A DNA stretch of 64,000 bases from Marmoricola sp. (GTDB taxonomy: Bacteria > Actinomycetota > Actinomycetes > Propionibacteriales > Nocardioidaceae): NCBI GenBank assembly GCA_025965195.1, contig JAOPXK010000098.1, positions 21,335-85,334 on the forward strand, in the 5' to 3' direction. The position numbers and the translations under genes were made by a program. Position 1 is the first letter of the stretch, and each line of letters starts with the position of its first letter. A model generated the notes under the pieces. It saw only the letters and a list, made by a program, of their open reading frames with translations, ran no database searches and was not told the DNA's origin. Shown here piece after piece: positions 1-64,000 of this stretch.

Positions 1-519
1 CATCAGGATCGCCCGCCGCTGGTCGGTGGTCCGAAGGGACAGCACGACGGCGGCAATGCCGAAGGCGATGAAGGGACTGGCGAGCAGCTCGCCATTGACC
101 TCGAGGCCGCCGAGAAGCGGTGTGACGCTGAGCGCGGCGGCCGTGACAGCGGCCCAGCGGGACGCCGTACGACCGGCGAGGTGGTGGGCTGCCCGCGCCG
201 AACCGAGGACGAACAGTGCGGCGGCCAGGCAGCCGATCAGGCGCAGCGCGGGCAACCCCCCGAGCATGCTCGCGAGGCGAAAGATGCTGATCAGCAGCGG
301 CGGCCGGTCGACCCAGTAGTTGCCGTAGAGGGAGGTGCCGCCGCTGTGCCACTGCTTCGCGACGGCGAGGAAGCCGGCCTCGTCCTGTCCGACAGCCATC
401 CCGAGGAACGGCAGCCGGGTCAGCACGGCCACCGCGACGGACACCGGCACGACCCAGGACCCGACCCCGGCAAGCGGGCGCGCAACGACTGCCGCGGGGC
501 GCTCGAGGGCGGTGGTCAT
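1..519 (-). CDS. Glycosyltransferase family 39-like integral membrane protein, truncated by window edge (N-terminal part)
   Basis: ATG at 519 on minus strand, open to base 1: MTTALERPAAVV...TRLPFLGMAVGQDEAGFLAVAKQWHSGGTSLYGNYWVDRPPLLISIFRLASML...; hydrophobic, with a DE..F...WVDRPPL signature. Missing from ORF track because it runs off the edge. Confidence 0.75.
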   Translation of the reverse strand, partial: MTTALERPAAVVARPLAGVGSWVVPVSVAVAVLTRLPFLGMAVGQDEAGFLAVAKQWHSGGTSLYGNYWVDRPPLLISIFRLASMLGGLPALRLIGCLAAALFVLGSARAAHHLAGRTASRWAAVTAAALSVTPLLGGLEVNGELLASPFIAFGIAAVVLSLRTTDQRRAILM

Positions 520-592
520 GTGATCACAGTGCCCATTTGAACCTGACAGACACCTGACTACGTCGCGAGCAGACCGGGAACATCGCGAGGCG

Positions 593-1273
593 ATGCGGCA
601 CGATGACTTGGTGACCAGGATCGGTATCTGTGAGGACGACGAGGCGGTACGCCGTGTACTCGCCGATGCACTGCGCATGAACGGGTACGACGTCCTGATC
701 GCCCGCAACGGCCAGGAGGCGGTCCGCAACTTCGGTCCGGTCGACTCCGTCGACGTGATCATCGTGGACATCGGCCTGCCCGATGCCGATGGCCGGGACG
801 TCTGCCAGGCACTGCGGGCCGAGGGCCAGCACGCGCCGGTGCTGTTCCTGACGGCCCTCGACGGTGTGCACGACCGCGTCGCCGGCTTCCACGCCGGCGG
901 GGACGACTACGTGGCCAAGCCGTTCGCGATCGCCGAGGTACTCGCGCGCGTCGCCGCACTGCACAAGCGGACCCGGCCCGCGCCCGAGGGCTCGACCGGG
1001 TTGCGGCTCGACCCCGACCGCTTCTCCGTCCGGTGGGCCGACAACGAGCAACAGCTCACCCCGACCGAGTTTCGCCTCCTCGCGGCGATCGCGGCCAACC
1101 CCGGTGCCGTCGTACGCCGTCGTGCAGCCGTTGCCGCGGCCTGGCCAGACGGCGCGATCGTGCACGAGAACACCCTCGACACCTACATCCGCCGGCTGCG
1201 GGTCAAGCTGGCAGCCGTCGAGTCGCCGGTGCAGCTCAAGACCGTCCGTGGAGTCGGGTTCACCCTCCAATGA
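593..1273 (+). CDS. Two-component response regulator, OmpR/PhoB type (receiver + winged helix)
   Basis: RIGICEDDEAVRRVLADAL...DVIIVDIGLPDADG...FLTALD...GGDDYVAKPFAIAEVLARV plus C-terminal wHTH (LTPTEFRLLAAI...YIRRLRVKL...VRGVGFTLQ). Confidence 0.93.
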   Translation: MRHDDLVTRIGICEDDEAVRRVLADALRMNGYDVLIARNGQEAVRNFGPVDSVDVIIVDIGLPDADGRDVCQALRAEGQHAPVLFLTALDGVHDRVAGFHAGGDDYVAKPFAIAEVLARVAALHKRTRPAPEGSTGLRLDPDRFSVRWADNEQQLTPTEFRLLAAIAANPGAVVRRRAAVAAAWPDGAIVHENTLDTYIRRLRVKLAAVESPVQLKTVRGVGFTLQ

Positions 1274-2568
1274 GGCTGCCCGGCCGGACCCTGCGCGCCC
1301 GGATCGTCTGGTCGACGGCCCTGGTCTCTGCCGTCGCGATGGCGGCGATGGTCGGTGCCGTCGTCGTCGTGCTCGGCGTCCTCACCAACCACAACATCAG
1401 CACCGCCCTGAACAACCAGCTGGCGGCCGTCACTGCCACCGTGCAGTTCAGCGCGACCGGCGGCGTCAGCCAGCTCGCGACGCCGGACGACGCGATCGAT
1501 GACACCACCTGGGTCTTCGACTCGCACGGTGCCCAGATAGTCGGGCCGCGAGTCGGCGAGCACGAACAGACGACCGCCGTGTCCCTTGCCTCCACCCGCG
1601 CGCGCGTGGAGATCGACCGGCGCGACCGGGCCTACCTGGCGGCGCCGATCACCATCGAGAAGACCGGAAAGGTCGGCGCCGTGGTCGTGGTCTCGGCCTC
1701 GCGGCAGCCCTACGAGACCAGCCGGGACATTGTCGCCGCCGGGCTGGTGCTCGTCGGGCTGCTTGTCGCGGCCGGCTCCGCGGCGATCGCGGCGTGGACC
1801 ATCCGACGCGCCCTGGAGCCGGTCGAGTCGATGGCCAAGCTTGCCGAGGACTGGAGCGAGCACGATCTCGAGTCGCGGTTCGTCGGTGTCGGGCACGACG
1901 AGATCTCCCAGCTCGGCAACACCCTCAACGTGCTGCTCGACCGGGTGGCCAACGCGATCCGGAGCGAGCAGCAGCTGACCTCCGAGCTCGCTCACGAGCT
2001 GCGCACCCCGCTGACGGCGATCCGCGGTGAGGCCGAGCTCGGCATGATGATCAGCCCCGACGAGCGGCTGACCCGGATCGTCGACCTGACGGACCGGATG
2101 ACGAGCACCATCAACACCTTGCTCGCGGTCGCCCGAGGGCACGACAGCACCGGCACCCGGTGCTTCACGTCCGAGGTGATCGCGATGGCGCTCGCCGACC
2201 TGCCCGCCACCGCCCTGCGGATCCAGACCGTCGGGCCCGATCTGCTGGTCTCGGCTCCCGTGGAGCTCGCCGTACGAGCCCTGGCGCCTCTCGTGGTCAA
2301 CGCGGTCCAGCACGCCGCCTCCGAGGTGACCGTCACGGCGTCCGCCAACGGGCGAGGGGTGGAGATCAGCGTCTCCGATGACGGCGCAGGTCTGGCCGCC
2401 GCCGATCCGGACGAGCTCTTCACGGCCGGCGTACGTGATGAGCAGAGCACCGGAGTCGGCCTCGGACTCGCCCTGTCCCGACGAGTGGCGCGGACCCTCG
2501 GTGGCGACGTCCTGGTCACCTCACCCTCGAGCCCGACCACCTTCACGCTGACCATGCTGCGCTTCTGA
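1270..2568 (+). CDS. Two-component sensor histidine kinase
   Basis: ATGA overlap with response regulator; two TM segments, HAMP-like region, SELAHELRTPLTAIRGEAEL H-box, VSDDGAGL and GVGLGLALSRRV ATPase motifs. Confidence 0.92.
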   Translation: MRLPGRTLRARIVWSTALVSAVAMAAMVGAVVVVLGVLTNHNISTALNNQLAAVTATVQFSATGGVSQLATPDDAIDDTTWVFDSHGAQIVGPRVGEHEQTTAVSLASTRARVEIDRRDRAYLAAPITIEKTGKVGAVVVVSASRQPYETSRDIVAAGLVLVGLLVAAGSAAIAAWTIRRALEPVESMAKLAEDWSEHDLESRFVGVGHDEISQLGNTLNVLLDRVANAIRSEQQLTSELAHELRTPLTAIRGEAELGMMISPDERLTRIVDLTDRMTSTINTLLAVARGHDSTGTRCFTSEVIAMALADLPATALRIQTVGPDLLVSAPVELAVRALAPLVVNAVQHAASEVTVTASANGRGVEISVSDDGAGLAAADPDELFTAGVRDEQSTGVGLGLALSRRVARTLGGDVLVTSPSSPTTFTLTMLRF

Positions 2569-2848
2569 GGTCGTCAACCAGACTGGTCTGAGCCACTCGC
2601 CTGCGGCGGGCTGCTGTCGCCGTACCCGCGCGACCACGGCACGCCTGCTCAGCGTGAGATCAGGGCAGATCGAGCGCGAGGTCTGGTCGATCACCACGCG
2701 AACCTGCCGGTCGCAAGGACCTCGGTCAGGGTGCGCGCTGCCGGACGGCCGCAGCACATCGATACGAGGCGACCAGTCCCCAGCTCTTACCTGGGCCCGC
2801 GCATGAGTGGTAGACGGGGAAGCAACCATTTCGATCAAGGAGAGCAGC

Positions 2849-3457
2849 ATGATCATTTCCATCCTGGGCACGGGTCGTGTTGCCAGCGCGATCGGTCACG
2901 GCCTGGTCAAGGCCGGGCACGAGCTCGTTTTCGGATCGCGGAGCGGGCATGCGTCCGGCCTGCCGGGCCGAGTCACCTCTCTGGCCGAGGCGGCCTCGGT
3001 CGGAGAGGTGATCGTCAACGCGACGCCCGGCGTGAGTGCGCTCGAGACCTTGAAGGCGATCGGCTCGGGGCCGCTCGGCGCCAAGGTCTTGATCGACGTG
3101 AGCAACGCGATCTCGGACGGATTCGTTCTCGCCTACCCGAACGCGAGCGTCGCCTCCGCGATCCAGGACGAGTTCCCGGCCGTTTCGGTGGTCAAGACCC
3201 TCAACACGGTCCACGCCCAGGTGATGGCTGCACCAGGCAGCCTGGCTTCGCCGTCCCTCGTCTTCCTGTCCGGTAACAGCCCGGACGGAAAGGCCACAGT
3301 CTCTGAACTGCTCGCGGATCTTGGGTGGTCCCCGGACGCACAGGTGGACCTGGGTGACATCAGCACTGCCCGAGCGACCGAGCACTACATCTTCTTCTCG
3401 TCCGCCCTCACTCAGGCGATCGGCTCGACACAGTGGAACCTCGCTGTCGTCGAGTGA
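2849..3457 (+). CDS. NADPH-dependent F420 reductase / NAD(P)-binding oxidoreductase family
   Basis: MIISILGTGRVASAIGHGLVKAGHELVFGSRS N-terminal Rossmann motif; RBS-like AAGGAGAG upstream. Confidence 0.8.
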   Translation: MIISILGTGRVASAIGHGLVKAGHELVFGSRSGHASGLPGRVTSLAEAASVGEVIVNATPGVSALETLKAIGSGPLGAKVLIDVSNAISDGFVLAYPNASVASAIQDEFPAVSVVKTLNTVHAQVMAAPGSLASPSLVFLSGNSPDGKATVSELLADLGWSPDAQVDLGDISTARATEHYIFFSSALTQAIGSTQWNLAVVE

Positions 3458-3554
3458 GTCTCCCACCAGGGCGGGCTGTCGCTCAGCCGGATGCCGCGCG
3501 TTCAGCCTGTCGCAGACAGGTACGCGCGCGCGTTTGCGCAGGTCAGACGCAAAA

Positions 3555-3576
3555 TGCCCGCCACGGGGGCGGGCAC
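3555..3576. terminator. GC-rich hairpin between oxidoreductase gene and tRNA-Arg
   Basis: tgcccgccacgggggcgggca stem-loop. Confidence 0.5.
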
Positions 3577-3585
3577 TTCGCCTTG

Positions 3586-3658
3586 CGCGCTTGGAGGGAT
3601 TCGAACCCCCAACCTTCTGATCCGTAGTCAGATGCTCTATCCGTTGAGCTACAAGCGC
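3586..3658 (-). tRNA. tRNA-Arg (anticodon ACG)
   Basis: Reverse complement GCGCTTGTAGCTCAACGGATAGAGCATCTGACTACGGATCAGAAGGTTGGGGGTTCGAATCCCTCCAAGCGC; cloverleaf with 7-bp acceptor, anticodon loop CTACGGA. Confidence 0.95.
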
Positions 3659-4045
3659 CTAGCCGGTTGGGCGGAAGGAATCGTAGCGCGCGGCGGACAC
3701 GGGCGCGAAATCGGAGGGCGCGAGATCGCGCCCGGCCCCGAGATCAGCGCCTTCGAGCCGGGCCAGGGAAGCGCTCGACCGTGAGCCTCGTCACGGCATT
3801 CCGGCCTTGATCGATCCAATAGTCCGAAATGCACCCGCCGGGTACATTCGCGGGCAACCCGGGTTACTTCCGAGCCTCCTGTTCGGCGTACTTTGGGGAA
3901 CACAACAAAATCGCCTGCAACGACGCCCGCGATCTGCAGAACTCAACGACACTGTTCCGTCGATACGCTCGACGGCCGACGACGCTTTTCCCCCGGACTG
4001 AATCCGTGGACGGGCCCGTCGCGAATGCTCGAGAGGGAAACTGGC

Positions 4046-5878
4046 ATGACTGCCGATACGTCGACCACCACCGCAACAGATGCGGCCGCTCCGACCAGCC
4101 ATGAGGGCATCCTCAATTGGGTCAACGAGATCGCGGCACTGACCCAGCCCGAGAACATTCACTGGGTGACCGGCTCCGATGAGGAGTGGACCGAGCTGAC
4201 CGACGCACTCGTCGCGTCCGGCACCTTCATCAAGCTCGATGAGAAGAAGAAGCCGAACTCCTACTACGCGGCCTCCGACCCCACCGACGTGGCGCGCGTC
4301 GAGGACCGCACCTACATCTGCTCGGTCGATGAAAAGGATTGCGGGCCCACCAACAACTGGATGGACCCGAACGAGATGAAGGACATCATGCGCGGGCTGT
4401 ACGCCGGCTGCATGAAGGGCCGCACCATGTACGTCATCCCGTTCGTGATGGGTCACGTCGAGGCCGAGAGCCCGATGTTCGGCGTGGAGATCACCGACTC
4501 GGCGTACGTCACCGCCTCGATGCGGGTGATGGCGCGCGTCGGCACCAAGGTTCTCGCCCGGATGGAGGAGCTCAACGCAGACTTCGTGCCCGCCCTGCAC
4601 TCGGTCGGCGCCCCCCTCGAAGAGGGCCAGGCCGACGTCAAGTGGCCCTGCAACGACACCAAGTACATCGTCCAGTTCCCCGAGGAGCGGATGATCTGGA
4701 GCTTCGGTTCCGGCTACGGCGGCAACGCCCTGCTCGGCAAGAAGTGCTACGCGCTCCGCATCGCCTCCGTGATGGCGCGTGACGAGGGCTGGCTCGCCGA
4801 GCACATGCTGATCCTCAAGCTCACCTCGCCGGCCGGTGTCACCAAGTACATCGCCGCCGCGTTCCCGAGCGCCTGTGGCAAGACCAACCTCGCCATGCTG
4901 GCGCCGACCATCCCGGGCTGGAAGGTCGAGGCGATCGGCGACGACATCGCCTGGATGCGCATCGGCGACGACGGCCGGCTGTGGGCGGTCAACCCGGAGT
5001 ACGGCTTCTTCGGCGTTGCTCCCGGCACCAACCAGGACACCAACCCCAACGCGATGAAGACCATCGAGATCGGCAACTCGGTCTTCACCAACGTCGCGCT
5101 CACCGATGACGGCGACGTCTGGTGGGAGGGCCTGGAGAACCCGCCGGCCCACGCAACCTCGTGGAAGGGCGAGCCCTGGACCCCGGAGTCCACCGAGCTC
5201 AGCTCGCACCCCAACTCGCGCTACTGCACCCCGATCAAGCAGTGCCCGATCCTGGCGCCGGAGTACGACGACCCGCGTGGTGTCCCGATCGACGCGATCC
5301 TCTTCGGTGGCCGTCGCAAGACGACCATTCCGCTGGTGACCGAGGCCCGCGACTGGGTCCACGGCACGTTCATGGGCGCGACCCTGTCGTCCGAGACGAC
5401 TGCTGCCGCGGTCGGCGAGGTCGGCATCGTGCGGCGCGACCCGATGGCGATGTTGCCGTTCATCGGCTACAACGCCGGTGACTACTTCAACCACTGGATC
5501 ACGATCGGCAAGGACAACGACGCCTCGAAGCTCCCGAAGATCTTCTACGTCAACTGGTTCCGTCGTGACGAGGACGGTGGCTTCCTGTGGCCGGGATTCG
5601 GCGAGAACAGCCGGGTCCTCAAGTGGGTCATCGAGCGCATGGACGGGATGGCTGAAGGCGTCGAGACCCCGATCGGCTACGTGCCGGCGCCGGGTGCGCT
5701 CGACGTCGACGGACTCGACGTGACTCCCGAGCACATGGCGCAGGCCCTCAAGGTCGACATCGAGGAGTGGAAGGCCGAGATCCCACAGATCACCGAGTGG
5801 TTCGAGAAGTTCGGCGACTCGCTGCCCGCCGTGCTCTGGACCGAGCTCGACGGCCTGAAGGCACGTCTGGGTCTCTGA
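4046..5878 (+). CDS. pckG: Phosphoenolpyruvate carboxykinase (GTP)
   Basis: [48 protein letters not shown]...[15 protein letters not shown]...GDDIAWM...; full-length GTP-PEPCK. Confidence 0.96.
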
Positions 5879-5927
5879 GGTCGCTACCAACCGGTAGGTC
5901 ATTCGACCAACCTGCGTGCAGCATGAA

Positions 5928-5953
5928 GGCCGCACCCCTCGTGGGGTGCGGCC
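5928..5953 (+). terminator. Rho-independent-like terminator after pckG
   Basis: ggccgcacccc-tcg(t)-ggggtgcggcc near-perfect hairpin followed by gttcgtgctttt. Confidence 0.8.
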
Positions 5954-6013
5954 GTTCGTGCTTTTCGCAGGCATCTTCGACATCGCGCGCCGCTCACCTG
6001 TTTAATCGACGAC

Positions 6014-7057
6014 GTGAGCATCGAGTACGGGGCAGAGCATCGGCGGCTTCTGGAAACGCGTGCGAGCGTGCTCTACCGGGAGGCGGTCGAGCACGGCTCC
6101 GTCCAACGCGATGACCCGCGTTTCGCCGACGGCACCGTCGACCGTCCGAGCCTCGATCTGCTCACCGATCTCGGGCTGCTGGCCCTGGATCCGACCACCG
6201 GCAGCTACGTTCCCGTGGACCCAGCGACCGTCCAGTCCCGCGTCGTCGCCCCGATGGGCCAGATGGCGGCCGACCTGCTCACCGAGTCGACCAGCTGGGC
6301 CAACACCTTCGGCGCGCTCGGCCAGGTCTTCCGGCGTACGGCGCTGGGCGGCAGCCCGATCACCGAGCTACGCGGCTACGCCAACATCAACCGTTTCATC
6401 CAGGCCGCCGTCGGCGACGCCGAGAAGGAGCTGCTCACGGCTCAGCCGGCGGGCGCCCGGTCGGCAGCAACGCTGAAGGTCGCCATCGAGCGCGACCTCC
6501 GCGCCCTGGAACGCGGCATCACGCTGCGCACGCTCTATCAGCACTCGGCCCGCCGGAGCATCGCGACGCGGGAGTACGCCGAGGAGGTGAGCCGGCACGG
6601 GGCCGAGATCCGCACGCTCGACGAGTTCTTCAACCGGCTGATCGTGGTCGACCGGGTGCTCGCGATCGTGCCGGGCGTCGAAGGCACTCACGTCGCGATC
6701 GCGATCCATGACAAGAGCCTGGTCGCCTACCTGGTCGACATCTTCGACCGCTACTGGGAGCGCGCCCGCGCCTTCGCCGACCGTGAGGAAGCCACTGCCC
6801 GCGACATCGCGGACGACGTGCACAACATGACGGTGCGGATGCTGGTCGAAGGCCACAGCGACCACGCGAGCGCGAAGCGAGTCGGGGTCAGCACCAGGAC
6901 CTACGCGGGCTACGTGGCCGCGCTCAAGGACGAGTACGGCGCTCAGACCCGCTTCCAGCTCGGCTATGCGATGGGCCAGCTCGAGGCCAAGAACGGTCGA
7001 CGACGGAATTCGCAGCTGGAGCCTCCGGAGGAGAACAACAGGATGATCGTGCCCTGA
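6014..7057 (+). CDS. LuxR-like helix-turn-helix transcriptional regulator (atypical, 347 aa)
   Basis: C-terminal ...MLVEGHSDHASAKRVGVSTRTYAGYVAALKDEYGAQTRFQLGYAMGQ resembles the LuxR-type HTH of actinobacterial regulators; N-terminal helical region with no recognised sensor domain. Confidence 0.65.
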   Translation: MSIEYGAEHRRLLETRASVLYREAVEHGSVQRDDPRFADGTVDRPSLDLLTDLGLLALDPTTGSYVPVDPATVQSRVVAPMGQMAADLLTESTSWANTFGALGQVFRRTALGGSPITELRGYANINRFIQAAVGDAEKELLTAQPAGARSAATLKVAIERDLRALERGITLRTLYQHSARRSIATREYAEEVSRHGAEIRTLDEFFNRLIVVDRVLAIVPGVEGTHVAIAIHDKSLVAYLVDIFDRYWERARAFADREEATARDIADDVHNMTVRMLVEGHSDHASAKRVGVSTRTYAGYVAALKDEYGAQTRFQLGYAMGQLEAKNGRRRNSQLEPPEENNRMIVP

Positions 7058-7070
7058 AAAAGATCGAGGG

Positions 7071-7098
7071 CGGCAGACCCGAGGTCCGCCGCCCTCTA
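7071..7098. terminator. Hairpin between convergent regulator and small-peptide gene
   Basis: gagggcggcagacccgaggtccgccgccctc inverted repeat (arms gagggcggc / gccgccctc). Confidence 0.55.
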
Positions 7099-7173
7099 AC
7101 GAGACGGCCGGGGGGGTGGCTGGACGTTGTGCCGGGGGGCGACTTGGCGTCCTCGTCTCGAGTCTTGGAAGGC

Positions 7174-7326
7174 CTAGTCCCAGCCGGTGTCCAGCATTGA
7201 GTGATAGGTCGTACGGGATGCGTGGTCGCTGACTGCTTGCGCGGGGGCAGCAACCGCACCGACCACGAAGCCGAGAGCGACTATGGCGGCGGCTGCCGCT
7301 TTCGCCACCGAGGAGAACTTGCTCAT
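7174..7326 (-). CDS. Small secreted peptide precursor (50 aa; predicted Sec signal peptide + ~19-aa mature peptide)
   Basis: Manual translation from ATG 7326: MSKFSSVAKAAAAAIVALGFVVGAVAAPAQA|VSDHASRTTYHSMLDTGWD*; positively charged N-terminus, hydrophobic core, AQA cleavage-like site; GAAGGG upstream as RBS. Below the ORF-track length cut-off. Confidence 0.6.
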   Translation of the reverse strand: MSKFSSVAKAAAAAIVALGFVVGAVAAPAQAVSDHASRTTYHSMLDTGWD

Positions 7327-7501
7327 GGTGATGACCCTTCGTTTGGCCCGGTTGCTCCGGCCGGGCTAGGTCAAGTGTCGGGCACGGTCAGCCGCAGGCC
7401 CATAGCGCGGCGACCTCATCAAAGTGCACTGCATGTTTCTGCAACTTCTTGTAGACGCAACAACACCCCGAGACCTGGTGGACTCGGGGTGCTGTGACCT
7501 G

Positions 7502-7590
7502 CGGAGGTGGGGAGATTTGAACTCCCGACAGGGATTAACCTGAACCCGCTTAGCAGGCGGGCGCCATAAACCGGACTAGGCGACACCTCC
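7502..7590 (-). tRNA. tRNA-Ser (anticodon GCT)
   Basis: Reverse complement GGAGGTGTCGCCTAGTCCGGTTTATGGCGCCCGCCTGCTAAGCGGG...GAGTTCAAATCTCCCCACCTCC; long variable arm, anticodon loop CTGCTAA. Confidence 0.94.
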
Positions 7591-7655
7591 AGAACGCGAG
7601 CACAGATTACCCATGCCGACCGGGTGTCGCCCAATCGGGCCCGTACCCGCCCCGC

Positions 7656-8141
7656 TCAGCCGAGCCGGCGGTAGCCGTGACCCCGGTCGAGGTGCCCCTG
7701 AAGGTCCTTGACGAAGACCTCCCGATCGCCCGCAAGGAGCTCGACCGGGACGGTCGTGGTGCGTCCGTCCCGGAGGCGGAGGATCACACAGGGAGCGTTC
7801 GCCACGGTGGTGGTCTGCAGGTCTTCGACGTCGCTCCAGCGAGCCGCCTTGGTGCCGGCGCCGCGGATGAACCGGACCTGGTAGCCCACCGCGTCGAGGC
7901 GTACGACGTACCAGCGGCGCACCAGCAGGAAGCCCAGGGTGAAAACGCCGATCACGGCCAGGATGATCACCCCGGACAGGATGTCCTTCGACAGGCCCAG
8001 CACCATGACCAGCACCGTCATCAGCACCAGGACCGCTCCGATCGCGACCAGCACGGTGCCCATCAGCCGGGCGCGAAGCTGCGGCGAGAGCCCGTAGTCA
8101 GTGGGCGCGTCGGGGGATGCGGGAACACCGGAATCGGTCAC
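7656..8141 (-). CDS. PH-domain-like membrane protein
   Basis: Two hydrophobic TM segments followed by WYVVRLDAVGYQVRFIRGAGTKAARWSDVEDLQTTT...ILRLRDGRTTTVPV. Confidence 0.6.
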   Translation of the reverse strand: MTDSGVPASPDAPTDYGLSPQLRARLMGTVLVAIGAVLVLMTVLVMVLGLSKDILSGVIILAVIGVFTLGFLLVRRWYVVRLDAVGYQVRFIRGAGTKAARWSDVEDLQTTTVANAPCVILRLRDGRTTTVPVELLAGDREVFVKDLQGHLDRGHGYRRLG

Positions 8142-8268
8142 CCGGTGATTACATCTTCAAGTGGCCGAGATCGCCAATCGGGTGCGGACCACTCTTGTTT
8201 AACAACGTGATCCGAGTCACACTCAAGATTCCATCTGAGCACGCGACCAATCGTGGAGGTGGGTGCTG

Positions 8269-8628
8269 ATGGCGACGTTGGAAGACGCAATCGACGAGCT
8301 GCGACAGGCCCTGAACGACAGCCGAATCGCGCAGAACTGGCGGTGGCTGGTCCGGCAGAAGCTCTCCGCCGTCAAGGATGCCCTGGCCGATGAGCAGGTG
8401 CGCTACTTCGACGGCTGGCTCACCGCCAAGGCAAGTGTGTCCGACCGTGACCGGACCCAGCTGCTGGCCCGCATCGGTGCACTCGGCCCGCGGGTACTCG
8501 AACGCCTCGACGCCGAACGTGCCCGCACCGAGCTCGGCCGGCTGGTGGCGGACCTCGAGCGCTTCCGGCAACGGCTGCACGACCTCGCCTACGACAGCGT
8601 GTCGATGGAGATCGGCGGCTCCGAGTAG
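8269..8628 (+). CDS. Conserved hypothetical protein (~120 aa, helical)
   Basis: MATLEDAIDELRQALNDSRIAQNWRWLVRQKLSAVKDAL...; RBS-like GTGGAGG upstream. Confidence 0.6.
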   Translation: MATLEDAIDELRQALNDSRIAQNWRWLVRQKLSAVKDALADEQVRYFDGWLTAKASVSDRDRTQLLARIGALGPRVLERLDAERARTELGRLVADLERFRQRLHDLAYDSVSMEIGGSE

Positions 8629-8653
8629 GTCTGGACCGGTCGCGGAGCCTTGG

Positions 8654-8742
8654 CAGAGGGGGCGGGATTCGAACCCGCGGCTGACATCACTGCCAGCGAC
8701 CGCTTTCAAGGCGGTTCCGATCGGCCACTCCGGCACCCCTCC
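8654..8742 (-). tRNA. tRNA-Ser (anticodon TGA)
   Basis: Reverse complement GGAGGGGTGCCGGAGTGGCCGATCGGAACCGCCTTGAAAGCGGTCGCTGGC...GGGTTCGAATCCCGCCCCCTCT; anticodon loop CTTGAAA. Confidence 0.94.
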
Positions 8743-8832
8743 ATGTCCCGAGGGACTGGACGGAAGTCTAGTGGCCAGCATCCGCCGGCTTCGGCTGGCT
8801 GCTCGCGCGCCCGGCACGACCTGTTGGACCGG

Positions 8833-9900
8833 TCAGTTCAGGGCGTGCAGCCGGCCGGGTTCGGGACGATGCGCCTGTGCCTCTTCGACCCGGCGGGCCC
8901 GGCGGCCACGCGTCCCGGTGAAGGCCTGCTCGACCCGGATCACGGCGTACCCGAGAACCAGGCCGAGGACGAGGCTGTAGGCCAGTCCGAGCATCGTCGT
9001 ACTGAACGAGACCCCCTGGTCGGCGAGGCGACCCGTCGTGGGTGCGGTCACCGCGACACCGAACGCGCACACCCACCAACCCTGCCGGCGTCGGGCGCGC
9101 ATGAAGACGCCCCAGATCAGGGCCGGAATGCCGAGGAGTGCGTCGATCGGGTGGGGTACGGCCCCCAGCGCGGAGCGGGTCGAGTTGCGGAAGTCGTTGA
9201 CCCAGCCGACCAGCTCTGGTGAGCCCCACCTGCCCAGGGCTTCGGTGTAGGCGAGCGCGATCGCGAGAAGCAGGACCGCGCCGCCTGCAACGACGTATCC
9301 CCTGCGGCCGAGGCCGTGCAGGCCCGCTCCGAGCCGGTAGACCAGCGCGATCGACCCGACCAGTGAGGCCGCGAGGACGACATAGCCGAAGCGGTTGACG
9401 TCGAGCTGGACGGTGTAGCCCACGACGCCGAGCGAGGCGATGAAGGCGACCAGGACGGCGACCAGGACCTCCCTCGCGGCGCCCTTGAACGTCGCGGCCG
9501 GTGTCGTGGCCAGCACCGCGAGCATCGCCCCGAGTACGCCGGTCGCCGCAGCCGATCCGGCAAGCAGCGGAGTCCACTGGGTCAGCAGCCCGACGAGGAC
9601 GACAACGCTGCTGAGCACGCCTCCCCACAGGATCCGGCCGCCCGTGCGCGAGGCGAGACCGAGGGTGAAGCAGACGGTCAACGCGCCGGCAGCGATCCGG
9701 GAGTAGTCGGTCGGGACATCGGAGAAGCGGTCGAAGCCAAGGACCCCGGACGCCGCCGCCACGACGAGGAACCAGACCGGCTGGCTGATCCTGACTCGGA
9801 ACCGACGCTGTCTGGGGTCACTGGTTTTTTTGGCGCGGACCTTCTTGACCGGAGTTGCCCGGCGGCGACCAGTCGAGCGGTCAGCACGCGACACGGACAA
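8833..9900 (-). CDS. Multi-pass membrane protein, hypothetical
   Basis: 355-aa ORF with many hydrophobic segments; basic N-terminus (STGRRRATPVKKVRAKKTSDPRQRRFRVRIS). Confidence 0.65.
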   Translation of the reverse strand: MSVSRADRSTGRRRATPVKKVRAKKTSDPRQRRFRVRISQPVWFLVVAAASGVLGFDRFSDVPTDYSRIAAGALTVCFTLGLASRTGGRILWGGVLSSVVVLVGLLTQWTPLLAGSAAATGVLGAMLAVLATTPAATFKGAAREVLVAVLVAFIASLGVVGYTVQLDVNRFGYVVLAASLVGSIALVYRLGAGLHGLGRRGYVVAGGAVLLLAIALAYTEALGRWGSPELVGWVNDFRNSTRSALGAVPHPIDALLGIPALIWGVFMRARRRQGWWVCAFGVAVTAPTTGRLADQGVSFSTTMLGLAYSLVLGLVLGYAVIRVEQAFTGTRGRRARRVEEAQAHRPEPGRLHALN

Positions 9901-9966
9901 GTCCTCCTGAGGCTGCCTGCAAGGGCGATCGGCGGGTCGGCTGGCCGACCCGCCGAGGATACGTGA

Positions 9967-10749
9967 TCAGAGGCGGCGATTGGCCAGCGACGGATTGTCC
10001 TTCCGGACGCGCAGAAGGCTCTCGCGGTCCAGCACACCGTGCAGCTCGGCCGCCTCCTCGCCGGCCTCGACCAGCACCGCACCGTCAGGAGCGACGACGA
10101 GCGAGTGGCCGGTGTAGCGCGGCCCCGGCTGACCGACCGCGACGACGTACGCCGTGTTCTCGATGGCTCGGGCCCGCACGAGCGTCCGCCAGTGATCGAC
10201 CTTGAGGGGTCCGGCAACCCAGGCCGACGGGACGACCAGCACTTCGGCTCCGCCTGCGACAAGAGTGCGGGCAAGCTCGGGAAAGCGCAGGTCGTAACAG
10301 GTCATCAGGCCGACCTGCCAGCCCGCCACCTCGGCGACGACCGGAGTCAGTGGGCCAGCATGGACCCGGTCGGACTCGCGGAAGCCGAAGGAGTCGTAGA
10401 GATGGATCTTCCGGTACGTCGTCACCGCTCCCGGCTGCGCAAGGACCAGGGTGTTGAACGGCCGCGTCGGGTCCTCGCTGGTCTCGAACATCCCGGCGAC
10501 GACGGCAGCGTGGTGCTGCTCAGCAAGGGCGCCGAGCCGGCTCGGGTAGGGCCCACTCAGCGGTTCGGCGTACGGCGCGAGGTCGGCACCCGGCTCTCCG
10601 AAGTCACGGGCCGCGGCCTCGGGGAGCACGACGAGATCGCCGTCGACCGTCAGTGAGTCGAGGAAGGCGAGGTTCTCCGCCGGGTCGAGCGAGGACGCGC
10701 GCTGCACCAGGGTCACGCGGAATGCGTCCTGCGGGTCGGAGGGGGTCAT
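9967..10749 (-). CDS. Carbon-nitrogen hydrolase (nitrilase superfamily)
   Basis: VVLPEAAARDF..., YRKIHLYDSFGFRESD, GLMTCYDLRFPELAR: the E-K-C catalytic triad motifs. Confidence 0.9.
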   Translation of the reverse strand: MTPSDPQDAFRVTLVQRASSLDPAENLAFLDSLTVDGDLVVLPEAAARDFGEPGADLAPYAEPLSGPYPSRLGALAEQHHAAVVAGMFETSEDPTRPFNTLVLAQPGAVTTYRKIHLYDSFGFRESDRVHAGPLTPVVAEVAGWQVGLMTCYDLRFPELARTLVAGGAEVLVVPSAWVAGPLKVDHWRTLVRARAIENTAYVVAVGQPGPRYTGHSLVVAPDGAVLVEAGEEAAELHGVLDRESLLRVRKDNPSLANRRL

Positions 10750-10787
10750 TGCCCCAGCCTGCCAGCACTGGTGGAACACTTCGAGGC

Positions 10788-11372
10788 ATGGACCAGGGGG
10801 ACGGCCCCGACGTTGGCGGCATCATTCTGGCCGGCGGCACCGCCGTCCGGCTGGGCGGCGCGGACAAGGCGACGATCGACATCGCCGGCCGCACGCTGCT
10901 CGAGCACGCGATCGACGCGATGATCGACCTCGCGGAGGTCGTCGTGGTGGGCATCCCCGTGCCGACGAACAGGCCGGTGACGTTCTTGCGTGAGGACCCG
11001 CCAGGCGGCGGCCCTGCCGCGGGGCTGCTCGCCGGGCTGAGCGGCTTCCCGCGGCTGCCGGACCTGGTGGTCGTCCTGGCCGTGGACATGCCGTGCGTGA
11101 CGGCTGCGACCATCCGCCGGCTGACCCGGTCGATGGTCGATGACGGCGCGCTGCTGGCCGACGAGTCAGGCCGCCGTCAGCCACTCTGCGGGGTCTACTC
11201 GACGGCCGCACTGCAGGCCCACCGCCCGCCGTACGAGCAGGAGTTCGGCCTGTCGGTGCATGCCCTGATCGGCAACCTGCGACTTGCCGAGGTGGCAGGC
11301 ATCGGCGACGAGGCCCGCGACGTGGACAGCTGGGACGATCTGACGCAGCTGCGCTCCGCGCTGGAGGCCTGA
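10788..11372 (+). CDS. mobA: Molybdenum cofactor guanylyltransferase
   Basis: GGIILAGGTAVRLGGADKATIDIAGRTLLEHAID...VVVLAVDMPCVTA NTP-transferase signature. Confidence 0.82.
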   Translation: MDQGDGPDVGGIILAGGTAVRLGGADKATIDIAGRTLLEHAIDAMIDLAEVVVVGIPVPTNRPVTFLREDPPGGGPAAGLLAGLSGFPRLPDLVVVLAVDMPCVTAATIRRLTRSMVDDGALLADESGRRQPLCGVYSTAALQAHRPPYEQEFGLSVHALIGNLRLAEVAGIGDEARDVDSWDDLTQLRSALEA

Positions 11373-11455
11373 TCCACGCCTCACCGAGGGCACCGATCCA
11401 GACAGTTGTGCCGAACCCCTTGCGACCTCGCGCCAACGGGGTAAGTCTGGGTCTC

Positions 11456-11761
11456 GTGAACCTGCACGACTGGATTGACGAACTGTGCGACGCCCTCGAC
11501 GTCGAGGTCGACGTCGATGAGTCGCTCATCCTCGACCTTGCCCGCGAGGCGGCGCACAACGTCGAACGCCCCGCTGCCCCGGTCTCCACCTTCCTGCTGG
11601 GGTACGCCGCCGCCCGCTCGTGCGGTGACCTCGACGAGCTGGAACGTCTCGCCGGGATCGCCACCGACCTGGCGCTGCGCTGGGACAAGCCGGCCGACGT
11701 GCTCAAGCACGAGGACGAGGATCCCGAGGTCGAGGCCGAGCTGGCCGACGTCGACGCGTGA
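11456..11761 (+). CDS. DUF6457-like small protein
   Basis: GTG start; NLHDWIDELCDALDVEVDVDESLILDLAREAAHNVERPAAPVSTFLLGYAA; follows mobA. Confidence 0.65.
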   Translation: MNLHDWIDELCDALDVEVDVDESLILDLAREAAHNVERPAAPVSTFLLGYAAARSCGDLDELERLAGIATDLALRWDKPADVLKHEDEDPEVEAELADVDA

Positions 11762-11820
11762 CCCGGATGCCGGCCCGGGTGCAGGCCCGGGTGTCGACAC
11801 TGTCCTCCTAGGCTGGGCCC

Positions 11821-12795
11821 ATGCGCGCTGTCATCGCCCCTGAGCCGGGTGGCTACGAAGCCCTCGTCCTCGCCGATCTTCCCGACCCCGTCGCCGGCCC
11901 GGGCGAAGTCGTCATCGAGGTGGTGGCTTCAGCCGTCAATCGCGCCGACACCTTGCAGCGCATGGGTTTCTACCCGCCTCCGCCCGGCGTCACCGAGGTC
12001 CTCGGCCTCGAGTGCTCCGGCCGGGTCCGCTCGCTCGGTGATGGCGTGACGGGGCTTGCCGTCGGTGATGAGGTCTGCGCGCTGCTCGCAGGCGGTGGGT
12101 ACGCCGAGCAGGTCGCCGTACCTGCCGGACAGGTGATGCCCGTGCCCGCGGGAGTGGACCTCAAGACCGCGGCCGCACTGCCCGAGGTTGCCGCGACAGT
12201 GTGGTCCAACGTCTTCATGATCGCCGCTCTCCAGCCCGGCGAGACCTTCCTCGTCCATGGCGGTGCCGGCGGCATCGGCACCTTCGCGATCCAGCTCGCC
12301 AAGGCGCTCGGCGCTCGCGTCTTCACCACGGCCGGCTCGCCGGAGAAGCTCGACCTGTGCCGTTCGCTCGGCGCGGACGTGGCGATCAACTACCGCGACG
12401 AGGACTTCGTGGCGGTGCTCGGCGAAGCCGGAGGCGCCGACGTCATCCTCGACAACATGGCCGCGAAGTACCTCGATGCCAACGTGACCGCGCTCGCCAC
12501 CCAGGGCCGGCTGGTGATCATCGGGATGCAGGGCGGCAGCAAGGCCGAGCTCGACATCGGCAAGCTCCTCCAAAAGCGGGGCGCCGTCATCGCCACCTCC
12601 CTGCGCTCGCGGCCGATCGAGGAGAAGTCGTCGGTCTGTGCATCGGTCGTCGAGCACGTCTGGCCGCTCGTTGCCGACGGCCGGGTCAAGGCGATGGTCA
12701 ACCTGGAGCTGCCGCTCGCAGAGGTCGCGGAGGCGCATCGCCAGATGGAGGCAGGTGAACACACCGGCAAGATCCTGCTCACCATCGGTGAATAG
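11821..12795 (+). CDS. NAD(P)H-quinone oxidoreductase (zinc-type MDR family)
   Basis: GGYEALVLADLPDPVAGPGEVVIEVVASAVNRADTLQRMGFYPPPPG...LVHGGAGGIGTFAIQLAKALGARV. Confidence 0.92.
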   Translation: MRAVIAPEPGGYEALVLADLPDPVAGPGEVVIEVVASAVNRADTLQRMGFYPPPPGVTEVLGLECSGRVRSLGDGVTGLAVGDEVCALLAGGGYAEQVAVPAGQVMPVPAGVDLKTAAALPEVAATVWSNVFMIAALQPGETFLVHGGAGGIGTFAIQLAKALGARVFTTAGSPEKLDLCRSLGADVAINYRDEDFVAVLGEAGGADVILDNMAAKYLDANVTALATQGRLVIIGMQGGSKAELDIGKLLQKRGAVIATSLRSRPIEEKSSVCASVVEHVWPLVADGRVKAMVNLELPLAEVAEAHRQMEAGEHTGKILLTIGE

Positions 12796-12816
12796 GTGCC
12801 GAGTAGGTTTGCTGTC

Positions 12817-13380
12817 ATGAGTGAGCCCCTGAATGACCAAGGTGAAGAGCCGCGCGTGGTCGTCATCGGTCCCGACGGACTGCCCGCACAGTCGGTCGGC
12901 GCGGAGGACGGCGACGACTCCGGCAACGAGCGCGGCGGGCTGACCGACCTGGTCGAGGAACCCGCCAAGGTGATGCGGATCGGCAGCATGATTCGCCAGC
13001 TCCTCGAGGAGATCAAGGCCGCTCCGCTCGACGAACCCGGCCGCCAGCGACTCGCTTCGATCCTCAAGGTCTCGATCACCGAGCTGAAGACCGGCCTGGC
13101 GCCCGAGCTCGACGAGGAGCTCGACCGGCTGATCGAGCCGTTCAGCGAGAACACCCCGACCGAGTCCGAGCTGCGGATCGCCCAGGCCCAGCTCGTCGGC
13201 TGGCTCGAAGGTCTCTTCCACGGCATCCAGACCGCGATCTACGCCCAGCAGCTCACCGCCCGCGCCCAGCTCGAGCAGATGCGGCGGGCTCTCCCTCCGG
13301 GCTCGATGCCTCCCGGCATGCACGCCGAGGACCCCGAGCAGGGCCCGGCCGAGAACAGCCGCGGAGGCATGTACCTCTGA
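12817..13380 (+). CDS. bpa: Bacterial proteasome activator (Bpa/PafE family)
   Basis: RVVVIGPDGLPAQSV...DLVEEPAKVMRIGSMIRQLLEEIKAAPLDEPGRQRL...IQTAIYAQQLTARAQLEQMRR...GGMYL C-terminus. Confidence 0.88.
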   Translation: MSEPLNDQGEEPRVVVIGPDGLPAQSVGAEDGDDSGNERGGLTDLVEEPAKVMRIGSMIRQLLEEIKAAPLDEPGRQRLASILKVSITELKTGLAPELDEELDRLIEPFSENTPTESELRIAQAQLVGWLEGLFHGIQTAIYAQQLTARAQLEQMRRALPPGSMPPGMHAEDPEQGPAENSRGGMYL

Positions 13381-13494
13381 CGAACCAGCAGGCTGCATCC
13401 GCAGAACGACGGACCGAAGTCGGGCTCGACGGTCCGGATCACGCGGAAGCTCCCGTGCGCGCCTGTTGATCGGTCCGCCTTCGTGCGGGCGCTG

Positions 13495-13534
13495 ACATTA
13501 CATATTGCCGACGTTCGTGTCGCTCCTGTAATGT
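13495..13534. promoter_or_regulatory. 8-bp perfect inverted repeat upstream of PaaX-type regulator (candidate operator)
   Basis: acattaca (13495-13502) and tgtaatgt (13527-13534), 32 bp start-to-start. Confidence 0.5.
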
Positions 13535-14270
13535 GTTGCGGGTGGCGATCCGGCCGGTATCCGCGCGTTCGACCGTCCTCAGCATCCTGCTCGGGGCCCA
13601 TCCCCCACGTCTCTCCGCGGGCGAGCTGGTCGCGGCGGGAGGCATCCTCGGCATCCGTGAGCCCACCGTCCGGGTGGCGCTGACCCGGATGGTCGCGGCC
13701 GGCGACCTGGTCCGCGATGGCAGCGGCTACTCACTGTCGCCCCGGCTGCTGGAGCGCCAGGCGCGGCAGGACGCCGCCCAGGTCCCGGCAACCCGCGGCT
13801 GGCACGGCACCTGGGAGATGGCCGTGGTCACCGCCAGCGGCAGGACTGCCTCCAGTCGCGCCGCTCTCCGGGCCCAGCTGACCGCCATCCGCGTCGCCGA
13901 GCTGCGCGAAGGCGTCTGGATGCGGCCGGCCAACCTGCGCAGGCCCTGGCCACCGGAGCTGACCGAGATCTCGACCTGCTTCGAGGTCAGGCCGGTCGGT
14001 GACGCAGCGACCCTGGTCCGCCAGCTCTGGGACCTCGACACCTGGGCCGGCCAGGGCAATGACCTGCTGGCCACGCTCGCGAAGACCGACGACCCGGCCA
14101 ATCGCTTCGCGGTGGTGGCAGCCGTGGTGCGGCACCTGCTCACCGACCCGATGCTGCCGCCCGAGCTCGAGCCGGCCGGTTGGCCGGGTGCGACGCTCCG
14201 GGCGGCGTACGACGACTACCGGACCTGGCTGCTCTCCCTGCAGCCGTCCCTCACCAAGGAGGACAAGTGA
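13533..14270 (+). CDS. PaaX-family transcriptional regulator
   Basis: SARSTVLSILLGAHPPRLSAGELVAAGGILGIREPTVRVALTRMVAAGDLVRDG...GYSLSPRLLERQ; PaaX-type wHTH and layout. GTG at 13542 is an alternative start. Confidence 0.85.
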   Translation: MLRVAIRPVSARSTVLSILLGAHPPRLSAGELVAAGGILGIREPTVRVALTRMVAAGDLVRDGSGYSLSPRLLERQARQDAAQVPATRGWHGTWEMAVVTASGRTASSRAALRAQLTAIRVAELREGVWMRPANLRRPWPPELTEISTCFEVRPVGDAATLVRQLWDLDTWAGQGNDLLATLAKTDDPANRFAVVAAVVRHLLTDPMLPPELEPAGWPGATLRAAYDDYRTWLLSLQPSLTKEDK

Positions 14271-15904
14271 CGACCACCCATGAAGTGACCAACCAGGTCC
14301 CACCACTGGCTGACGCGGACTACGCGGCGTACCCGCCCCTGCTCGAGGGACTCGCCCGTGAGGGCGCGGGCTGGGCCGAGGACGACCTGCATGCGCTCGG
14401 CCGGCGGGCCGGCAGCGAGGAGATCCAGGACTGGTCGCGGCTCGTCGAGAAGTACCCTCCGACGCTCCGCACCCACGATCGCTACGGACACCGGATCGAC
14501 GAGGTCGAGTTCGTCCCGCAATGGCACCAGCTGATGACCGAGGCCGTAGCGAACGGGCTGCACGCGGCTCCGTGGGCGGACGATCGCGTGGGCGCGCACG
14601 TCGCGCGCAGTGCCAAGACGTTCGTCTGGGGCGGCACGGATCCGGGCCACCTGTGTCCCATCTCCATGACGTACGCCGCCGTGCCGGCCCTGCGTGCCAA
14701 CCCGACCCTCTCCGCGCTGTACGAACCGCTGCTCACCTCGACGACCTACGACTTCGGGCTTCGCGAACCGTCGACCAAGCGCGGCCTGATCGCGGGCATG
14801 TCGATGACCGAGAAGCAGGGTGGGTCCGACGTACGCGCCAACACCACGTCCGCGACGCCCCTTGGATCAACACAGTCGGACGGCGCCTATGAGCTCGTCG
14901 GGCACAAGTGGTTCACCTCGGCGCCGATGTCGGACTTCTTCCTCACGCTCGCGCAGGCGCCCGGTGGGCTGTCGTGCTTCTTCGTGCCCCGGGTGCTGCC
15001 CGACGGCACCCGGAACCCGATCCGCCTGCAGCGCCTCAAGGACAAGCTCGGCAACCGCTCGAACGCCTCCTCCGAGATCGAGTACGACCGAGCGCGTGGC
15101 TGGCTCGTCGGCGAGGAGGGCCGCGGTGTGCCGACCATCATCGAGATGGTCAACATGACCCGGCTCGACTGCGCCGTCGGCTCGGCGGCCGGCATGCGCT
15201 TCGGGCTGATGCAGGCGATCCACCACGCCCGGCACCGCGAGGCGTTCGGCAAGCGGCTGGTCGACCAGCCGTTGATGGCCAACGTCCTCGCCGACCTGGC
15301 GCTCGAGGCCGAGGCCGCGACGACGGTGGGCATGCGCCTCGCCGGCGCCACCGACCGCGCGGTCCGGGGCGATGAGCAGGAGGCGCTGTTCAAGCGGGTC
15401 GGGCTCGCGGTCTCGAAGTACTGGATCTGCAAGCGCGCTCCCGTGCACGCCGCTGAAGCGCTGGAATGCCTTGGTGGCAACGGATATGTCGAGGAGTCCG
15501 GCATGCCGAGGCTCTACCGGGAGGCGCCGTTGCCGTCCATCTGGGAAGGCTCCGGCAACGTTGCGGCGCTGGACACCCTGCGAGCGATGGCCAGGCAGCC
15601 GGAGTCGCTGGACGCCTTCTTCGACGAGGTCGCGCTGGCCACAGGTGCGGACAGCCGGCTCGACGACGCGGTGGCCCGGATCCGCAAGGAGTTCAGCGAC
15701 TTCGACGACATCGAGTTCCGTGCCCGCCGGATCGTCGAGCAGCTGGCGCTGATCCTGCAGGGTTCGCTGCTGGTGCGGCATGCACCTCACGAAGTCGCAG
15801 ACGCCTTCTGTGCTTCACGGTTCGGCGGTGACTGGGGCATCGCGTTCGGCACCCTTCCGGTCGGCACGAACGCCACCGCGATCATCGAGCGGGCCGGCGC
15901 ATGA
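14267..15904 (+). CDS. Acyl-CoA dehydrogenase, AidB-like
   Basis: GTGA overlap with paaX-like gene; GMSMTEKQGGSDVRANTTSA..., LGGNGYVEESGMPRLYREAPLPSIWEGSGNV. Confidence 0.9.
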   Translation: MTTTHEVTNQVPPLADADYAAYPPLLEGLAREGAGWAEDDLHALGRRAGSEEIQDWSRLVEKYPPTLRTHDRYGHRIDEVEFVPQWHQLMTEAVANGLHAAPWADDRVGAHVARSAKTFVWGGTDPGHLCPISMTYAAVPALRANPTLSALYEPLLTSTTYDFGLREPSTKRGLIAGMSMTEKQGGSDVRANTTSATPLGSTQSDGAYELVGHKWFTSAPMSDFFLTLAQAPGGLSCFFVPRVLPDGTRNPIRLQRLKDKLGNRSNASSEIEYDRARGWLVGEEGRGVPTIIEMVNMTRLDCAVGSAAGMRFGLMQAIHHARHREAFGKRLVDQPLMANVLADLALEAEAATTVGMRLAGATDRAVRGDEQEALFKRVGLAVSKYWICKRAPVHAAEALECLGGNGYVEESGMPRLYREAPLPSIWEGSGNVAALDTLRAMARQPESLDAFFDEVALATGADSRLDDAVARIRKEFSDFDDIEFRARRIVEQLALILQGSLLVRHAPHEVADAFCASRFGGDWGIAFGTLPVGTNATAIIERAGA

Positions 15905-16758
15905 GCACGCCTGTCCGTACTCCGATCCGTACTGAGACCGCCGCCGGTGTCCGGTCGATCGTGTTGTGCCGGCCGGAGGAGTACAACACCATCACTCCCG
16001 AGCTCCGGGATGCCCTCGCCGTTGCCATCGACGAGGCCGACGACGACCCCGCTGTGCGCGTGATCCTGCTGCGGGCCGAGGGGCCGGCGTTCTGTGCCGG
16101 CTACGGGCTCGACTGGTCGACCGAGATGCAGGCCGCAGAAGGCTCCATGGAGCGGGTCTGGGACTCGGTGCTCGACCAGCGGGAGATGAGCCGGTTCGTC
16201 TCGACGTACATGAAGCTCTGGTACGCGCGAAAGCCGACCATCTCCGCGGTCCAGGGCTGGTGCATCGCTGGCGGCACCGACCTGGTGCTCTGCTCCGACA
16301 TCATCATCGCCGGCGAGGGTGCGAGCTTCGGCTATCCGCCGTCGCGGGTGTGGGGTACGCCGACCACGGCGATGTGGGTCTACCGGCTGGGGTTCGAGAA
16401 GGCCAAGCGCTACCTGCTGACCGGCGACGAGATCCCTGCCCCCGAAGCCGTCGCCGCCGGACTGATCCTCGAGTGCGTGCCCGACGACCAGTTGCAGGAG
16501 CACGCAATGGCCTTCGCGAAGCGGATGGCCCAGGTGCCCGGCAACCAGCTGGAGATGCTCAAGCTGCTCTGCAACCAGACCGCCGAGAACATGGGCATCT
16601 CCTCGACGCGCACGCTCGGCACCCTGTTCGACGGGGTCGCCCGGCACACCCAGGAGGGCCGGGACTTCGTGGCGCGCTCCACGGACATCGGCATCAGGCC
16701 GGCCGTGCGCGAGCGGGACGACCCGTTCGGCGACTACGGCTCGAGGACCAAGGCCTAA
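15901..16758 (+). CDS. Enoyl-CoA hydratase/isomerase (crotonase) family
   Basis: RSIVLCRPEEYNTITPELRDAL...FCAGYGLDWS...AVQGWCIAGGTDLVLCSDIIIA. Confidence 0.88.
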   Translation: MSTPVRTPIRTETAAGVRSIVLCRPEEYNTITPELRDALAVAIDEADDDPAVRVILLRAEGPAFCAGYGLDWSTEMQAAEGSMERVWDSVLDQREMSRFVSTYMKLWYARKPTISAVQGWCIAGGTDLVLCSDIIIAGEGASFGYPPSRVWGTPTTAMWVYRLGFEKAKRYLLTGDEIPAPEAVAAGLILECVPDDQLQEHAMAFAKRMAQVPGNQLEMLKLLCNQTAENMGISSTRTLGTLFDGVARHTQEGRDFVARSTDIGIRPAVRERDDPFGDYGSRTKA

Positions 16759-17336
16759 CGCAGCCGGCTTCGGCGGCTCAGCCCGAACGCAGTCGCACCG
16801 ACGAGCAGGGCCAGTACGCCGCCACCGACGATGCCGTTGCGCAGCTTCTGCGAACCGGTCGCCGCGGCCGTCCTCGGCACCACGCTGTCCCGGGCCGGGC
16901 TCACCTGCGGCGGTTGCGCGGCCTTCAGCACGCGTGCGGGACCGAGTACGTCCGCGATCTCGGCCGCGTCCTTGGCCGTCCATCTGGCAGTGCCGCCGCA
17001 GGCGTCCGCGTCGTACCCACCGCCACTCCGGTTGAGCAGCAGCAGGTACTTCTCGTCCGTCGCGAGCCCACCCAGTCCGCAGGACGCCGACTGCTTCCCG
17101 GTCGTCACTGTGAGGTGCGGGGACAGCTCGCCCTTGTAGCTGCCATCGACCGTGACGTCATAGGAGACGGTGGTGCCGGTCTCCGTGCTGTCGCCGATGT
17201 AGCCCTCCACGACGGTGTCGGCGCGCTGGGCCTGCTCACCGAGCGAGGACACCACGCACGAGCACGCGAAGGCCTGCGCGGGAGCGATCACCAGCATCGA
17301 AGCGGCGAGGCCGACGGCAAGCAGCAGTCTCAACAT
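16755..17336 (-). CDS. Secreted/membrane-anchored NTR-like protein
   Basis: Signal peptide MLRLLLAVGLAASMLVIAPAQAFA then CSCVVSSLGEQAQRADTVVEGYI...; C-terminal TM and RRSRLR tail. Confidence 0.6.
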   Translation of the reverse strand: MLRLLLAVGLAASMLVIAPAQAFACSCVVSSLGEQAQRADTVVEGYIGDSTETGTTVSYDVTVDGSYKGELSPHLTVTTGKQSASCGLGGLATDEKYLLLLNRSGGGYDADACGGTARWTAKDAAEIADVLGPARVLKAAQPPQVSPARDSVVPRTAAATGSQKLRNGIVGGGVLALLVGATAFGLSRRSRLR

Positions 17337-17368
17337 GTCGTTGTGACGCGTGCGGCCACCGGTCGGTT

Positions 17369-18178
17369 TCACTGGTCCAGCAGCTTTTCCAGGAGCACGG
17401 CGACGCCATCCTCGTCGTTCGAGGGCGCGATCCGTTCGGCAGCCGCGATCACGGTCGGATGCGCGTTGCTCATGGCGTAGGACGTCCCTGCCCACTCGAG
17501 GAGCGGGATGTCATTGGGCATGTCACCGAAGGCCACCACCTCGCTGGCGGAGATCCCCCGCGCCGCGCACAGCAGCTCGAGCGTCGACGCCTTCGTCACC
17601 TGTGCGGCGCTGATCTCGAGCAACGAGCTCGACGAGGACCACGTGACGACGACCCGCTCTCCGACCGCGACCGCGGCGCGGTCCCAGAACTCCTGCGCGG
17701 GAAGTGACTCGTGCCGGGCCAGGAGCTTGAGCGCCGGCGCACGGAAGATCTGCTCGAGTGTCCCGCGCCGGGCGCCGTCGGGCACCGGGAAGCGCTCCAG
17801 GAAGCCGGCCTCGAGCGCGATGCCTTCCAGGGACTCCACGGCGAAGTGTGTGTCGGGGATGGCGCCGCGCATCAGCTCGCCGACCTCGAGACCGACCTCC
17901 GGCTCGATCGCCCGGACGAGCTGGACGTCATCGCGGGCGACGTCCCAGACGAGCGCGCCGTTGGAGATGATCGCCAGGCCGTGTCCCCCGACGTACTCGA
18001 AGACGTCCCTCGCCCATCGCAGCGGTCGCCCGGTGACGAAGACGACCTCGATGCCCGTTGCCTCGACGGCGAGCAGCGCCTCACGGGTGCGGTCGCTGAT
18101 CTTGCCGTCCGAGCGCAACAGGGTGCCGTCGAGGTCGGTCGCGACGAGCTTCACATCGGGCGGGGGCAGCACCGGCAA
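17369..18178 (-). CDS. HAD-superfamily hydrolase (Cof-type)
   Basis: LVATDLDGTLLRSDGKISDRTREAL...VVAFGDMPNDIPLLEWAGTSYAMSNA. Confidence 0.92.
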   Translation of the reverse strand: MPVLPPPDVKLVATDLDGTLLRSDGKISDRTREALLAVEATGIEVVFVTGRPLRWARDVFEYVGGHGLAIISNGALVWDVARDDVQLVRAIEPEVGLEVGELMRGAIPDTHFAVESLEGIALEAGFLERFPVPDGARRGTLEQIFRAPALKLLARHESLPAQEFWDRAAVAVGERVVVTWSSSSSLLEISAAQVTKASTLELLCAARGISASEVVAFGDMPNDIPLLEWAGTSYAMSNAHPTVIAAAERIAPSNDEDGVAVLLEKLLDQ

Positions 18179-18291
18179 AGTGTGTCACCGAATGTTCACC
18201 CGGAAGGTGGAGGATCGAGACAGTCGAGGCCCTGCCGGCGGTCGTCCGGCACCTTGCGGTCCTTGGAGGGCGTGCGGACCTACCCGGTAGC

Positions 18292-19503
18292 TCAGGCGAC
18301 GCGTTCAAAGATCGCGGCGATCCCCTGGCCTCCACCGATACACATCGTCTCCAGTGCATACCGTCCTTCGCGCCGGTCGAGCTCGCGAAGCATCGTGGTC
18401 AGGATGCGACAGCCGGTCGCGCCGACCGGATGTCCCAGACTGATCGCCGAGCCGTTGACGTTGAGACGTTCATCCTCGAGTGCGGACAGCCCCCATTCGC
18501 GGGTGCAGGCGAGGACCTGCGCCGCGAACGCTTCGTTCAGCTCGATGAGATCCATGTCGGCAAGCGTGACGCCGGCCCGCCCAAGTGCACGGGAGGTGGC
18601 AGGGACGGGACCGATTCCCATTCGATGTGGCTCCACTCCGGCGGTCGCCCACGAGACCAGCCGCGCGAGCGGTCGCAGGCCCAGCTCGTCCGCCCGCGCT
18701 GGAGTGGTCACCACGCAGATCGAGGCACCGTCGTTCTGCCCGCTGGAGTTTCCCGCGGTGACCGTCGCCTGCGCATCTCCAGCACGCATCGCAGGAGACA
18801 GCGCAGCGAGGCGTTCGAGCGTGGTGTCGGCGCGCGGATGCTCGTCCACCGAAACGGCTGCGGACGACCGGGGTCCGGTCACGGTCACGGGCACGATCTC
18901 GGCGTCGAACCGGCCGGCGAGCTGGGCTGCCACTGCACGCTGGTGTGAGCGCAGCGCGAGCTCGTCCTGTTCCTCACGCGGGATCCGGTACTCCCGGCGG
19001 AGGTTCTCGGCGGTCTCGAGCATGCCCCCGGCGACCGGGTGGTTCACCCCGCCGGCGGTGATCCGGCCTCGGGCCAAGCGGTCATGGAAGGGCTGGGTCT
19101 CCGACCGTGCGCCCCAGCGCATCGCCGTCGTGTAGTACTCGGCCTGGCTCATGCTCTCGACACCGCCGGCGAGCACCACGTCACTGACACCGGTCTGCAC
19201 CTGCATGGCTGCCATCAGCACGGACTGCAGACCTGAACCGCATCGGCGATCGAGCTGCAGGCCCGTCACGTCGATCGGCAGTCCGGCGTCGAGCGCTGCG
19301 ACCCGACCGATGGCAGGAGCCTCGCCGTTCGGATAGCACTGGCCGAGCAGGACGTCATCGATGTGCTGGGGCTGCAGGCCGGTCCGGTCGATCACGGCCC
19401 GGATCAGCTCGGCTGCAAGTGCGGCGGCCGGTACGTCGCGCAGCACGCCGCCGTAGCGTCCGACCGCGGTCCGCACCGGTTCACAGATCACTGCGTCAGG
19501 CAT
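18292..19503 (-). CDS. Thiolase (acetyl-CoA C-acyltransferase)
   Basis: RTAVGRYGG..., LDRRCGSGLQSV, NVNGSAISLGHPVGATGCRI, CIGGGQGIA. Confidence 0.95.
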   Translation of the reverse strand: MPDAVICEPVRTAVGRYGGVLRDVPAAALAAELIRAVIDRTGLQPQHIDDVLLGQCYPNGEAPAIGRVAALDAGLPIDVTGLQLDRRCGSGLQSVLMAAMQVQTGVSDVVLAGGVESMSQAEYYTTAMRWGARSETQPFHDRLARGRITAGGVNHPVAGGMLETAENLRREYRIPREEQDELALRSHQRAVAAQLAGRFDAEIVPVTVTGPRSSAAVSVDEHPRADTTLERLAALSPAMRAGDAQATVTAGNSSGQNDGASICVVTTPARADELGLRPLARLVSWATAGVEPHRMGIGPVPATSRALGRAGVTLADMDLIELNEAFAAQVLACTREWGLSALEDERLNVNGSAISLGHPVGATGCRILTTMLRELDRREGRYALETMCIGGGQGIAAIFERVA

Positions 19504-19548
19504 GCCGGCACACCGACGGCCAGCGGAACAGAACAGGTGAGGTCATCC

Positions 19549-19992
19549 TCATCGCCTGCGGAGCGCGACGGTGACGAGCCCGAGGGCGACGGTGCGACCC
19601 TCGGCGTCGACGATCTCTCCGGCCCCCACTGCGGTCGTGCGACCCTCGTGCTTGATGGTGGCCCGTGCGGTGAGGGGTCCGCCGGGGGGCGCTGCCCGGA
19701 CGAAGTTCACCTTCAGCTCCAGGGTGGTCAGCCCGTCACCATCCGATATGCAGGTTGCCGCGGCCTGGACGACTGCGGAGTCGATCATCTGGGTGAGCAC
19801 TCCCCCGGCCGTGTTTCCGCTTCGGTTGGCGCCTTCGGGCCTGCCATCGAAGTGCACCAGAACCTCGCCCCGTCCGACGACGCTCATGCTGAGACCGAAG
19901 GTGCGCTGCACGCCGGACTCCCCGTATCGCTTCTCCATCGCCGTCCAGCGGTCCCGGAGATCGGCATCAGCCACCGCGTCGGTGTCGGTCAT
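19549..19992 (-). CDS. PaaI-type hotdog thioesterase
   Basis: NTAGGVLTQMIDSAVVQAA...LTTLELKVNFVRAAPPGGPLTARATI. Confidence 0.85.
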   Translation of the reverse strand: MTDTDAVADADLRDRWTAMEKRYGESGVQRTFGLSMSVVGRGEVLVHFDGRPEGANRSGNTAGGVLTQMIDSAVVQAAATCISDGDGLTTLELKVNFVRAAPPGGPLTARATIKHEGRTTAVGAGEIVDAEGRTVALGLVTVALRRR

Positions 19993-20753
19993 GGTGCTCC
20001 TTCTGAATGGGCCCGGTCGCGGGCACGGTCGATGTCTGTTGTTGCCGCTCTCAGCCGGTCGGCTCTCGCAGCGAGAACTGCGGCCTCACCGACCTCGATC
20101 GCCTCGACGTACGAGGCACCAGCCGAGCCATGGAGCAGCTGTCGCGTCATCTGGACTGCGGGAGTGCTGTGTTGCGCGATCTCGCCGGCCAGCGAGAGCG
20201 ACCGTGCGAACGCGTCACCGGACGGAACCATCTGGTTCACCATGCCGACGTCGTTCGCCTCGTGCGCGCCGATCTGCCGACCGGTGACGAGATACTCCAT
20301 CGCCCGCCGGGGACCGACGATCTCGCGCAGTCCGACCATGGTCACCCCAGCAACCAGGTCATGACGGATCTCGGGGTAACCGAACGTGGCGTCATCGGCT
20401 GCGATCACCAGGTCACACGCCATGGCCAGCCCCGAGCCCAGGCCCAACGCATATCCCTCCACGGCGGCGATCAGCACCGGACCGGTCTGGCGCAGCGCAC
20501 CGAACAGGCGCGAGGCCGCTGTCGGATCGGCGCGATGCCCCGGCCGGGCGATCTGGGTCAGATCGATGCCCGCACAGAACGTCGATCCTGCGCCGACGAG
20601 CACGACCGCGGACTGGCTTGCGACCTCGGCACCGTTCACCAGCTCGGTGAGTGCAGTGATCATCTCCGCGCTCACCGCATTGCGCTTGCCCGGTCGGTTG
20701 AGCAGCAACCGCCCCACACCGGGCTGGACGACCTCGAACTCGACGTCAGCCAT
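19989..20753 (-). CDS. Enoyl-CoA hydratase/isomerase family
   Basis: GRLLLNRPGKRNAVS..., FCAGIDLTQ, AVEGYALGLGSGLAMACDLVIAADDATFGYPEI. Confidence 0.93.
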   Translation of the reverse strand: MADVEFEVVQPGVGRLLLNRPGKRNAVSAEMITALTELVNGAEVASQSAVVLVGAGSTFCAGIDLTQIARPGHRADPTAASRLFGALRQTGPVLIAAVEGYALGLGSGLAMACDLVIAADDATFGYPEIRHDLVAGVTMVGLREIVGPRRAMEYLVTGRQIGAHEANDVGMVNQMVPSGDAFARSLSLAGEIAQHSTPAVQMTRQLLHGSAGASYVEAIEVGEAAVLAARADRLRAATTDIDRARDRAHSEGAP

Positions 20754-20774
20754 GGCAGTGGCGTGCGAACCCGG

Positions 20775-22181
20775 TCACGGCGCAGCTCGCAACAGCTCGC
20801 AGAGTTCCTGGACCGATCCCCGGGTCGTTCCCAGCACGAGTTCGGCGATCTGGTCGGCGACATCGGTGCGCAGGCCAGCGGCATCGCAGCATTCTGCGTA
20901 CTTGGTGCGCAGCTGCTCCTGGGTCAGCGGACGCGTCTCGCCACCGCGCGGGTCCACGACCACGTGCTCGAGAGTCGAGCCGTCGGCGAGATGTACGACG
21001 GCGCGGGCCGGACTCAGCACGCGGCCGTACTCGGCGTCGAGCTGTGGATCGATGTCGGCACGTACCAACGCTGCCAGCTCCAGCACCTCCGGACGGCGCA
21101 GTGCGGCATCACTGAAGTCAGCCAGCGCGATTCCCCCGGTGACGAAGGCAGTCGCAAACGTGTACGGGATGCTGAACTGCGCATCGACGGGTGTCTGCGG
21201 GTTGTACCGGCGAGGAAGCGGTGTCCCGACGCTCCGATATGCCTGGGCGTTCGTTCCGACCTCAATGCGCCGGATGTCCGCAGCAGCGATGCCCTGTTCG
21301 GCGAACCAGACCGCGCACTCCAGTGCCGCGTGGGTCCAGCCACAACACGGATAGGGCTTGTACGTCGCACGCTCGATGAGCCAGCCGTCGGAGTCGTGGC
21401 GACGCAGCGGCACGGGATCGTAGCGACCCCGGTGATAGACGTTGTAGAAGCCGCGCGGTCCTTCGAGACCGTTCGTCGGCGCGGTCAGCCCGGCACGGGA
21501 CAACTCCGCGCCGAAGACTCCGCCACGTGCTGCGAAGCCCGGCTGCATCCGTTTCGCCAGCGCACCGTCGAGGGTCGACTGGCCATTGCCGCTCGTCTGG
21601 ACATAGGCGAACCCGAGTGCGTTCAGGGTCTTGTCGGCGGCCAGGCCGAACATCCGGGCAGCTGCAGCCGCAGCGCCGAAATAGCCGACGAGCGGCGTCA
21701 GCAGCCAGCCCGTCACTCCGGGTCCGTCGGTCACCGCGAGCGCTATCCGGTCCGCCACCTCGGTTGCGGTCACGACGGCCGCCACGACCTCCGCGATGTC
21801 GGTGACTCCGGCCGCCTCCGCCGCAGCCAGCGCAGCAGGAATCACGCTGACTCCCGTGTGGGTGACTCCAGGATGGATGTCGTCATAGTCCAGCGCGTGC
21901 GATGCCATCCCGTTGACGAAGGCCGCCTGCGCGGCCGGCAGCAGGCTGCCGCTGCCCCACACTGCCGACCCCTCGACGCCGCCCTGTCCGAGCAGCACGG
22001 CGGTGACCTCGGCAACTCCCATCGCTGTCCTGCCGGCGATGCCGCATCCGAGGGTGTCCAGGATGTCGTAACGCGCCGCGTTCAGCGCCGCCGACGGCAG
22101 GTCCGCTGCGCCCGTCGAAGCCACCATCTCGGCCAGTGCGATGCTCGCGTCCGGCTGGTCATCGCGCTCGACACTCATCAC
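20775..22181 (-). CDS. MmgE/PrpD family protein
   Basis: AARYDILDTLGCGIAGR...FVNGMASHALDYDDIHPGVTHTGVSVIPAALA...KPYPCCGWTHAALEC. Confidence 0.9.
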   Translation of the reverse strand: MMSVERDDQPDASIALAEMVASTGAADLPSAALNAARYDILDTLGCGIAGRTAMGVAEVTAVLLGQGGVEGSAVWGSGSLLPAAQAAFVNGMASHALDYDDIHPGVTHTGVSVIPAALAAAEAAGVTDIAEVVAAVVTATEVADRIALAVTDGPGVTGWLLTPLVGYFGAAAAAARMFGLAADKTLNALGFAYVQTSGNGQSTLDGALAKRMQPGFAARGGVFGAELSRAGLTAPTNGLEGPRGFYNVYHRGRYDPVPLRRHDSDGWLIERATYKPYPCCGWTHAALECAVWFAEQGIAAADIRRIEVGTNAQAYRSVGTPLPRRYNPQTPVDAQFSIPYTFATAFVTGGIALADFSDAALRRPEVLELAALVRADIDPQLDAEYGRVLSPARAVVHLADGSTLEHVVVDPRGGETRPLTQEQLRTKYAECCDAAGLRTDVADQIAELVLGTTRGSVQELCELLRAAP

Positions 22182-22975
22182 TGGCCCCGGAAGACCGGCG
22201 GGCGCTTCTCTCGCGCCGACGTCATTGCTTCGACCCGGTCTGCAGTCGTGAGCGTCCGCTCATACAGTGCCGCCTCGATCTGGATGCCGTTCACCACGTC
22301 GACGTCCAGCGACATGTTGACGGCGCGCTTGGACTGGACGTTCGAGATCGGGGCGACGGCGACGATCTCTGCGACGATCTCTGCCACCTTGGCATCGAGC
22401 TCGTCCGCGGGAACCGCGTAGTTCACCATGCCCCAGCCGAGCGCCTCGCGCGCCGTGAACTTCCGCGCCGTGAAGATGATCTCCTTGGCCCTGGCCGCTC
22501 CGACGAGGCGTGGCAGCAACTGTGTTCCGCCGCCTGCCGGCATCGACCCGCGGGCGCTCTCGATCAGGCCCATCACGGTGTCCTCGGCGGCGATGATGAA
22601 GTCGCAGCCCAGTGCGAGCTCCATGCCCCCGCCGAGCGCATAGCCATGGACCTGGGCGATCACCGGGTAGACACAGCTGCGCATCGCTGAGAACGCCTGC
22701 GGAGTCAGCCGACGGCGGCGACGGATGTCCTCGATCGACATCCCCGGGCGTTCCTTCTGGTCCGCGCCGCTGCAGAACGCGCGTCCGTTGCCTCGAAGCA
22801 CGACGCAGCGCACGTCGGCGGAGTCATTGATCTCGTCGAAGATCTCCAGCAGCCTGCCGAACATCGGGGTCGTGACGGCGTTCAGCCGCTCCGGCCGGTT
22901 GAACGACACGGTGGCGACGTGGTCGACGATGGTGAACTCGATGGTGCTCTCCGCCGATTCGGCCTGCTCAGTCAC
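22178..22975 (-). CDS. Enoyl-CoA hydratase/isomerase family
   Basis: GTG start overlapping upstream stop; ATVSFNRPERLNAVT...FCSGADQKERPG...GYALGGGMELALGCDFIIA. Confidence 0.92.
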   Translation of the reverse strand: MTEQAESAESTIEFTIVDHVATVSFNRPERLNAVTTPMFGRLLEIFDEINDSADVRCVVLRGNGRAFCSGADQKERPGMSIEDIRRRRRLTPQAFSAMRSCVYPVIAQVHGYALGGGMELALGCDFIIAAEDTVMGLIESARGSMPAGGGTQLLPRLVGAARAKEIIFTARKFTAREALGWGMVNYAVPADELDAKVAEIVAEIVAVAPISNVQSKRAVNMSLDVDVVNGIQIEAALYERTLTTADRVEAMTSAREKRPPVFRGQ

Positions 22976-23760
22976 GCCTTCTCCTTCTGTCCTGCGGCAA
23001 ATGCGGACGCGCCCTCTCGGGCCGCGCCCGTCTGCCGAATCATCTGGTTGATGTCGCGCGCATATTCCATGGCGCGGTCGTAGTCGAGCTCCACCACCTG
23101 CCGGTAGAGGTCCTTCGTGAAGCGCAGAGCCGTCGCGGGCTTGGCCGCCATCGCGTGCGCGTACTCCATCGCGGCCGGCAGCAGATCGTCGTCGGGGATG
23201 ACCTGGTTGACCATGCCGAGCTCTCGGGCCTCCGCGGCGGGAACCAGCCGTCCGGAGAGCAGCAGGTCGAGTGCCTGCCTGCGTCCGACGATCCGGCTGA
23301 GGCTCACCATCACCATGGCTGCGACCAGACCGCGGTTCACCTCGGGATAGCCGAACTTCGATCCTTCGGCAGCGAGAACGATGTCGCACGACATGGCCAG
23401 GCCACAACCACCCGCGACTGCGAAGCCGTTCACGGCCGCGATCACCGGCTTCGGTAGCCGCGGCAGGAGCTGGTGCACCTGCATCGACTGGTTGGTGCGG
23501 TCGTAGGCAGCGCCGAAGGCATCCTCACCGTCCATGTTGCGCGCGACCTCCTTGAGGTCGGCGCCTGCGCAGAAGGCCGGGCCGCTGCCGGTGAGGACGA
23601 TGACTCCGATGCCGGGATCGGTCGCCGCGCGGTTCAGTTCGGCGAGCAGCAGCTCGAGCAGTTCCCGGCTCAGTGCGTTGCGTGCCTCCGGCCGGTTAAG
23701 TGTCAGGGTCAGCACCCGCCCGTCCTGGGCGGAGAGCACCTCTGTTCCTGTCGCGGTCAC
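22972..23760 (-). CDS. Enoyl-CoA hydratase/isomerase family
   Basis: LTLNRPEARNALS...FCAGADLKEVARNM...AVNGFAVAGGCGLAMSCDIVLAAEGSKFGYPEV. Confidence 0.93.
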   Translation of the reverse strand: MTATGTEVLSAQDGRVLTLTLNRPEARNALSRELLELLLAELNRAATDPGIGVIVLTGSGPAFCAGADLKEVARNMDGEDAFGAAYDRTNQSMQVHQLLPRLPKPVIAAVNGFAVAGGCGLAMSCDIVLAAEGSKFGYPEVNRGLVAAMVMVSLSRIVGRRQALDLLLSGRLVPAAEARELGMVNQVIPDDDLLPAAMEYAHAMAAKPATALRFTKDLYRQVVELDYDRAMEYARDINQMIRQTGAAREGASAFAAGQKEKA

Positions 23761-24995
23761 GCCACACCTCCCGACTGAGCCTGGGTCACGGTGACAGCCT
23801 TTCGCTCGATCATCTGGGCGATCTGATCCTCGGAGCGGCCCAGTTCCCGAAGCACGTCCACGCTGTGCTCGCCCAGGTACGGCGGCGCGCTCCTGATCCG
23901 TGGCGGTGTCTCGGACAGCTTGAACGGCAGCGAGATCGCGGGCACCTCGCCGACGGCGGGCAGGTGGTAGCTCTGCACCATCTCTCGGTGCTTCACCTGG
24001 GGAAGGTCGAAGACCTCGTCCATCGAGTAGATCGGTGAGCAGGCGATGGTGGCATCGCCGAGCAGCTCGCTCCAGACGTCAGCGGTCTTGTCGAGGAACG
24101 CCTCGCGAATCATCGGGTAGAGCTCGGCCTGGTGCTCGATGCGACTGGTCGGGGTCGCGAACCGTTCGTCGCTGACCCAGTCCGGTCGTCCGAGGACCGC
24201 GCAGAACGCCGGCCACTGTCGCTGGTTCGGCACCACCTGCAGGTAGCGCCCGTCGGAGCACCCGAATGCCGCTGACGGCACCCGCTGCGGGTTCTCGGTG
24301 CCATTGCGCTCAGGCACCACCCCGGTCATCAGGTAACGGGTTCCCACCACGCTCAGCATCGAGACACCGACGTCCATCATCGAGTTGTCGATGTGCTGTC
24401 CCTTGCCGGTCCGTTCCCGACGGAACAGGGCAGCCATGATCGACGCGAATCCGTAGATCGAGCTGGACAGGTCCGCGATGGGAACGATCGACTTGACCGG
24501 GCCGCGACCGTTCTCGCCGGTGAGGCTCATGAAACCGCTGGCGGCCTGGAGGATCGGGTCGTAGCCACGCTTCTCGCGCCAGGGACCGTCTTGTCCGTAG
24601 CCGGAGAGCGAGTAGTAGACAACACCGGGGTTGTCGCGGGAAACGTCGTCGTACCCGATCCCGAGTCGGGCGGCCACCCCTGGCGTGAAGCTCTGCATCA
24701 CCACGTCGGCCTTCGCCGCCAGCTCGAGCACGGCCGCCTTGCCGTCAGGGTCCTTCAGATCGACGGCGAGGCTGCGCTTGCTGCGGTTGATCGAGGCGAA
24801 GTAGCCGCTGATGCCGCCGACGATCGGTGGCCAGACCCGGGTCTCGTCCCCGGTCAGATGGTGCTCGACCTCGATCACGTCGGCACCGAACTCGGCCAGC
24901 ATCATCGACGTGTACGGGCCCGACAGGTCCCGACACAGATCCAGGACCCGGATGCCGTCCAGCACTCCCTCGCTCATTGCCTCGGGTGAGCTCAC
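23757..24995 (-). CDS. CaiB/BaiF (family III) CoA-transferase
   Basis: LDGIRVLDLCRDLSGPYTSMMLAEFGADVIEVEHH...SINRSKRSLAVDLKDPDGKAAVLELAAKADVV...IADLSSSIYG (catalytic Asp region). Confidence 0.93.
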   Translation of the reverse strand: MSSPEAMSEGVLDGIRVLDLCRDLSGPYTSMMLAEFGADVIEVEHHLTGDETRVWPPIVGGISGYFASINRSKRSLAVDLKDPDGKAAVLELAAKADVVMQSFTPGVAARLGIGYDDVSRDNPGVVYYSLSGYGQDGPWREKRGYDPILQAASGFMSLTGENGRGPVKSIVPIADLSSSIYGFASIMAALFRRERTGKGQHIDNSMMDVGVSMLSVVGTRYLMTGVVPERNGTENPQRVPSAAFGCSDGRYLQVVPNQRQWPAFCAVLGRPDWVSDERFATPTSRIEHQAELYPMIREAFLDKTADVWSELLGDATIACSPIYSMDEVFDLPQVKHREMVQSYHLPAVGEVPAISLPFKLSETPPRIRSAPPYLGEHSVDVLRELGRSEDQIAQMIERKAVTVTQAQSGGVA

Positions 24996-25915
24996 GCCGG
25001 TTCCTCCTGACTTCGTGGGTCGGAACGACCCAATTGACCGAGCTTGCCGGGCAGTGGATGCCCAAGCACCTTCTCCAGGAACTGGTAGGTCCCCAGGACC
25101 GCATCGAGGTCGACGCCGGTCTGCACACCCATCGAGGCGCACATGTAGAGCAGGTCTTCAGTTGCGAGGTTGCCGCCCGCGTCCTTCGTGAACGGAGAGC
25201 CTCCGATGCCGCCGACCGCACCGTCGAAATGAGTGGCTCCTGCGTCCATCCCGGCCAGGACGTTGGCCAGTGCCAGCCCGCGGGTGTCGTGCAGATGCAG
25301 CGCCAGCTCGACGCCCGGATATTCGGTGTGGAGCCGTCGCACCAGCTCATGGACCGCTCGTGGATTGGCCTCGCCCGTGGTGTCTCCCAAGGAGATTCCG
25401 TTGGCTCCTGCGGCGACGAACCGACCGGCCAGCTCGACCACGCGGTCGGGAGGTATCTCATCTCCGTAAGGGCTCCCGAAGGCGAGGGCAACGGTGCCGA
25501 CGGCCTTCTTGCCTGCGGAGCGGACCATCCGGATCACCTCGCTGGTCTCGACCATCGACTCCTCGGTGCTCCGTCCGACGTTGCGGAGGTTGCCCTCGTT
25601 GCTCGCCGCGACGAAGACGACGACCGTGTCGATACCGGCGGCGATCGCACGCTCGGCCCCGCGGACGTTCGGAACGGAGGCATCGAGCTCCAGTCCCGGG
25701 CGGCGCACCACCCCCGCGACTACCTCGGCCGCATCGGCCATCCGTGGGACCGCTTTGGGACTCACGAAGGAGGTGACGTTGATGCGGGGCAGGCCGGCGT
25801 CGGCGAGCTGGTTGATCAGGTCGATCTTCGCCTCAGTGCCGATCTCGACCGGTTCGCCCTGGAGCCCGTCTCGAGGCGACACCTCGCGGATGGTGATACT
25901 CGTCGGCGCCTTCAT
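24992..25915 (-). CDS. Hydroxymethylglutaryl-CoA lyase-like (DRE-TIM metallolyase)
   Basis: ITIREVSPRDGLQGEPVEIGTEAKIDLINQLADAGLPRINVTSFVSPKAVPRMADAAEV...GVGGIGGSPFTKDAGGNLATEDLLYM (read as GAVGGIGGSPF). Confidence 0.93.
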   Translation of the reverse strand: MKAPTSITIREVSPRDGLQGEPVEIGTEAKIDLINQLADAGLPRINVTSFVSPKAVPRMADAAEVVAGVVRRPGLELDASVPNVRGAERAIAAGIDTVVVFVAASNEGNLRNVGRSTEESMVETSEVIRMVRSAGKKAVGTVALAFGSPYGDEIPPDRVVELAGRFVAAGANGISLGDTTGEANPRAVHELVRRLHTEYPGVELALHLHDTRGLALANVLAGMDAGATHFDGAVGGIGGSPFTKDAGGNLATEDLLYMCASMGVQTGVDLDAVLGTYQFLEKVLGHPLPGKLGQLGRSDPRSQEEPA

Positions 25916-25937
25916 GCGCTGCTCCCGTCCCGGTCGA

Positions 25938-28031
25938 TCATTGCGCGCTCTCGTCGTCGCGCCGCAGGATCACGGCGTCGACCGCAACCGCCCAGGGCGC
26001 CTGCTTGCCGACCATGACCGGGTTGATCTCCACCTCGGCCACCGTCGGGTCGTCCTCCATCAGATCTTGAACTGCCAGCACAACCTCGGTCACCGTTCGG
26101 ACGCATTCCTCGCTCCAGCGCGCGACGTCCAGGAAGCGCAGCGTCCCGAGCGCCTGCGCCACTGCGGCGCGGGTGAGTGGGCGTGGCAGCAGAATCCGGT
26201 CCTGCATGGCTTCGACGTGTCGGCCCCCGGTGCCCACGACGTACACCGGACCGAACACCGGGTCGCGCCGGGACGCGACGATGAGCTCGTCGCCCGCGGG
26301 GTCGATCATCGCCTGGACGAGGACACGGCCGTGGCCGTGGCCCCTTGCCCTGAAGCCGGCGAGGACCTCGGCGAGGTGCGACCCGTCGCGTACGTCGAGG
26401 ACCACGTTTCCCGCCGCTGCCTTGTGCAGCACACCGGTCTGCAGCAGTTTCACCGCTGCCGGAAACAGGTTGTCCTCCGGCACCGTTGGGGCAGCGAGAT
26501 CGATGACGGCGTGCGGGGCGAACTGCACGCCGTGCCCGGCGAGCAGCTGCATCGCCGTGATGTCGTCGAGAGCCTTCATCGGGAAATCCGCGACGCCGAC
26601 CTTGTCGGGCCGACGAATCTCACCTGTCGAGGACCGGAGCGCGGTGACCTTGTCCAGGACGGCAAGGCGCCGGGCCGCGTCCGCCGGATCGTTCACGGCA
26701 ATCATGCCGAGCGCTCCGAAGTCCTCCCGATCCACGTCGGTGAGCGCGCCAACCGCTGCGACAGCGAGGTCGGTGCCGGCAGCGAACTCACACAACGCGG
26801 CACGCATCGGCGCGAAGCCGACCCGTGACCGCGGGCCGTTGCTCACCACGACCACGACGCCGTCGATGTCCATGCTCTCGGCCGTCAGCTGGAGAAACTT
26901 GCCGAAGGCCTCCGGCTCGGCGGCGACCTGCCCGCCGAGATCAACCGGGTTGCCCGGCGCGCAGAACGGGAGCAGCTCCCGCATCCGTCGCTGGGTCTCG
27001 GCCGGCACCGGCGGCAGCTCGAAGCCGCTGGCGATCAACGCATCTGTCGCGAGCACGCCCAGGCCGCCCGATGTCGTCAGCACCGCGAGGCGCCGGGTAC
27101 GGCGCTCGGTCCGGCGCGGGGCGAGCGAGGCCTGGACGGCCGACACCGCATCGAGCACGGAGTCGGCGCGATAGGCCCCGAGCCGGGCGAACACGGCGTC
27201 ATAGACCGCGTCGTCACCGGCAAGGGCAGCGGTGTGCGAGCGGACCGCCTGCGCTCCGACCTCGGTCCGACCGGCCTTGAGGACGATGACGTTGGTCCCA
27301 CGACTCCGGGCAAGAGCCAGCGCGTCAACGAAGCTCGCTGCTTCCCGGAGGCCTTCGACGTAGACCACGATGGCCTTCGTCTGCTCGTCGGCGGCACAGT
27401 GCAGCAACAGCTCACCGATGCGGATGTCGACCTCGTTGCCCGTGCTGGCGTAGTAGCGAATCCCCAACCCCACCTCACCGAGCAGACCGACCAGATAGGC
27501 ACCCACCGCGCCGCTCTGGCTGATCACGCTCACCGGGCCGGGCATGATCGCGCCTGACATGAAGGCACTGGCCGGACTCGCGATGAGCCCGGTGTGGGCG
27601 TTCACGATCCCGAGGCAGTTCGGGCCCAGCACCCGCAACCCGGAGTCTCCGATGATGTCGCGGAACTGCTGCTCGACGAGCTGACCGTCCCCTCCGATCT
27701 CGGAGTAGCCGGCCGAGAACAGCGACACCGCGCCCACCCCTCGACGCACGCACTCGGCAAGGATCTCCGGAACGGTCTGGGCCGGGGTCAGCACAAGTAC
27801 CTGGTCGATCGGGCCCGGACGAACCTCGGCCAGCGAGGCGGCGCACGGCACTCCGCCGAGGTCCGGCACTCTCGGATTGACGGCCAGCACCTCACCACGG
27901 AAGCCGTTCTCGCGCAGGTACTGCAGGACGCGGCTGCCCGGCGTACCCGGCCTGTCCGTCGCACCAACGATGGCGAGGGAGGTGCTGTCGAGCAACGAGG
28001 CCACGCCGCGGAGGCCCGGAGCGGCGCTCAT
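25938..28031 (-). CDS. Acetate--CoA ligase (ADP-forming)-type acyl-CoA synthetase, fused alpha/beta domains
   Basis: SLAIVGATDRPGTPGSRVLQYLRENGFRGEVLAVNP...VSQSGAVGAYLVGLLGEVGLGIRYYASTGNEVDI...; C-terminal ATP-grasp-like region. Confidence 0.92.
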   Translation of the reverse strand: MSAAPGLRGVASLLDSTSLAIVGATDRPGTPGSRVLQYLRENGFRGEVLAVNPRVPDLGGVPCAASLAEVRPGPIDQVLVLTPAQTVPEILAECVRRGVGAVSLFSAGYSEIGGDGQLVEQQFRDIIGDSGLRVLGPNCLGIVNAHTGLIASPASAFMSGAIMPGPVSVISQSGAVGAYLVGLLGEVGLGIRYYASTGNEVDIRIGELLLHCAADEQTKAIVVYVEGLREAASFVDALALARSRGTNVIVLKAGRTEVGAQAVRSHTAALAGDDAVYDAVFARLGAYRADSVLDAVSAVQASLAPRRTERRTRRLAVLTTSGGLGVLATDALIASGFELPPVPAETQRRMRELLPFCAPGNPVDLGGQVAAEPEAFGKFLQLTAESMDIDGVVVVVSNGPRSRVGFAPMRAALCEFAAGTDLAVAAVGALTDVDREDFGALGMIAVNDPADAARRLAVLDKVTALRSSTGEIRRPDKVGVADFPMKALDDITAMQLLAGHGVQFAPHAVIDLAAPTVPEDNLFPAAVKLLQTGVLHKAAAGNVVLDVRDGSHLAEVLAGFRARGHGHGRVLVQAMIDPAGDELIVASRRDPVFGPVYVVGTGGRHVEAMQDRILLPRPLTRAAVAQALGTLRFLDVARWSEECVRTVTEVVLAVQDLMEDDPTVAEVEINPVMVGKQAPWAVAVDAVILRRDDESAQ

Positions 28032-29161
28032 GCGCTCTTCCGAAGCAGTCGGCCGAGATCCTCGACGGCGATGCCGTCAACGGCGGCATCGAAGAGGGCG
28101 GACTTGTACCAGTAGTGCAGCCGCTGCTCCCAGGTGAAACCCATACCGCCATGGCACTGGATCGCGGACTCGCAGACGTTGCGGTACATCTCGGAGCAGA
28201 AGATGCGGCTCGAGAGAACCATCTCGGTCGAGTCCTGGTGACCTTGCGCGACCTGCCACGCGGCGTAGCTCGCGATCGAACGGGCGGCTTCGATCGAGGT
28301 GGCCATGTCGGCGATCCGGTGCTTGAGGGCCTGGAAGGAGCCGACCGGAACTCCGAACTGGGTCCGTTGGGTCACATAGGCGACTGTCTTCTCGAGCAGT
28401 AGCTGCGCTGCACCGATGGCCTTGCCGTCCAGCACGAGGAGGTAGGACCTCAGCGCCTCCGCCAGGACGGCCGCCATCGGTTCGCCGTCAGCAGCCGTCG
28501 TGGCGACATCTGCGGCCGGCACCGAGACGTCGGTGACCACGACGGTGGCGCAGGTCCGGCCGGGATCGATCGACCGGGTGGAGACGGTGGCAACGCCCGC
28601 CTGGTCCAGCGGAATGCGAGCAAGAGCCCACGTCGCACCGAGGCTGACCGGTAGGTAGAGCGTGCGGGCCGAGGCCGCGAACTGGACCGAGGGAACACTT
28701 CCGGACAGCGACAGGGTGCCGTCGGCTGTGGTGTCGACGGTCAGCCCTCCGGGCCGTGGCGCCCCGGCCCGGATCAGAGCCAGCGCCGGCTCGATCGTGA
28801 CCGCAGGCAGATCGTCGACGAAGGTGGAGTCGTCGAGGACCGGCCCGAATCCAGCCAGCCGATGGAGCACCGGCAGCAGGAATCCGGTGACCAGCTCGAC
28901 TGGCGCAGGCACCAGGGCGCGACCGAACTCCTCACCCATGTGGACCCCGGAGATCGGCCATGCGGAGACCTCGTCGCCGTCGCTGGACATGGCGGCCACA
29001 TCGAGCCAGCCGCTGCCAGCCAGCTGGTTCCAGAGCGAGCCGTCGAATCCGCTGTCGCTCGAGCAGATCTGCTCGTAGCCGGACTCGGTGATCGTCCTGG
29101 AGAGGAACGACCTCAACGAGGAGCGCATCTGCAGTTCCTCGTCGGTCAAGGTGTATCGCAC
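28028..29161 (-). CDS. Acyl-CoA dehydrogenase family protein
   Basis: RYTLTDEELQMRSSLRSFLSRT...QRTQFGVPVGSFQALKHRIADMATSIEAARS...IQCHGGMGFTWEQRLHYWYK. Confidence 0.9.
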   Translation of the reverse strand: MRYTLTDEELQMRSSLRSFLSRTITESGYEQICSSDSGFDGSLWNQLAGSGWLDVAAMSSDGDEVSAWPISGVHMGEEFGRALVPAPVELVTGFLLPVLHRLAGFGPVLDDSTFVDDLPAVTIEPALALIRAGAPRPGGLTVDTTADGTLSLSGSVPSVQFAASARTLYLPVSLGATWALARIPLDQAGVATVSTRSIDPGRTCATVVVTDVSVPAADVATTAADGEPMAAVLAEALRSYLLVLDGKAIGAAQLLLEKTVAYVTQRTQFGVPVGSFQALKHRIADMATSIEAARSIASYAAWQVAQGHQDSTEMVLSSRIFCSEMYRNVCESAIQCHGGMGFTWEQRLHYWYKSALFDAAVDGIAVEDLGRLLRKSA

Positions 29162-29204
29162 AGCTAACCGTCGCAATCGTCGTCGGAGGGGTGGTGGGCT
29201 CGTG

Positions 29205-30389
29205 TCAGCGTGGCCCGGAGGCAGGCAGACCGAGGGACTTGGCGATGATGTTCCGCTGGACCTCGGACGTGCCGCCGTAGATCGTGCCGGCGCGGCTCCG
29301 GAGCAGCCGGTCCTGCCAGACGGCGAAGGGGGCGACATCGCTCGCCCCGTCTGCGCCGAAGGCTTCGACCAGCGCACTGAGGAAGCGTTGGTAACCCTCG
29401 CTCCAGATCAGCTTGGACATCGAGGCGAGGACTCCGACGCTGGCTCCCTCCGCGGTCAGCGCGAGGATCCGGTGAGCCATCGCATCAACCACGCGGGCGT
29501 CGATGTGCGCCGCGACCATCGAGTCAGGCACCGCGTCAACACCCGCACTCGGACCGTCGTCCCAGGTGCCCATCAGGTCCTCGAGCCCCTTGGTCTGCTC
29601 CTGCTTGAACGTGAGTGCCCGCTCGATCAGACGAGGCCCGCGCTCGTTGGACAGCGCGAAGTTGGCAACCTGCCAACCGTCTCCGACCGGGCCGATGACG
29701 TCGCAGTCCTGGGCGGTCGCATCGGTGAGGAAGAGTTCGTTGAACTCAGATGAGCCGGTGATGTTGCGCAGCGGCCGGACGTCGACACCGGGTTGGTGCA
29801 TCGGCATCAGCATCATGCTGATCCCCTCGTGACGTTTGCTTCCCTGGCCGGTGCGAGCGAGCACGTAGCACCAGTCGGCGTACTGTCCGCGCGACGTCCA
29901 CAGCTTCTGACCATTGATCCGGTAGACACCGTCGCCTGGATCGTGGGTGGCGGTCGTCGCCAGGCCGGCCAGGTCTGAGCCTGCGGCGGGTTCGGAGAAG
30001 CCCTGACACCAGAGCTCGTCGTGGGCGAGCATCGGCGGAAGGAACCGTTCCTTCTGCTCGACCGTGCCGTACTTCATGATCGTCGGTGCCAGGATGCCGA
30101 TCGCATTGGAGTTCATCGGCTCCGGTGCGCCGCAGCGAACGAGCTCCTCGCAGTACGCCGTCAGTTCCTCGGTGCCCAGTCCCAGACCACCGTGCGCGAC
30201 CGGCCACGAAGGTCCGGCCCAGCCACCGGCGTGCAGCAGCCGCCCCCATGCCCGACGTACTTCCACGACCTCGTCGAAGGTCGATCCGTGCATCGAGTAG
30301 TTGCGCCACTCCTCGGGAAGCTCGGCATCCAGCCACTCCACGAATCGGGCCCGAAACTTCTCCGCGGCAGGCGAGAGAGCGAAGTCCAC
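29205..30389 (-). CDS. Acyl-CoA dehydrogenase family protein
   Basis: MDFALSPAAEKFRARFVEWLDAELP...GFSEPAAGSDLAGLATTA...GTSEVQRNIIAKSLGLP. Confidence 0.93.
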   Translation of the reverse strand: MDFALSPAAEKFRARFVEWLDAELPEEWRNYSMHGSTFDEVVEVRRAWGRLLHAGGWAGPSWPVAHGGLGLGTEELTAYCEELVRCGAPEPMNSNAIGILAPTIMKYGTVEQKERFLPPMLAHDELWCQGFSEPAAGSDLAGLATTATHDPGDGVYRINGQKLWTSRGQYADWCYVLARTGQGSKRHEGISMMLMPMHQPGVDVRPLRNITGSSEFNELFLTDATAQDCDVIGPVGDGWQVANFALSNERGPRLIERALTFKQEQTKGLEDLMGTWDDGPSAGVDAVPDSMVAAHIDARVVDAMAHRILALTAEGASVGVLASMSKLIWSEGYQRFLSALVEAFGADGASDVAPFAVWQDRLLRSRAGTIYGGTSEVQRNIIAKSLGLPASGPR

Positions 30390-30431
30390 GCCGATCCCCC
30401 TAGTCTCCGGTTTTGCGACCTTCCTTGTGTT

Positions 30432-30460
30432 CGCAAAGCGTACACAGTGATCGCCTTGCG
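30432..30460. promoter_or_regulatory. Imperfect inverted repeat upstream of acyl-CoA dehydrogenase gene
   Basis: cgcaaagcg-N11-cgccttgcg (8/9 symmetric). Confidence 0.35.
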
Positions 30461-30601
30461 CACGTTACGCGCGACAGCCGTCTGCGGTCAAGTGGGCCGG
30501 CTCGCTGAATCCGCCGTCGCCAAAGTTGCCGAGCCGAAGCCGTGGATGCCGGCGTACGGACCAGGTCCGCGCGGCACGCGCCGGGATCCGGAAGAGTGTT
30601 G

Positions 30602-31408
30602 CTAGGCGCGTTCGGGCGCGCGATTGGTACCGATCCGAAGGTCCGCCTCTATCTGCCCGGCGGTCTTCAGGAGGGCCGGAAGGAACTGCTGCCGCACGGT
30701 GGCGAGCGGGGTGCGACTGGCGTGCGAGGAGACGTTCGCGGACGCCGCCACCCGGCCTGAGCCATCGCGAATCGGTACGGCGACAGACCGCAGACCCTCT
30801 TCCAGCTCCTGATCCACGATCGACCAGCCCTGCCGGCGCACCCGGGCGATCTCCGCGCGTAGCGACTCCGTATCGACCAGCGTCCGCGGGGCGTGCTGCA
30901 CCAGGACCGCGCTCTCGAAGTACTGGTCCAGCTCGTCGTCATCCAACGCGGCGAGCAGCACCCGCCCCATGGAGGTGGCATGCGCAGGGAACCGGGTCCC
31001 GACACTGATCGCCACGGTCATGATGCGTGCGGTCGGGATCCGGGCGATGTAGATGATGTCGCCGCCATCGAGGACGGATATCGAGCAGGACTCGTGGAGC
31101 TCACTGACGAGCTGCTCCATGTGCGGTTCAGCCACCTGGGTGAGCGAGAAGCTGGACAGGTACGCGTAGCCGAGCTCGAGCACGCGTGGCGTCAGCGAGA
31201 ACAGTCGTCCCTCGAGGCGTGCGTAGCCGAGATCGACCAGAGTCAGCAGGAACCGTCGAGCCGCCGCGCGGGTGAGCCCGGAGTTGCGCGCCACTTCGGC
31301 AAGGCTCAGCGCGGGCTGTTCGGCGCTGAACGAGCGGATGACCGAGAACCCGCGCTCGAGAGACTGCACGAAGTGCACGCCGCGACCTGGGTCGGCAGGT
31401 TCTGGCAT
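30602..31408 (-). CDS. IclR-family transcriptional regulator
   Basis: QSLERGFSVIRSFSAEQPALSLAEVARNSGLTRAAARRFLLTLVDLGYARLEGRLFSLTPRVLELGYAYLSS. Confidence 0.96.
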   Translation of the reverse strand: MPEPADPGRGVHFVQSLERGFSVIRSFSAEQPALSLAEVARNSGLTRAAARRFLLTLVDLGYARLEGRLFSLTPRVLELGYAYLSSFSLTQVAEPHMEQLVSELHESCSISVLDGGDIIYIARIPTARIMTVAISVGTRFPAHATSMGRVLLAALDDDELDQYFESAVLVQHAPRTLVDTESLRAEIARVRRQGWSIVDQELEEGLRSVAVPIRDGSGRVAASANVSSHASRTPLATVRQQFLPALLKTAGQIEADLRIGTNRAPERA

Positions 31409-31434
31409 TACGCCCTCCTGCGAAAACTCGTGAG

Positions 31435-31470
31435 TGTGCGGTTAGTGAACGGACGCTCACTATCCGCACA
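31435..31470. promoter_or_regulatory. Candidate IclR operator (palindrome between divergent genes)
   Basis: tgtgcggttagtga-N8-tcactatccgcaca; 13 of 14 positions symmetric. Confidence 0.6.
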
Positions 31471-31602
31471 GGTTAGCGACATTCGGCGATTCCGGTCAAG
31501 GACGGTTGACCACTGGACGCCGCACGAACTACCGTTCGCGTAGTGCCCAACTGTTCGTCTACCGCACACACCGGAATGTACGCGAGGGGAAGAAACGGTC
31601 CC

Positions 31603-33819
31603 ATGAATTCCCGACTTCGTGTAGTCGATGCGTCGGAATCGGTCGCAGGACAGTTCTGCGGCAAGCTCTTCGCGGAGTCCGGTGCAACTGTCGCGCTCGC
31701 CGAGCCCCCGCCCGGCTCGGTGCTGCGCGCCCGACCATCCCTGTTCGCGTATCTGAACTCCGCCAAGCGTGCGACGCGGCAGGAGCTGCCCGTTGACACC
31801 CTCGAGACAACTGACGTATTGATCCTCTCCGCTGCGTCCACCTTCGAGCTCGGTGCCCGTGTCCCGTCCGGTCTCATCGTCTGCACGATCACTGAGTTCG
31901 GAGCAGGGCCACGTGCCTCGTGGTCCGGGTCCGAGCTGATCCACCAGGCGCTGTCCGGGCTGGCCTACACGACCGGCGAACGCGGTCGGGATCCTCTTTA
32001 CGGCTTCGGCCAGCGTGCGTACTACTCGGCAGGCGCGGCCGCCTTCGCCACCTCGATGGCGGCGGTGATCGAGCGAACCTCGTCCGGTTCAGGTCAGGAC
32101 GTCGAGGTTTCGGTGGCCGAGACGGCAGCCAGCATGGCGATGAACATGGTGGCCCAGCACGAGTACAACGGCACCTACTCCCGCCGATCCGAGTACCCGG
32201 GCCCGCTGGCCAAGCTCCGCTGCGGCGATGGCTGGATCGTCGTGTTCGTGACACCCGGTCGATGGCCCGGAGTCTGTGCCGCCTTCGGAATGCAGGAGTT
32301 GCGCGATGATCCCCGGTTCGCGACGGGCGCGGCCCTCATCGAGAACTGGACGAGCGCCACCGCTGCGATGGCGGCTGCGGTGGCCACCGACCACGTGCAG
32401 GAGCTCGTACGCCGCGGCCAGGCCGCAGGCTTCGCGGTCGCTGCTGTCCTGGATGTCGCCGGCGTTCTCGACGCGATGGAGCCGGAGCAACGAGCTCGTT
32501 GGGAGCAGATCAGCGCCCCGCCGCTGGACGACGCCGTACTTCTCGACGTCGCAGGGCAGGGGCGGTCGTCCTCGTCGCGGATCACGCGCAGCCGTGCCCG
32601 CGGTCCCGCCCAGAGCCAGCGACCTGCACCACTCAAGGGCCTGCGCGTCCTCGAGCTCACGACCGCGTGGGCAGGGCCGATGACCGGTCGCTCGTTGGCG
32701 TTCCTCGGTGCTGAAGTCATCAAGGTCGAGTCCCGGGCGAGCATCGACGCCTGGCGAGGACCGCTGGAAGGCGGCGACGTACGCCGATATCCGGGCCTGG
32801 TCCGTGGCGCTCGTCCCTATGACCGCAGTGCCACGTTCAACAGCCAGAACACCGACAAGCGATCGGTCGAGCTCGACCTCAAGAGCGCGGACGGCCTGAC
32901 GGCCATGCGGCACCTCGTCGAGCGCAGCGACGTGCTCATCTGCAACATCGCGCCCGGCGCGCTCACCCGTCTGGGCCTGGACTACCCCGGCCTGGTGAAG
33001 CTCAACGCGGGACTGGTGCTGCTGGAGATCACCGGCTTCGGAGCATCCGGGGCGATGTCACGTCACGTGGCCGTCGGTCCGACGGTCGAGGCGAGCGCCG
33101 GCATGATGACCCTGCTCGGCTACGGCGACGGCATCCCGCAGAACACCGGGGGCGCCTATCTGGATCCGGTGGCCGCGCTTGTCGGCACGGGCGCGGTGCT
33201 CTCCGCGTTGGCCGGTCGGGCCGGTAGCGGGCACGGCGCGCACATCGAGCTCAGCCTCCGTGAGCTCGCGCTGTCCTGGATCGGTGAGTACCTCGTCGAG
33301 TCGCTCGCGACAGGGCGGAAGGCGCCGGCTCTCGGCAACCGCGCGCCCGATGCCGCACCCCACGGCGTCTACCGGTGCGCCGGGGACGACGAGTGGATCG
33401 GGATCGCAGTGACGAACGATGCGCAGTGGCAGGCGTTGTGTGGCGTCCTGGGCCGCATCGACCTGGCCGAGGACCCGCTGTTGATGACAGCGAGCGGCCG
33501 CCACGCCGAGCACGAGAGGATCGACGCGGAGATCCGCAGCTGGTGCCTCGGGCGCGACAAGCACCTCGCAGCAGATCAGCTCCAGGCCGCCGGCATCGCG
33601 GCCGCCGGTCTCGCGACCGGCGCCGATCTCGCCAGCGACCCGCACCTCATCGCACGTGGCTTCCTGCACGAGCTCCATCACCCCGAGACGGGGATCCACC
33701 GTTACCCGGGCCTGCCGTACCGACTGCTCGACTCGCCCGGATCGGTCTCCCGGGCAGCGCCAACCCTGGGACAGGACAACGCCTACGTGCTGCAGGATCT
33801 GCTGGCTCAGCGCCCGTAG
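31603..33819 (+). CDS. Tandem-domain CaiB/BaiF CoA-transferase (two family III domains in one polypeptide)
   Basis: Second domain LKGLRVLELTTAWAGPMTGRSLAFLGAEVIKVESRASIDAWRG...NTDKRSVELDLKSADGLTAMRHLVERSDVLICN; first domain RLRVVDASESVAGQFCGKLFAESGATVALAE. Confidence 0.88.
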   Translation: MNSRLRVVDASESVAGQFCGKLFAESGATVALAEPPPGSVLRARPSLFAYLNSAKRATRQELPVDTLETTDVLILSAASTFELGARVPSGLIVCTITEFGAGPRASWSGSELIHQALSGLAYTTGERGRDPLYGFGQRAYYSAGAAAFATSMAAVIERTSSGSGQDVEVSVAETAASMAMNMVAQHEYNGTYSRRSEYPGPLAKLRCGDGWIVVFVTPGRWPGVCAAFGMQELRDDPRFATGAALIENWTSATAAMAAAVATDHVQELVRRGQAAGFAVAAVLDVAGVLDAMEPEQRARWEQISAPPLDDAVLLDVAGQGRSSSSRITRSRARGPAQSQRPAPLKGLRVLELTTAWAGPMTGRSLAFLGAEVIKVESRASIDAWRGPLEGGDVRRYPGLVRGARPYDRSATFNSQNTDKRSVELDLKSADGLTAMRHLVERSDVLICNIAPGALTRLGLDYPGLVKLNAGLVLLEITGFGASGAMSRHVAVGPTVEASAGMMTLLGYGDGIPQNTGGAYLDPVAALVGTGAVLSALAGRAGSGHGAHIELSLRELALSWIGEYLVESLATGRKAPALGNRAPDAAPHGVYRCAGDDEWIGIAVTNDAQWQALCGVLGRIDLAEDPLLMTASGRHAEHERIDAEIRSWCLGRDKHLAADQLQAAGIAAAGLATGADLASDPHLIARGFLHELHHPETGIHRYPGLPYRLLDSPGSVSRAAPTLGQDNAYVLQDLLAQRP

Positions 33820-33831
33820 CGCTCAGCCCAA

Positions 33832-33870
33832 GGAGCGGTTCGCCGACGGGGGACGCCGACGAACCGCTCC
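33832..33870. terminator. Bidirectional hairpin between convergent genes
   Basis: ggagcggttcg-N17-cgaaccgctcc, 11-bp perfect arms. Confidence 0.65.
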
Positions 33871-33906
33871 GGTCACTGAGGTCGTGTCACTCTCAGCGGG
33901 TCGCGG

Positions 33907-35073
33907 TCACGACCCACAGGTGACGTCGCCGATCGGCGCCAGCACCCCCGACTTGACCTGGAGGGCCTGCTCACACCCATACGGGTTGTGCTTCGTCGGT
34001 GACATCGTCGCCTGCCCGATGAACACGCCCGAGCTGATGTTCGTCGCATTCAACGCGCTCAGGAAGCTGCTTCGCGTCAGGTCCTTGCCAGCCGCCTTGA
34101 GCGCTGCGACCACGATCTGACCGACCGCGAGGCCCTCCTGTGAGAGCGGTCCAGGTGTGATGCTCGGTGCGTACTGCTTCAGGATGTCGTTGGCCTTGAC
34201 GACCTCGGGATCCGCCGGGTCGGTCTTGAAGCCGGTGACCGTGACGACGCCATCGGCCTGTGCACCCGCGGTCGACAAGAAGCTCGAGTCGACGGATGCG
34301 TTGTTGGAGATGAACGGGACCTGCCAGTTCTGGCCACGCGCCTCGGAGACGGCGAGGGCGAGGTACTTGGGTACGCCGTTGAAGATGATCACCTGGGCGC
34401 CGGCGTTCTTCAGGGCCACGATCTGTGACGAGAGATCGGGATCGGTGAGAAGGAACGTGCTCTGCTTGACCAGAAGCGACCCGAACGCAGGCGTCAGCAG
34501 GGACAGCTCGTTCGTTGCCGAGTCGTTGTTCTCGGCCAGGAATCCGACCTTCTTACCCGGGTAGGTCGCCTTCACGTAGGCGATCTGCTCGTTGATGTCG
34601 GCGTCGAGTGGCGCCAGTCCCTCGAAGATGTAGGGCAGGATCGGGCTGACCATCGTGGGGTCACCGCTCGCCATGATCGACGGCACCTTCTCGGTGTTCA
34701 GTCGCTGATAGACGGCCTGGCTGGTCTTGGTCCCGACGTTGCCGGTGATTGCGAAGACCTTGTCCTGGGTCACGAGCTTCTCGGTCTGAGGAACGGTCTT
34801 GCTCGGGTCGTAGGCGTCGTCGAGGACCGTGAAGTCGATCTTCCGTCCGTTGATACCACCCGCGGCATTGGTGTAGTCGAAGTAGGCCTTGATGCCGGTC
34901 GTGACATCGCCGAAGCTCGCCGACGCGCCGGACTGCGGCGACACGGCACCGAGGTGAATCGTCGTGGACGTGACACCGTCCTCGGACGAGCTGCCCGCCT
35001 TCTTGCTGCTACAGCCGGCGAGAGCCACTGCTGTGACCGCGACGAGGCAGATGAGTGCTTGTTTCCTGGGCAT
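33907..35073 (-). CDS. ABC transporter substrate-binding lipoprotein, branched-chain amino acid (Leu/Ile/Val) type
   Basis: Lipobox LAGCSSK; IHLGAVSPQSGASASFGDVTTGIKAYFDYTNAAGGINGRKIDFTVLDDAYDPSKTV. Confidence 0.93.
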   Translation of the reverse strand: MPRKQALICLVAVTAVALAGCSSKKAGSSSEDGVTSTTIHLGAVSPQSGASASFGDVTTGIKAYFDYTNAAGGINGRKIDFTVLDDAYDPSKTVPQTEKLVTQDKVFAITGNVGTKTSQAVYQRLNTEKVPSIMASGDPTMVSPILPYIFEGLAPLDADINEQIAYVKATYPGKKVGFLAENNDSATNELSLLTPAFGSLLVKQSTFLLTDPDLSSQIVALKNAGAQVIIFNGVPKYLALAVSEARGQNWQVPFISNNASVDSSFLSTAGAQADGVVTVTGFKTDPADPEVVKANDILKQYAPSITPGPLSQEGLAVGQIVVAALKAAGKDLTRSSFLSALNATNISSGVFIGQATMSPTKHNPYGCEQALQVKSGVLAPIGDVTCGS

Positions 35074-35083
35074 GCAGTACTCC

Positions 35084-36328
35084 CTAGTAAGACGTGATTG
35101 CAGGATGTGGGTCTTCCGGAGCGTCCAGGCGCACGATCGGTGGCCTGTCTGCCTGGGCTTGAACTACGTCGGTGGAACGGTTGTGACCGCCCCGCAGGCG
35201 CTGGGTGAGTCGTGACCAGTCGCTCTTGTCGCTGAAGATCCCGATAATTCCCTTGGGCGCAAAGATGACGACGAGGATGAGCAGGATCGCGTAGACGGCT
35301 GCCTGGGGAATCGACAGCGCGACGCCGTTCACCGTCGTCGCAAATCCGATCGTCTGGACGTTGGTGGAGAGTTCGTAGATGACCACGGCGCCGACGAATG
35401 CGCCCGAGATCGTGGAGAGCCCACCGACGACGATGATCGTCAGGAACTGGATGCTGTAGAACAGCCCGAAGCTGTCTGCGCTGACGAAACCGATGGTCAT
35501 CGCGTAGAGCCCGCCCGCGAGTCCCGCCCAGAATGATCCGACCGCGAACGCGAGGACCTTGTAACGAGTCAGGTCCACGCCGATCCCCTTCGCCGCGATC
35601 GGGCTGTCGCGCAGTGCGCGCAGGGCTCTGCCGATCCGGCCGGAGAGCAGGTTCCAGCTGATGCAGACGGCGATGATCGCCATCACCACCGTGACGTAGT
35701 AGCCCCACTGGTCGGTGTCCAGCCAGTCGGCGAACGCACCGGGCGGCTGTGGCTGGTTGACGATGATGCCGTTCACCCCGTTGGTGATCGACTTGTAGTG
35801 CAGCAACAGCACCGGACCTGCCAGGGCGACTGCGCTGGTGAGTACGGCGAGGTACACGCCGTCGAACCGCAGCGCGAGGACGCCCAGCAGGAGACCGGCG
35901 GCTGCGGCGACCAGGCCGGCCAGCGGGAGCGTGAGCAGGATGGGCCAGCCGTGCTTGGAGGCGAGGATCGCCGTGACGTACGCGCCCAGTCCGATGAAGA
36001 TGCCCTGCGCCAGGTTGAGCTGCCCGGTCCAGCCGGTGATGAGGTCCAGACCCAGCGCGGCGATCGCGAGGATCAGGATCTGCGTCAGCTCGGTCACCCC
36101 GATGGAGTTCTGTGCGAGGAACACGAGCGGGACGAGCGGACCCAGCGCCGCGTATCGATGGTCACCTCGCGACAGCCGTGCGACGACGACGCCGCCCACG
36201 TAGGCGAAGAGCACGACGAGATAGCCGTTCAGTGGCGTCGGGAACAGCACCTCGTTGAGCAACCACGTGACCAGTGCACTGATGACCAGCCCGACCAGTC
36301 GCGGGTGCCCGTGCAGAACCGACCTCAT
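35084..36328 (-). CDS. ABC transporter permease, LivM type
   Basis: LGLDLITGWTGQLNLAQGIFIGLGAYVTAILA...GRALRALRDSPIAAKGIGVDLTRYKVLAFAVGSFWAGLAG. Confidence 0.94.
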   Translation of the reverse strand: MRSVLHGHPRLVGLVISALVTWLLNEVLFPTPLNGYLVVLFAYVGGVVVARLSRGDHRYAALGPLVPLVFLAQNSIGVTELTQILILAIAALGLDLITGWTGQLNLAQGIFIGLGAYVTAILASKHGWPILLTLPLAGLVAAAAGLLLGVLALRFDGVYLAVLTSAVALAGPVLLLHYKSITNGVNGIIVNQPQPPGAFADWLDTDQWGYYVTVVMAIIAVCISWNLLSGRIGRALRALRDSPIAAKGIGVDLTRYKVLAFAVGSFWAGLAGGLYAMTIGFVSADSFGLFYSIQFLTIIVVGGLSTISGAFVGAVVIYELSTNVQTIGFATTVNGVALSIPQAAVYAILLILVVIFAPKGIIGIFSDKSDWSRLTQRLRGGHNRSTDVVQAQADRPPIVRLDAPEDPHPAITSY

Positions 36329-37206
36329 ACCCGCACCTCGATCTGCCGGCCGAAGAGTCCCTGAGGACGGACCAGGAGGATGAGCACCAGGACGATGAAC
36401 GTGGCCGCCAGGCTGAGGTCCGAGCCGATCCACGAGACACTGCTGACCAGGGCGTTCGTCACTCCCATCACCAGCCCGCCGATCACCGCGCCGACCGGGC
36501 TGGTCATTCCACCGATGACGGCGGCCGCGAAGGCGTAGAGCAGGACGCCCTGCATCATGTTCGGATCGAGCAGCAGTCGATTCGCAGCGAGCATTCCGGC
36601 GATCGCGCCCACCGCCGCCGAGAGCCCCCAGCCCAGGGACAGGATCCGCCCGTTGCTGATGCCCATCAGCGCCGAAGCCATCGGGTTCGACGTGACGGCG
36701 CGCATCGCCAGCCCCACCTTGGTGAACCGGAACACGATCCCGACAAAGGCCATGGAGATCAGGGAGACCCCGAAGATGCCGATGCTGACCCAGCTGATGT
36801 AGGTACCGAGGACATGCACGGAGCCGCTCGGGAACGGACTGCGGAAGGGGCGCACGTCGGAGTGCCAGAACTTCAACGACAGTGCGTTGAAGAGCAGGAA
36901 CAACCCGAGCGTCACGATCACGACCGTGAGGTGCGGCTGATTCTGGACGGGGCGGATCGCGACCCGCTCGACGACGGCACCGAGCAGGAACGCCGCAAGC
37001 ACGGCGAGAAGGAAACCCACCCAGTAGGGCATGCCCACCGACACGACGAAGGACCAGCCGATGTACGTCGAGAAGGTGGCCATCTCACCCTGAGCGAAGT
37101 TCAGGATGCCGGTCGAGCGATAGATCAGCACGAGGCCCAGCGCGATCGAGCCGTAGACGCTGCCGATCGCGAGACCACTGGTGATCAGCTGCAAGTCGAG
37201 ATGCAT
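36325..37206 (-). CDS. ABC transporter permease, LivH type
   Basis: GLAIGSVYGSIALGLVLIYRSTGILNFAQGEMATFSTYIGW...GLAMRAVTSNPMASALMGIS. Confidence 0.95.
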   Translation of the reverse strand: MHLDLQLITSGLAIGSVYGSIALGLVLIYRSTGILNFAQGEMATFSTYIGWSFVVSVGMPYWVGFLLAVLAAFLLGAVVERVAIRPVQNQPHLTVVIVTLGLFLLFNALSLKFWHSDVRPFRSPFPSGSVHVLGTYISWVSIGIFGVSLISMAFVGIVFRFTKVGLAMRAVTSNPMASALMGISNGRILSLGWGLSAAVGAIAGMLAANRLLLDPNMMQGVLLYAFAAAVIGGMTSPVGAVIGGLVMGVTNALVSSVSWIGSDLSLAATFIVLVLILLVRPQGLFGRQIEVRV

Positions 37207-37215
37207 GTATCGGCC

Positions 37216-37923
37216 TCAGTATCCGAGGTAGGAGCGGCGGAGGGATTCGTCACCTTGCATGGCGACGCTCGAGCCTTCTACGACCACACGCCCCGCCTCG
37301 AGCACGTACGCGTACGAGGCGATGGACAGCGCCGTCTCGGCGTCCTGCTCGACCAGCAGGACCGAGAGCCGCATGTCGTCGCAGATGCGCCGCAGGATGC
37401 TGAACACCTGCTGGACGACCAGCGGAGCCAGTCCCAGCGACGGCTCGTCGAGCAGCAGCATCGCCGGACTCGACATCAGTGCCCGCGCGATCACCAGCAT
37501 CTGCTGCTCGCCACCCGACAGCGTTCCCGCCGCTTGGTCCCGGCGCTCGGCAAGGACCGGGAAGTACTCGTACATCCGGTCGATGTCGGACCGGACGGCG
37601 TGGCGGTTCCGGCGCAGGTAGGCACCGAGGCGCAGGTTGTCGTACACCGACAGTCCGGCGAACACCTCCCGGCCTTCGGGCACCTGACAGATACCGGCAC
37701 GCACGATCCGGTGCGGTGGCAGCTTGCTGATCACGCCACCACCCCAGGCAATGTCCCCGGAGGCACACGGAAGCAGCCCCGAGATCGCCTTCAGGACCGT
37801 GGTCTTCCCCGCTCCGTTCGCGCCCAGCAGCGCCACGACCTGCTGTTCCTCGACGCGAATCGACACTCGGTCGACAGCGACGACCGGGCCGTAGCGCACC
37901 ACGATGTCTCGAAGCTCAAGCAT
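37216..37923 (-). CDS. ABC transporter ATP-binding protein, LivF type
   Basis: LLGANGAGKTTVLKAISGLLP...LSGGEQQMLVIARALMSSPAMLLLDEPSLGLAPLV. Confidence 0.96.
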   Translation of the reverse strand: MLELRDIVVRYGPVVAVDRVSIRVEEQQVVALLGANGAGKTTVLKAISGLLPCASGDIAWGGGVISKLPPHRIVRAGICQVPEGREVFAGLSVYDNLRLGAYLRRNRHAVRSDIDRMYEYFPVLAERRDQAAGTLSGGEQQMLVIARALMSSPAMLLLDEPSLGLAPLVVQQVFSILRRICDDMRLSVLLVEQDAETALSIASYAYVLEAGRVVVEGSSVAMQGDESLRRSYLGY

Positions 37924-38701
37924 CGTCAGTCACCTTGGTCCCGAGGTAGGCCTCGATGACTGCAGGGTCGCGCTGCACTTCTTCGGGGCGACCATCTGCG
38001 ATGACCCGGCCGAAGTTCAGCACGCAGACCCGATCGCACAGTTCCATCACCATCGCCACGTGGTGCTCGACGAGCAGTACGGCGGTGTTGAACTCCGCCC
38101 GGATCGTGCGAATGACGGTCGCCAGCTCGGCCAGCGCCTCCACGTTGAGGCCAGCTGCGGGCTCGTCCAGGAGCAGCAGCCGTGGAGCCGAGACCAGTGC
38201 TCGGGCTATGTCGACACGCTTCTGGACGCCGTACGGCAGCTCGGTGGCCATCCGGTCCCAGTACTGCTCGATGGAGAAGAAGTCCGCGACCTCTCGCGCG
38301 TGTGCGATCTCGACCGCCTCGGCACGGCGCACGCTCGGCAGCCGCAGCGCGCTCGACAGCGCGCCCATGGTCCGGCGTCGGGAGTGTTGTCCGGCCAGCA
38401 ACGTCTCCGCGACCGTCATGGACTTGAACAGCTCGAGCCCCTGGAACGTCCTGGCGATGCCGAGTGCCGCGATCTCGTGTGGCGCGACCGAGGTGAGATC
38501 GACGCCGCCGGCCAGCAACCGACCGCGCTGCGGGCGAACGAACCGACTGACGCAGTTGAAGGCCGTGGTCTTGCCGGCGCCGTTCGGTCCGATCAGACCG
38601 ACGATCTCGCGCTCGCCGACCGAGAACGAGACATCGTCGAGGGCACGGACGCCACCGAAGGCGACGGATACACCGTCGAACTCGAGCGTCGAAGCAGTCA
38701 C
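37916..38701 (-). CDS. ABC transporter ATP-binding protein, LivG type
   Basis: IGPNGAGKTTAFNCVSRFVRP...LPYGVQKRVDIARALVSAPRLLLLDEPAAGLN; GTG start. Confidence 0.95.
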   Translation of the reverse strand: MTASTLEFDGVSVAFGGVRALDDVSFSVGEREIVGLIGPNGAGKTTAFNCVSRFVRPQRGRLLAGGVDLTSVAPHEIAALGIARTFQGLELFKSMTVAETLLAGQHSRRRTMGALSSALRLPSVRRAEAVEIAHAREVADFFSIEQYWDRMATELPYGVQKRVDIARALVSAPRLLLLDEPAAGLNVEALAELATVIRTIRAEFNTAVLLVEHHVAMVMELCDRVCVLNFGRVIADGRPEEVQRDPAVIEAYLGTKVTDDA

Positions 38702-38895
38702 TGCAGGTCCTGTCTGTCCGTGGCGGCAATTCCGCGAGGCCGGGTGGCGATCCAGACCTTCGGAGGCCGATTGCTCGATTCTCAAAGTGTTCGTAGATCG
38801 CACGGAGTGCTCGCTGTCCGCACACCGTACGCGGACGTGGTCGGCCGGTCAAGGGTCTGGCGCAACCGCTCGCAATAGGTACACTATGCGCATAG

Positions 38896-38914
38896 TTGTG
38901 CGGCTACCGCACAA
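38896..38914. promoter_or_regulatory. Perfect palindrome upstream of CoA-transferase subunit genes
   Basis: ttgtgcgg-cta-ccgcacaa. Confidence 0.55.
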
Positions 38915-38939
38915 TGCCCGATTTTCGAGAGGGGCCCCT

Positions 38940-39656
38940 GTGGTCGACAAGACGGTGACGAGCGCAGCCGCAGCCGTCCTCGACATCCCCGATTCGGCAA
39001 TGATTGCGGTGGGCGGCTTCGGCCGCGCCGGTGTCCCGATCGTCCTCATCGAGGCCTTGCTGGAGACGCCAGCGGCGAAGCTCCACGTCGTGTCGAACAA
39101 CTGCGGAGTCGACGGCTGGGGCCTTGGGTTGTTGCTCGAGGCCTCCCGGATAGCGCGGGTCACCGGGTCCTACATCGGAGAGAACAAGGAGTTGTCCCGT
39201 CAGTTCCTCAATGGCGAGGTCGAGGTTGAGCTGGTCCCCCAGGGCACGCTCTCGGAGCGACTCCGAGCCGGCGGGGCCGGCATCCCGGCGTTCTACACAC
39301 CGGCCGGCGTCGGCACCCTCGTCGCGGAAGGCGGACTGCCGTTGCGCTACGACACGACCGGCAACGTCAGCAGCACCTCGCGACCGAAGGAGACCCGCGA
39401 GTTCGACGGTCGGCGGTATCTGCTCGAGCGAGGCATCGTCGCCGACTTCGCGCTGGTGCGTGCCTGGCGAGGTGACCGCTCCGGCAACCTCGTGTACCGC
39501 AAGGCCGCCCAGAACTTCAATCCCCTGTGTGCCATGGCCGGACGCATCACCATCGCCGAGGTCGAGGAGATCGTCGAACCGGGCGAGCTGGACCCCGACT
39601 CCATCCACACCCCGGGGATCTTCGTCGACCGAGTCGTCCAGGTGTCGGGATCATGA
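38940..39656 (+). CDS. CoA-transferase subunit A (family I)
   Basis: [22 protein letters not shown]...[79 protein letters not shown]. Confidence 0.94.
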
Positions 39657-40294
39657 CCCTCGGACGCGAGCAGCTCGCGCAGCGGGTCGGGCGTGAGCTC
39701 CACAACGGCGAGTACGTCAACCTGGGCATCGGCATGCCAACGCTCGTCGCAGACCACCTGCCTCCCGGCCTGGACGTCACCCTCCACAGTGAGAACGGCA
39801 TCCTCGGTGTCGGTCCTCGCCCGCCACACGGAACCGGCGACACCGACCTGATCAATGCCGGCAAGGAGACCGTCACCACCGTCCCGGGTGCCAGCTTCTT
39901 CGACTCCGCCCACTCGTTTGCGATGATCCGGGGCGGCCATGTCGACGTCGCCGTACTCGGCGCCATGGAGGTCAGCGCACGCGGCGACCTGGCGAACTGG
40001 GTGGTGCCGGGAAGGCTGCTGATGGGCATGGGCGGCGCGATGGACCTCGTGCACGGGGCGCGCCGGGTCATTGTGATGACCACGCATCTCGCCCGTGACG
40101 GGTCGCCGAAGATCCGTGAGCGCTGCGCGCTGCCGCTGACTGGCGAACGTTGTGTGAACCGCATCATCACCGACCTGGCCGTGCTCGATGTGACCGCGGA
40201 CGGACTCGTCGTGCGCGAGACCTCTCCCGGCGTCACCTTCGCCGACGTCGAGAGCGCCACCGATGCCCCCCTCAGCTACGAGCCGACGCACTAA
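39653..40294 (+). CDS. CoA-transferase subunit B (family I)
   Basis: ATGA overlap; [37 protein letters not shown]...[27 protein letters not shown]. Confidence 0.95.
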
Positions 40295-40298
40295 CACC

Positions 40299-40342
40299 GT
40301 TCAGTTGGGCCTCAGTCACGGTTCAGTTGGGCCTCGGTCACG
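40299..40342. repeat. Two tandem 22-bp repeats (21/22 identical)
   Basis: gttcagttgggcctcagtcacg | gttcagttgggcctcggtcacg. Confidence 0.85.
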
Positions 40343-40396
40343 GTGGGTCGGTGACCGAGTCCCGACTCGACGGTGACCAACACCCAACTCAACAAC

Positions 40397-40948
40397 TCAC
40401 CTCGGCAGCGGCCTGGCCATCACGAGCTCGCCGTCCTCATTGGCGCCGCGGAGCTCGGTGAACCCACACTTCGCGAGCACCTTGATGCTGGCCGCGTTCT
40501 CCGGCAGCACACTTGCCCTGATTCGTACGCCGAGCTGGTCGGTCTCCGCGAGCAACGCACGCAGTGACTCGGTGGCCGCTCCGTGGCCGCGGGCGTCCGC
40601 GACCAGTCCGTAGCCGACCTCGGCCTCGGGGATCTCATCGGCCGCCGGCGAAGGCGGTCCGAAGAAACCGATCGACCCGACCACCAGGCCGTCGAACGAA
40701 CGGGTGATGTGGCGCGGACCCCAGCTCGGGTCGGGCGCATCGGCCCGGACCATCGACGCCGCGTCCTGGTCGTCCTGGCGTGGGTAGTCCCGGTGCCACG
40801 ACGGCACGCGCCTGCCCGCGAGCATGTCCGCGGCCTCGCCCGGCGTGATCAGTGGCAGGTTCAGCCGGTCCGAGGTGACCGGGGTCATCGGCAGTGAGGT
40901 CATCGGAGCCCCCGGGTCGAGCGGGTCGTGTTGCCTGGTCGAAACCAC
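40397..40948 (-). CDS. GNAT-family N-acetyltransferase
   Basis: TSDRLNLPLITPGEAADMLAG...VVGSIGFFGPPS...EVGYGLVADARGHGAATESLRALL; start may be ATG 40903. Confidence 0.88.
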   Translation of the reverse strand: MVSTRQHDPLDPGAPMTSLPMTPVTSDRLNLPLITPGEAADMLAGRRVPSWHRDYPRQDDQDAASMVRADAPDPSWGPRHITRSFDGLVVGSIGFFGPPSPAADEIPEAEVGYGLVADARGHGAATESLRALLAETDQLGVRIRASVLPENAASIKVLAKCGFTELRGANEDGELVMARPLPR

Positions 40949-41778
40949 CGTCGCAGCTCGGTGGCCGCGCCGTCCTCCTGGACGGTGCCGGTCACCTGAT
41001 CTGCGGCTTCGCGGACTTCCTTCGGCGCCTGCCCCATCGCGACTCCACGACCGGCCCAGGAAAGCATCGCGGTGTCGTTGCGGCCGTCACCGATGGCGAG
41101 GACGTCGGACCGGTCGATGCCGAGGTCGCGGCAGACCCACTCGAGGCCACTGGCCTTGCTGACACCCTCAGGCGCGATGTCGAGCCACGCCGTCCAGCCG
41201 ATGAAGTAGTTGGTGCCCTGCAGCCCGAGCGTCTTCGCCAGGTTCACGAAGTCCTCGGAGGTGGACTCCGGGTCGCGGATGATCACCCTGCTCACCTCGT
41301 TGGCGACCAGGTCCTCGATGTCGGTCAGGATCATCTCGCCGTCGAGCTCGCCCGGAGGGAAGTGCCGGTTCACCCGGTAGCCGATGCCGTGCTCCTCGAC
41401 GGCGACGGCCGCGTCGGGCACGTGCTGGAGCACGGTGCGGACCGCATCGCGGGCATCGAACGTCTCCTCGTGGACGACCTCGATCGGTGGATAGCGGAAG
41501 ACGACCGAGCCGTTGGACGCGACGACGTACAGCCGCTCGTTCGCCGCCTCCGGAAGCCCGAGCATGTCGGCCACCAGGCCCATGCTCAGCGGAGCCCGGC
41601 CGCTGGCGAGGACGACGTGCACGCCGGAGGCCATCGTGGCATCGACCGCCTCACGCACCGCGTCGGTGACGACGTGCGAGCTGAATCCCCTCTCGAAGTC
41701 GGGAATCAGCAGGGTGCCGTCGATGTCGAGTGCGACCAGCTTGGGCGACCACCCCGACACTTCGACCGGCTCAGCCAC
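40900..41778 (-). CDS. HAD-superfamily hydrolase (Cof-type)
   Basis: [15 protein letters not shown]...[41 protein letters not shown]. Confidence 0.93.
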
Positions 41779-43051
41779 TGGGTACCGGCTCCAGGACCTC
41801 GCGCCCTTGCAGATAAGGCTGGAGGGCGACGGGCACCCGGACCGAACCGTCGGCCTGCTGGTGCGTCTCCAGGATCGCCACGATCGTCCGGGTCATCGCA
41901 CACAGGGTGCCGTTGAGGGTCGCGACCGGCCCGACCGTGTCGGCATAGCGTCCACGGGTGTCGAGGCGACGAGTCTGGAAGTCGGTGCAGTTCGACGTAC
42001 TGGTCAACTCGCGGTACTTGCCCTGTGTCGGGATCCACGCCTCGCAGTCGAACTTGCGCTGCGCACTCAGGCCGAGATCTCCGGCAGCCACGTCGATGAC
42101 CCGATAGGCGAGCTCGAGCTTGTCGAGGAACTCCTTCTCCCAGCCGAGCAGGCGCAGGTGCTCGGCCTCGGCATCCTCGAGCGTCGTGTAGACGAACATC
42201 TCCACCTTGTCGAACCAGTGCACCCGGATGATGCCCTTCGTGTCCTTGCCGTGCGAGCCTGCCTCCTTGCGGAAGCACGGGCTGAAGGACGCGTAGCGCA
42301 GGGGCAACGTCGAGCCGTCGAGGATCTCGTCCGAGTGGTACGCCGCCATCGGCACCTCCGACGTCCCGACGAGGTACATGTCCTGCCCCTCGATCCGGTA
42401 GACGTCATCCGCCGCCTGACCGAGGAACCCGGTGCCGTCCATCGCCCGTGGCTTCACCAGCGCAGGCGCGATCACCTGGGTGAAGCCGGCCTCCCGGGCC
42501 TGGTCCATCGCCATGTTGATCAGCGCGAACTCGAGCTGCGCCCCGATGCCGGTGAGGAAGTAGAAGCGGCTGCCACTGACCTTGGCGCCACGCTCGATGT
42601 CGATGGCGCCGAGGATCTTGCCGAGCTCGATGTGGTCACGCGGCTCGAAGTCGAACTCGCGCGGAGTGCCGATCGTCTCGATCAGCACGAAGTCGTCCTC
42701 GCCGCCCGCAGGCGCCTCGACCGCAGCCGGGTTGGGGATGCTCAGCATCGCCGCCTGGTACGCCGCCTCGGCGTTGGTCTGCGCCTCCTCGGCAGCCTTG
42801 ACCTCGGCGGCAAGCGTCTTGGTCTTCGCGAGAAGGGCCTGCTTCTCCTCGCCCGGCGCCCCCTTGAGCATCGCGATCTGCTTCCCGAGGGCCTTCTGCT
42901 CTCCCCGAAGCGCTTCGAACTTCCCGATCGCCTCTCGTCGGGCGGCGTCGGCCGCCAGCGCCTCGTCGACCACATCCGCGGACAGGCCGCGCTTGGCCTG
43001 CGCAGCACGGATCAGGTCGGGATGGTCGCGAAGCAGACGGGGATCAATCAC
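41771..43051 (-). CDS. serS: Serine--tRNA ligase
   Basis: [41 protein letters not shown]...[27 protein letters not shown]...[16 protein letters not shown] start. Confidence 0.97.
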
Positions 43052-43127
43052 GTCTTCGAGGATATCCGTCCCGGTCGACCGCTTTTCCCCGCGCCGCACG
43101 GAGGGCAGCCGACGTACGCTCCGCGGC

Positions 43128-43523
43128 ATGAGCTTCCCGCAGCCGGTCGAGTCGTGTCCGTGCGGCACGGGTGCGTCGTACGACGCGTGCTGCGGCCGGA
43201 TCCACCGCGGCGAGGCTCAGGCCGAGACCGCGGAGCAGCTGATGCGGTCCCGCTACTCCGCCTTCGTGGTGGGCGACCTCGACTACGTGTTCCGGAGCTG
43301 GCATCCGCGCACCCGCCCCGACGAGATCGCGCCGGTCATCGGCCGGACCTGGCAGAGCCTGGAGATCGTGGACACCGAGGCCGGAGGGCCGACCGACGAC
43401 GAGGGCGTCGTGGAGTTCCGGGCGCGCTATCGAACCGGCGCGGGCGACGGTGTCCAGCAGGAGCGGAGCCGGTTCACCCGGCGTGCCGGACGCTGGCTGT
43501 ACGTCGACGGTCACTTCACCTGA
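43128..43523 (+). CDS. YchJ/UPF0225 family SEC-C zinc-motif protein
   Basis: [56 protein letters not shown]. Confidence 0.92.
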
Positions 43524-43570
43524 GTGCACCTGGCCCCGCGGACCGCCCGGGCGAGGGGCATGATTGATCC

Positions 43571-45841
43571 ATGGCAAAGGACGCACCCGGCAAGGACCCG
43601 CACGACGAGGGCTTGAAGGTCGGCGACCGCAAGAAGTACGCCGCCGGACTGCCCGCCGTCGTCAAGTCCCTGCAGCTGTCCAACGACCAGATGGGCGCCA
43701 GACGGACCGTGCTGACCCTCGCCAGGGTCAACCAGAAGGAAGGCTTCGACTGTCCGGGGTGCGCCTGGCCCGACCCGCACGAGCGGGGCAGGTTCGAGTT
43801 CTGCGAGAACGGCGCGAAGGCGGTCGCGGAGGAAGCAACCTTGCGACGGGTCGGTCGCGAGTTCTTCGCCGAGCACTCCCTCGCCGACCTCGAGGACAAG
43901 ACCAACTACTGGCTCGGCCAGCAGGGTCGCCTTGCCGAGCCGATGTTCAAGGCGAAGGGCGCGACGCACTACCAGCCCATCGAGTGGGACGCCGCGTTCG
44001 ACCTGATCGCCGACCGGCTCAACGCGTTGCCAAGTCCCGACGCGGCGGCGTTCTACACCTCGGGGCGTACGTCGAACGAGGCCGCGTTCCTCTACCAGCT
44101 GATGGTCCGGCGCTTCGGCACGAACAACCTGCCCGACTGCTCGAACATGTGCCACGAGTCCAGCGGTGCCGCGCTGTCGCACACGATCGGGATCGGCAAG
44201 GGCACCGTCACCCTCGATGACATCTACGCGGCCGACCTGATCCTGGTCGTCGGCCAGAACCCCGGCACGAACCACCCGCGGATGCTCACCGCGCTCGAGA
44301 AGGCGAAGAAGAACGGCGCCCAGATCATCAGCGTCAACCCGCTCGACGAGGCCGGGCTGCGCAACTTCCACAACCCGCAGACCCCGCTCGGCCTGACCAA
44401 GGGCACCGACCTCGCCGACGACTTCCTCCAGATCCGGCTCTCCGGGGACCAGGCGCTGTTCCTCGCGCTGGCCAAGCTGACCGTCGAGGCCGGCGCAGTC
44501 GATGAGGAGTTCATCAAGCAGCACACCAGTGAGTACGAGGAGTACGTCGCGCATCTCGACGCGGTCGACTGGGACACCGTCGTCGAGGCCACCGGGCTGC
44601 GGATGGAGGAGATTCGCAAGCTCGCGAAGCGCTACTGCGCAGCTGATCGCGTCATCGTCTGCTGGGCGATGGGGCTCACCCAGCACAAGGGTGCGGTCCC
44701 GACCATCCAGGAGATCGTCAACCTGCTGCTCCTGCGTGGCAACATCGGCAAGACCGGCGCCGGCCCCTGCCCGGTCCGCGGCCACTCGAACGTGCAGGGC
44801 GACCGGACGATGGGCATCTGGGAGCGGATGCCCGCCGCCTTCCTCGACAACCTGGACGAGGAGTTCGGCTTCGAAGCCCCACGCACCCACGGCCTCGACG
44901 CCGTCGACACGATCCGGGCGATGCGCGACGGCAAGGTGTCCGCGTTCTTCGCGATGGGCGGCAACTTCGTCTCCGCGACGCCTGACAGCAACGTCACGGA
45001 AGCGGCCATGCGCGGGCTCGGGCTCGGCGTACACGTGAGCACGAAGCTGAATCGCTCCCATGTCGTCTCCGGCGACGAGGCACTGATCCTTCCGTGCCTC
45101 GGCCGCACCGAACGCGACGACCAGGCCTCCGGTGAGCAGCGCGTCACCGTCGAGGACTCGATGGGGATGGTGCACCTGTCCCACGGCCGGCTCGCCCCCG
45201 GGTCGGAGCAGCTGCTCTCCGAGGTCGCAATCATCAGCCGGCTCGCCGAAGCGCTCTTCGGGACGGACGACGCGATCGACTGGGCAGGTCTGCGCGGTGA
45301 CTACGACGTCATCCGGGACCACATCTCCCGCGTCGTGCCCGGCTGCGACGACTACAACGCGAAGGTGCACGCACCGGGCGGCTTCGCGCTGCCGAACGGC
45401 CCGCGGGACAGCCGGACGTTCGACACCGCCACCGGCAAGGCTCGCTTCACGGTCAACGACCTCGAGACGCTCGAGCTGCCCCCCGGGCACCTGATCCTGC
45501 AGACGATCAGGAGCCACGACCAGTTCAACACCACGATCTACGGCCTGGACGATCGCTACCGCGGGATCAAGCACGGGCGTCGGGTGGTCTTCGTCAATGC
45601 CGAGGACCTGACCCACCTCGGGTTCGTGGACGGGGAGACGGTCGACCTCGTCAGCGTCTGGAAGGGCGAGGAGCGCCGGGCCGAGTCCTTCCGGATCGTG
45701 TCCTACGCGACCGCCCGCGGCTGTGCTGCGGCGTACTTCCCGGAGACCAACGTGCTGGTCCCCCTCGACTCGGTCGCCCGGATCTCCAACACGCCTGCCT
45801 CGAAGAGCGTCGTGATCCGGCTGGAGCACCGGGCCGGCTGA
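43571..45841 (+). CDS. FdhF/YdeP family molybdopterin oxidoreductase
   Basis: FDCPGCAWPDPHERGRFEFCENGAKAVAEEAT...SGRTSNEAAFLYQLMVRRFGTNNLPDCSNMCHESSG...GPCPVRGHSNVQGDRTMGIWE. Confidence 0.95.
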   Translation: MAKDAPGKDPHDEGLKVGDRKKYAAGLPAVVKSLQLSNDQMGARRTVLTLARVNQKEGFDCPGCAWPDPHERGRFEFCENGAKAVAEEATLRRVGREFFAEHSLADLEDKTNYWLGQQGRLAEPMFKAKGATHYQPIEWDAAFDLIADRLNALPSPDAAAFYTSGRTSNEAAFLYQLMVRRFGTNNLPDCSNMCHESSGAALSHTIGIGKGTVTLDDIYAADLILVVGQNPGTNHPRMLTALEKAKKNGAQIISVNPLDEAGLRNFHNPQTPLGLTKGTDLADDFLQIRLSGDQALFLALAKLTVEAGAVDEEFIKQHTSEYEEYVAHLDAVDWDTVVEATGLRMEEIRKLAKRYCAADRVIVCWAMGLTQHKGAVPTIQEIVNLLLLRGNIGKTGAGPCPVRGHSNVQGDRTMGIWERMPAAFLDNLDEEFGFEAPRTHGLDAVDTIRAMRDGKVSAFFAMGGNFVSATPDSNVTEAAMRGLGLGVHVSTKLNRSHVVSGDEALILPCLGRTERDDQASGEQRVTVEDSMGMVHLSHGRLAPGSEQLLSEVAIISRLAEALFGTDDAIDWAGLRGDYDVIRDHISRVVPGCDDYNAKVHAPGGFALPNGPRDSRTFDTATGKARFTVNDLETLELPPGHLILQTIRSHDQFNTTIYGLDDRYRGIKHGRRVVFVNAEDLTHLGFVDGETVDLVSVWKGEERRAESFRIVSYATARGCAAAYFPETNVLVPLDSVARISNTPASKSVVIRLEHRAG

Positions 45842-45924
45842 GCGGGTGACCGAGCCGGATCGACCGGTCGGCGGCATACTTTCCCGAGACCCGCACCGAT
45901 CCGATCCGAGCGCAGGACAGATTT

Positions 45925-47502
45925 GTGACTAACCGTTCCTCGAAACGTCTCCTGGCCGGGGCAGTCCTGTGTCTTGGACTGTTCGCGGCGCTGGCGGTGC
46001 TGGTGGCCAACTCGTGGTCCCCGCTCCTCGACCTCGACCACTGGGTCGGACGCCGCCCCGAGCTGTTCAGCCACCAGCACGACTGGGCGCGTCAGCTCTG
46101 GATCGAGGTCGGCCGCTGGCTGCGGCCCGACTACCTGGTGCTCGCCGGACTGGTTGCGGCCGGCGTACTCATCTGGAAGGGGCACCGCCGGGCAGGCCTC
46201 TGGGCCGCCGGCGTGCTGCTGGTCGCCCGGGTCGCGAGCCCACTGCTCAAGGAGCTGGTACGCCGGGACCGGCCGGTGTGGCCACATCCCGTGCAGACCC
46301 TGGTCGGCTACTCGTTCCCGTCCGGCCATGCGACCGAGGCGGCCGCTGCTGCCGGTGTGGCGATCGCGATCGGCACCATGCTGGTCCGGCGGCGGGCCGT
46401 GCGCAGGCTGCTGATCACGGTCGCCGTACTCCTTGCTCTCCTGATCGGCGCCGACCGGATCTTCCTCGGTGTGCACAACCTCTCGGACGTCGTTGCCGGC
46501 GGTCTGCTCGGCGCAGCGACCGTGCTGCTCGGCCTGGTCGTCTTCGACCCGACGCCGCACTCCATCGCACGGAGCAACGAGCCCTTGCCCGAGGTGCTCG
46601 TGTCGAAGAACAAGCTCGCCGTCGTGCTCAACCCGATCAAGGTCGACGACGTCGGACAGTTCAAGGCGATGGTGAACGCGATCGCCGCCGAGTCGGGGAT
46701 CAAGAAGGTCGAGTGGTACGAGACAACGGTCGAGGACACCGGCTACGGGATGGCCGAAGCGGCCGCGGTGGGCGGAGCCGACCTGGTCATGTCCGTCGGT
46801 GGTGACGGCACCATCCGGGCCGTCTGCGAGGAGCTCGCCGGCACCGGCATCCCCGTCGGCATCGTTCCTGCCGGCACCGGAAACCTGCTGGCTCGCAACC
46901 TCGACATCCCGTTGTACCTCCGGGCCGCCGTCGACGTGGCGATCAACGGCCAGGACCGCGCGATCGACATGGTCAAGGTCAGTGGCGACAACATGGAGGA
47001 CGCCACCTACCTGGTGATGGCCGGGATGGGCTTCGACGCGGCGATCATGGAAGGCGTCAACGAGGACATCAAGGCGAAGGTCGGCTGGCTCGCCTACGTC
47101 TGGTCGGCCCTCAAGTCGCTGATGTTCCCGGCGATCCGGGTCGAGGTGTCCATCGACGGCGCCGACTTCACCCGGCACCGGGCCCGGACGATCGTGATCG
47201 GCAACGTCGGCAATCTCCAGGGTGGGATGCCGCTGATCCCCGATGCCGCGATCGACGACGGCCAGCTGGACGTCGTGCTCCTCTATCCGCGGAGGTTCCT
47301 CTCCTGGCTTCCTCTCGCGGTCCGGGTGCTCTCGAAGAACACCCGCAGCGATGAGACGATCACCCGGATGACCGGTCGCGAGGTCGTGGTGCGGGCATCG
47401 GTCGATGCACCCCGCCAGCTCGACGGCGACCTGATCGCGCCGGGCAAGGAGCTGCGCGCCGAATGTGTCCACGGCCGGCTGCTGGTCCGCGTCCCCCGCT
47501 GA
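45925..47502 (+). CDS. PAP2 phosphatase / diacylglycerol kinase fusion protein
   Basis: RRDRPVWPHPVQTLVGYSFPSGHATEAAA...NPIKVDDVGQF...VMSVGGDGTIRAVCEELAGTGIPVGIVPAGTGNLLARNL. Confidence 0.93.
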   Translation: MTNRSSKRLLAGAVLCLGLFAALAVLVANSWSPLLDLDHWVGRRPELFSHQHDWARQLWIEVGRWLRPDYLVLAGLVAAGVLIWKGHRRAGLWAAGVLLVARVASPLLKELVRRDRPVWPHPVQTLVGYSFPSGHATEAAAAAGVAIAIGTMLVRRRAVRRLLITVAVLLALLIGADRIFLGVHNLSDVVAGGLLGAATVLLGLVVFDPTPHSIARSNEPLPEVLVSKNKLAVVLNPIKVDDVGQFKAMVNAIAAESGIKKVEWYETTVEDTGYGMAEAAAVGGADLVMSVGGDGTIRAVCEELAGTGIPVGIVPAGTGNLLARNLDIPLYLRAAVDVAINGQDRAIDMVKVSGDNMEDATYLVMAGMGFDAAIMEGVNEDIKAKVGWLAYVWSALKSLMFPAIRVEVSIDGADFTRHRARTIVIGNVGNLQGGMPLIPDAAIDDGQLDVVLLYPRRFLSWLPLAVRVLSKNTRSDETITRMTGREVVVRASVDAPRQLDGDLIAPGKELRAECVHGRLLVRVPR

Positions 47503-47556
47503 CGGATTCCGGTCTAGCCTTGGTGGGCTCGCTCCCCCACCGGTGAGGACCTGTTG

Positions 47557-48507
47557 ATGCGCCGTGCCATCGCCGTACTGCTGACCTGCCTGATCAGCGT
47601 CGTCCTCGGGGGTGCCGTCTCGTCCGCGCCTGCCTCGGCCGCCACGAAGTTTCCGGTGCCGTACGGCTTTCTGCTCTCCGCGGTGGCCGGCGGAACGCAG
47701 GTCGATCCTCCTGGCGCGAACAACTTCGCCTGCCAGCCCTCCAAGGCACATCCGCGGCCGGTCATCCTGCTGCACGGGATCCTCGGCAACAAGGCCACCA
47801 ACTGGCAGACCTACGCGCCCCTGCTGGCGAACAACGGCTACTGCGTCTTCTCACTGACCTACGGTCAGTCCCCGTTGCTGCCCGCTCCGGCGAACCAGCT
47901 CTTCGGCGGGCTCGTCGCGATGGAGCAGAGCTCACTGCAGGTCAAGGCCTTCGTAGCCAAGGTGTTGAAGGCAACGAAGGCGAAGAAGGTCGACATCGTC
48001 GGGCACTCCGAGGGCACCGTGGTCCCCGACTACTACGTCAAGTACCGCGGCGGCGCGAAGTACGTCGACCACTACATCTCGCTCGCACCGCTCTGGCACG
48101 GCACCGACCTCGGCGGGCTGACCGCCCTGACCACGATGGGAGCGCCGTTCGGTGTCACACCCGCGCTCTACCAGGTGATCGGCGCCGTCGCCGCCTCGAC
48201 CACGGAGTTCCTGGCCGGCTCGGCGTTCATGACCAAGCTGCGGGCCGGAGGGACGCCGGCAGTCAGGGGCGTGCACTACACGAACATCGTCACCAGGTAC
48301 GACGAGCTGGTGCAGCCCTACACGAGCGGGATCCAGGCCGGCATGACCAACTACGTCGTCCAGGACTTCTGCGCGATGGACTACAGCGAGCACTTCGAGA
48401 TCGCGGCCGACCCGGTCGCCGCCCAGCTGGTGCTCAACACGCTCGACCCGAAGCACAAGCACGCGGTGCCCTGTCGGCTGGTGCTGCCCTTCGTCGGCGG
48501 CAGCTGA
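47557..48507 (+). CDS. Secreted alpha/beta-hydrolase (lipase/esterase)
   Basis: Signal peptide; RPVILLHGILGNKATNWQTYAPLLANNGYCVFSLTYG...VDIVGHSEGTVVPDYYVKYRGGAKYVDHYISLAP. Confidence 0.9.
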   Translation: MRRAIAVLLTCLISVVLGGAVSSAPASAATKFPVPYGFLLSAVAGGTQVDPPGANNFACQPSKAHPRPVILLHGILGNKATNWQTYAPLLANNGYCVFSLTYGQSPLLPAPANQLFGGLVAMEQSSLQVKAFVAKVLKATKAKKVDIVGHSEGTVVPDYYVKYRGGAKYVDHYISLAPLWHGTDLGGLTALTTMGAPFGVTPALYQVIGAVAASTTEFLAGSAFMTKLRAGGTPAVRGVHYTNIVTRYDELVQPYTSGIQAGMTNYVVQDFCAMDYSEHFEIAADPVAAQLVLNTLDPKHKHAVPCRLVLPFVGGS

Positions 48508-48510
48508 GGA

Positions 48511-48984
48511 TCAGGCGGCCGGCTCGAGCAGGAAGACCGGGATCACCCGGTCGGTGCGCTCGGCGTACCTCGCATAGTTGGGCCAGGTCTTGAGCATGTG
48601 GGCCCAGACGAGGTCGCGCTCGGCACCGCTGACCTCGCGCGGAACTGCCTCCCGGCGACGCCGGTCCACGACGATCGTTACCCGAGCGGCCGCGCGGACG
48701 TTGACCACCCAGACCGGTTGTCCCTCGCCTCCGAAGTTCGAGCCCGCGATCAGATGGCCATCCCCGTAGGGCACGCACAGCAGCGGCGTCGACCGGGGGA
48801 TGCCCGACTTGCGACCGACCACGATCAGCATCAGGCCCGGCAGCCCCGCCAGCCAGAGCAACGAGAGCTGCCCCCGCGAGACGCGCTGGAGGAACTTGTC
48901 GAACGCGGTGATCTGACGGAGGTACTTCGGCAGCCAGCGCAGCGCGCCGATCCGGATCGCGAGCGGGGTGAACAGGGTCATCAC
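48511..48984 (-). CDS. Deazaflavin (F420)-dependent nitroreductase-family protein
   Basis: LLIVVGRKSGIPRSTPLLCVPYGDGHLIAGSNFGGEGQPVWVVNVRAAARVTIVVDRRRREAVPREV (first residues LMLIVVGRKSG). Confidence 0.85.
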   Translation of the reverse strand: MMTLFTPLAIRIGALRWLPKYLRQITAFDKFLQRVSRGQLSLLWLAGLPGLMLIVVGRKSGIPRSTPLLCVPYGDGHLIAGSNFGGEGQPVWVVNVRAAARVTIVVDRRRREAVPREVSGAERDLVWAHMLKTWPNYARYAERTDRVIPVFLLEPAA

Positions 48985-49017
48985 GCGAGTCCGGAGATCC
49001 GGAGACCGAGGCGAGGC

Positions 49018-49432
49018 TCAGGCACGGGCATGTGCGATCGCGTCCGCTTCCTCCGGCGAGAGCTGGGCGTCGGAGGTCCAGTCGGCGATGTTCTTGGCGT
49101 AGGTGCGAGAGTCGCTGCGCCCGTGGATCGAGGTCAGGATGACGCCGTCGCCGTGGTCATCGAGCAGGGCGAGCCCAGGACAGGTGTCCGCCCGTGTCGC
49201 CGAAGGCGTCGTAGCGGACGACCGCGAGGTGCTTCATCGCGTCGGCGTTCTCAAGGCGCAGCGCCGAGACCTCGTGGCGCAGGCCCTGGACGTCGGTCGG
49301 CAGGTCGGCGCCTGCTTCTGCGGTCCGGGCGCGGCGCGACTTGCCCTCCGACGTACGTCGATGAGCGCCGGCCGCCAGCCCCAGGGCAGCAAGGCCGACC
49401 AGCAACGCCAAGACGCTCAGCACCGTGTCCAC
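49018..49432 (-). pseudogene. DUF4446-family gene interrupted by a frameshift near 49178
   Basis: Frame 1: VDTVLSVLALLVGLAALGLAAGAHRR...LRHEVSALRLENADAMKHLAVVRYDAFGDTGGHLSW then stop; shifted frame continues LALLDDHGDGVILTSIHGRSDSRTYAKNIADWTSDAQLSPEEADAIAHARA*. Confidence 0.75.
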
Positions 49433-49512
49433 GAGACGCGAGCCTAGGCAGTGGACCTGTGGCCGTCGTGGAGGCGCGCCAACTCCGTGGCCAGGCATGG
49501 GAAACTGACCCG

Positions 49513-50352
49513 GTGACGACAAGACGCATCGCCTACCAGGGCGAGCCCGGCGCCAACTCCCACCTGGTGTGCAAACAGCACTACCCCGACTGGGAGGCAG
49601 TGCCGTGCGCGTCGTTCGAGGACGTCTTTGCGGCGGTCCAGAACGGTGACGCCGAGCTGGCGATGATCCCGATCGACAACTCGATCGCCGGCCGGGTGGC
49701 AGACATCCACCACTTCCTGCCCGACTCCGGGCTGCACATCATCGCCGAGCACTTCCTCCGGATCCAGTTCGCGCTGATGGCCCTGCCCGGGTCCGCGATC
49801 GGTGACATCAAGACCGTGCACAGCCACGTGCACGCGCTCGGCCAGTGTCGCAAGATCATCCGGGAGCACGGATTCAAGGCGGTCATCTCGGGCGACACCG
49901 CCGGTGCAGCGCGCGAGATCTCCGAGGCGAACGACCCGTCGCAGGCCGCCATCGCGCCGCCACTCGCAGCGGAGATCTACGGGCTCGACATCCTGGCCGA
50001 GGACGTCGAGGACGAGGACCACAACACCACCCGGTTCGTGGTGCTCTCGCCCGAGCTCGTCCAGGCCGAGCAGGGCAACGGTCCGGTCGTGACGAGCTTC
50101 ATCTTCAATGTGCGCAACCTGCCGGCGGCGCTCTACAAGGCGCTCGGCGGCTTCGCCACCAATGGCGTCAACATGACCAAGCTGGAGAGCTACATGGTCG
50201 GTGGCTACTTCACCGCGACCCAGTTCCTGGCCGAGGTCGACGGGCATCCGAACGACGCCGGGCTGAAGAACGCCCTCGAGGAGCTGACCTTCTTCACCAC
50301 CGATGTCACGATCCTCGGGGTCTATCCCGCGGATCCGTTCCGCTCGCGTTGA
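49513..50352 (+). CDS. pheA: Prephenate dehydratase
   Basis: RIAYQGEPGANSHLVCKQHYPDWEAVPCASFEDVFAAVQNGDAELAMIPIDNSIAGRVADIHHFLPDSGLHIIAEHFLRI; ACT domain C-terminal. Confidence 0.95.
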   Translation: MTTRRIAYQGEPGANSHLVCKQHYPDWEAVPCASFEDVFAAVQNGDAELAMIPIDNSIAGRVADIHHFLPDSGLHIIAEHFLRIQFALMALPGSAIGDIKTVHSHVHALGQCRKIIREHGFKAVISGDTAGAAREISEANDPSQAAIAPPLAAEIYGLDILAEDVEDEDHNTTRFVVLSPELVQAEQGNGPVVTSFIFNVRNLPAALYKALGGFATNGVNMTKLESYMVGGYFTATQFLAEVDGHPNDAGLKNALEELTFFTTDVTILGVYPADPFRSR

Positions 50353-50389
50353 CCGGGCGCAGTCGAGATCTCGACTGCGCCCGGTCAAC
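50348..50389. repeat. Perfect 42-nt palindrome overlapping pheA stop codon; possible bidirectional terminator
   Basis: gttgaccgggcgcagtcgaga|tctcgactgcgcccggtcaac. Confidence 0.95.
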
Positions 50390-50406
50390 CGATCAGGCGG
50401 GCCGGG

Positions 50407-52416
50407 TCAGTGCCCGTGCCCGCCGCCACCCCCAGGTCCGGCGAGCTTGTTGAAGAACGTCGGCCCGTTGGGGCTCCCGACTCCTGTCTCGTCGTCGTAG
50501 CCACGGGTCGAGTGCAGCGTGGAGGTCTGGATGTCGATCGTCTGCAGCACGAACGCCAGGCCGGCGGTGTCGTCGACTCCGTTGACCAGGTTGGTCCGGA
50601 CCTGGTTGACCGGACTCTTCGGAGCAACGATGTCGTGCAGGCCGTTGGTCCCGACCTGCTTGTAGTACAAGGGATTCACGAAGCCCAACGGGTGACCGGC
50701 CTGCTGGCTGGCAACCGCCACGACTCCCGCGAGCAGCGGTGACGAGAGGCTGGTGCCACCGATGCGGTACTGGTCGTAGTAGGTCCCGTCCGGGAACGCC
50801 TGCGTCTCACCGACGACCATCCCGGTGTTCGGGTCGGCTGTCATCGAGATGTCCGGCACGACTCGCATCGCGCCATCGCTTCCTGCGACATGCGAGATCG
50901 AGTCCGGCACGACTCCACGCTGGTAGTAGGGCTGCGCGAACAGCTGGCTCGCGCCACCACCGCCACCGGAGCTGTAGGTCCCTGGCGGTGTCGGAGTCCA
51001 GGCGCCGTTGACCAGTTGCGAGTAGTCGGTCTGCCAGCCGAACTCGCCGAGCCAGTCGCCCTTCTTGCCCACCTCGAGGCTGGTGCCCCCGACGCCAGTC
51101 ACATAGGGAAGGTCGGCCGGGAACTCTGCCGTCTTCGATGCCAGGTCGGTGCCGCCCTTGGTGTGGTCGCCGCTGTCACCCGAGGAGAAGTTCACGGTGA
51201 TGCCGGTGAGCGCCGCCTCGGTCGAGAACTGCTGGTAGAAGTCGATGTAGGGCTGGCCAAGATCGGCCAGGTCATCGACTCCATCGGTCCAGGAGTTCGT
51301 GATCACGTCGGCGACGTGGTTGTCGATGGTCGAGGCCCACGCGTCGTCCAGGCCGCTGATGCAGTCGCTGCCTCCGACGTAGACGACCTTGGCGCCGGGT
51401 GCCATTGCGTGCACCGCTTCGACGTCGAGGGTCTCCTCGCCGTACCAGCCACTGCCACCGCACAGGTCGACGTTGGCATAGCCGTCGGGACCGGGCGTGA
51501 TCTGCCTGAACTGGCCCTTCTTGAACAACGGCTGGTGCTGGATCTTGTTGTACTGCTGGGCATCTTGAAGGATCGTCGGCGACGCGAAGGCGTCAGTGAT
51601 CGCGACGGTGATCCCGTGGCCGTCCGTGCCGTGCTTGATCAGCGAGTCCTCGCCATAGGCCGACTGGAGCTGGTCCGGCGTGTAGCCACAGACGGCGTAC
51701 GGCGGGTGCTTGCCGTTGGCCACCGGCTGGGCGTTGGCGGTCTTCTGGCCGAAGTACGCCGAGCAGGGCTGGACGTTGACGCCGAAGCGCGCACCGGGCG
51801 GCGGCCCGGGCAGGGTGTCGGCAGGCTTCTTCAGGGCGGAGGCCTGGTCGAGCCCGACCACGCCGTCGATGGCACCGGTCACGGCAGCCGGGGTGGTCGA
51901 TGCGACCGAGAGGACCGAGTCGTTCGCCTGGACGGTCGAGCCGCGGTAGCTGTAGTCCTTCAGCGACGTGCCGAACGACTTCTCGACCTGGTTGGCGGTG
52001 CCGCTCGCCTCGACGAACATGCCACTGGTGAGGGTCTTCGTGACGGCGAAGCCCTGGCCCTTGAGCCAGCTCTGCACGGCGGTCACGTCGGCTGCGGCCG
52101 GCGCATAGGTCGAGCGGAACTGGGCCGAGCTCAGCCACTTGCCGTAGCTGGCGCTGTCCGGATCGGAGAGTGCCTTGATCTTCGCGTCGGCGCCGGCCTG
52201 GTCACGCATCTTGAGCAGGACACCGAAGTGCACCTGCTTTGCGGACGCGACGTCACGAACGGCGTGCGCCTTCGAAAGCCAGTGCGGCTGGCTGTCCGGC
52301 AACCGATGCCGCTGTGGTTGGGCGGATGCGGGCTGCACGGTAGTGGTCAGCGCGACGGCTGTGGCCGCTGCGACGAAGAGCCCGACCGCACGGCGGCGGG
52401 GCAGGGATGAGCGCAT
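50407..52416 (-). CDS. S53-family (sedolisin/kumamolisin-like) secreted peptidase with pro-domain
   Basis: Signal peptide; pro-kumamolisin-type domain; GHGITVAITDAFASPT, YGEETLDVEAVHAMAPGAKVVYVGG, SSGDSGDHT, GGTSLSSPLLAGVVAVA. Confidence 0.93.
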   Translation of the reverse strand: MRSSLPRRRAVGLFVAAATAVALTTTVQPASAQPQRHRLPDSQPHWLSKAHAVRDVASAKQVHFGVLLKMRDQAGADAKIKALSDPDSASYGKWLSSAQFRSTYAPAAADVTAVQSWLKGQGFAVTKTLTSGMFVEASGTANQVEKSFGTSLKDYSYRGSTVQANDSVLSVASTTPAAVTGAIDGVVGLDQASALKKPADTLPGPPPGARFGVNVQPCSAYFGQKTANAQPVANGKHPPYAVCGYTPDQLQSAYGEDSLIKHGTDGHGITVAITDAFASPTILQDAQQYNKIQHQPLFKKGQFRQITPGPDGYANVDLCGGSGWYGEETLDVEAVHAMAPGAKVVYVGGSDCISGLDDAWASTIDNHVADVITNSWTDGVDDLADLGQPYIDFYQQFSTEAALTGITVNFSSGDSGDHTKGGTDLASKTAEFPADLPYVTGVGGTSLEVGKKGDWLGEFGWQTDYSQLVNGAWTPTPPGTYSSGGGGGASQLFAQPYYQRGVVPDSISHVAGSDGAMRVVPDISMTADPNTGMVVGETQAFPDGTYYDQYRIGGTSLSSPLLAGVVAVASQQAGHPLGFVNPLYYKQVGTNGLHDIVAPKSPVNQVRTNLVNGVDDTAGLAFVLQTIDIQTSTLHSTRGYDDETGVGSPNGPTFFNKLAGPGGGGGHGH

Positions 52417-52484
52417 GAAAACCTCCCGAGTTGTTCGTAGTGCGCAACGTCACTTAACTCCGCCGGGATTGAAACGGTCAAGGG

Positions 52485-53267
52485 CTACTCGGCCGCGGGT
52501 GCCTGCATCAGCCAGAACATCGCGCCCTGCGCGTCGGCGAGCATCGCCATCCGGCCGATCCCGGGCACGTCGAACGCGGGAGCGAGCGCCTTGCCGCCCA
52601 GCTCCTCGGCCTTTGCGACCGTTGCATCGGCATCGACCACGTTGAAGTAGACGTTCCAGTGCGGGGGAAGGTGGTCCATCGGCGGCACTGTCGCGCCACC
52701 GATCGTCTGGCCGTCGACCGTCAGCGAGGTGTACGCCGGCCCGCCGTCCATGGACATCTCCTCGGAACCGATGCCGAGCACCTCGGCGTAGAACGGCAGC
52801 GCGGCCGCGACATCCGGGGTGACGAGCTCGTTCCAGATCGGTGTGCCGGGTTCGTTCGCCCGCTCGGTGCCGATGTGCTCCTTGGCCTGCCAGAGATTGA
52901 CCCTGGCGTCGGTCGGGTCCTGGATCGCCGCCATCCGGCCCAGGTCGAACACGTCGAACGGACCTGCCTCGACCTTGCCGCCGGCACCCGCCACCTTGGC
53001 GGCGACCGCATCCACGTCGTCGACTGCCAGGTAGACGGTCCAGAACGCGGGGTGGCCGGCGAGGTTGGGCATCTGACCGGCGATACCGGCGACGGGATCG
53101 CCCTCGAGGTTGCCGATCATGTAGACGCCCCCGTCCTCACCGCCCGGGTTGTCCACGACGTCCCAGCCGAAGAGCTGGCCGTAGAACGTCTTGCCTGCCT
53201 GCTGGTCGGGGGTCGTCAGCTCCACCCAGCACGGGGTGCCCTGCTTGTAGCTCTCGAACTTCGACAT
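52485..53267 (-). CDS. VOC-family (glyoxalase/bleomycin-resistance-like) protein, two domains
   Basis: MSKFESYKQGTPCWVELTTPDQQAGKTFYGQLFGWDVVDNPGG... and second GTPIWNELVTPDVAAALPFYAEVLG. Confidence 0.93.
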   Translation of the reverse strand: MSKFESYKQGTPCWVELTTPDQQAGKTFYGQLFGWDVVDNPGGEDGGVYMIGNLEGDPVAGIAGQMPNLAGHPAFWTVYLAVDDVDAVAAKVAGAGGKVEAGPFDVFDLGRMAAIQDPTDARVNLWQAKEHIGTERANEPGTPIWNELVTPDVAAALPFYAEVLGIGSEEMSMDGGPAYTSLTVDGQTIGGATVPPMDHLPPHWNVYFNVVDADATVAKAEELGGKALAPAFDVPGIGRMAMLADAQGAMFWLMQAPAAE

Positions 53268-53431
53268 CGCTGCTCCTTGAGAAGTTGTTGGGTAGTGATC
53301 GACCCCCGGTGACCCGCTCAGTACCCGAGTCAACACCCGACCACCGACAACAACAATGGCCGGTCACCAACGGGCAATGGCCGGGAGCAGACGATGCGAT
53401 GGCCAGTCGACGACAGGGATAGTTTGGGTCC

Positions 53432-54169
53432 GTGACCGAGCACAGCAAGCCCAACGCCGAGCCCAACACCGGGTCTCACACCGGGCCCCATACCGGGCCC
53501 CGCACCCAGGACCTCGGCTTCGCGCGGGTGGATCTGGACCGCGCCGAGCGCACCGGCGATCCGGAGGTCGTCTACGGTGCCGGCAAGAGCCCCGAGCAGA
53601 TCGTCGCGATCCTGCGGACCCTGCATGAGAGAAACCCGAAGCGCGCCGTGCTTGCGACCCGGCTGACCGAGGAGGCACGTGCCTTCGTGCGGACCGCGCT
53701 GCCGGAGGCGGCCGTCGATGACGTCGCGCACGCCGTCACCCTCGGCCCCCTTCCCGTTGCTCGCGGGACCGTGGCCGTCATCAGTGCGGGCACCTCCGAT
53801 GCACCGGTCGCAGCGGAGGCCGTGCTCGCTGCCCGGGTGCACGGTGCCGGCGTGCACCGCATCGAGGACGTCGGCGTCGCCGGCCTGCACCGGCTGCTCG
53901 ACGCGCGGTCGGAGTTCGCCGATGCCGACTGCCTGATCGTCGTCGCTGGCATGGAAGGCGCGTTGCCGAGTGTCGTCGGCGGCCTGAGCGGCGTACCTCT
54001 CGTTGCGGTGCCCACCAGCGTCGGCTACGGCGCTTCCTTCGGCGGCCTCGCCGCCCTCCTCGCCATGCTCAACTCCTGCGCACCCGGCGTGACCGTGGTC
54101 AACATCGACAACGGGTACGGCGCCGGCGTCTTCGCTGCCCGGGTCGCCCGCAATGCCCGGGAGCGGTAG
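53432..54169 (+). CDS. larB: Nickel-pincer cofactor biosynthesis protein LarB
   Basis: FARVDLDRAERTGDPEVVYGAGKSPEQIVAILRTL...VISAGTSDAPVAAEAVLAARVHGAGVHRIEDVGVAGLHRL...VAGMEGALPSVVGGLSGVPLVAVPTSVGYGASFGGLAALLAMLNSCAPGVTVVNIDNGYGA. Confidence 0.95.
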   Translation: MTEHSKPNAEPNTGSHTGPHTGPRTQDLGFARVDLDRAERTGDPEVVYGAGKSPEQIVAILRTLHERNPKRAVLATRLTEEARAFVRTALPEAAVDDVAHAVTLGPLPVARGTVAVISAGTSDAPVAAEAVLAARVHGAGVHRIEDVGVAGLHRLLDARSEFADADCLIVVAGMEGALPSVVGGLSGVPLVAVPTSVGYGASFGGLAALLAMLNSCAPGVTVVNIDNGYGAGVFAARVARNARER

Positions 54170-55374
54170 TGGTCTCGACAAGCTCGACCACCGTTGCGTG
54201 GATCGACGCGTCGTCAGGGGCCAGCGGCGACATGCTGCTCGGTGCCCTCGTCGCGGCCGGCGCACCTCTCGAGGCCATTCAGTCCGCGATCGACCTTGTC
54301 TCGCCCGAGCCAGTCACCCTTCGCATCGAAGAGGTCCAGCGCAACGGCTTCGCTGCCACCCGCGTCCATGTCGAGGTCGCCGACTCGTCCACCCATCGCA
54401 CCTGGGCCGACATCCGCACCCTGCTCGCACCGCTCGACGGTCCGGTCCGGTCACGCGCGGTCCACGCGTTCACCCTGCTGGCCGAGGCCGAGGGTCGGGT
54501 GCACGGGACGCCAGCCGACGACGTGCACTTTCACGAGGTCGGCGCACTCGACTCCATCGCCGATGTGGTCGGAGTGTCCGCAGGCCTTGCCGCGTTGGGG
54601 ATTGACGTCCTGGTCGTCTCGCCGATCGCCGTCGGTGGCGGACAGGTCAGGGTCGCGCACGGCTCCATCGGCGTGCCCGCTCCGGCCGTCGTCGAGCTGC
54701 TCCGCGGCGTTCCGACGTACGGCGGACCGGTCGAGCTCGAGCTCTGCACGCCGACAGGTGCTGCCCTGCTCGTGGCAAACGCGACCGGCTTCGGACCTCA
54801 GCCCGCGATGGCGACCGAGGCCGTCGGTGTCGGTGCAGGCGGGCGGGACCCGGAGGGGCACGCGAACGTCGTCCGGCTGCTGGTGGGTGAGATGGTCTCG
54901 ACAAGCTCGACCACCGGGGACAGCGCGACCGCCGGGGGCACCGCGCTCGTCATCGAGACGAATGTGGACGACCTCGACCCGCGCCTGTGGCCCGACGTGA
55001 TCGCCGCCCTCCTGAACGCCGGCGCCAGCGACGCCTGGCTGACGCCGATCCTGATGAAGAAGGGCCGGCCGGCTCACACCCTGCATGTCCTGACCGGCGC
55101 CGAGCGGGCCGACGGGGTCTGCCGGGAGATCTTCCGGCAGACCTCCACGATCGGACTCCGCGAGACCACCGTCGCCAAGCATGCGCTCGACCGCGAGATG
55201 CGCCAGGTCGAGATCGGCGGTCACCGGATCGCCGTGAAACTCGCCCGGCTCGACGGTGAGCTGATGAACGCGCAACCCGAGTACGACGACATCGCCGCCG
55301 CCGCCAGGGCACTGAACCGCCCCATCAAGGAGGTGCTCTCCGAGGCGATCGCGCTCACCCGTACCTTTGCCTGA
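54169..55374 (+). CDS. larC: Nickel-pincer cofactor biosynthesis protein LarC (single ORF)
   Basis: AWIDASSGASGDMLLGALVAAGAPLEAI...DVHFHEVGALDSIADVVGVSAGLAALG...PTPTGAALL-like CTPTGAALLV...IETNVDDLDPRLWPDVIAALLNAGASDAWLTPILMKKGRPAHTL. Confidence 0.94.
   Translation: MVSTSSTTVAWIDASSGASGDMLLGALVAAGAPLEAIQSAIDLVSPEPVTLRIEEVQRNGFAATRVHVEVADSSTHRTWADIRTLLAPLDGPVRSRAVHAFTLLAEAEGRVHGTPADDVHFHEVGALDSIADVVGVSAGLAALGIDVLVVSPIAVGGGQVRVAHGSIGVPAPAVVELLRGVPTYGGPVELELCTPTGAALLVANATGFGPQPAMATEAVGVGAGGRDPEGHANVVRLLVGEMVSTSSTTGDSATAGGTALVIETNVDDLDPRLWPDVIAALLNAGASDAWLTPILMKKGRPAHTLHVLTGAERADGVCREIFRQTSTIGLRETTVAKHALDREMRQVEIGGHRIAVKLARLDGELMNAQPEYDDIAAAARALNRPIKEVLSEAIALTRTFA
54170..54193 (+). repeat. Dispersed repeat copy 1
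   Basis: tggtctcgacaagctcgaccaccg. Confidence 0.8.
54893..54916 (+). repeat. Dispersed repeat copy 2, inside larC
   Basis: tggtctcgacaagctcgaccaccg, identical to copy 1. Confidence 0.85.
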
Positions 55375-55979
55375 TGGATCTCGCCGTCATCGCGATCGCC
55401 TTCGGCGCGATCTTCCTCGTTGAGCTGCCCGACAAGACCTTCATCGCGGCGCTGGTGCTGTCCACCCGCTACCCACCGCGTGCCGTCTGGGTCGGTGTCG
55501 GCGTGGCCTTCCTGATCCAGACCCTGATCGCGGTCAGCGTCGGCAAGGTGGTCACCTACCTTCCCCACGGGATCGTGCAGGGCGTCGCCGGAGTGATCTT
55601 CCTGGCCGGGGCGTTCCTGCTGTTCCGCGAGGCACCCAAGGCGGACGCCGCAGAGGCTGCGACCGAGGAGGAGTTCGCGGCGATGGCGGGCGACACCAAG
55701 ACCGGCTGGGCCGCCGTCATCGCGTCGTTCCTGGTCCTCTTCGCGGCCGAGTGGGGCGACCTGTCGCAGCTGCTCACGATCAGCCTGGTCGGGAAGTACC
55801 ACGAGCCCGTCTCGGTCTTCATCGGTGCGTGGGCTGCGCTGCTCGTGGTGTCCGGGCTGGCGATCGTGGCCGGCCGGGTGCTGCTGCGCCACGTGCGGCT
55901 GTCACTGATCCACTACATCGGCGCTGCGGTCTGCCTGCTGCTCGCCCTCATCACGGCAGCCGAGCTGATCTGGAACTAG
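55374..55979 (+). CDS. TMEM165/GDT1 (UPF0016) family membrane cation transporter
   Basis: FLVELPDKTFIAALVLSTRYPPRAVWVGVGVAFLIQTLIAV...FLVLFAAEWGDLSQLLTISLVGKY: the two E-x-G-D-[KR]-[TS]-like motifs (ELPDKT, EWGDLS). Confidence 0.93.
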   Translation: MDLAVIAIAFGAIFLVELPDKTFIAALVLSTRYPPRAVWVGVGVAFLIQTLIAVSVGKVVTYLPHGIVQGVAGVIFLAGAFLLFREAPKADAAEAATEEEFAAMAGDTKTGWAAVIASFLVLFAAEWGDLSQLLTISLVGKYHEPVSVFIGAWAALLVVSGLAIVAGRVLLRHVRLSLIHYIGAAVCLLLALITAAELIWN

Positions 55980-55988
55980 AGTCGCGGC

Positions 55989-57197
55989 ATGTCCTTCGGA
56001 GTCGGTAGCGAAGTCGGTCAGCTGCGCACGGTGATGTTGCACCGGCCCGGTCCCGAGCTCCAGCGGCTGACTCCCCGCAACAACGACAAGCTCCTCTTCG
56101 ACGGCATCCCGTGGGTCAGCCGCGCGCAGGACGAGCACGATGCCTTCGCCCAGGCCCTGCGTGATCGAGACGTCGAGGTCCTCTACCTGACCGACCTGCT
56201 GATCGAGACCCTCGCCGCCGAGTCGGCGCGTGGGCATGCGATCACGGCGGTCACCGACTCGCTGCATCTCGGCGACACGTTGCGCGACTACCTGCGGAAG
56301 GTGCTGCTCGACTGGTCGCCCACGGAGCTCGCCGGCGTCCTCACCGCCGGCCTCCGCAACGACGAGGTCCGCGGCGGCTTCGGCCTGGTCACCTCGCTCC
56401 TCGCGCACGACGACTTCCTGATCGATCCGCTGCCGAACCTGCTCTTCACCCGCGACTCGAGCGTCTGGATCCGCGAAAGGGTGGCAATCACGTCACTCGC
56501 CATGCCGGCTCGCGAGCGCGAGACGCAGCTGACCGAGCTGATCTACACCGACCACCCGAGGTTCGTCGGCACGCCCAAGATCCATGGCTGGCAGCACGAG
56601 CACGTGGAGGGTGGCGACGTACTCCTGATGTCGCCCGGCGTCCTCGCTGTCGGCGTCGGCGAGCGTTCGACCCCAGCCGGCGTCGAACGCCTCGCCCGGC
56701 AGGTGTTCGCGGCGGACCTGGCGCACACCGTCCTCGCCGTTCCCATCGCCCAGACCCGGGCCACCATGCACCTCGACACGGTCTGCACGATGGTCGATGT
56801 CGACAAGATCGTGATGTACCCCAACGTTGCCGACAGCCTGCAGGCGTTCGCTGTCACGCTCGAGGGTCGCGACTCGACCGTGCACGCCGACGGGCTCGAC
56901 CTGAACGTGGCCCCCGCTGAGCCGTTCCTGGTGGCGGCCGCCAAGGCAATGGGTATCGACACGTTGCACCAGATCGACACCGGTCTCGACCCGGTCACCG
57001 CCGAGCGCGAGCAGTGGGACGACGGCAACAACACTCTCGCGATCGCGCCTCGGGTGGCCGTCGCCTACGAGCGCAACGTGGAGACGAACTCCCGGCTGGA
57101 AGCCGCCGGGATCGAGGTCATCGCGATCGCCGGATCCGAGCTCGGCTCCGGCCGTGGCGGACCCCGCTGCATGTCCTGCCCGATCGCCCGGGACTAG
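55989..57197 (+). CDS. arcA: Arginine deiminase
   Basis: [70 protein letters not shown]...FTRDSSVWI...[15 protein letters not shown]. Confidence 0.97.
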
Positions 57198-57340
57198 CTG
57201 GTCCCCGAGCCTGAAACCGTCCGGACACGGAAAGGCCCGGCCGATGTCGACGGGGGATGCAACAGCGGCCGGGCAGTAGTGAATCTAGATCACGGCAGAG
57301 CGAATGACAACAGGTTCCAGGCCGGTCCGCCCGCCGGGAA

Positions 57341-58288
57341 CTACCGGATCGTGAGCTGCCGATTGGCGAGCCCGGAGCGGGCCGCACGCTCCTCCGTGGT
57401 GAGGGCCGAACCGTCCGCCAGCGTCGCCGTGAGCAGCTCTGCAAAGGCCGCTGCGGGGGCGGCCAGAGGCGCTGCTCCGGTCCCGACGGGCAGGTCCCAC
57501 ACCGGGACGAGCAGTCCGTGCGCACGGAACATCCCGATCAGGCGGGCACCCTCGACGAGGTTGTCCCGGCCGGCGACGTGCAGCCGGGCGAGCGCATCGA
57601 GGAGCCGGTTCTCGTCCTCCGGCATCACCCAGCGGAGGTACTCCCGGCTCCCGATCGCCGTCCAGTAGGCGCCTTCGACACCATCGAGCCGGGCCGTCGG
57701 GGCCGCCGCGCCGTTGGCCTGCTCGAGTGCGGCAGCCATCGAGCCGTCCGTGTCCTCGAGATCGGCGAGCCAGTAGTCGAAGCCCTCGTGGACCGTCACG
57801 TCCAGGCTGGTGTTGCTGATCAGGTCCTGGAGCCGTGGGCCGTCGCCGGGCGACTCGGTGAGACCGACCAGGGTGCCGGGTTCGGCGTCGAGCGCCTTGT
57901 TGAGTACGGCGGCAAGGTCACGGCTCGGATCGCCGTAGGAGTGCTGGACCTGCAGACCGAGCCAGATGGCGCCGTCGGCACGGACCAGGCCAGGCGCTGC
58001 GCCCGGCAGCAACGAACAGAGCAGCACCGTGCGATCGGAGCCCTTCAACATCAGCGGTGCAGTCGCGGCGGGGACGAACTCCCGGACCGCCACCAGGTCG
58101 CACTCACCCGGCAGGCCCTCGAAGGGACGCGTGGCGGGTGGGGCACCGGCCGCCGATCCGTGGCAGGCCTTGTAGCGCCGACCCGATCCACACGGACAGG
58201 GCTGGCGTGGCCCGACGGATCCTTCGGTGCCCAGGGTGCCTTCGGGTGCTTCGACGGTGCGGGCCTTGACGCGCGACTTCTTCCCCAT
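57341..58288 (-). CDS. DUF5926-like protein with SEC-C zinc motif
   Basis: GPRQPCPCGSGRRYKACHGSAAG...; conserved actinobacterial layout. Confidence 0.75.
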   Translation of the reverse strand: MGKKSRVKARTVEAPEGTLGTEGSVGPRQPCPCGSGRRYKACHGSAAGAPPATRPFEGLPGECDLVAVREFVPAATAPLMLKGSDRTVLLCSLLPGAAPGLVRADGAIWLGLQVQHSYGDPSRDLAAVLNKALDAEPGTLVGLTESPGDGPRLQDLISNTSLDVTVHEGFDYWLADLEDTDGSMAAALEQANGAAAPTARLDGVEGAYWTAIGSREYLRWVMPEDENRLLDALARLHVAGRDNLVEGARLIGMFRAHGLLVPVWDLPVGTGAAPLAAPAAAFAELLTATLADGSALTTEERAARSGLANRQLTIR

Positions 58289-58318
58289 GGGCCGAAGGCT
58301 AGAGGAAGTGCGTGCGCG

Positions 58319-58756
58319 TCAGTCCAGCGGGAGCGTTGCGTGCACGGTGGACCGCGAGCGGCCCGGTTCGTGCCACCAGCGCGTCGAGATCGACTCGACG
58401 ATCTTGAGGCCGCGCCCGGCCAGATCCGAGAGGCCGACGTCGATGCGCTGCGGGACCGTCGGGGATCCCCCGTCGGTGACGGAGATGTCGAGGGTCTGCT
58501 CGGCCCGCCCCCAGGCGACCAGCATGGTGCCGTCGGCGAGCGGAGTGGCGTGGCGGATGGCGTTGCCGACGAGCTCGCTGACGATCAGCCGGCAGTCCTC
58601 GATGAACTCGACCGGCGAACCGCTTGAATGCAGCCAGGCTTCCAGCTCGTGCCGGGCCACCCCGGCGCTGCTCGCCGTGAACGGGAGGGCGATCGCGACA
58701 GACACCCACGCCTGGCCGGGCACGTCAGCATCCACCGTGTCCTCCGTGTCTTGCAA
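58319..58756 (-). CDS. ATP-binding protein, anti-sigma-factor (RsbW-like) HATPase
   Basis: CRLIVSELVGNAIRHATPLADGTMLVAWGRAEQTLDISVTDGG...LAGRGLKIVESIS. Confidence 0.88.
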   Translation of the reverse strand: MQDTEDTVDADVPGQAWVSVAIALPFTASSAGVARHELEAWLHSSGSPVEFIEDCRLIVSELVGNAIRHATPLADGTMLVAWGRAEQTLDISVTDGGSPTVPQRIDVGLSDLAGRGLKIVESISTRWWHEPGRSRSTVHATLPLD

Positions 58757-58835
58757 CGAGTGACCGACCGGACCCCCCGATCACCGGGATCATGCCCAGC
58801 TCCGGGGCCGCTCAAACGCTCGGGGCCGCTCAAGC

Positions 58836-59618
58836 TCAACCGTCGAGATACCGGATCGCCGCACCCGGGTTGTCCGTGATCACCGCTTCGATGCCGAGGT
58901 CGATGCAGAGATCGATGTCCTTCTCGGTGTTGACCGTCCAGCAGTGCACCCGCGTGCCGGACTTGGAGATCCTGCGGATCACCTCGGGGTGGTCACGGAG
59001 CAGGTTGATTCCCGGGCCCGCGATCCAGCTGGGCTCCGCGATCGGTCGCAACCGGGCCCACTGGGTCGGGCCGTCCATCAGGTAGACGACGTCGAGGTGC
59101 GGGGCGATCCGGCGGACCCGCCGCAGGGCGACCCACGAGAAGCTCATGATCCGCACCGGAGAGTCCTTGCCGGCCCAGCCGAACTCATCGAGCAGGTCGA
59201 CCAGTCGGCGTTCCACCAGGCCCGCGTAGCGGGTCGGGTGCTTGGTCTCGATGGCGAGCTCGACGCGACGCGGGTAGTCGGCCGCTGTCTCGAGCAGCCG
59301 GCGCATCGTCAGGACCTTGTTGAGCTCGGGATCCACCTCGGGCGCCTCGTCGTCGAGGTCGGCCCACGGGTTCTTCCAGGCCGCGAAGTCGAGCTCCTCG
59401 AGCTCGGCCAGCTCCATCGTGGAGACGACACCGTCCCGGTACGCCGTACGCCGGACATTGCGGTCGTGCACACAGACGAGGTGGCCGTCAGCGGTCAGCC
59501 GGACATCGCACTCGAGGGCGTCGGCACCTTCGTCGAGCGCGGCAACGTACGCGCCCAACGTGTGCTCTGCATTCGTCGCACTTGACCCCCGATGGGCCAC
59601 GACCTGCGGCCGCTCCAT
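58836..59618 (-). CDS. Glycerophosphodiester phosphodiesterase
   Basis: VVAHRGSSATNAEHTLGAYVAALDEGADALECDVRLTADGHLVCVHDRNVRRT. Confidence 0.95.
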   Translation of the reverse strand: MERPQVVAHRGSSATNAEHTLGAYVAALDEGADALECDVRLTADGHLVCVHDRNVRRTAYRDGVVSTMELAELEELDFAAWKNPWADLDDEAPEVDPELNKVLTMRRLLETAADYPRRVELAIETKHPTRYAGLVERRLVDLLDEFGWAGKDSPVRIMSFSWVALRRVRRIAPHLDVVYLMDGPTQWARLRPIAEPSWIAGPGINLLRDHPEVIRRISKSGTRVHCWTVNTEKDIDLCIDLGIEAVITDNPGAAIRYLDG

Positions 59619-59653
59619 GGGTTCATCGTGTCAGACTCCCTCAGAGTTTCGAC

Positions 59654-59805
59654 GTGCCGCCTCGGTCCTTGCTTGCCCGCGTTCCGGTCGTCTTTGCGAT
59701 GGTGGCGCTCGCGGTCGTGCTGACGGCGTCGAGCGGCCGCGACGGCTCCATCGCGACGAGCTGTACTTCCGCACCCTCGAGCCCGCATGGGGGCGTCCTC
59801 GCCGC
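59654..59805 (+). pseudogene. Remnant of a GT39-like glycosyltransferase N-terminus (frameshifted and truncated)
   Basis: VPPRSLLARVPVVFAMVALAVVLTASSGRDG then, after a -1 shift, HRDELYFRTLEPAWG; ends next to AAA gene. Confidence 0.5.
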
Positions 59806-59817
59806 GGAGTGGTCGGT

Positions 59818-61032
59818 CTAGTCGCGCTCGCGGAGGTACTTCCCGAAGTGCGGCACGGTGAAGGCGATCCGGCCGCGCTCTCCCGAGTAGATCAAACCCT
59901 TCTTGAGCAGCGAATCCCGTGCCGGCGAAAGGGATTGCGGCTTCTTGCCAAGCTTCGCCGCCACATCGGAGGTCGGCACGGACCCGATGTCGTCCACGTC
60001 CTCCGTGCCCTGGTCGGCGAGCGCAACCGCTGCGTCCGCCATCGCCCGGAGGTACTCCCGTTCGCCCGGCGTCGCACGGTCGTAGCGACTGCCGAAGAAC
60101 CCGACGGCGAGCTCTGCCTCCGCCTCGGGCGCCGCGACCGCGACGTCTTCGGCGGTGATCGGCGAGCGCGGAGCGAGGTCCCAGACCGCCTTGCCGTAGG
60201 CCTGGATGAAGTACGGGTAGCCACCGGTCGCGGCGTACATCGCGTCCAGGGCCGCATCGTCGTAGGCCGCGTCCTCGTCCCTTGCCGGGGCCGACAGGGC
60301 CAGGTCGGCGGCGTCGCGAGCCAGCCGGTCGATGCGCTGATAGCGGAAGAGCCGCTCGGAGTACGACTTGCTGGCGGAGAGTACGGCGGGCAGGTGGGGC
60401 AACCCGGCGCCGACCACGATGACCGGCAGCCCGGACTGGCTCATCTCGTGGCACGCCGCGCACAGGGCCGACACGTCATCGGGACCGAGATCCTGCATCT
60501 CGTCGATGAAGATGCCGATGCCCTTTCCGAGATCGGCGGCAAGACCACCGACGTCGGTGAACAGCTCGACGAGGTCGATCTCGATGTCGCCCGAGTCGGC
60601 ACGCCCCTTGGCGGCGGCGACGTCGATGCCGGGGTTCCACTGGTCGCGCAGCTTCGCGGCCGCGCCGGCCTCGCGCTGGGCAAACGCCCGGATCACGCCG
60701 AGCACGTGGTCGACGCTGTCCTGCTGCGGGTGGCCGAGCTCGCGGACGGCCTGGTGCAGCGCCGATGACAGCGGCCGGCGCAGGCCCTGGTCAGGCCGAG
60801 CCTCCAGCTTGCCGGTCCCCCAGTGCCGGCGTACGGCGGCAGAGCGGAGGGCGTTGAGCAGCACGGTCTTGCCCACACCTCGGAGGCCGGTCAGCACGAG
60901 CGAGCGTTCGGGACGTCCGTGGGCGACCCGTTCGAGCACGACGTCGAACGCCTGCAGCTGCTCGCCGCGGCCGGCCAGCTCGGGCGGCCGTTGTCCGGCG
61001 CCGGGCGCATACGGGTTCCTGACCGGGTCCAC
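59818..61032 (-). CDS. AAA-family ATPase (Orc1/Cdc6-like architecture)
   Basis: LAGRGEQLQAFDVVLERVAHGRPERSLVLTGLRGVGKTVLLNALRSAA (Walker A), GIGIFIDEMQDLG (Walker B), C-terminal wHTH-like region. Confidence 0.88.
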   Translation of the reverse strand: MDPVRNPYAPGAGQRPPELAGRGEQLQAFDVVLERVAHGRPERSLVLTGLRGVGKTVLLNALRSAAVRRHWGTGKLEARPDQGLRRPLSSALHQAVRELGHPQQDSVDHVLGVIRAFAQREAGAAAKLRDQWNPGIDVAAAKGRADSGDIEIDLVELFTDVGGLAADLGKGIGIFIDEMQDLGPDDVSALCAACHEMSQSGLPVIVVGAGLPHLPAVLSASKSYSERLFRYQRIDRLARDAADLALSAPARDEDAAYDDAALDAMYAATGGYPYFIQAYGKAVWDLAPRSPITAEDVAVAAPEAEAELAVGFFGSRYDRATPGEREYLRAMADAAVALADQGTEDVDDIGSVPTSDVAAKLGKKPQSLSPARDSLLKKGLIYSGERGRIAFTVPHFGKYLRERD

Positions 61033-61053
61033 GATCAGACTGTATCCGGCTCT

Positions 61054-61079
61054 CTAGCCAGAACCTTAGATTTGGCTAG
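61054..61079. promoter_or_regulatory. Inverted repeat upstream of AAA ATPase gene
   Basis: ctagcca-N12-tggctag. Confidence 0.5.
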
Positions 61080-61098
61080 CGTGTCCTAGCGGCCCGAG

Positions 61099-61347
61099 TC
61101 AGGCCGGGAGCGCGTCGACCCGGGGCGCCGCGACGTACGCGTCGTCCAGGCCCTCGCGCAGAGCCTCGATCAGCTCGGGCACCTCGTCGATCGCGAGCCG
61201 GAAGCTCGAGACGCACTGGTGGCCGCGCCACATGGACAGCACGACCAGGTCGGCGTCGTGGTGCCAGTGGATCCGCAGGGCCCGTTCGTCGCCACGTGCA
61301 TCGAGGAAGTACTCGACGCCCTCGGGGACAGGAGCGACTGCGGTCAT
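61099..61347 (-). CDS. Conserved hypothetical small protein (82 aa)
   Basis: MTAVAPVPEGVEYFLDARGDERALRIHWHHDADLVVLSMWRGHQCVSSFRLAIDEVPELIEALREGL. Confidence 0.7.
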   Translation of the reverse strand: MTAVAPVPEGVEYFLDARGDERALRIHWHHDADLVVLSMWRGHQCVSSFRLAIDEVPELIEALREGLDDAYVAAPRVDALPA

Positions 61348-61408
61348 GTACCGATTGTGCTTCGTGGATCGCGAACGTGCCACCGGTTCCGGCGGATAGG
61401 TTTGGGTC

Positions 61409-62275
61409 GTGCCCGAGTTGCCCGAGGTTGAGGCGCTGGCCCTGGACCTGGGGAGCCGGCTCAAGGACCGTGCGATCGTCCGGGTCGACATCGCTGCGTT
61501 CAGTGCGCTGAAGACCTATGACCCGCCGATCTCCGCGTTGTCGGGGGCGATGGTCGACGGCGTCACCCGGCACGGCAAGTTCCTCGACATCGACGCCGGC
61601 GGGACCCACCTGATCCTGCACCTCGCCCGCGCCGGCTGGGTGCGCTGGAAGGACGAGGTCCCGAAGCTGCCGGCCAAGCCGAACAGCAAGTCACCGCTGG
61701 CCGCCCGGGTCGTCCTCGACAACGGTGCCGGGCTCGACATCACCGAGGCGGGGACTCGCAAGAGCCTCGCGGTGTACGTCGTCAGGGCTCCCGCCGACGT
61801 GCCCGGCATCGCCCGGCTCGGGCCCGATCCGCTGGCCGACGACTTCACTCTCGACGTTCTGTCCGGGATCCTGCAGAGCGCCGGACGCGCGCAGATGAAG
61901 GGCGTGCTGCGCTATCAGGGCAACATCGCCGGCATCGGCAACGCCTACTCCGACGAGCTGCTGCACGCAGCGAAGATGTCGCCGTTCAAGCCGGCCAACA
62001 GCCTGTCCGACGAGGAGCTTCAGACCTTGTACGACGCCATCCGCGACGTGCTGGGCGATGCCGTGAAGCGCTCCGCCGGCCTGCCCGCAAGCGAGCTCAA
62101 GGGCGAGAAGAAGACCCACATGTCGGTGCACGGACGCACCGGTGAGACCTGTCCCGTGTGCGGCGACATCGTCCGCGAGGTGTCGTTCGCGGACTCCTCG
62201 CTGCAGTACTGCGCGACCTGCCAGACCGGAGGGAAGCCGCTGGCTGACCGGCGGACGTCGAAGTTCCTGAAGTAG
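61409..62275 (+). CDS. Fpg/Nei-family DNA glycosylase
   Basis: GTG start; PELPEVEALALDLGSRLKDR...GIGNAYSDELLHAAKMSPFK...TCPVCGDIVREVSFADSSLQYCATCQTGGK zinc finger. Confidence 0.94.
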   Translation: MPELPEVEALALDLGSRLKDRAIVRVDIAAFSALKTYDPPISALSGAMVDGVTRHGKFLDIDAGGTHLILHLARAGWVRWKDEVPKLPAKPNSKSPLAARVVLDNGAGLDITEAGTRKSLAVYVVRAPADVPGIARLGPDPLADDFTLDVLSGILQSAGRAQMKGVLRYQGNIAGIGNAYSDELLHAAKMSPFKPANSLSDEELQTLYDAIRDVLGDAVKRSAGLPASELKGEKKTHMSVHGRTGETCPVCGDIVREVSFADSSLQYCATCQTGGKPLADRRTSKFLK

Positions 62276-62285
62276 CCTTCCCGAC

Positions 62286-62621
62286 ATGACTTCCGTGCCC
62301 ACCGTGACCGTCAAGGACCTGCCGGACCCACTCCCCGCGAACCTCCACGTGGTCGACGTACGTGAGCCGGTCGAGTGGCAGCACGGCCACATCGACGGCG
62401 CGTTGCACATCCCGCTCCAGCAGCTTCCCGACCGGTTGGCGGACCTGCCGAGCGAGGGTCAGTACCTCTTCGTCTGCAAGGTCGGCGGCCGGTCCGCGCA
62501 GGCCGTTGCCTGGCTCGTCGAGCAGGGCGCCGACGCGGTCAACCTCGACGGAGGGATGCTCGACTGGGCCGCCGCCGGACGCCCGATGGTCAGCGACGCC
62601 GGCGACCCGATGGTGTTCTGA
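62286..62621 (+). CDS. Rhodanese-like domain protein
   Basis: NLHVVDVREPVEWQHGHIDGALHIPLQQLPDRL...YLFVCKVGGRSAQAVAWLVEQGADAVNLDGGMLDW. Confidence 0.93.
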   Translation: MTSVPTVTVKDLPDPLPANLHVVDVREPVEWQHGHIDGALHIPLQQLPDRLADLPSEGQYLFVCKVGGRSAQAVAWLVEQGADAVNLDGGMLDWAAAGRPMVSDAGDPMVF

Positions 62622-62642
62622 TCTCGACAAGCTCGATCACCG
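62619..62642 (+). repeat. Dispersed repeat copy 3 (2 mismatches), overlaps rhodanese stop codon
   Basis: tgatctcgacaagctcgatcaccg. Confidence 0.75.
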
Positions 62643-62706
62643 GGTCGCGACTGCGCTCGAGCAAGATGGCCGGGATGGTTTGTTGGTTGAGTGAGAAGGG
62701 CGCCGC

Positions 62707-63489
62707 ATGATCGAGATCCTGAACCCCACCGAACTGACCCGTGCAAGGAACACCGGCGCCCTGGTCGCTGACATCTTGCAGACACTGAAGGGCCGCAGCA
62801 CGGTTGGCACGAGCCTTCTGGAGATCGATCGGTGGGCCGAGACCATGATCGTCGAGGCTGGAGCGCAGTCCTGCTACGTCGACTACGAGCCGTCCTTCGG
62901 ACGCGGGCCGTTCGGCCACTACATCTGCACGGCCGTCAACGACGCCGTACTCCACGGACTGCCACACGACTACATGCTTGCCGACGGCGACCTGTTGACA
63001 CTCGACCTCGCCGTCTCCAAAGGCGGAGTCGCTGCAGACTCTGCCATCAGCTTGATCGTGGGCGAATCGAGGCCCCCGGAGAGTGTCGCGATGATCAGCG
63101 CAACCGAACGCGCGTTGAGCGCAGGGATAGCCGCTGCCGGACCCGGGGCTCGCATCGGTGACATCTCCCATGCCATCGGCTCGGTCCTCAGTGAGGCGGG
63201 GTACCCGATCAACACCGAGTTCGGAGGTCATGGAATCGGATCAACGATGCACCAGGACCCCCACGTTCCAAACACCGGACGGCCCGGCCGTGGGTACAAA
63301 CTGCGCCCTGGGCTGCTGCTCGCACTTGAGCCGTGGGTCATGGCGGACACCGCCGAGCTCGTCACTGATGCCGACGGGTGGACGCTGCGAAGTGCAACAG
63401 GCTGCCGGACAGCACACAGCGAGCACACGATCGCCATCACCAACGACGGAGCCGAAATCCTCACCCTGCCGAAGCAGGCGCAACCGTGA
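62707..63489 (+). CDS. map: Type I methionine aminopeptidase
   Basis: TSLLEIDRWAETMIVEAGAQSCYVDYEPSFGRGPFGHYICTAVNDAVLHGLP...DLLTLDLAVSKGG...GGHGIGSTMHQDPHVPN. Confidence 0.93.
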   Translation: MIEILNPTELTRARNTGALVADILQTLKGRSTVGTSLLEIDRWAETMIVEAGAQSCYVDYEPSFGRGPFGHYICTAVNDAVLHGLPHDYMLADGDLLTLDLAVSKGGVAADSAISLIVGESRPPESVAMISATERALSAGIAAAGPGARIGDISHAIGSVLSEAGYPINTEFGGHGIGSTMHQDPHVPNTGRPGRGYKLRPGLLLALEPWVMADTAELVTDADGWTLRSATGCRTAHSEHTIAITNDGAEILTLPKQAQP

Positions 63490-63615
63490 GGACGACAACC
63501 TGCCCCGGCCCCACACCGCATTCGCCGGTCAGCCGCCCTTCACGCGATTGATCAACGTCCCCGGTCAATACCGTCTAGGCAGATCAGGTTGTCACCTATT
63601 CGTGCAGCAGACGCG

Positions 63616-63840
63616 TTAGAGCCCGCCGAGGCGTAGCTGTGGGCGAGCGACAGCGATATAGAGGATGGTTCCAATGACGCCGAGAAACACCATGAGGAGC
63701 ACGTAGAGCAGCTGGCTTTGGCCACCAGCTTCCCACTGCGACATCGGTGTCCGTAGAGCCTCGATCAGCACAAGAAGCCACCAGACGAACAAGGCAACGC
63801 CTACAACGGCGATCCCGAAGATCAGCAAAGGGAGGGCCAT
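63616..63840 (-). CDS. Small two-TM protein (cardiolipin-synthase N-terminal-like)
   Basis: MALPLLIFGIAVVGVALFVWWLLVLIEALRTPMSQWEAGGQSQLLYVLLMVFLGVIGTILYIAVARPQLRLGGL. Confidence 0.65.
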   Translation of the reverse strand: MALPLLIFGIAVVGVALFVWWLLVLIEALRTPMSQWEAGGQSQLLYVLLMVFLGVIGTILYIAVARPQLRLGGL

Positions 63841-64000
63841 ACGCGGAGCCTAGGGGACGCGTTCTGGGTTGTCGCCAATTCAACGACTGACGGGCTTGTC
63901 CCCAACAACTAAGGAGCCGGATAGGACTCCGGTGGTGTCACACGTCCCTCGGTTCATCAGCACGCATGGTCCGGGTCGCGCCTAGGCGAAGGCAGCGGGC

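Follow-up and report, generated by a model that had tools for sequence, protein, structure and literature searches.

A probable peptide autoinduction pair in Nocardioidaceae, with relatives in Streptomyces and a phage

By comparing genomes we found that a regulator with two HTH domains is paired with a small gene whose predicted exported product carries a conserved D-x-x-W core, that some precursors hold this core in tandem copies, and that an operator stands at a fixed spacing in the promoter of the peptide gene. The two genes probably form a peptide autoinduction pair resembling quorum sensing, in which the exported, processed and re-imported peptide would activate the regulator and switch on the peptide gene. 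In this model, whose export, processing, import, binding and activation, like the identity of further targets, we infer, the small gene would give a precursor that leaves the cell through Sec; removal of the signal peptide and, in most species, trimming would yield a short D-x-x-W peptide (DTGWD here). The peptide would build up outside the cell, be taken up again, probably by an oligopeptide ABC transporter, and bind the PLD-fold domain of the one-component regulator, which would then bind a TGCA-box palindrome and, acting as a class I activator, turn on the peptide gene, so that the loop would be a positive one.

The gene pair and its recurrence

The initial annotation of the window (the whole stretch of 64,000 nucleotides analysed here) placed a 50-aa ORF on the minus strand, convergent with a regulator gene on the plus strand and separated from it by a hairpin. 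Both ORFs lie exactly where it had put them, and the hairpin is present:

6014..7057, plus strand: regulator, 347 aa, GTG start; N-terminal winged HTH, linker helix, PLD-fold domain, C-terminal HTH
7066..7096, no strand: GC-rich hairpin between the convergent genes, no long T run
7174..7326, minus strand: peptide precursor gene, 50 aa, unannotated, ATG start; Sec-type signal, linker, core DTGWD
7234..7326, minus strand: codons of the signal peptide (residues 1-31, ending in AQA), called by a heuristic; conservation of A29 and A31 is 90% or higher
7177..7191, minus strand: DTGWD core (residues 46-50), the part that is conserved; alignment A2 shows no variation at D46 or W49
7335..7341, minus strand: CGAAGGG, ribosome binding site for the peptide gene
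7501..7590, minus strand: tRNA-Ser(GCT), next to the peptide gene on its upstream side, in a conserved position; context only

The precursor reads MSKFSSVAKAAAAAIVALGFVVGAVAAPAQA followed by VSDHASRTTYHSMLDTGWD (ORF and translation check, 7174-7326, minus strand). The hairpin, with a z of only -1.7 for the whole stretch, is probably a bidirectional terminator of the convergent genes.

A search of 298 genomes of the order gave 99 regulator orthologues (47-71% identity), all of which fall in one family and are spread over five genera. The recurrence predicted for the pair was borne out: in 96 of the 99 neighbourhoods an ORF starting with ATG runs convergently to the regulator and combines a signal-like N-terminus with a D-[TSIYFL]-x-W tail (in three cases the variant A[TS]SW or SDW), and 76 of 80 named loci, a set partly overlapping the 99 orthologue genomes, have a peptide ORF; such ORFs also adjoin regulators in Streptomyces and in a phage. 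Two of the three peptide-less orthologues (L017 and L083) lack the operator as well, and the third locus is cut at a contig end; at least one of the four remaining named loci (L162, the same locus as L306) has a peptide ORF with a GTG start. A strict filter, which asked for an ATG start, a length of 25-130 aa, a basic N-terminus, a hydrophobic stretch and a D[TSIYFLA]xW tail, matched 92 of 98 regions 3' of the orthologues. Among controls it matched 1 of 1224 other segments from these loci and 0 of 1960 regions resampled by a Markov model; these control rates rule out a chance ORF.

In an alignment of 36 precursors the D and W are invariant and the alanines of the Sec cleavage site nearly so, signal peptides being judged by a heuristic (basic N-terminus, hydrophobic run, AxA site). 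Nocardioidaceae precursors are 39-90 aa long. Since the core starts 0-2 residues past the cleavage site in 86 of 96 precursors, mature peptides are possibly only about 10 aa long (DTSWGRVALP at L027). Two to four cores occur in 16 of the 96; the precursor of Nocardioides iriomotensis (L008/L156) has four SDTGWNGT units. Among these 96 the window precursor belongs to a minority type with a linker ahead of a C-terminal core. Of the tail of about 19 residues originally put forward as the signal, the C-terminal DTGW(D) is conserved, whereas the preceding linker is variable or absent in relatives, and the DTGW(D) core, not all 19 residues of VSDHASRTTYHSMLDTGWD, probably makes up the minimal signal.

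When peptides were tested against NCBIfam, Pfam and PHROGs, no family scored above its cut-off. As a single query the 50-aa peptide returned weak matches, yet these adjoined regulators. With a peptide profile, the best match in 24 regulator-bearing members of the family was usually the adjacent gene (E down to 1e-18); in 24 regulator-less members matches mostly ended at the signal peptide, with E of 5e-5 or weaker, the exception (G199, 9e-8) also covering the signal peptide only. Two g4 genomes, G087 and G281, gave a longer but weak match.

The regulator and its probable ligand

The regulator was described in the initial annotation as having no recognised sensor domain; this has to be revised, as it has a recognisable sensor-like phospholipase-D fold comparable to that of archaeal TrmB and TrmBL2:

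6344..6781, plus strand: PLD-fold (TrmB-like) sensor-like domain with conserved TAQP, RG..RTLYQH and GAEVRTLDEFFNR blocks

The protein comprises, approximately, a winged HTH (aa 1-70), a linker helix (71-108), the PLD-fold domain (111-256) and a LuxR/GerE-like HTH (257-327). Relatives span 302-359 aa, the nearest named ones belonging to Nocardioidaceae MAGs, Nocardioides and Marmoricola. An AlphaFold2 model built with 44 homologues has a pLDDT of 87, and its top Foldseek matches are TrmBL2 and TrmB (E 5e-14 to 8e-8), then phospholipase-D-fold proteins; over the whole chain TM-scores against the TrmB matches are low (0.3-0.45) and the rmsd is high. Sequence profiles agree weakly with a TrmB-like fold (hmmsearch E 0.001; Pfam DUF7436/TbsP_N below cut-off). 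Conservation peaks in the PLD domain (TAQP, RTLYQH, GAEVRTLDEFFNR) and in the last HTH, and we propose that the PLD-fold domain binds the peptide. For the C-terminal HTH of the window regulator Pfam gives only HTH_23 at 0.099; phage and Streptomyces members match GerE below cut-off (3.6e-4 in the phage member). Pfam scans found no TPR, no autoinducer-binding domain and no response-regulator domain.

The protein resembles two known groups in part. With TrmB/TrmBL2 it shares an N-terminal winged HTH and a PLD-like effector domain, but it is bacterial, has an extra C-terminal LuxR-like HTH and is linked to an exported peptide. LuxR/GerE regulators (LuxR solos) may be akin to it in the C-terminal HTH, but its sensor is different, and the Pfam scans detect no AHL autoinducer-binding domain.

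A regulator of this fold might, like TrmB, sense a sugar or phosphosugar and be functionally tied to PEP carboxykinase, the peptide being one output. Such a metabolic ligand is possible because the nearest solved relatives, the TrmB proteins, are known sugar binders and because the PEP carboxykinase gene adjoins the regulator: it directly precedes it in the window (3893-5878), and in about 70 of the 80 named Nocardioidaceae loci it occupies the same strand some 150 bp upstream. We nevertheless consider this reading quite unlikely, as no operator is found upstream of the regulator and the Streptomyces and phage relatives retain the D-x-x-W peptide in quite different surroundings.

Co-variation between peptide and regulator offers a lead. 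Among 46 sister pairs, permuted within strata of divergence, core residue 5 tends to change together with regulator positions 225, 195, 170 and 229, which all belong to the PLD domain (domain p 0.017). Glycine at core residue 5 goes with L225 in 56 cases and non-glycine with non-leucine in 19, with 18 mixed. Tree-based counts again rank the same PLD region high, while single sites fail correction; after divergence control the co-variation of core and sensor domain is only suggestive. The proposal of a candidate signalling pair has gained from the recurrence, the coding-like core and the conserved operator; that the regulator reads the peptide is the part we still infer. It is very improbable that the peptide is instead read outside the cell by another receptor, with the regulator setting only its production: although the locus has no linked import system (the genome encodes seven oligopeptide-binding proteins), no membrane receptor was seen as a constant neighbour, and the regulator is the sole constant partner of the peptide across the genomic settings examined.

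The peptide promoter and its operator

Upstream of the peptide gene we predict two elements:

7415..7443, minus strand: predicted operator palindrome TGCA-N6-TGCA-N-TGCA-N6-TG(C/A)(A/G), sole copy in the window
7372..7379, minus strand: GACACTTG, a -10-like element; the centre of the operator is 50 bp away

The upstream tRNA-Ser was trimmed off the promoters before the motif search; a first promoter motif had proved to be the 3' end of this tRNA and was removed. The operator motif reached an EM log-likelihood of 1102, against about 50-70 for shuffles, and at least 12 of its 16 positions were present in 78 of 96 peptide promoters (28 of them perfect) versus 15 of 1920 shuffles. From the motif centre it is about 103 bp to the peptide ATG and 50 bp to a -10-like ACA(A/C)T element, and the interquartile range of the latter distance is 0 bp. 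Relative to the inferred start of transcription the operator stands at about -62, which we read as the spacing of a class I activator (compare CRP at -61.5). Since the operator occupies this position on the peptide promoter and is absent upstream of the regulator itself, positive autoregulation of the peptide gene seems to be the likely arrangement.

The TGCA operator is missing from 18 of the 96 peptide promoters (L062 and L089, for example), some of them with ADTGWGW-type precursors, and these promoters may use a different operator. Exact half-pattern searches in 40 relatives marked the peptide locus repeatedly, with other matches near the level of reversed controls, and a longer pattern applied to six close genomes returned the peptide promoter each time plus one doubtful extra site; in these genomes neither search gave further target genes above background beyond the peptide promoter. 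Streptomyces peptide promoters have a related box, TGCAGGAACATGATGCA, in common at about -115. Five Kribbella-like genomes (L293/L319, L295, L296, L297, L320) carry a complete or near-complete TGCA palindrome in one place each, with no regulator nearby; in L293 it adjoins a TrkA-C-like gene.

Relatives in Streptomyces, on plasmids and in a phage

Streptomyces-like relatives were found with a regulator profile and their loci counted by inspection; the labels Streptomyces-like and Kribbella-like rest on relatedness and on plasmid or phage matches. In 22 of the 23 Streptomyces-like genomes inspected a D-x-x-W precursor lies beside a regulator paralogue. Their clusters contain one to five paralogous regulators, with the precursor divergent from them, and a single precursor may hold up to 10 tandem cores: 10 DSTW (L264), 7 DVGW (L263), 7 DSGW (L262) or 5 DPGW/DPSW (L270), other cores being DTVW, DLGW, DSKW and DSIW. 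The units of more distant relatives include four DGNTWPGAV (L277), DGAGWQ (L280) and GSTIWG (L268).

The expectation of coding-like substitution held, most strongly in the core. A first pN/pS test was biased low because its pairs had been picked by peptide similarity. A stronger test compares copies within one precursor: in the core, whose D and W are set and whose residue 2 is restricted by the search pattern, 43% of synonymous but 0.5% of non-synonymous sites differ (pN/pS 0.011), whereas in the four codons after it the figures are 52% and 44% (pN/pS 0.85). A released peptide would be expected to leave this pattern, with four residues under purifying selection and the spacers almost unconstrained, and cores that vary across species and hardly inside one precursor are as expected for pherotypes. 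The layout recalls the yeast alpha-factor precursor, a signal peptide followed by several copies of one short peptide with divergent spacers; sequence and receptor are unrelated, and the likeness is an analogy only.

Regulator homologues occur in 122 plasmid records, nearly all of Streptomyces; on the plasmid of NBC_00467 an annotated hypothetical protein downstream of the homologue ends in GDSAWG. In the Streptomyces phage Chymera (KU958700.1, L323, 2041-3316) gp29 is a regulator homologue (hhalign probability 99%), and gp30, divergent from it, reads MGQRVIKIVTAVLFSAAAVVGVTATAQA followed by DPGWGRSAPEVTTTVTPTPSEPTNDPGWG, with two DPGWG copies. Viral contigs searched with the Nocardioides profile gave no match, and with the phage protein three (L325-L327), which retain both DPGWG copies at a regulator identity down to 68%. 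The phage pair is located between an integrase and a Cro/CI-type gene. As in arbitrium (AimR-AimP of Bacillus phages), a phage-borne regulator is accompanied by the precursor of an exported short peptide in an immunity/integration region, and an arbitrium-like role in lysogeny is a natural candidate hypothesis. Unlike an AimR-type receptor, however, Chymera gp29 shows no TPR, and its searches returned no PHROG or other phage family, only the sub-threshold GerE match.

Could the peptide be an effector, an antimicrobial or other secreted and possibly modified product, with the regulator controlling its gene in response to another ligand? An operator on the peptide promoter would suit such control, and RiPPs also have repeated-core precursors; one Streptomyces precursor, and no other, matched the thiovarsolin RiPP at 22.5 bits, below the cut-off of 35. 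We hold this to be unlikely: no maturation enzyme was noticed as a constant neighbour in the loci read by inspection, the core has only 4-5 residues and no charge except its Asp, only 2 of 99 genomes have the regulator but not the peptide, and in these the operator has gone too, and the phage pair sits at a place for decision circuits, not toxins. Autoinduction by the peptide is the reading we prefer.

The parallel drawn in the initial annotation with Rgg-SHP and PlcR-PapR stands for functional analogues and falls for relatives. As in the RRNPP systems (Rgg-SHP, PlcR-PapR, NprR-NprX, AimR-AimP), a small Sec-exported propeptide with a short conserved core lies beside a cytosolic regulator of 250-500 aa in an autoinduction layout, and phage versions exist. 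By the RRNPP membership criteria of PMC10075063, the propeptides (39-90 aa; range 10-100), their heuristic Sec signals, the receptors (302-359 aa; range 250-500) and the adjacency of the genes agree; TPR repeats, by contrast, were not found in the receptor by Pfam scans, its fold being wHTH + PLD + HTH, and because of this the regulator is not an RRNPP receptor. Further differences are the TrmB/PLD-fold receptor with two HTH domains, the occurrence in Actinomycetota, not Bacillota, the up to 10 tandem cores per precursor and the D-x-x-W core.

Signalling in Actinomycetota is attributed mainly to enzymatically made small molecules such as gamma-butyrolactones, and encoded peptides are credited to Bacillota (PMC10075063); many actinomycete LuxR-type proteins have been called intriguing for want of a known signal (PMC4748050). 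Searches of the literature, core strings included, found no description of the present system, with partial coverage, so that this absence is not proof. We lean towards an undescribed, phylum-wide pheromone class of Actinomycetota, which would combine TrmB/PLD-fold two-HTH receptors with precursors of exported Trp-peptides (D-x-x-W or, for Kribbella-like genomes, C-terminal Cys-Trp) and with pherotypes that differ between species; Streptomyces would have multi-copy precursors of the alpha-factor kind, and temperate Streptomyces phages would carry a version comparable to arbitrium. If so, such LuxR-type regulators would have a ligand, in a family extending across Nocardioides, Streptomyces, their plasmids and a phage; a synthetic signal of four to five residues could be tested at once and might offer a handle on silent antibiotic clusters; and the phage would have a decision system unrelated to arbitrium.

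Divergent from distant regulators in Kribbella-like genomes (L137, L139, L140, L141), and from a second Nocardioides paralogue (L271), lie genes for exported peptides with C-terminal Cys-Trp: PCVVCW, ACEVGVACW, ACQALVCW, ACAEASACW and PCIGCW. These peptides are candidates for a second signal type within the same receptor family. In three Streptomyces loci (L252, L257, L258) four or five tandem paralogous regulators accompany one precursor ending in DTVWD, and the extra regulators may be listeners without a signal of their own.
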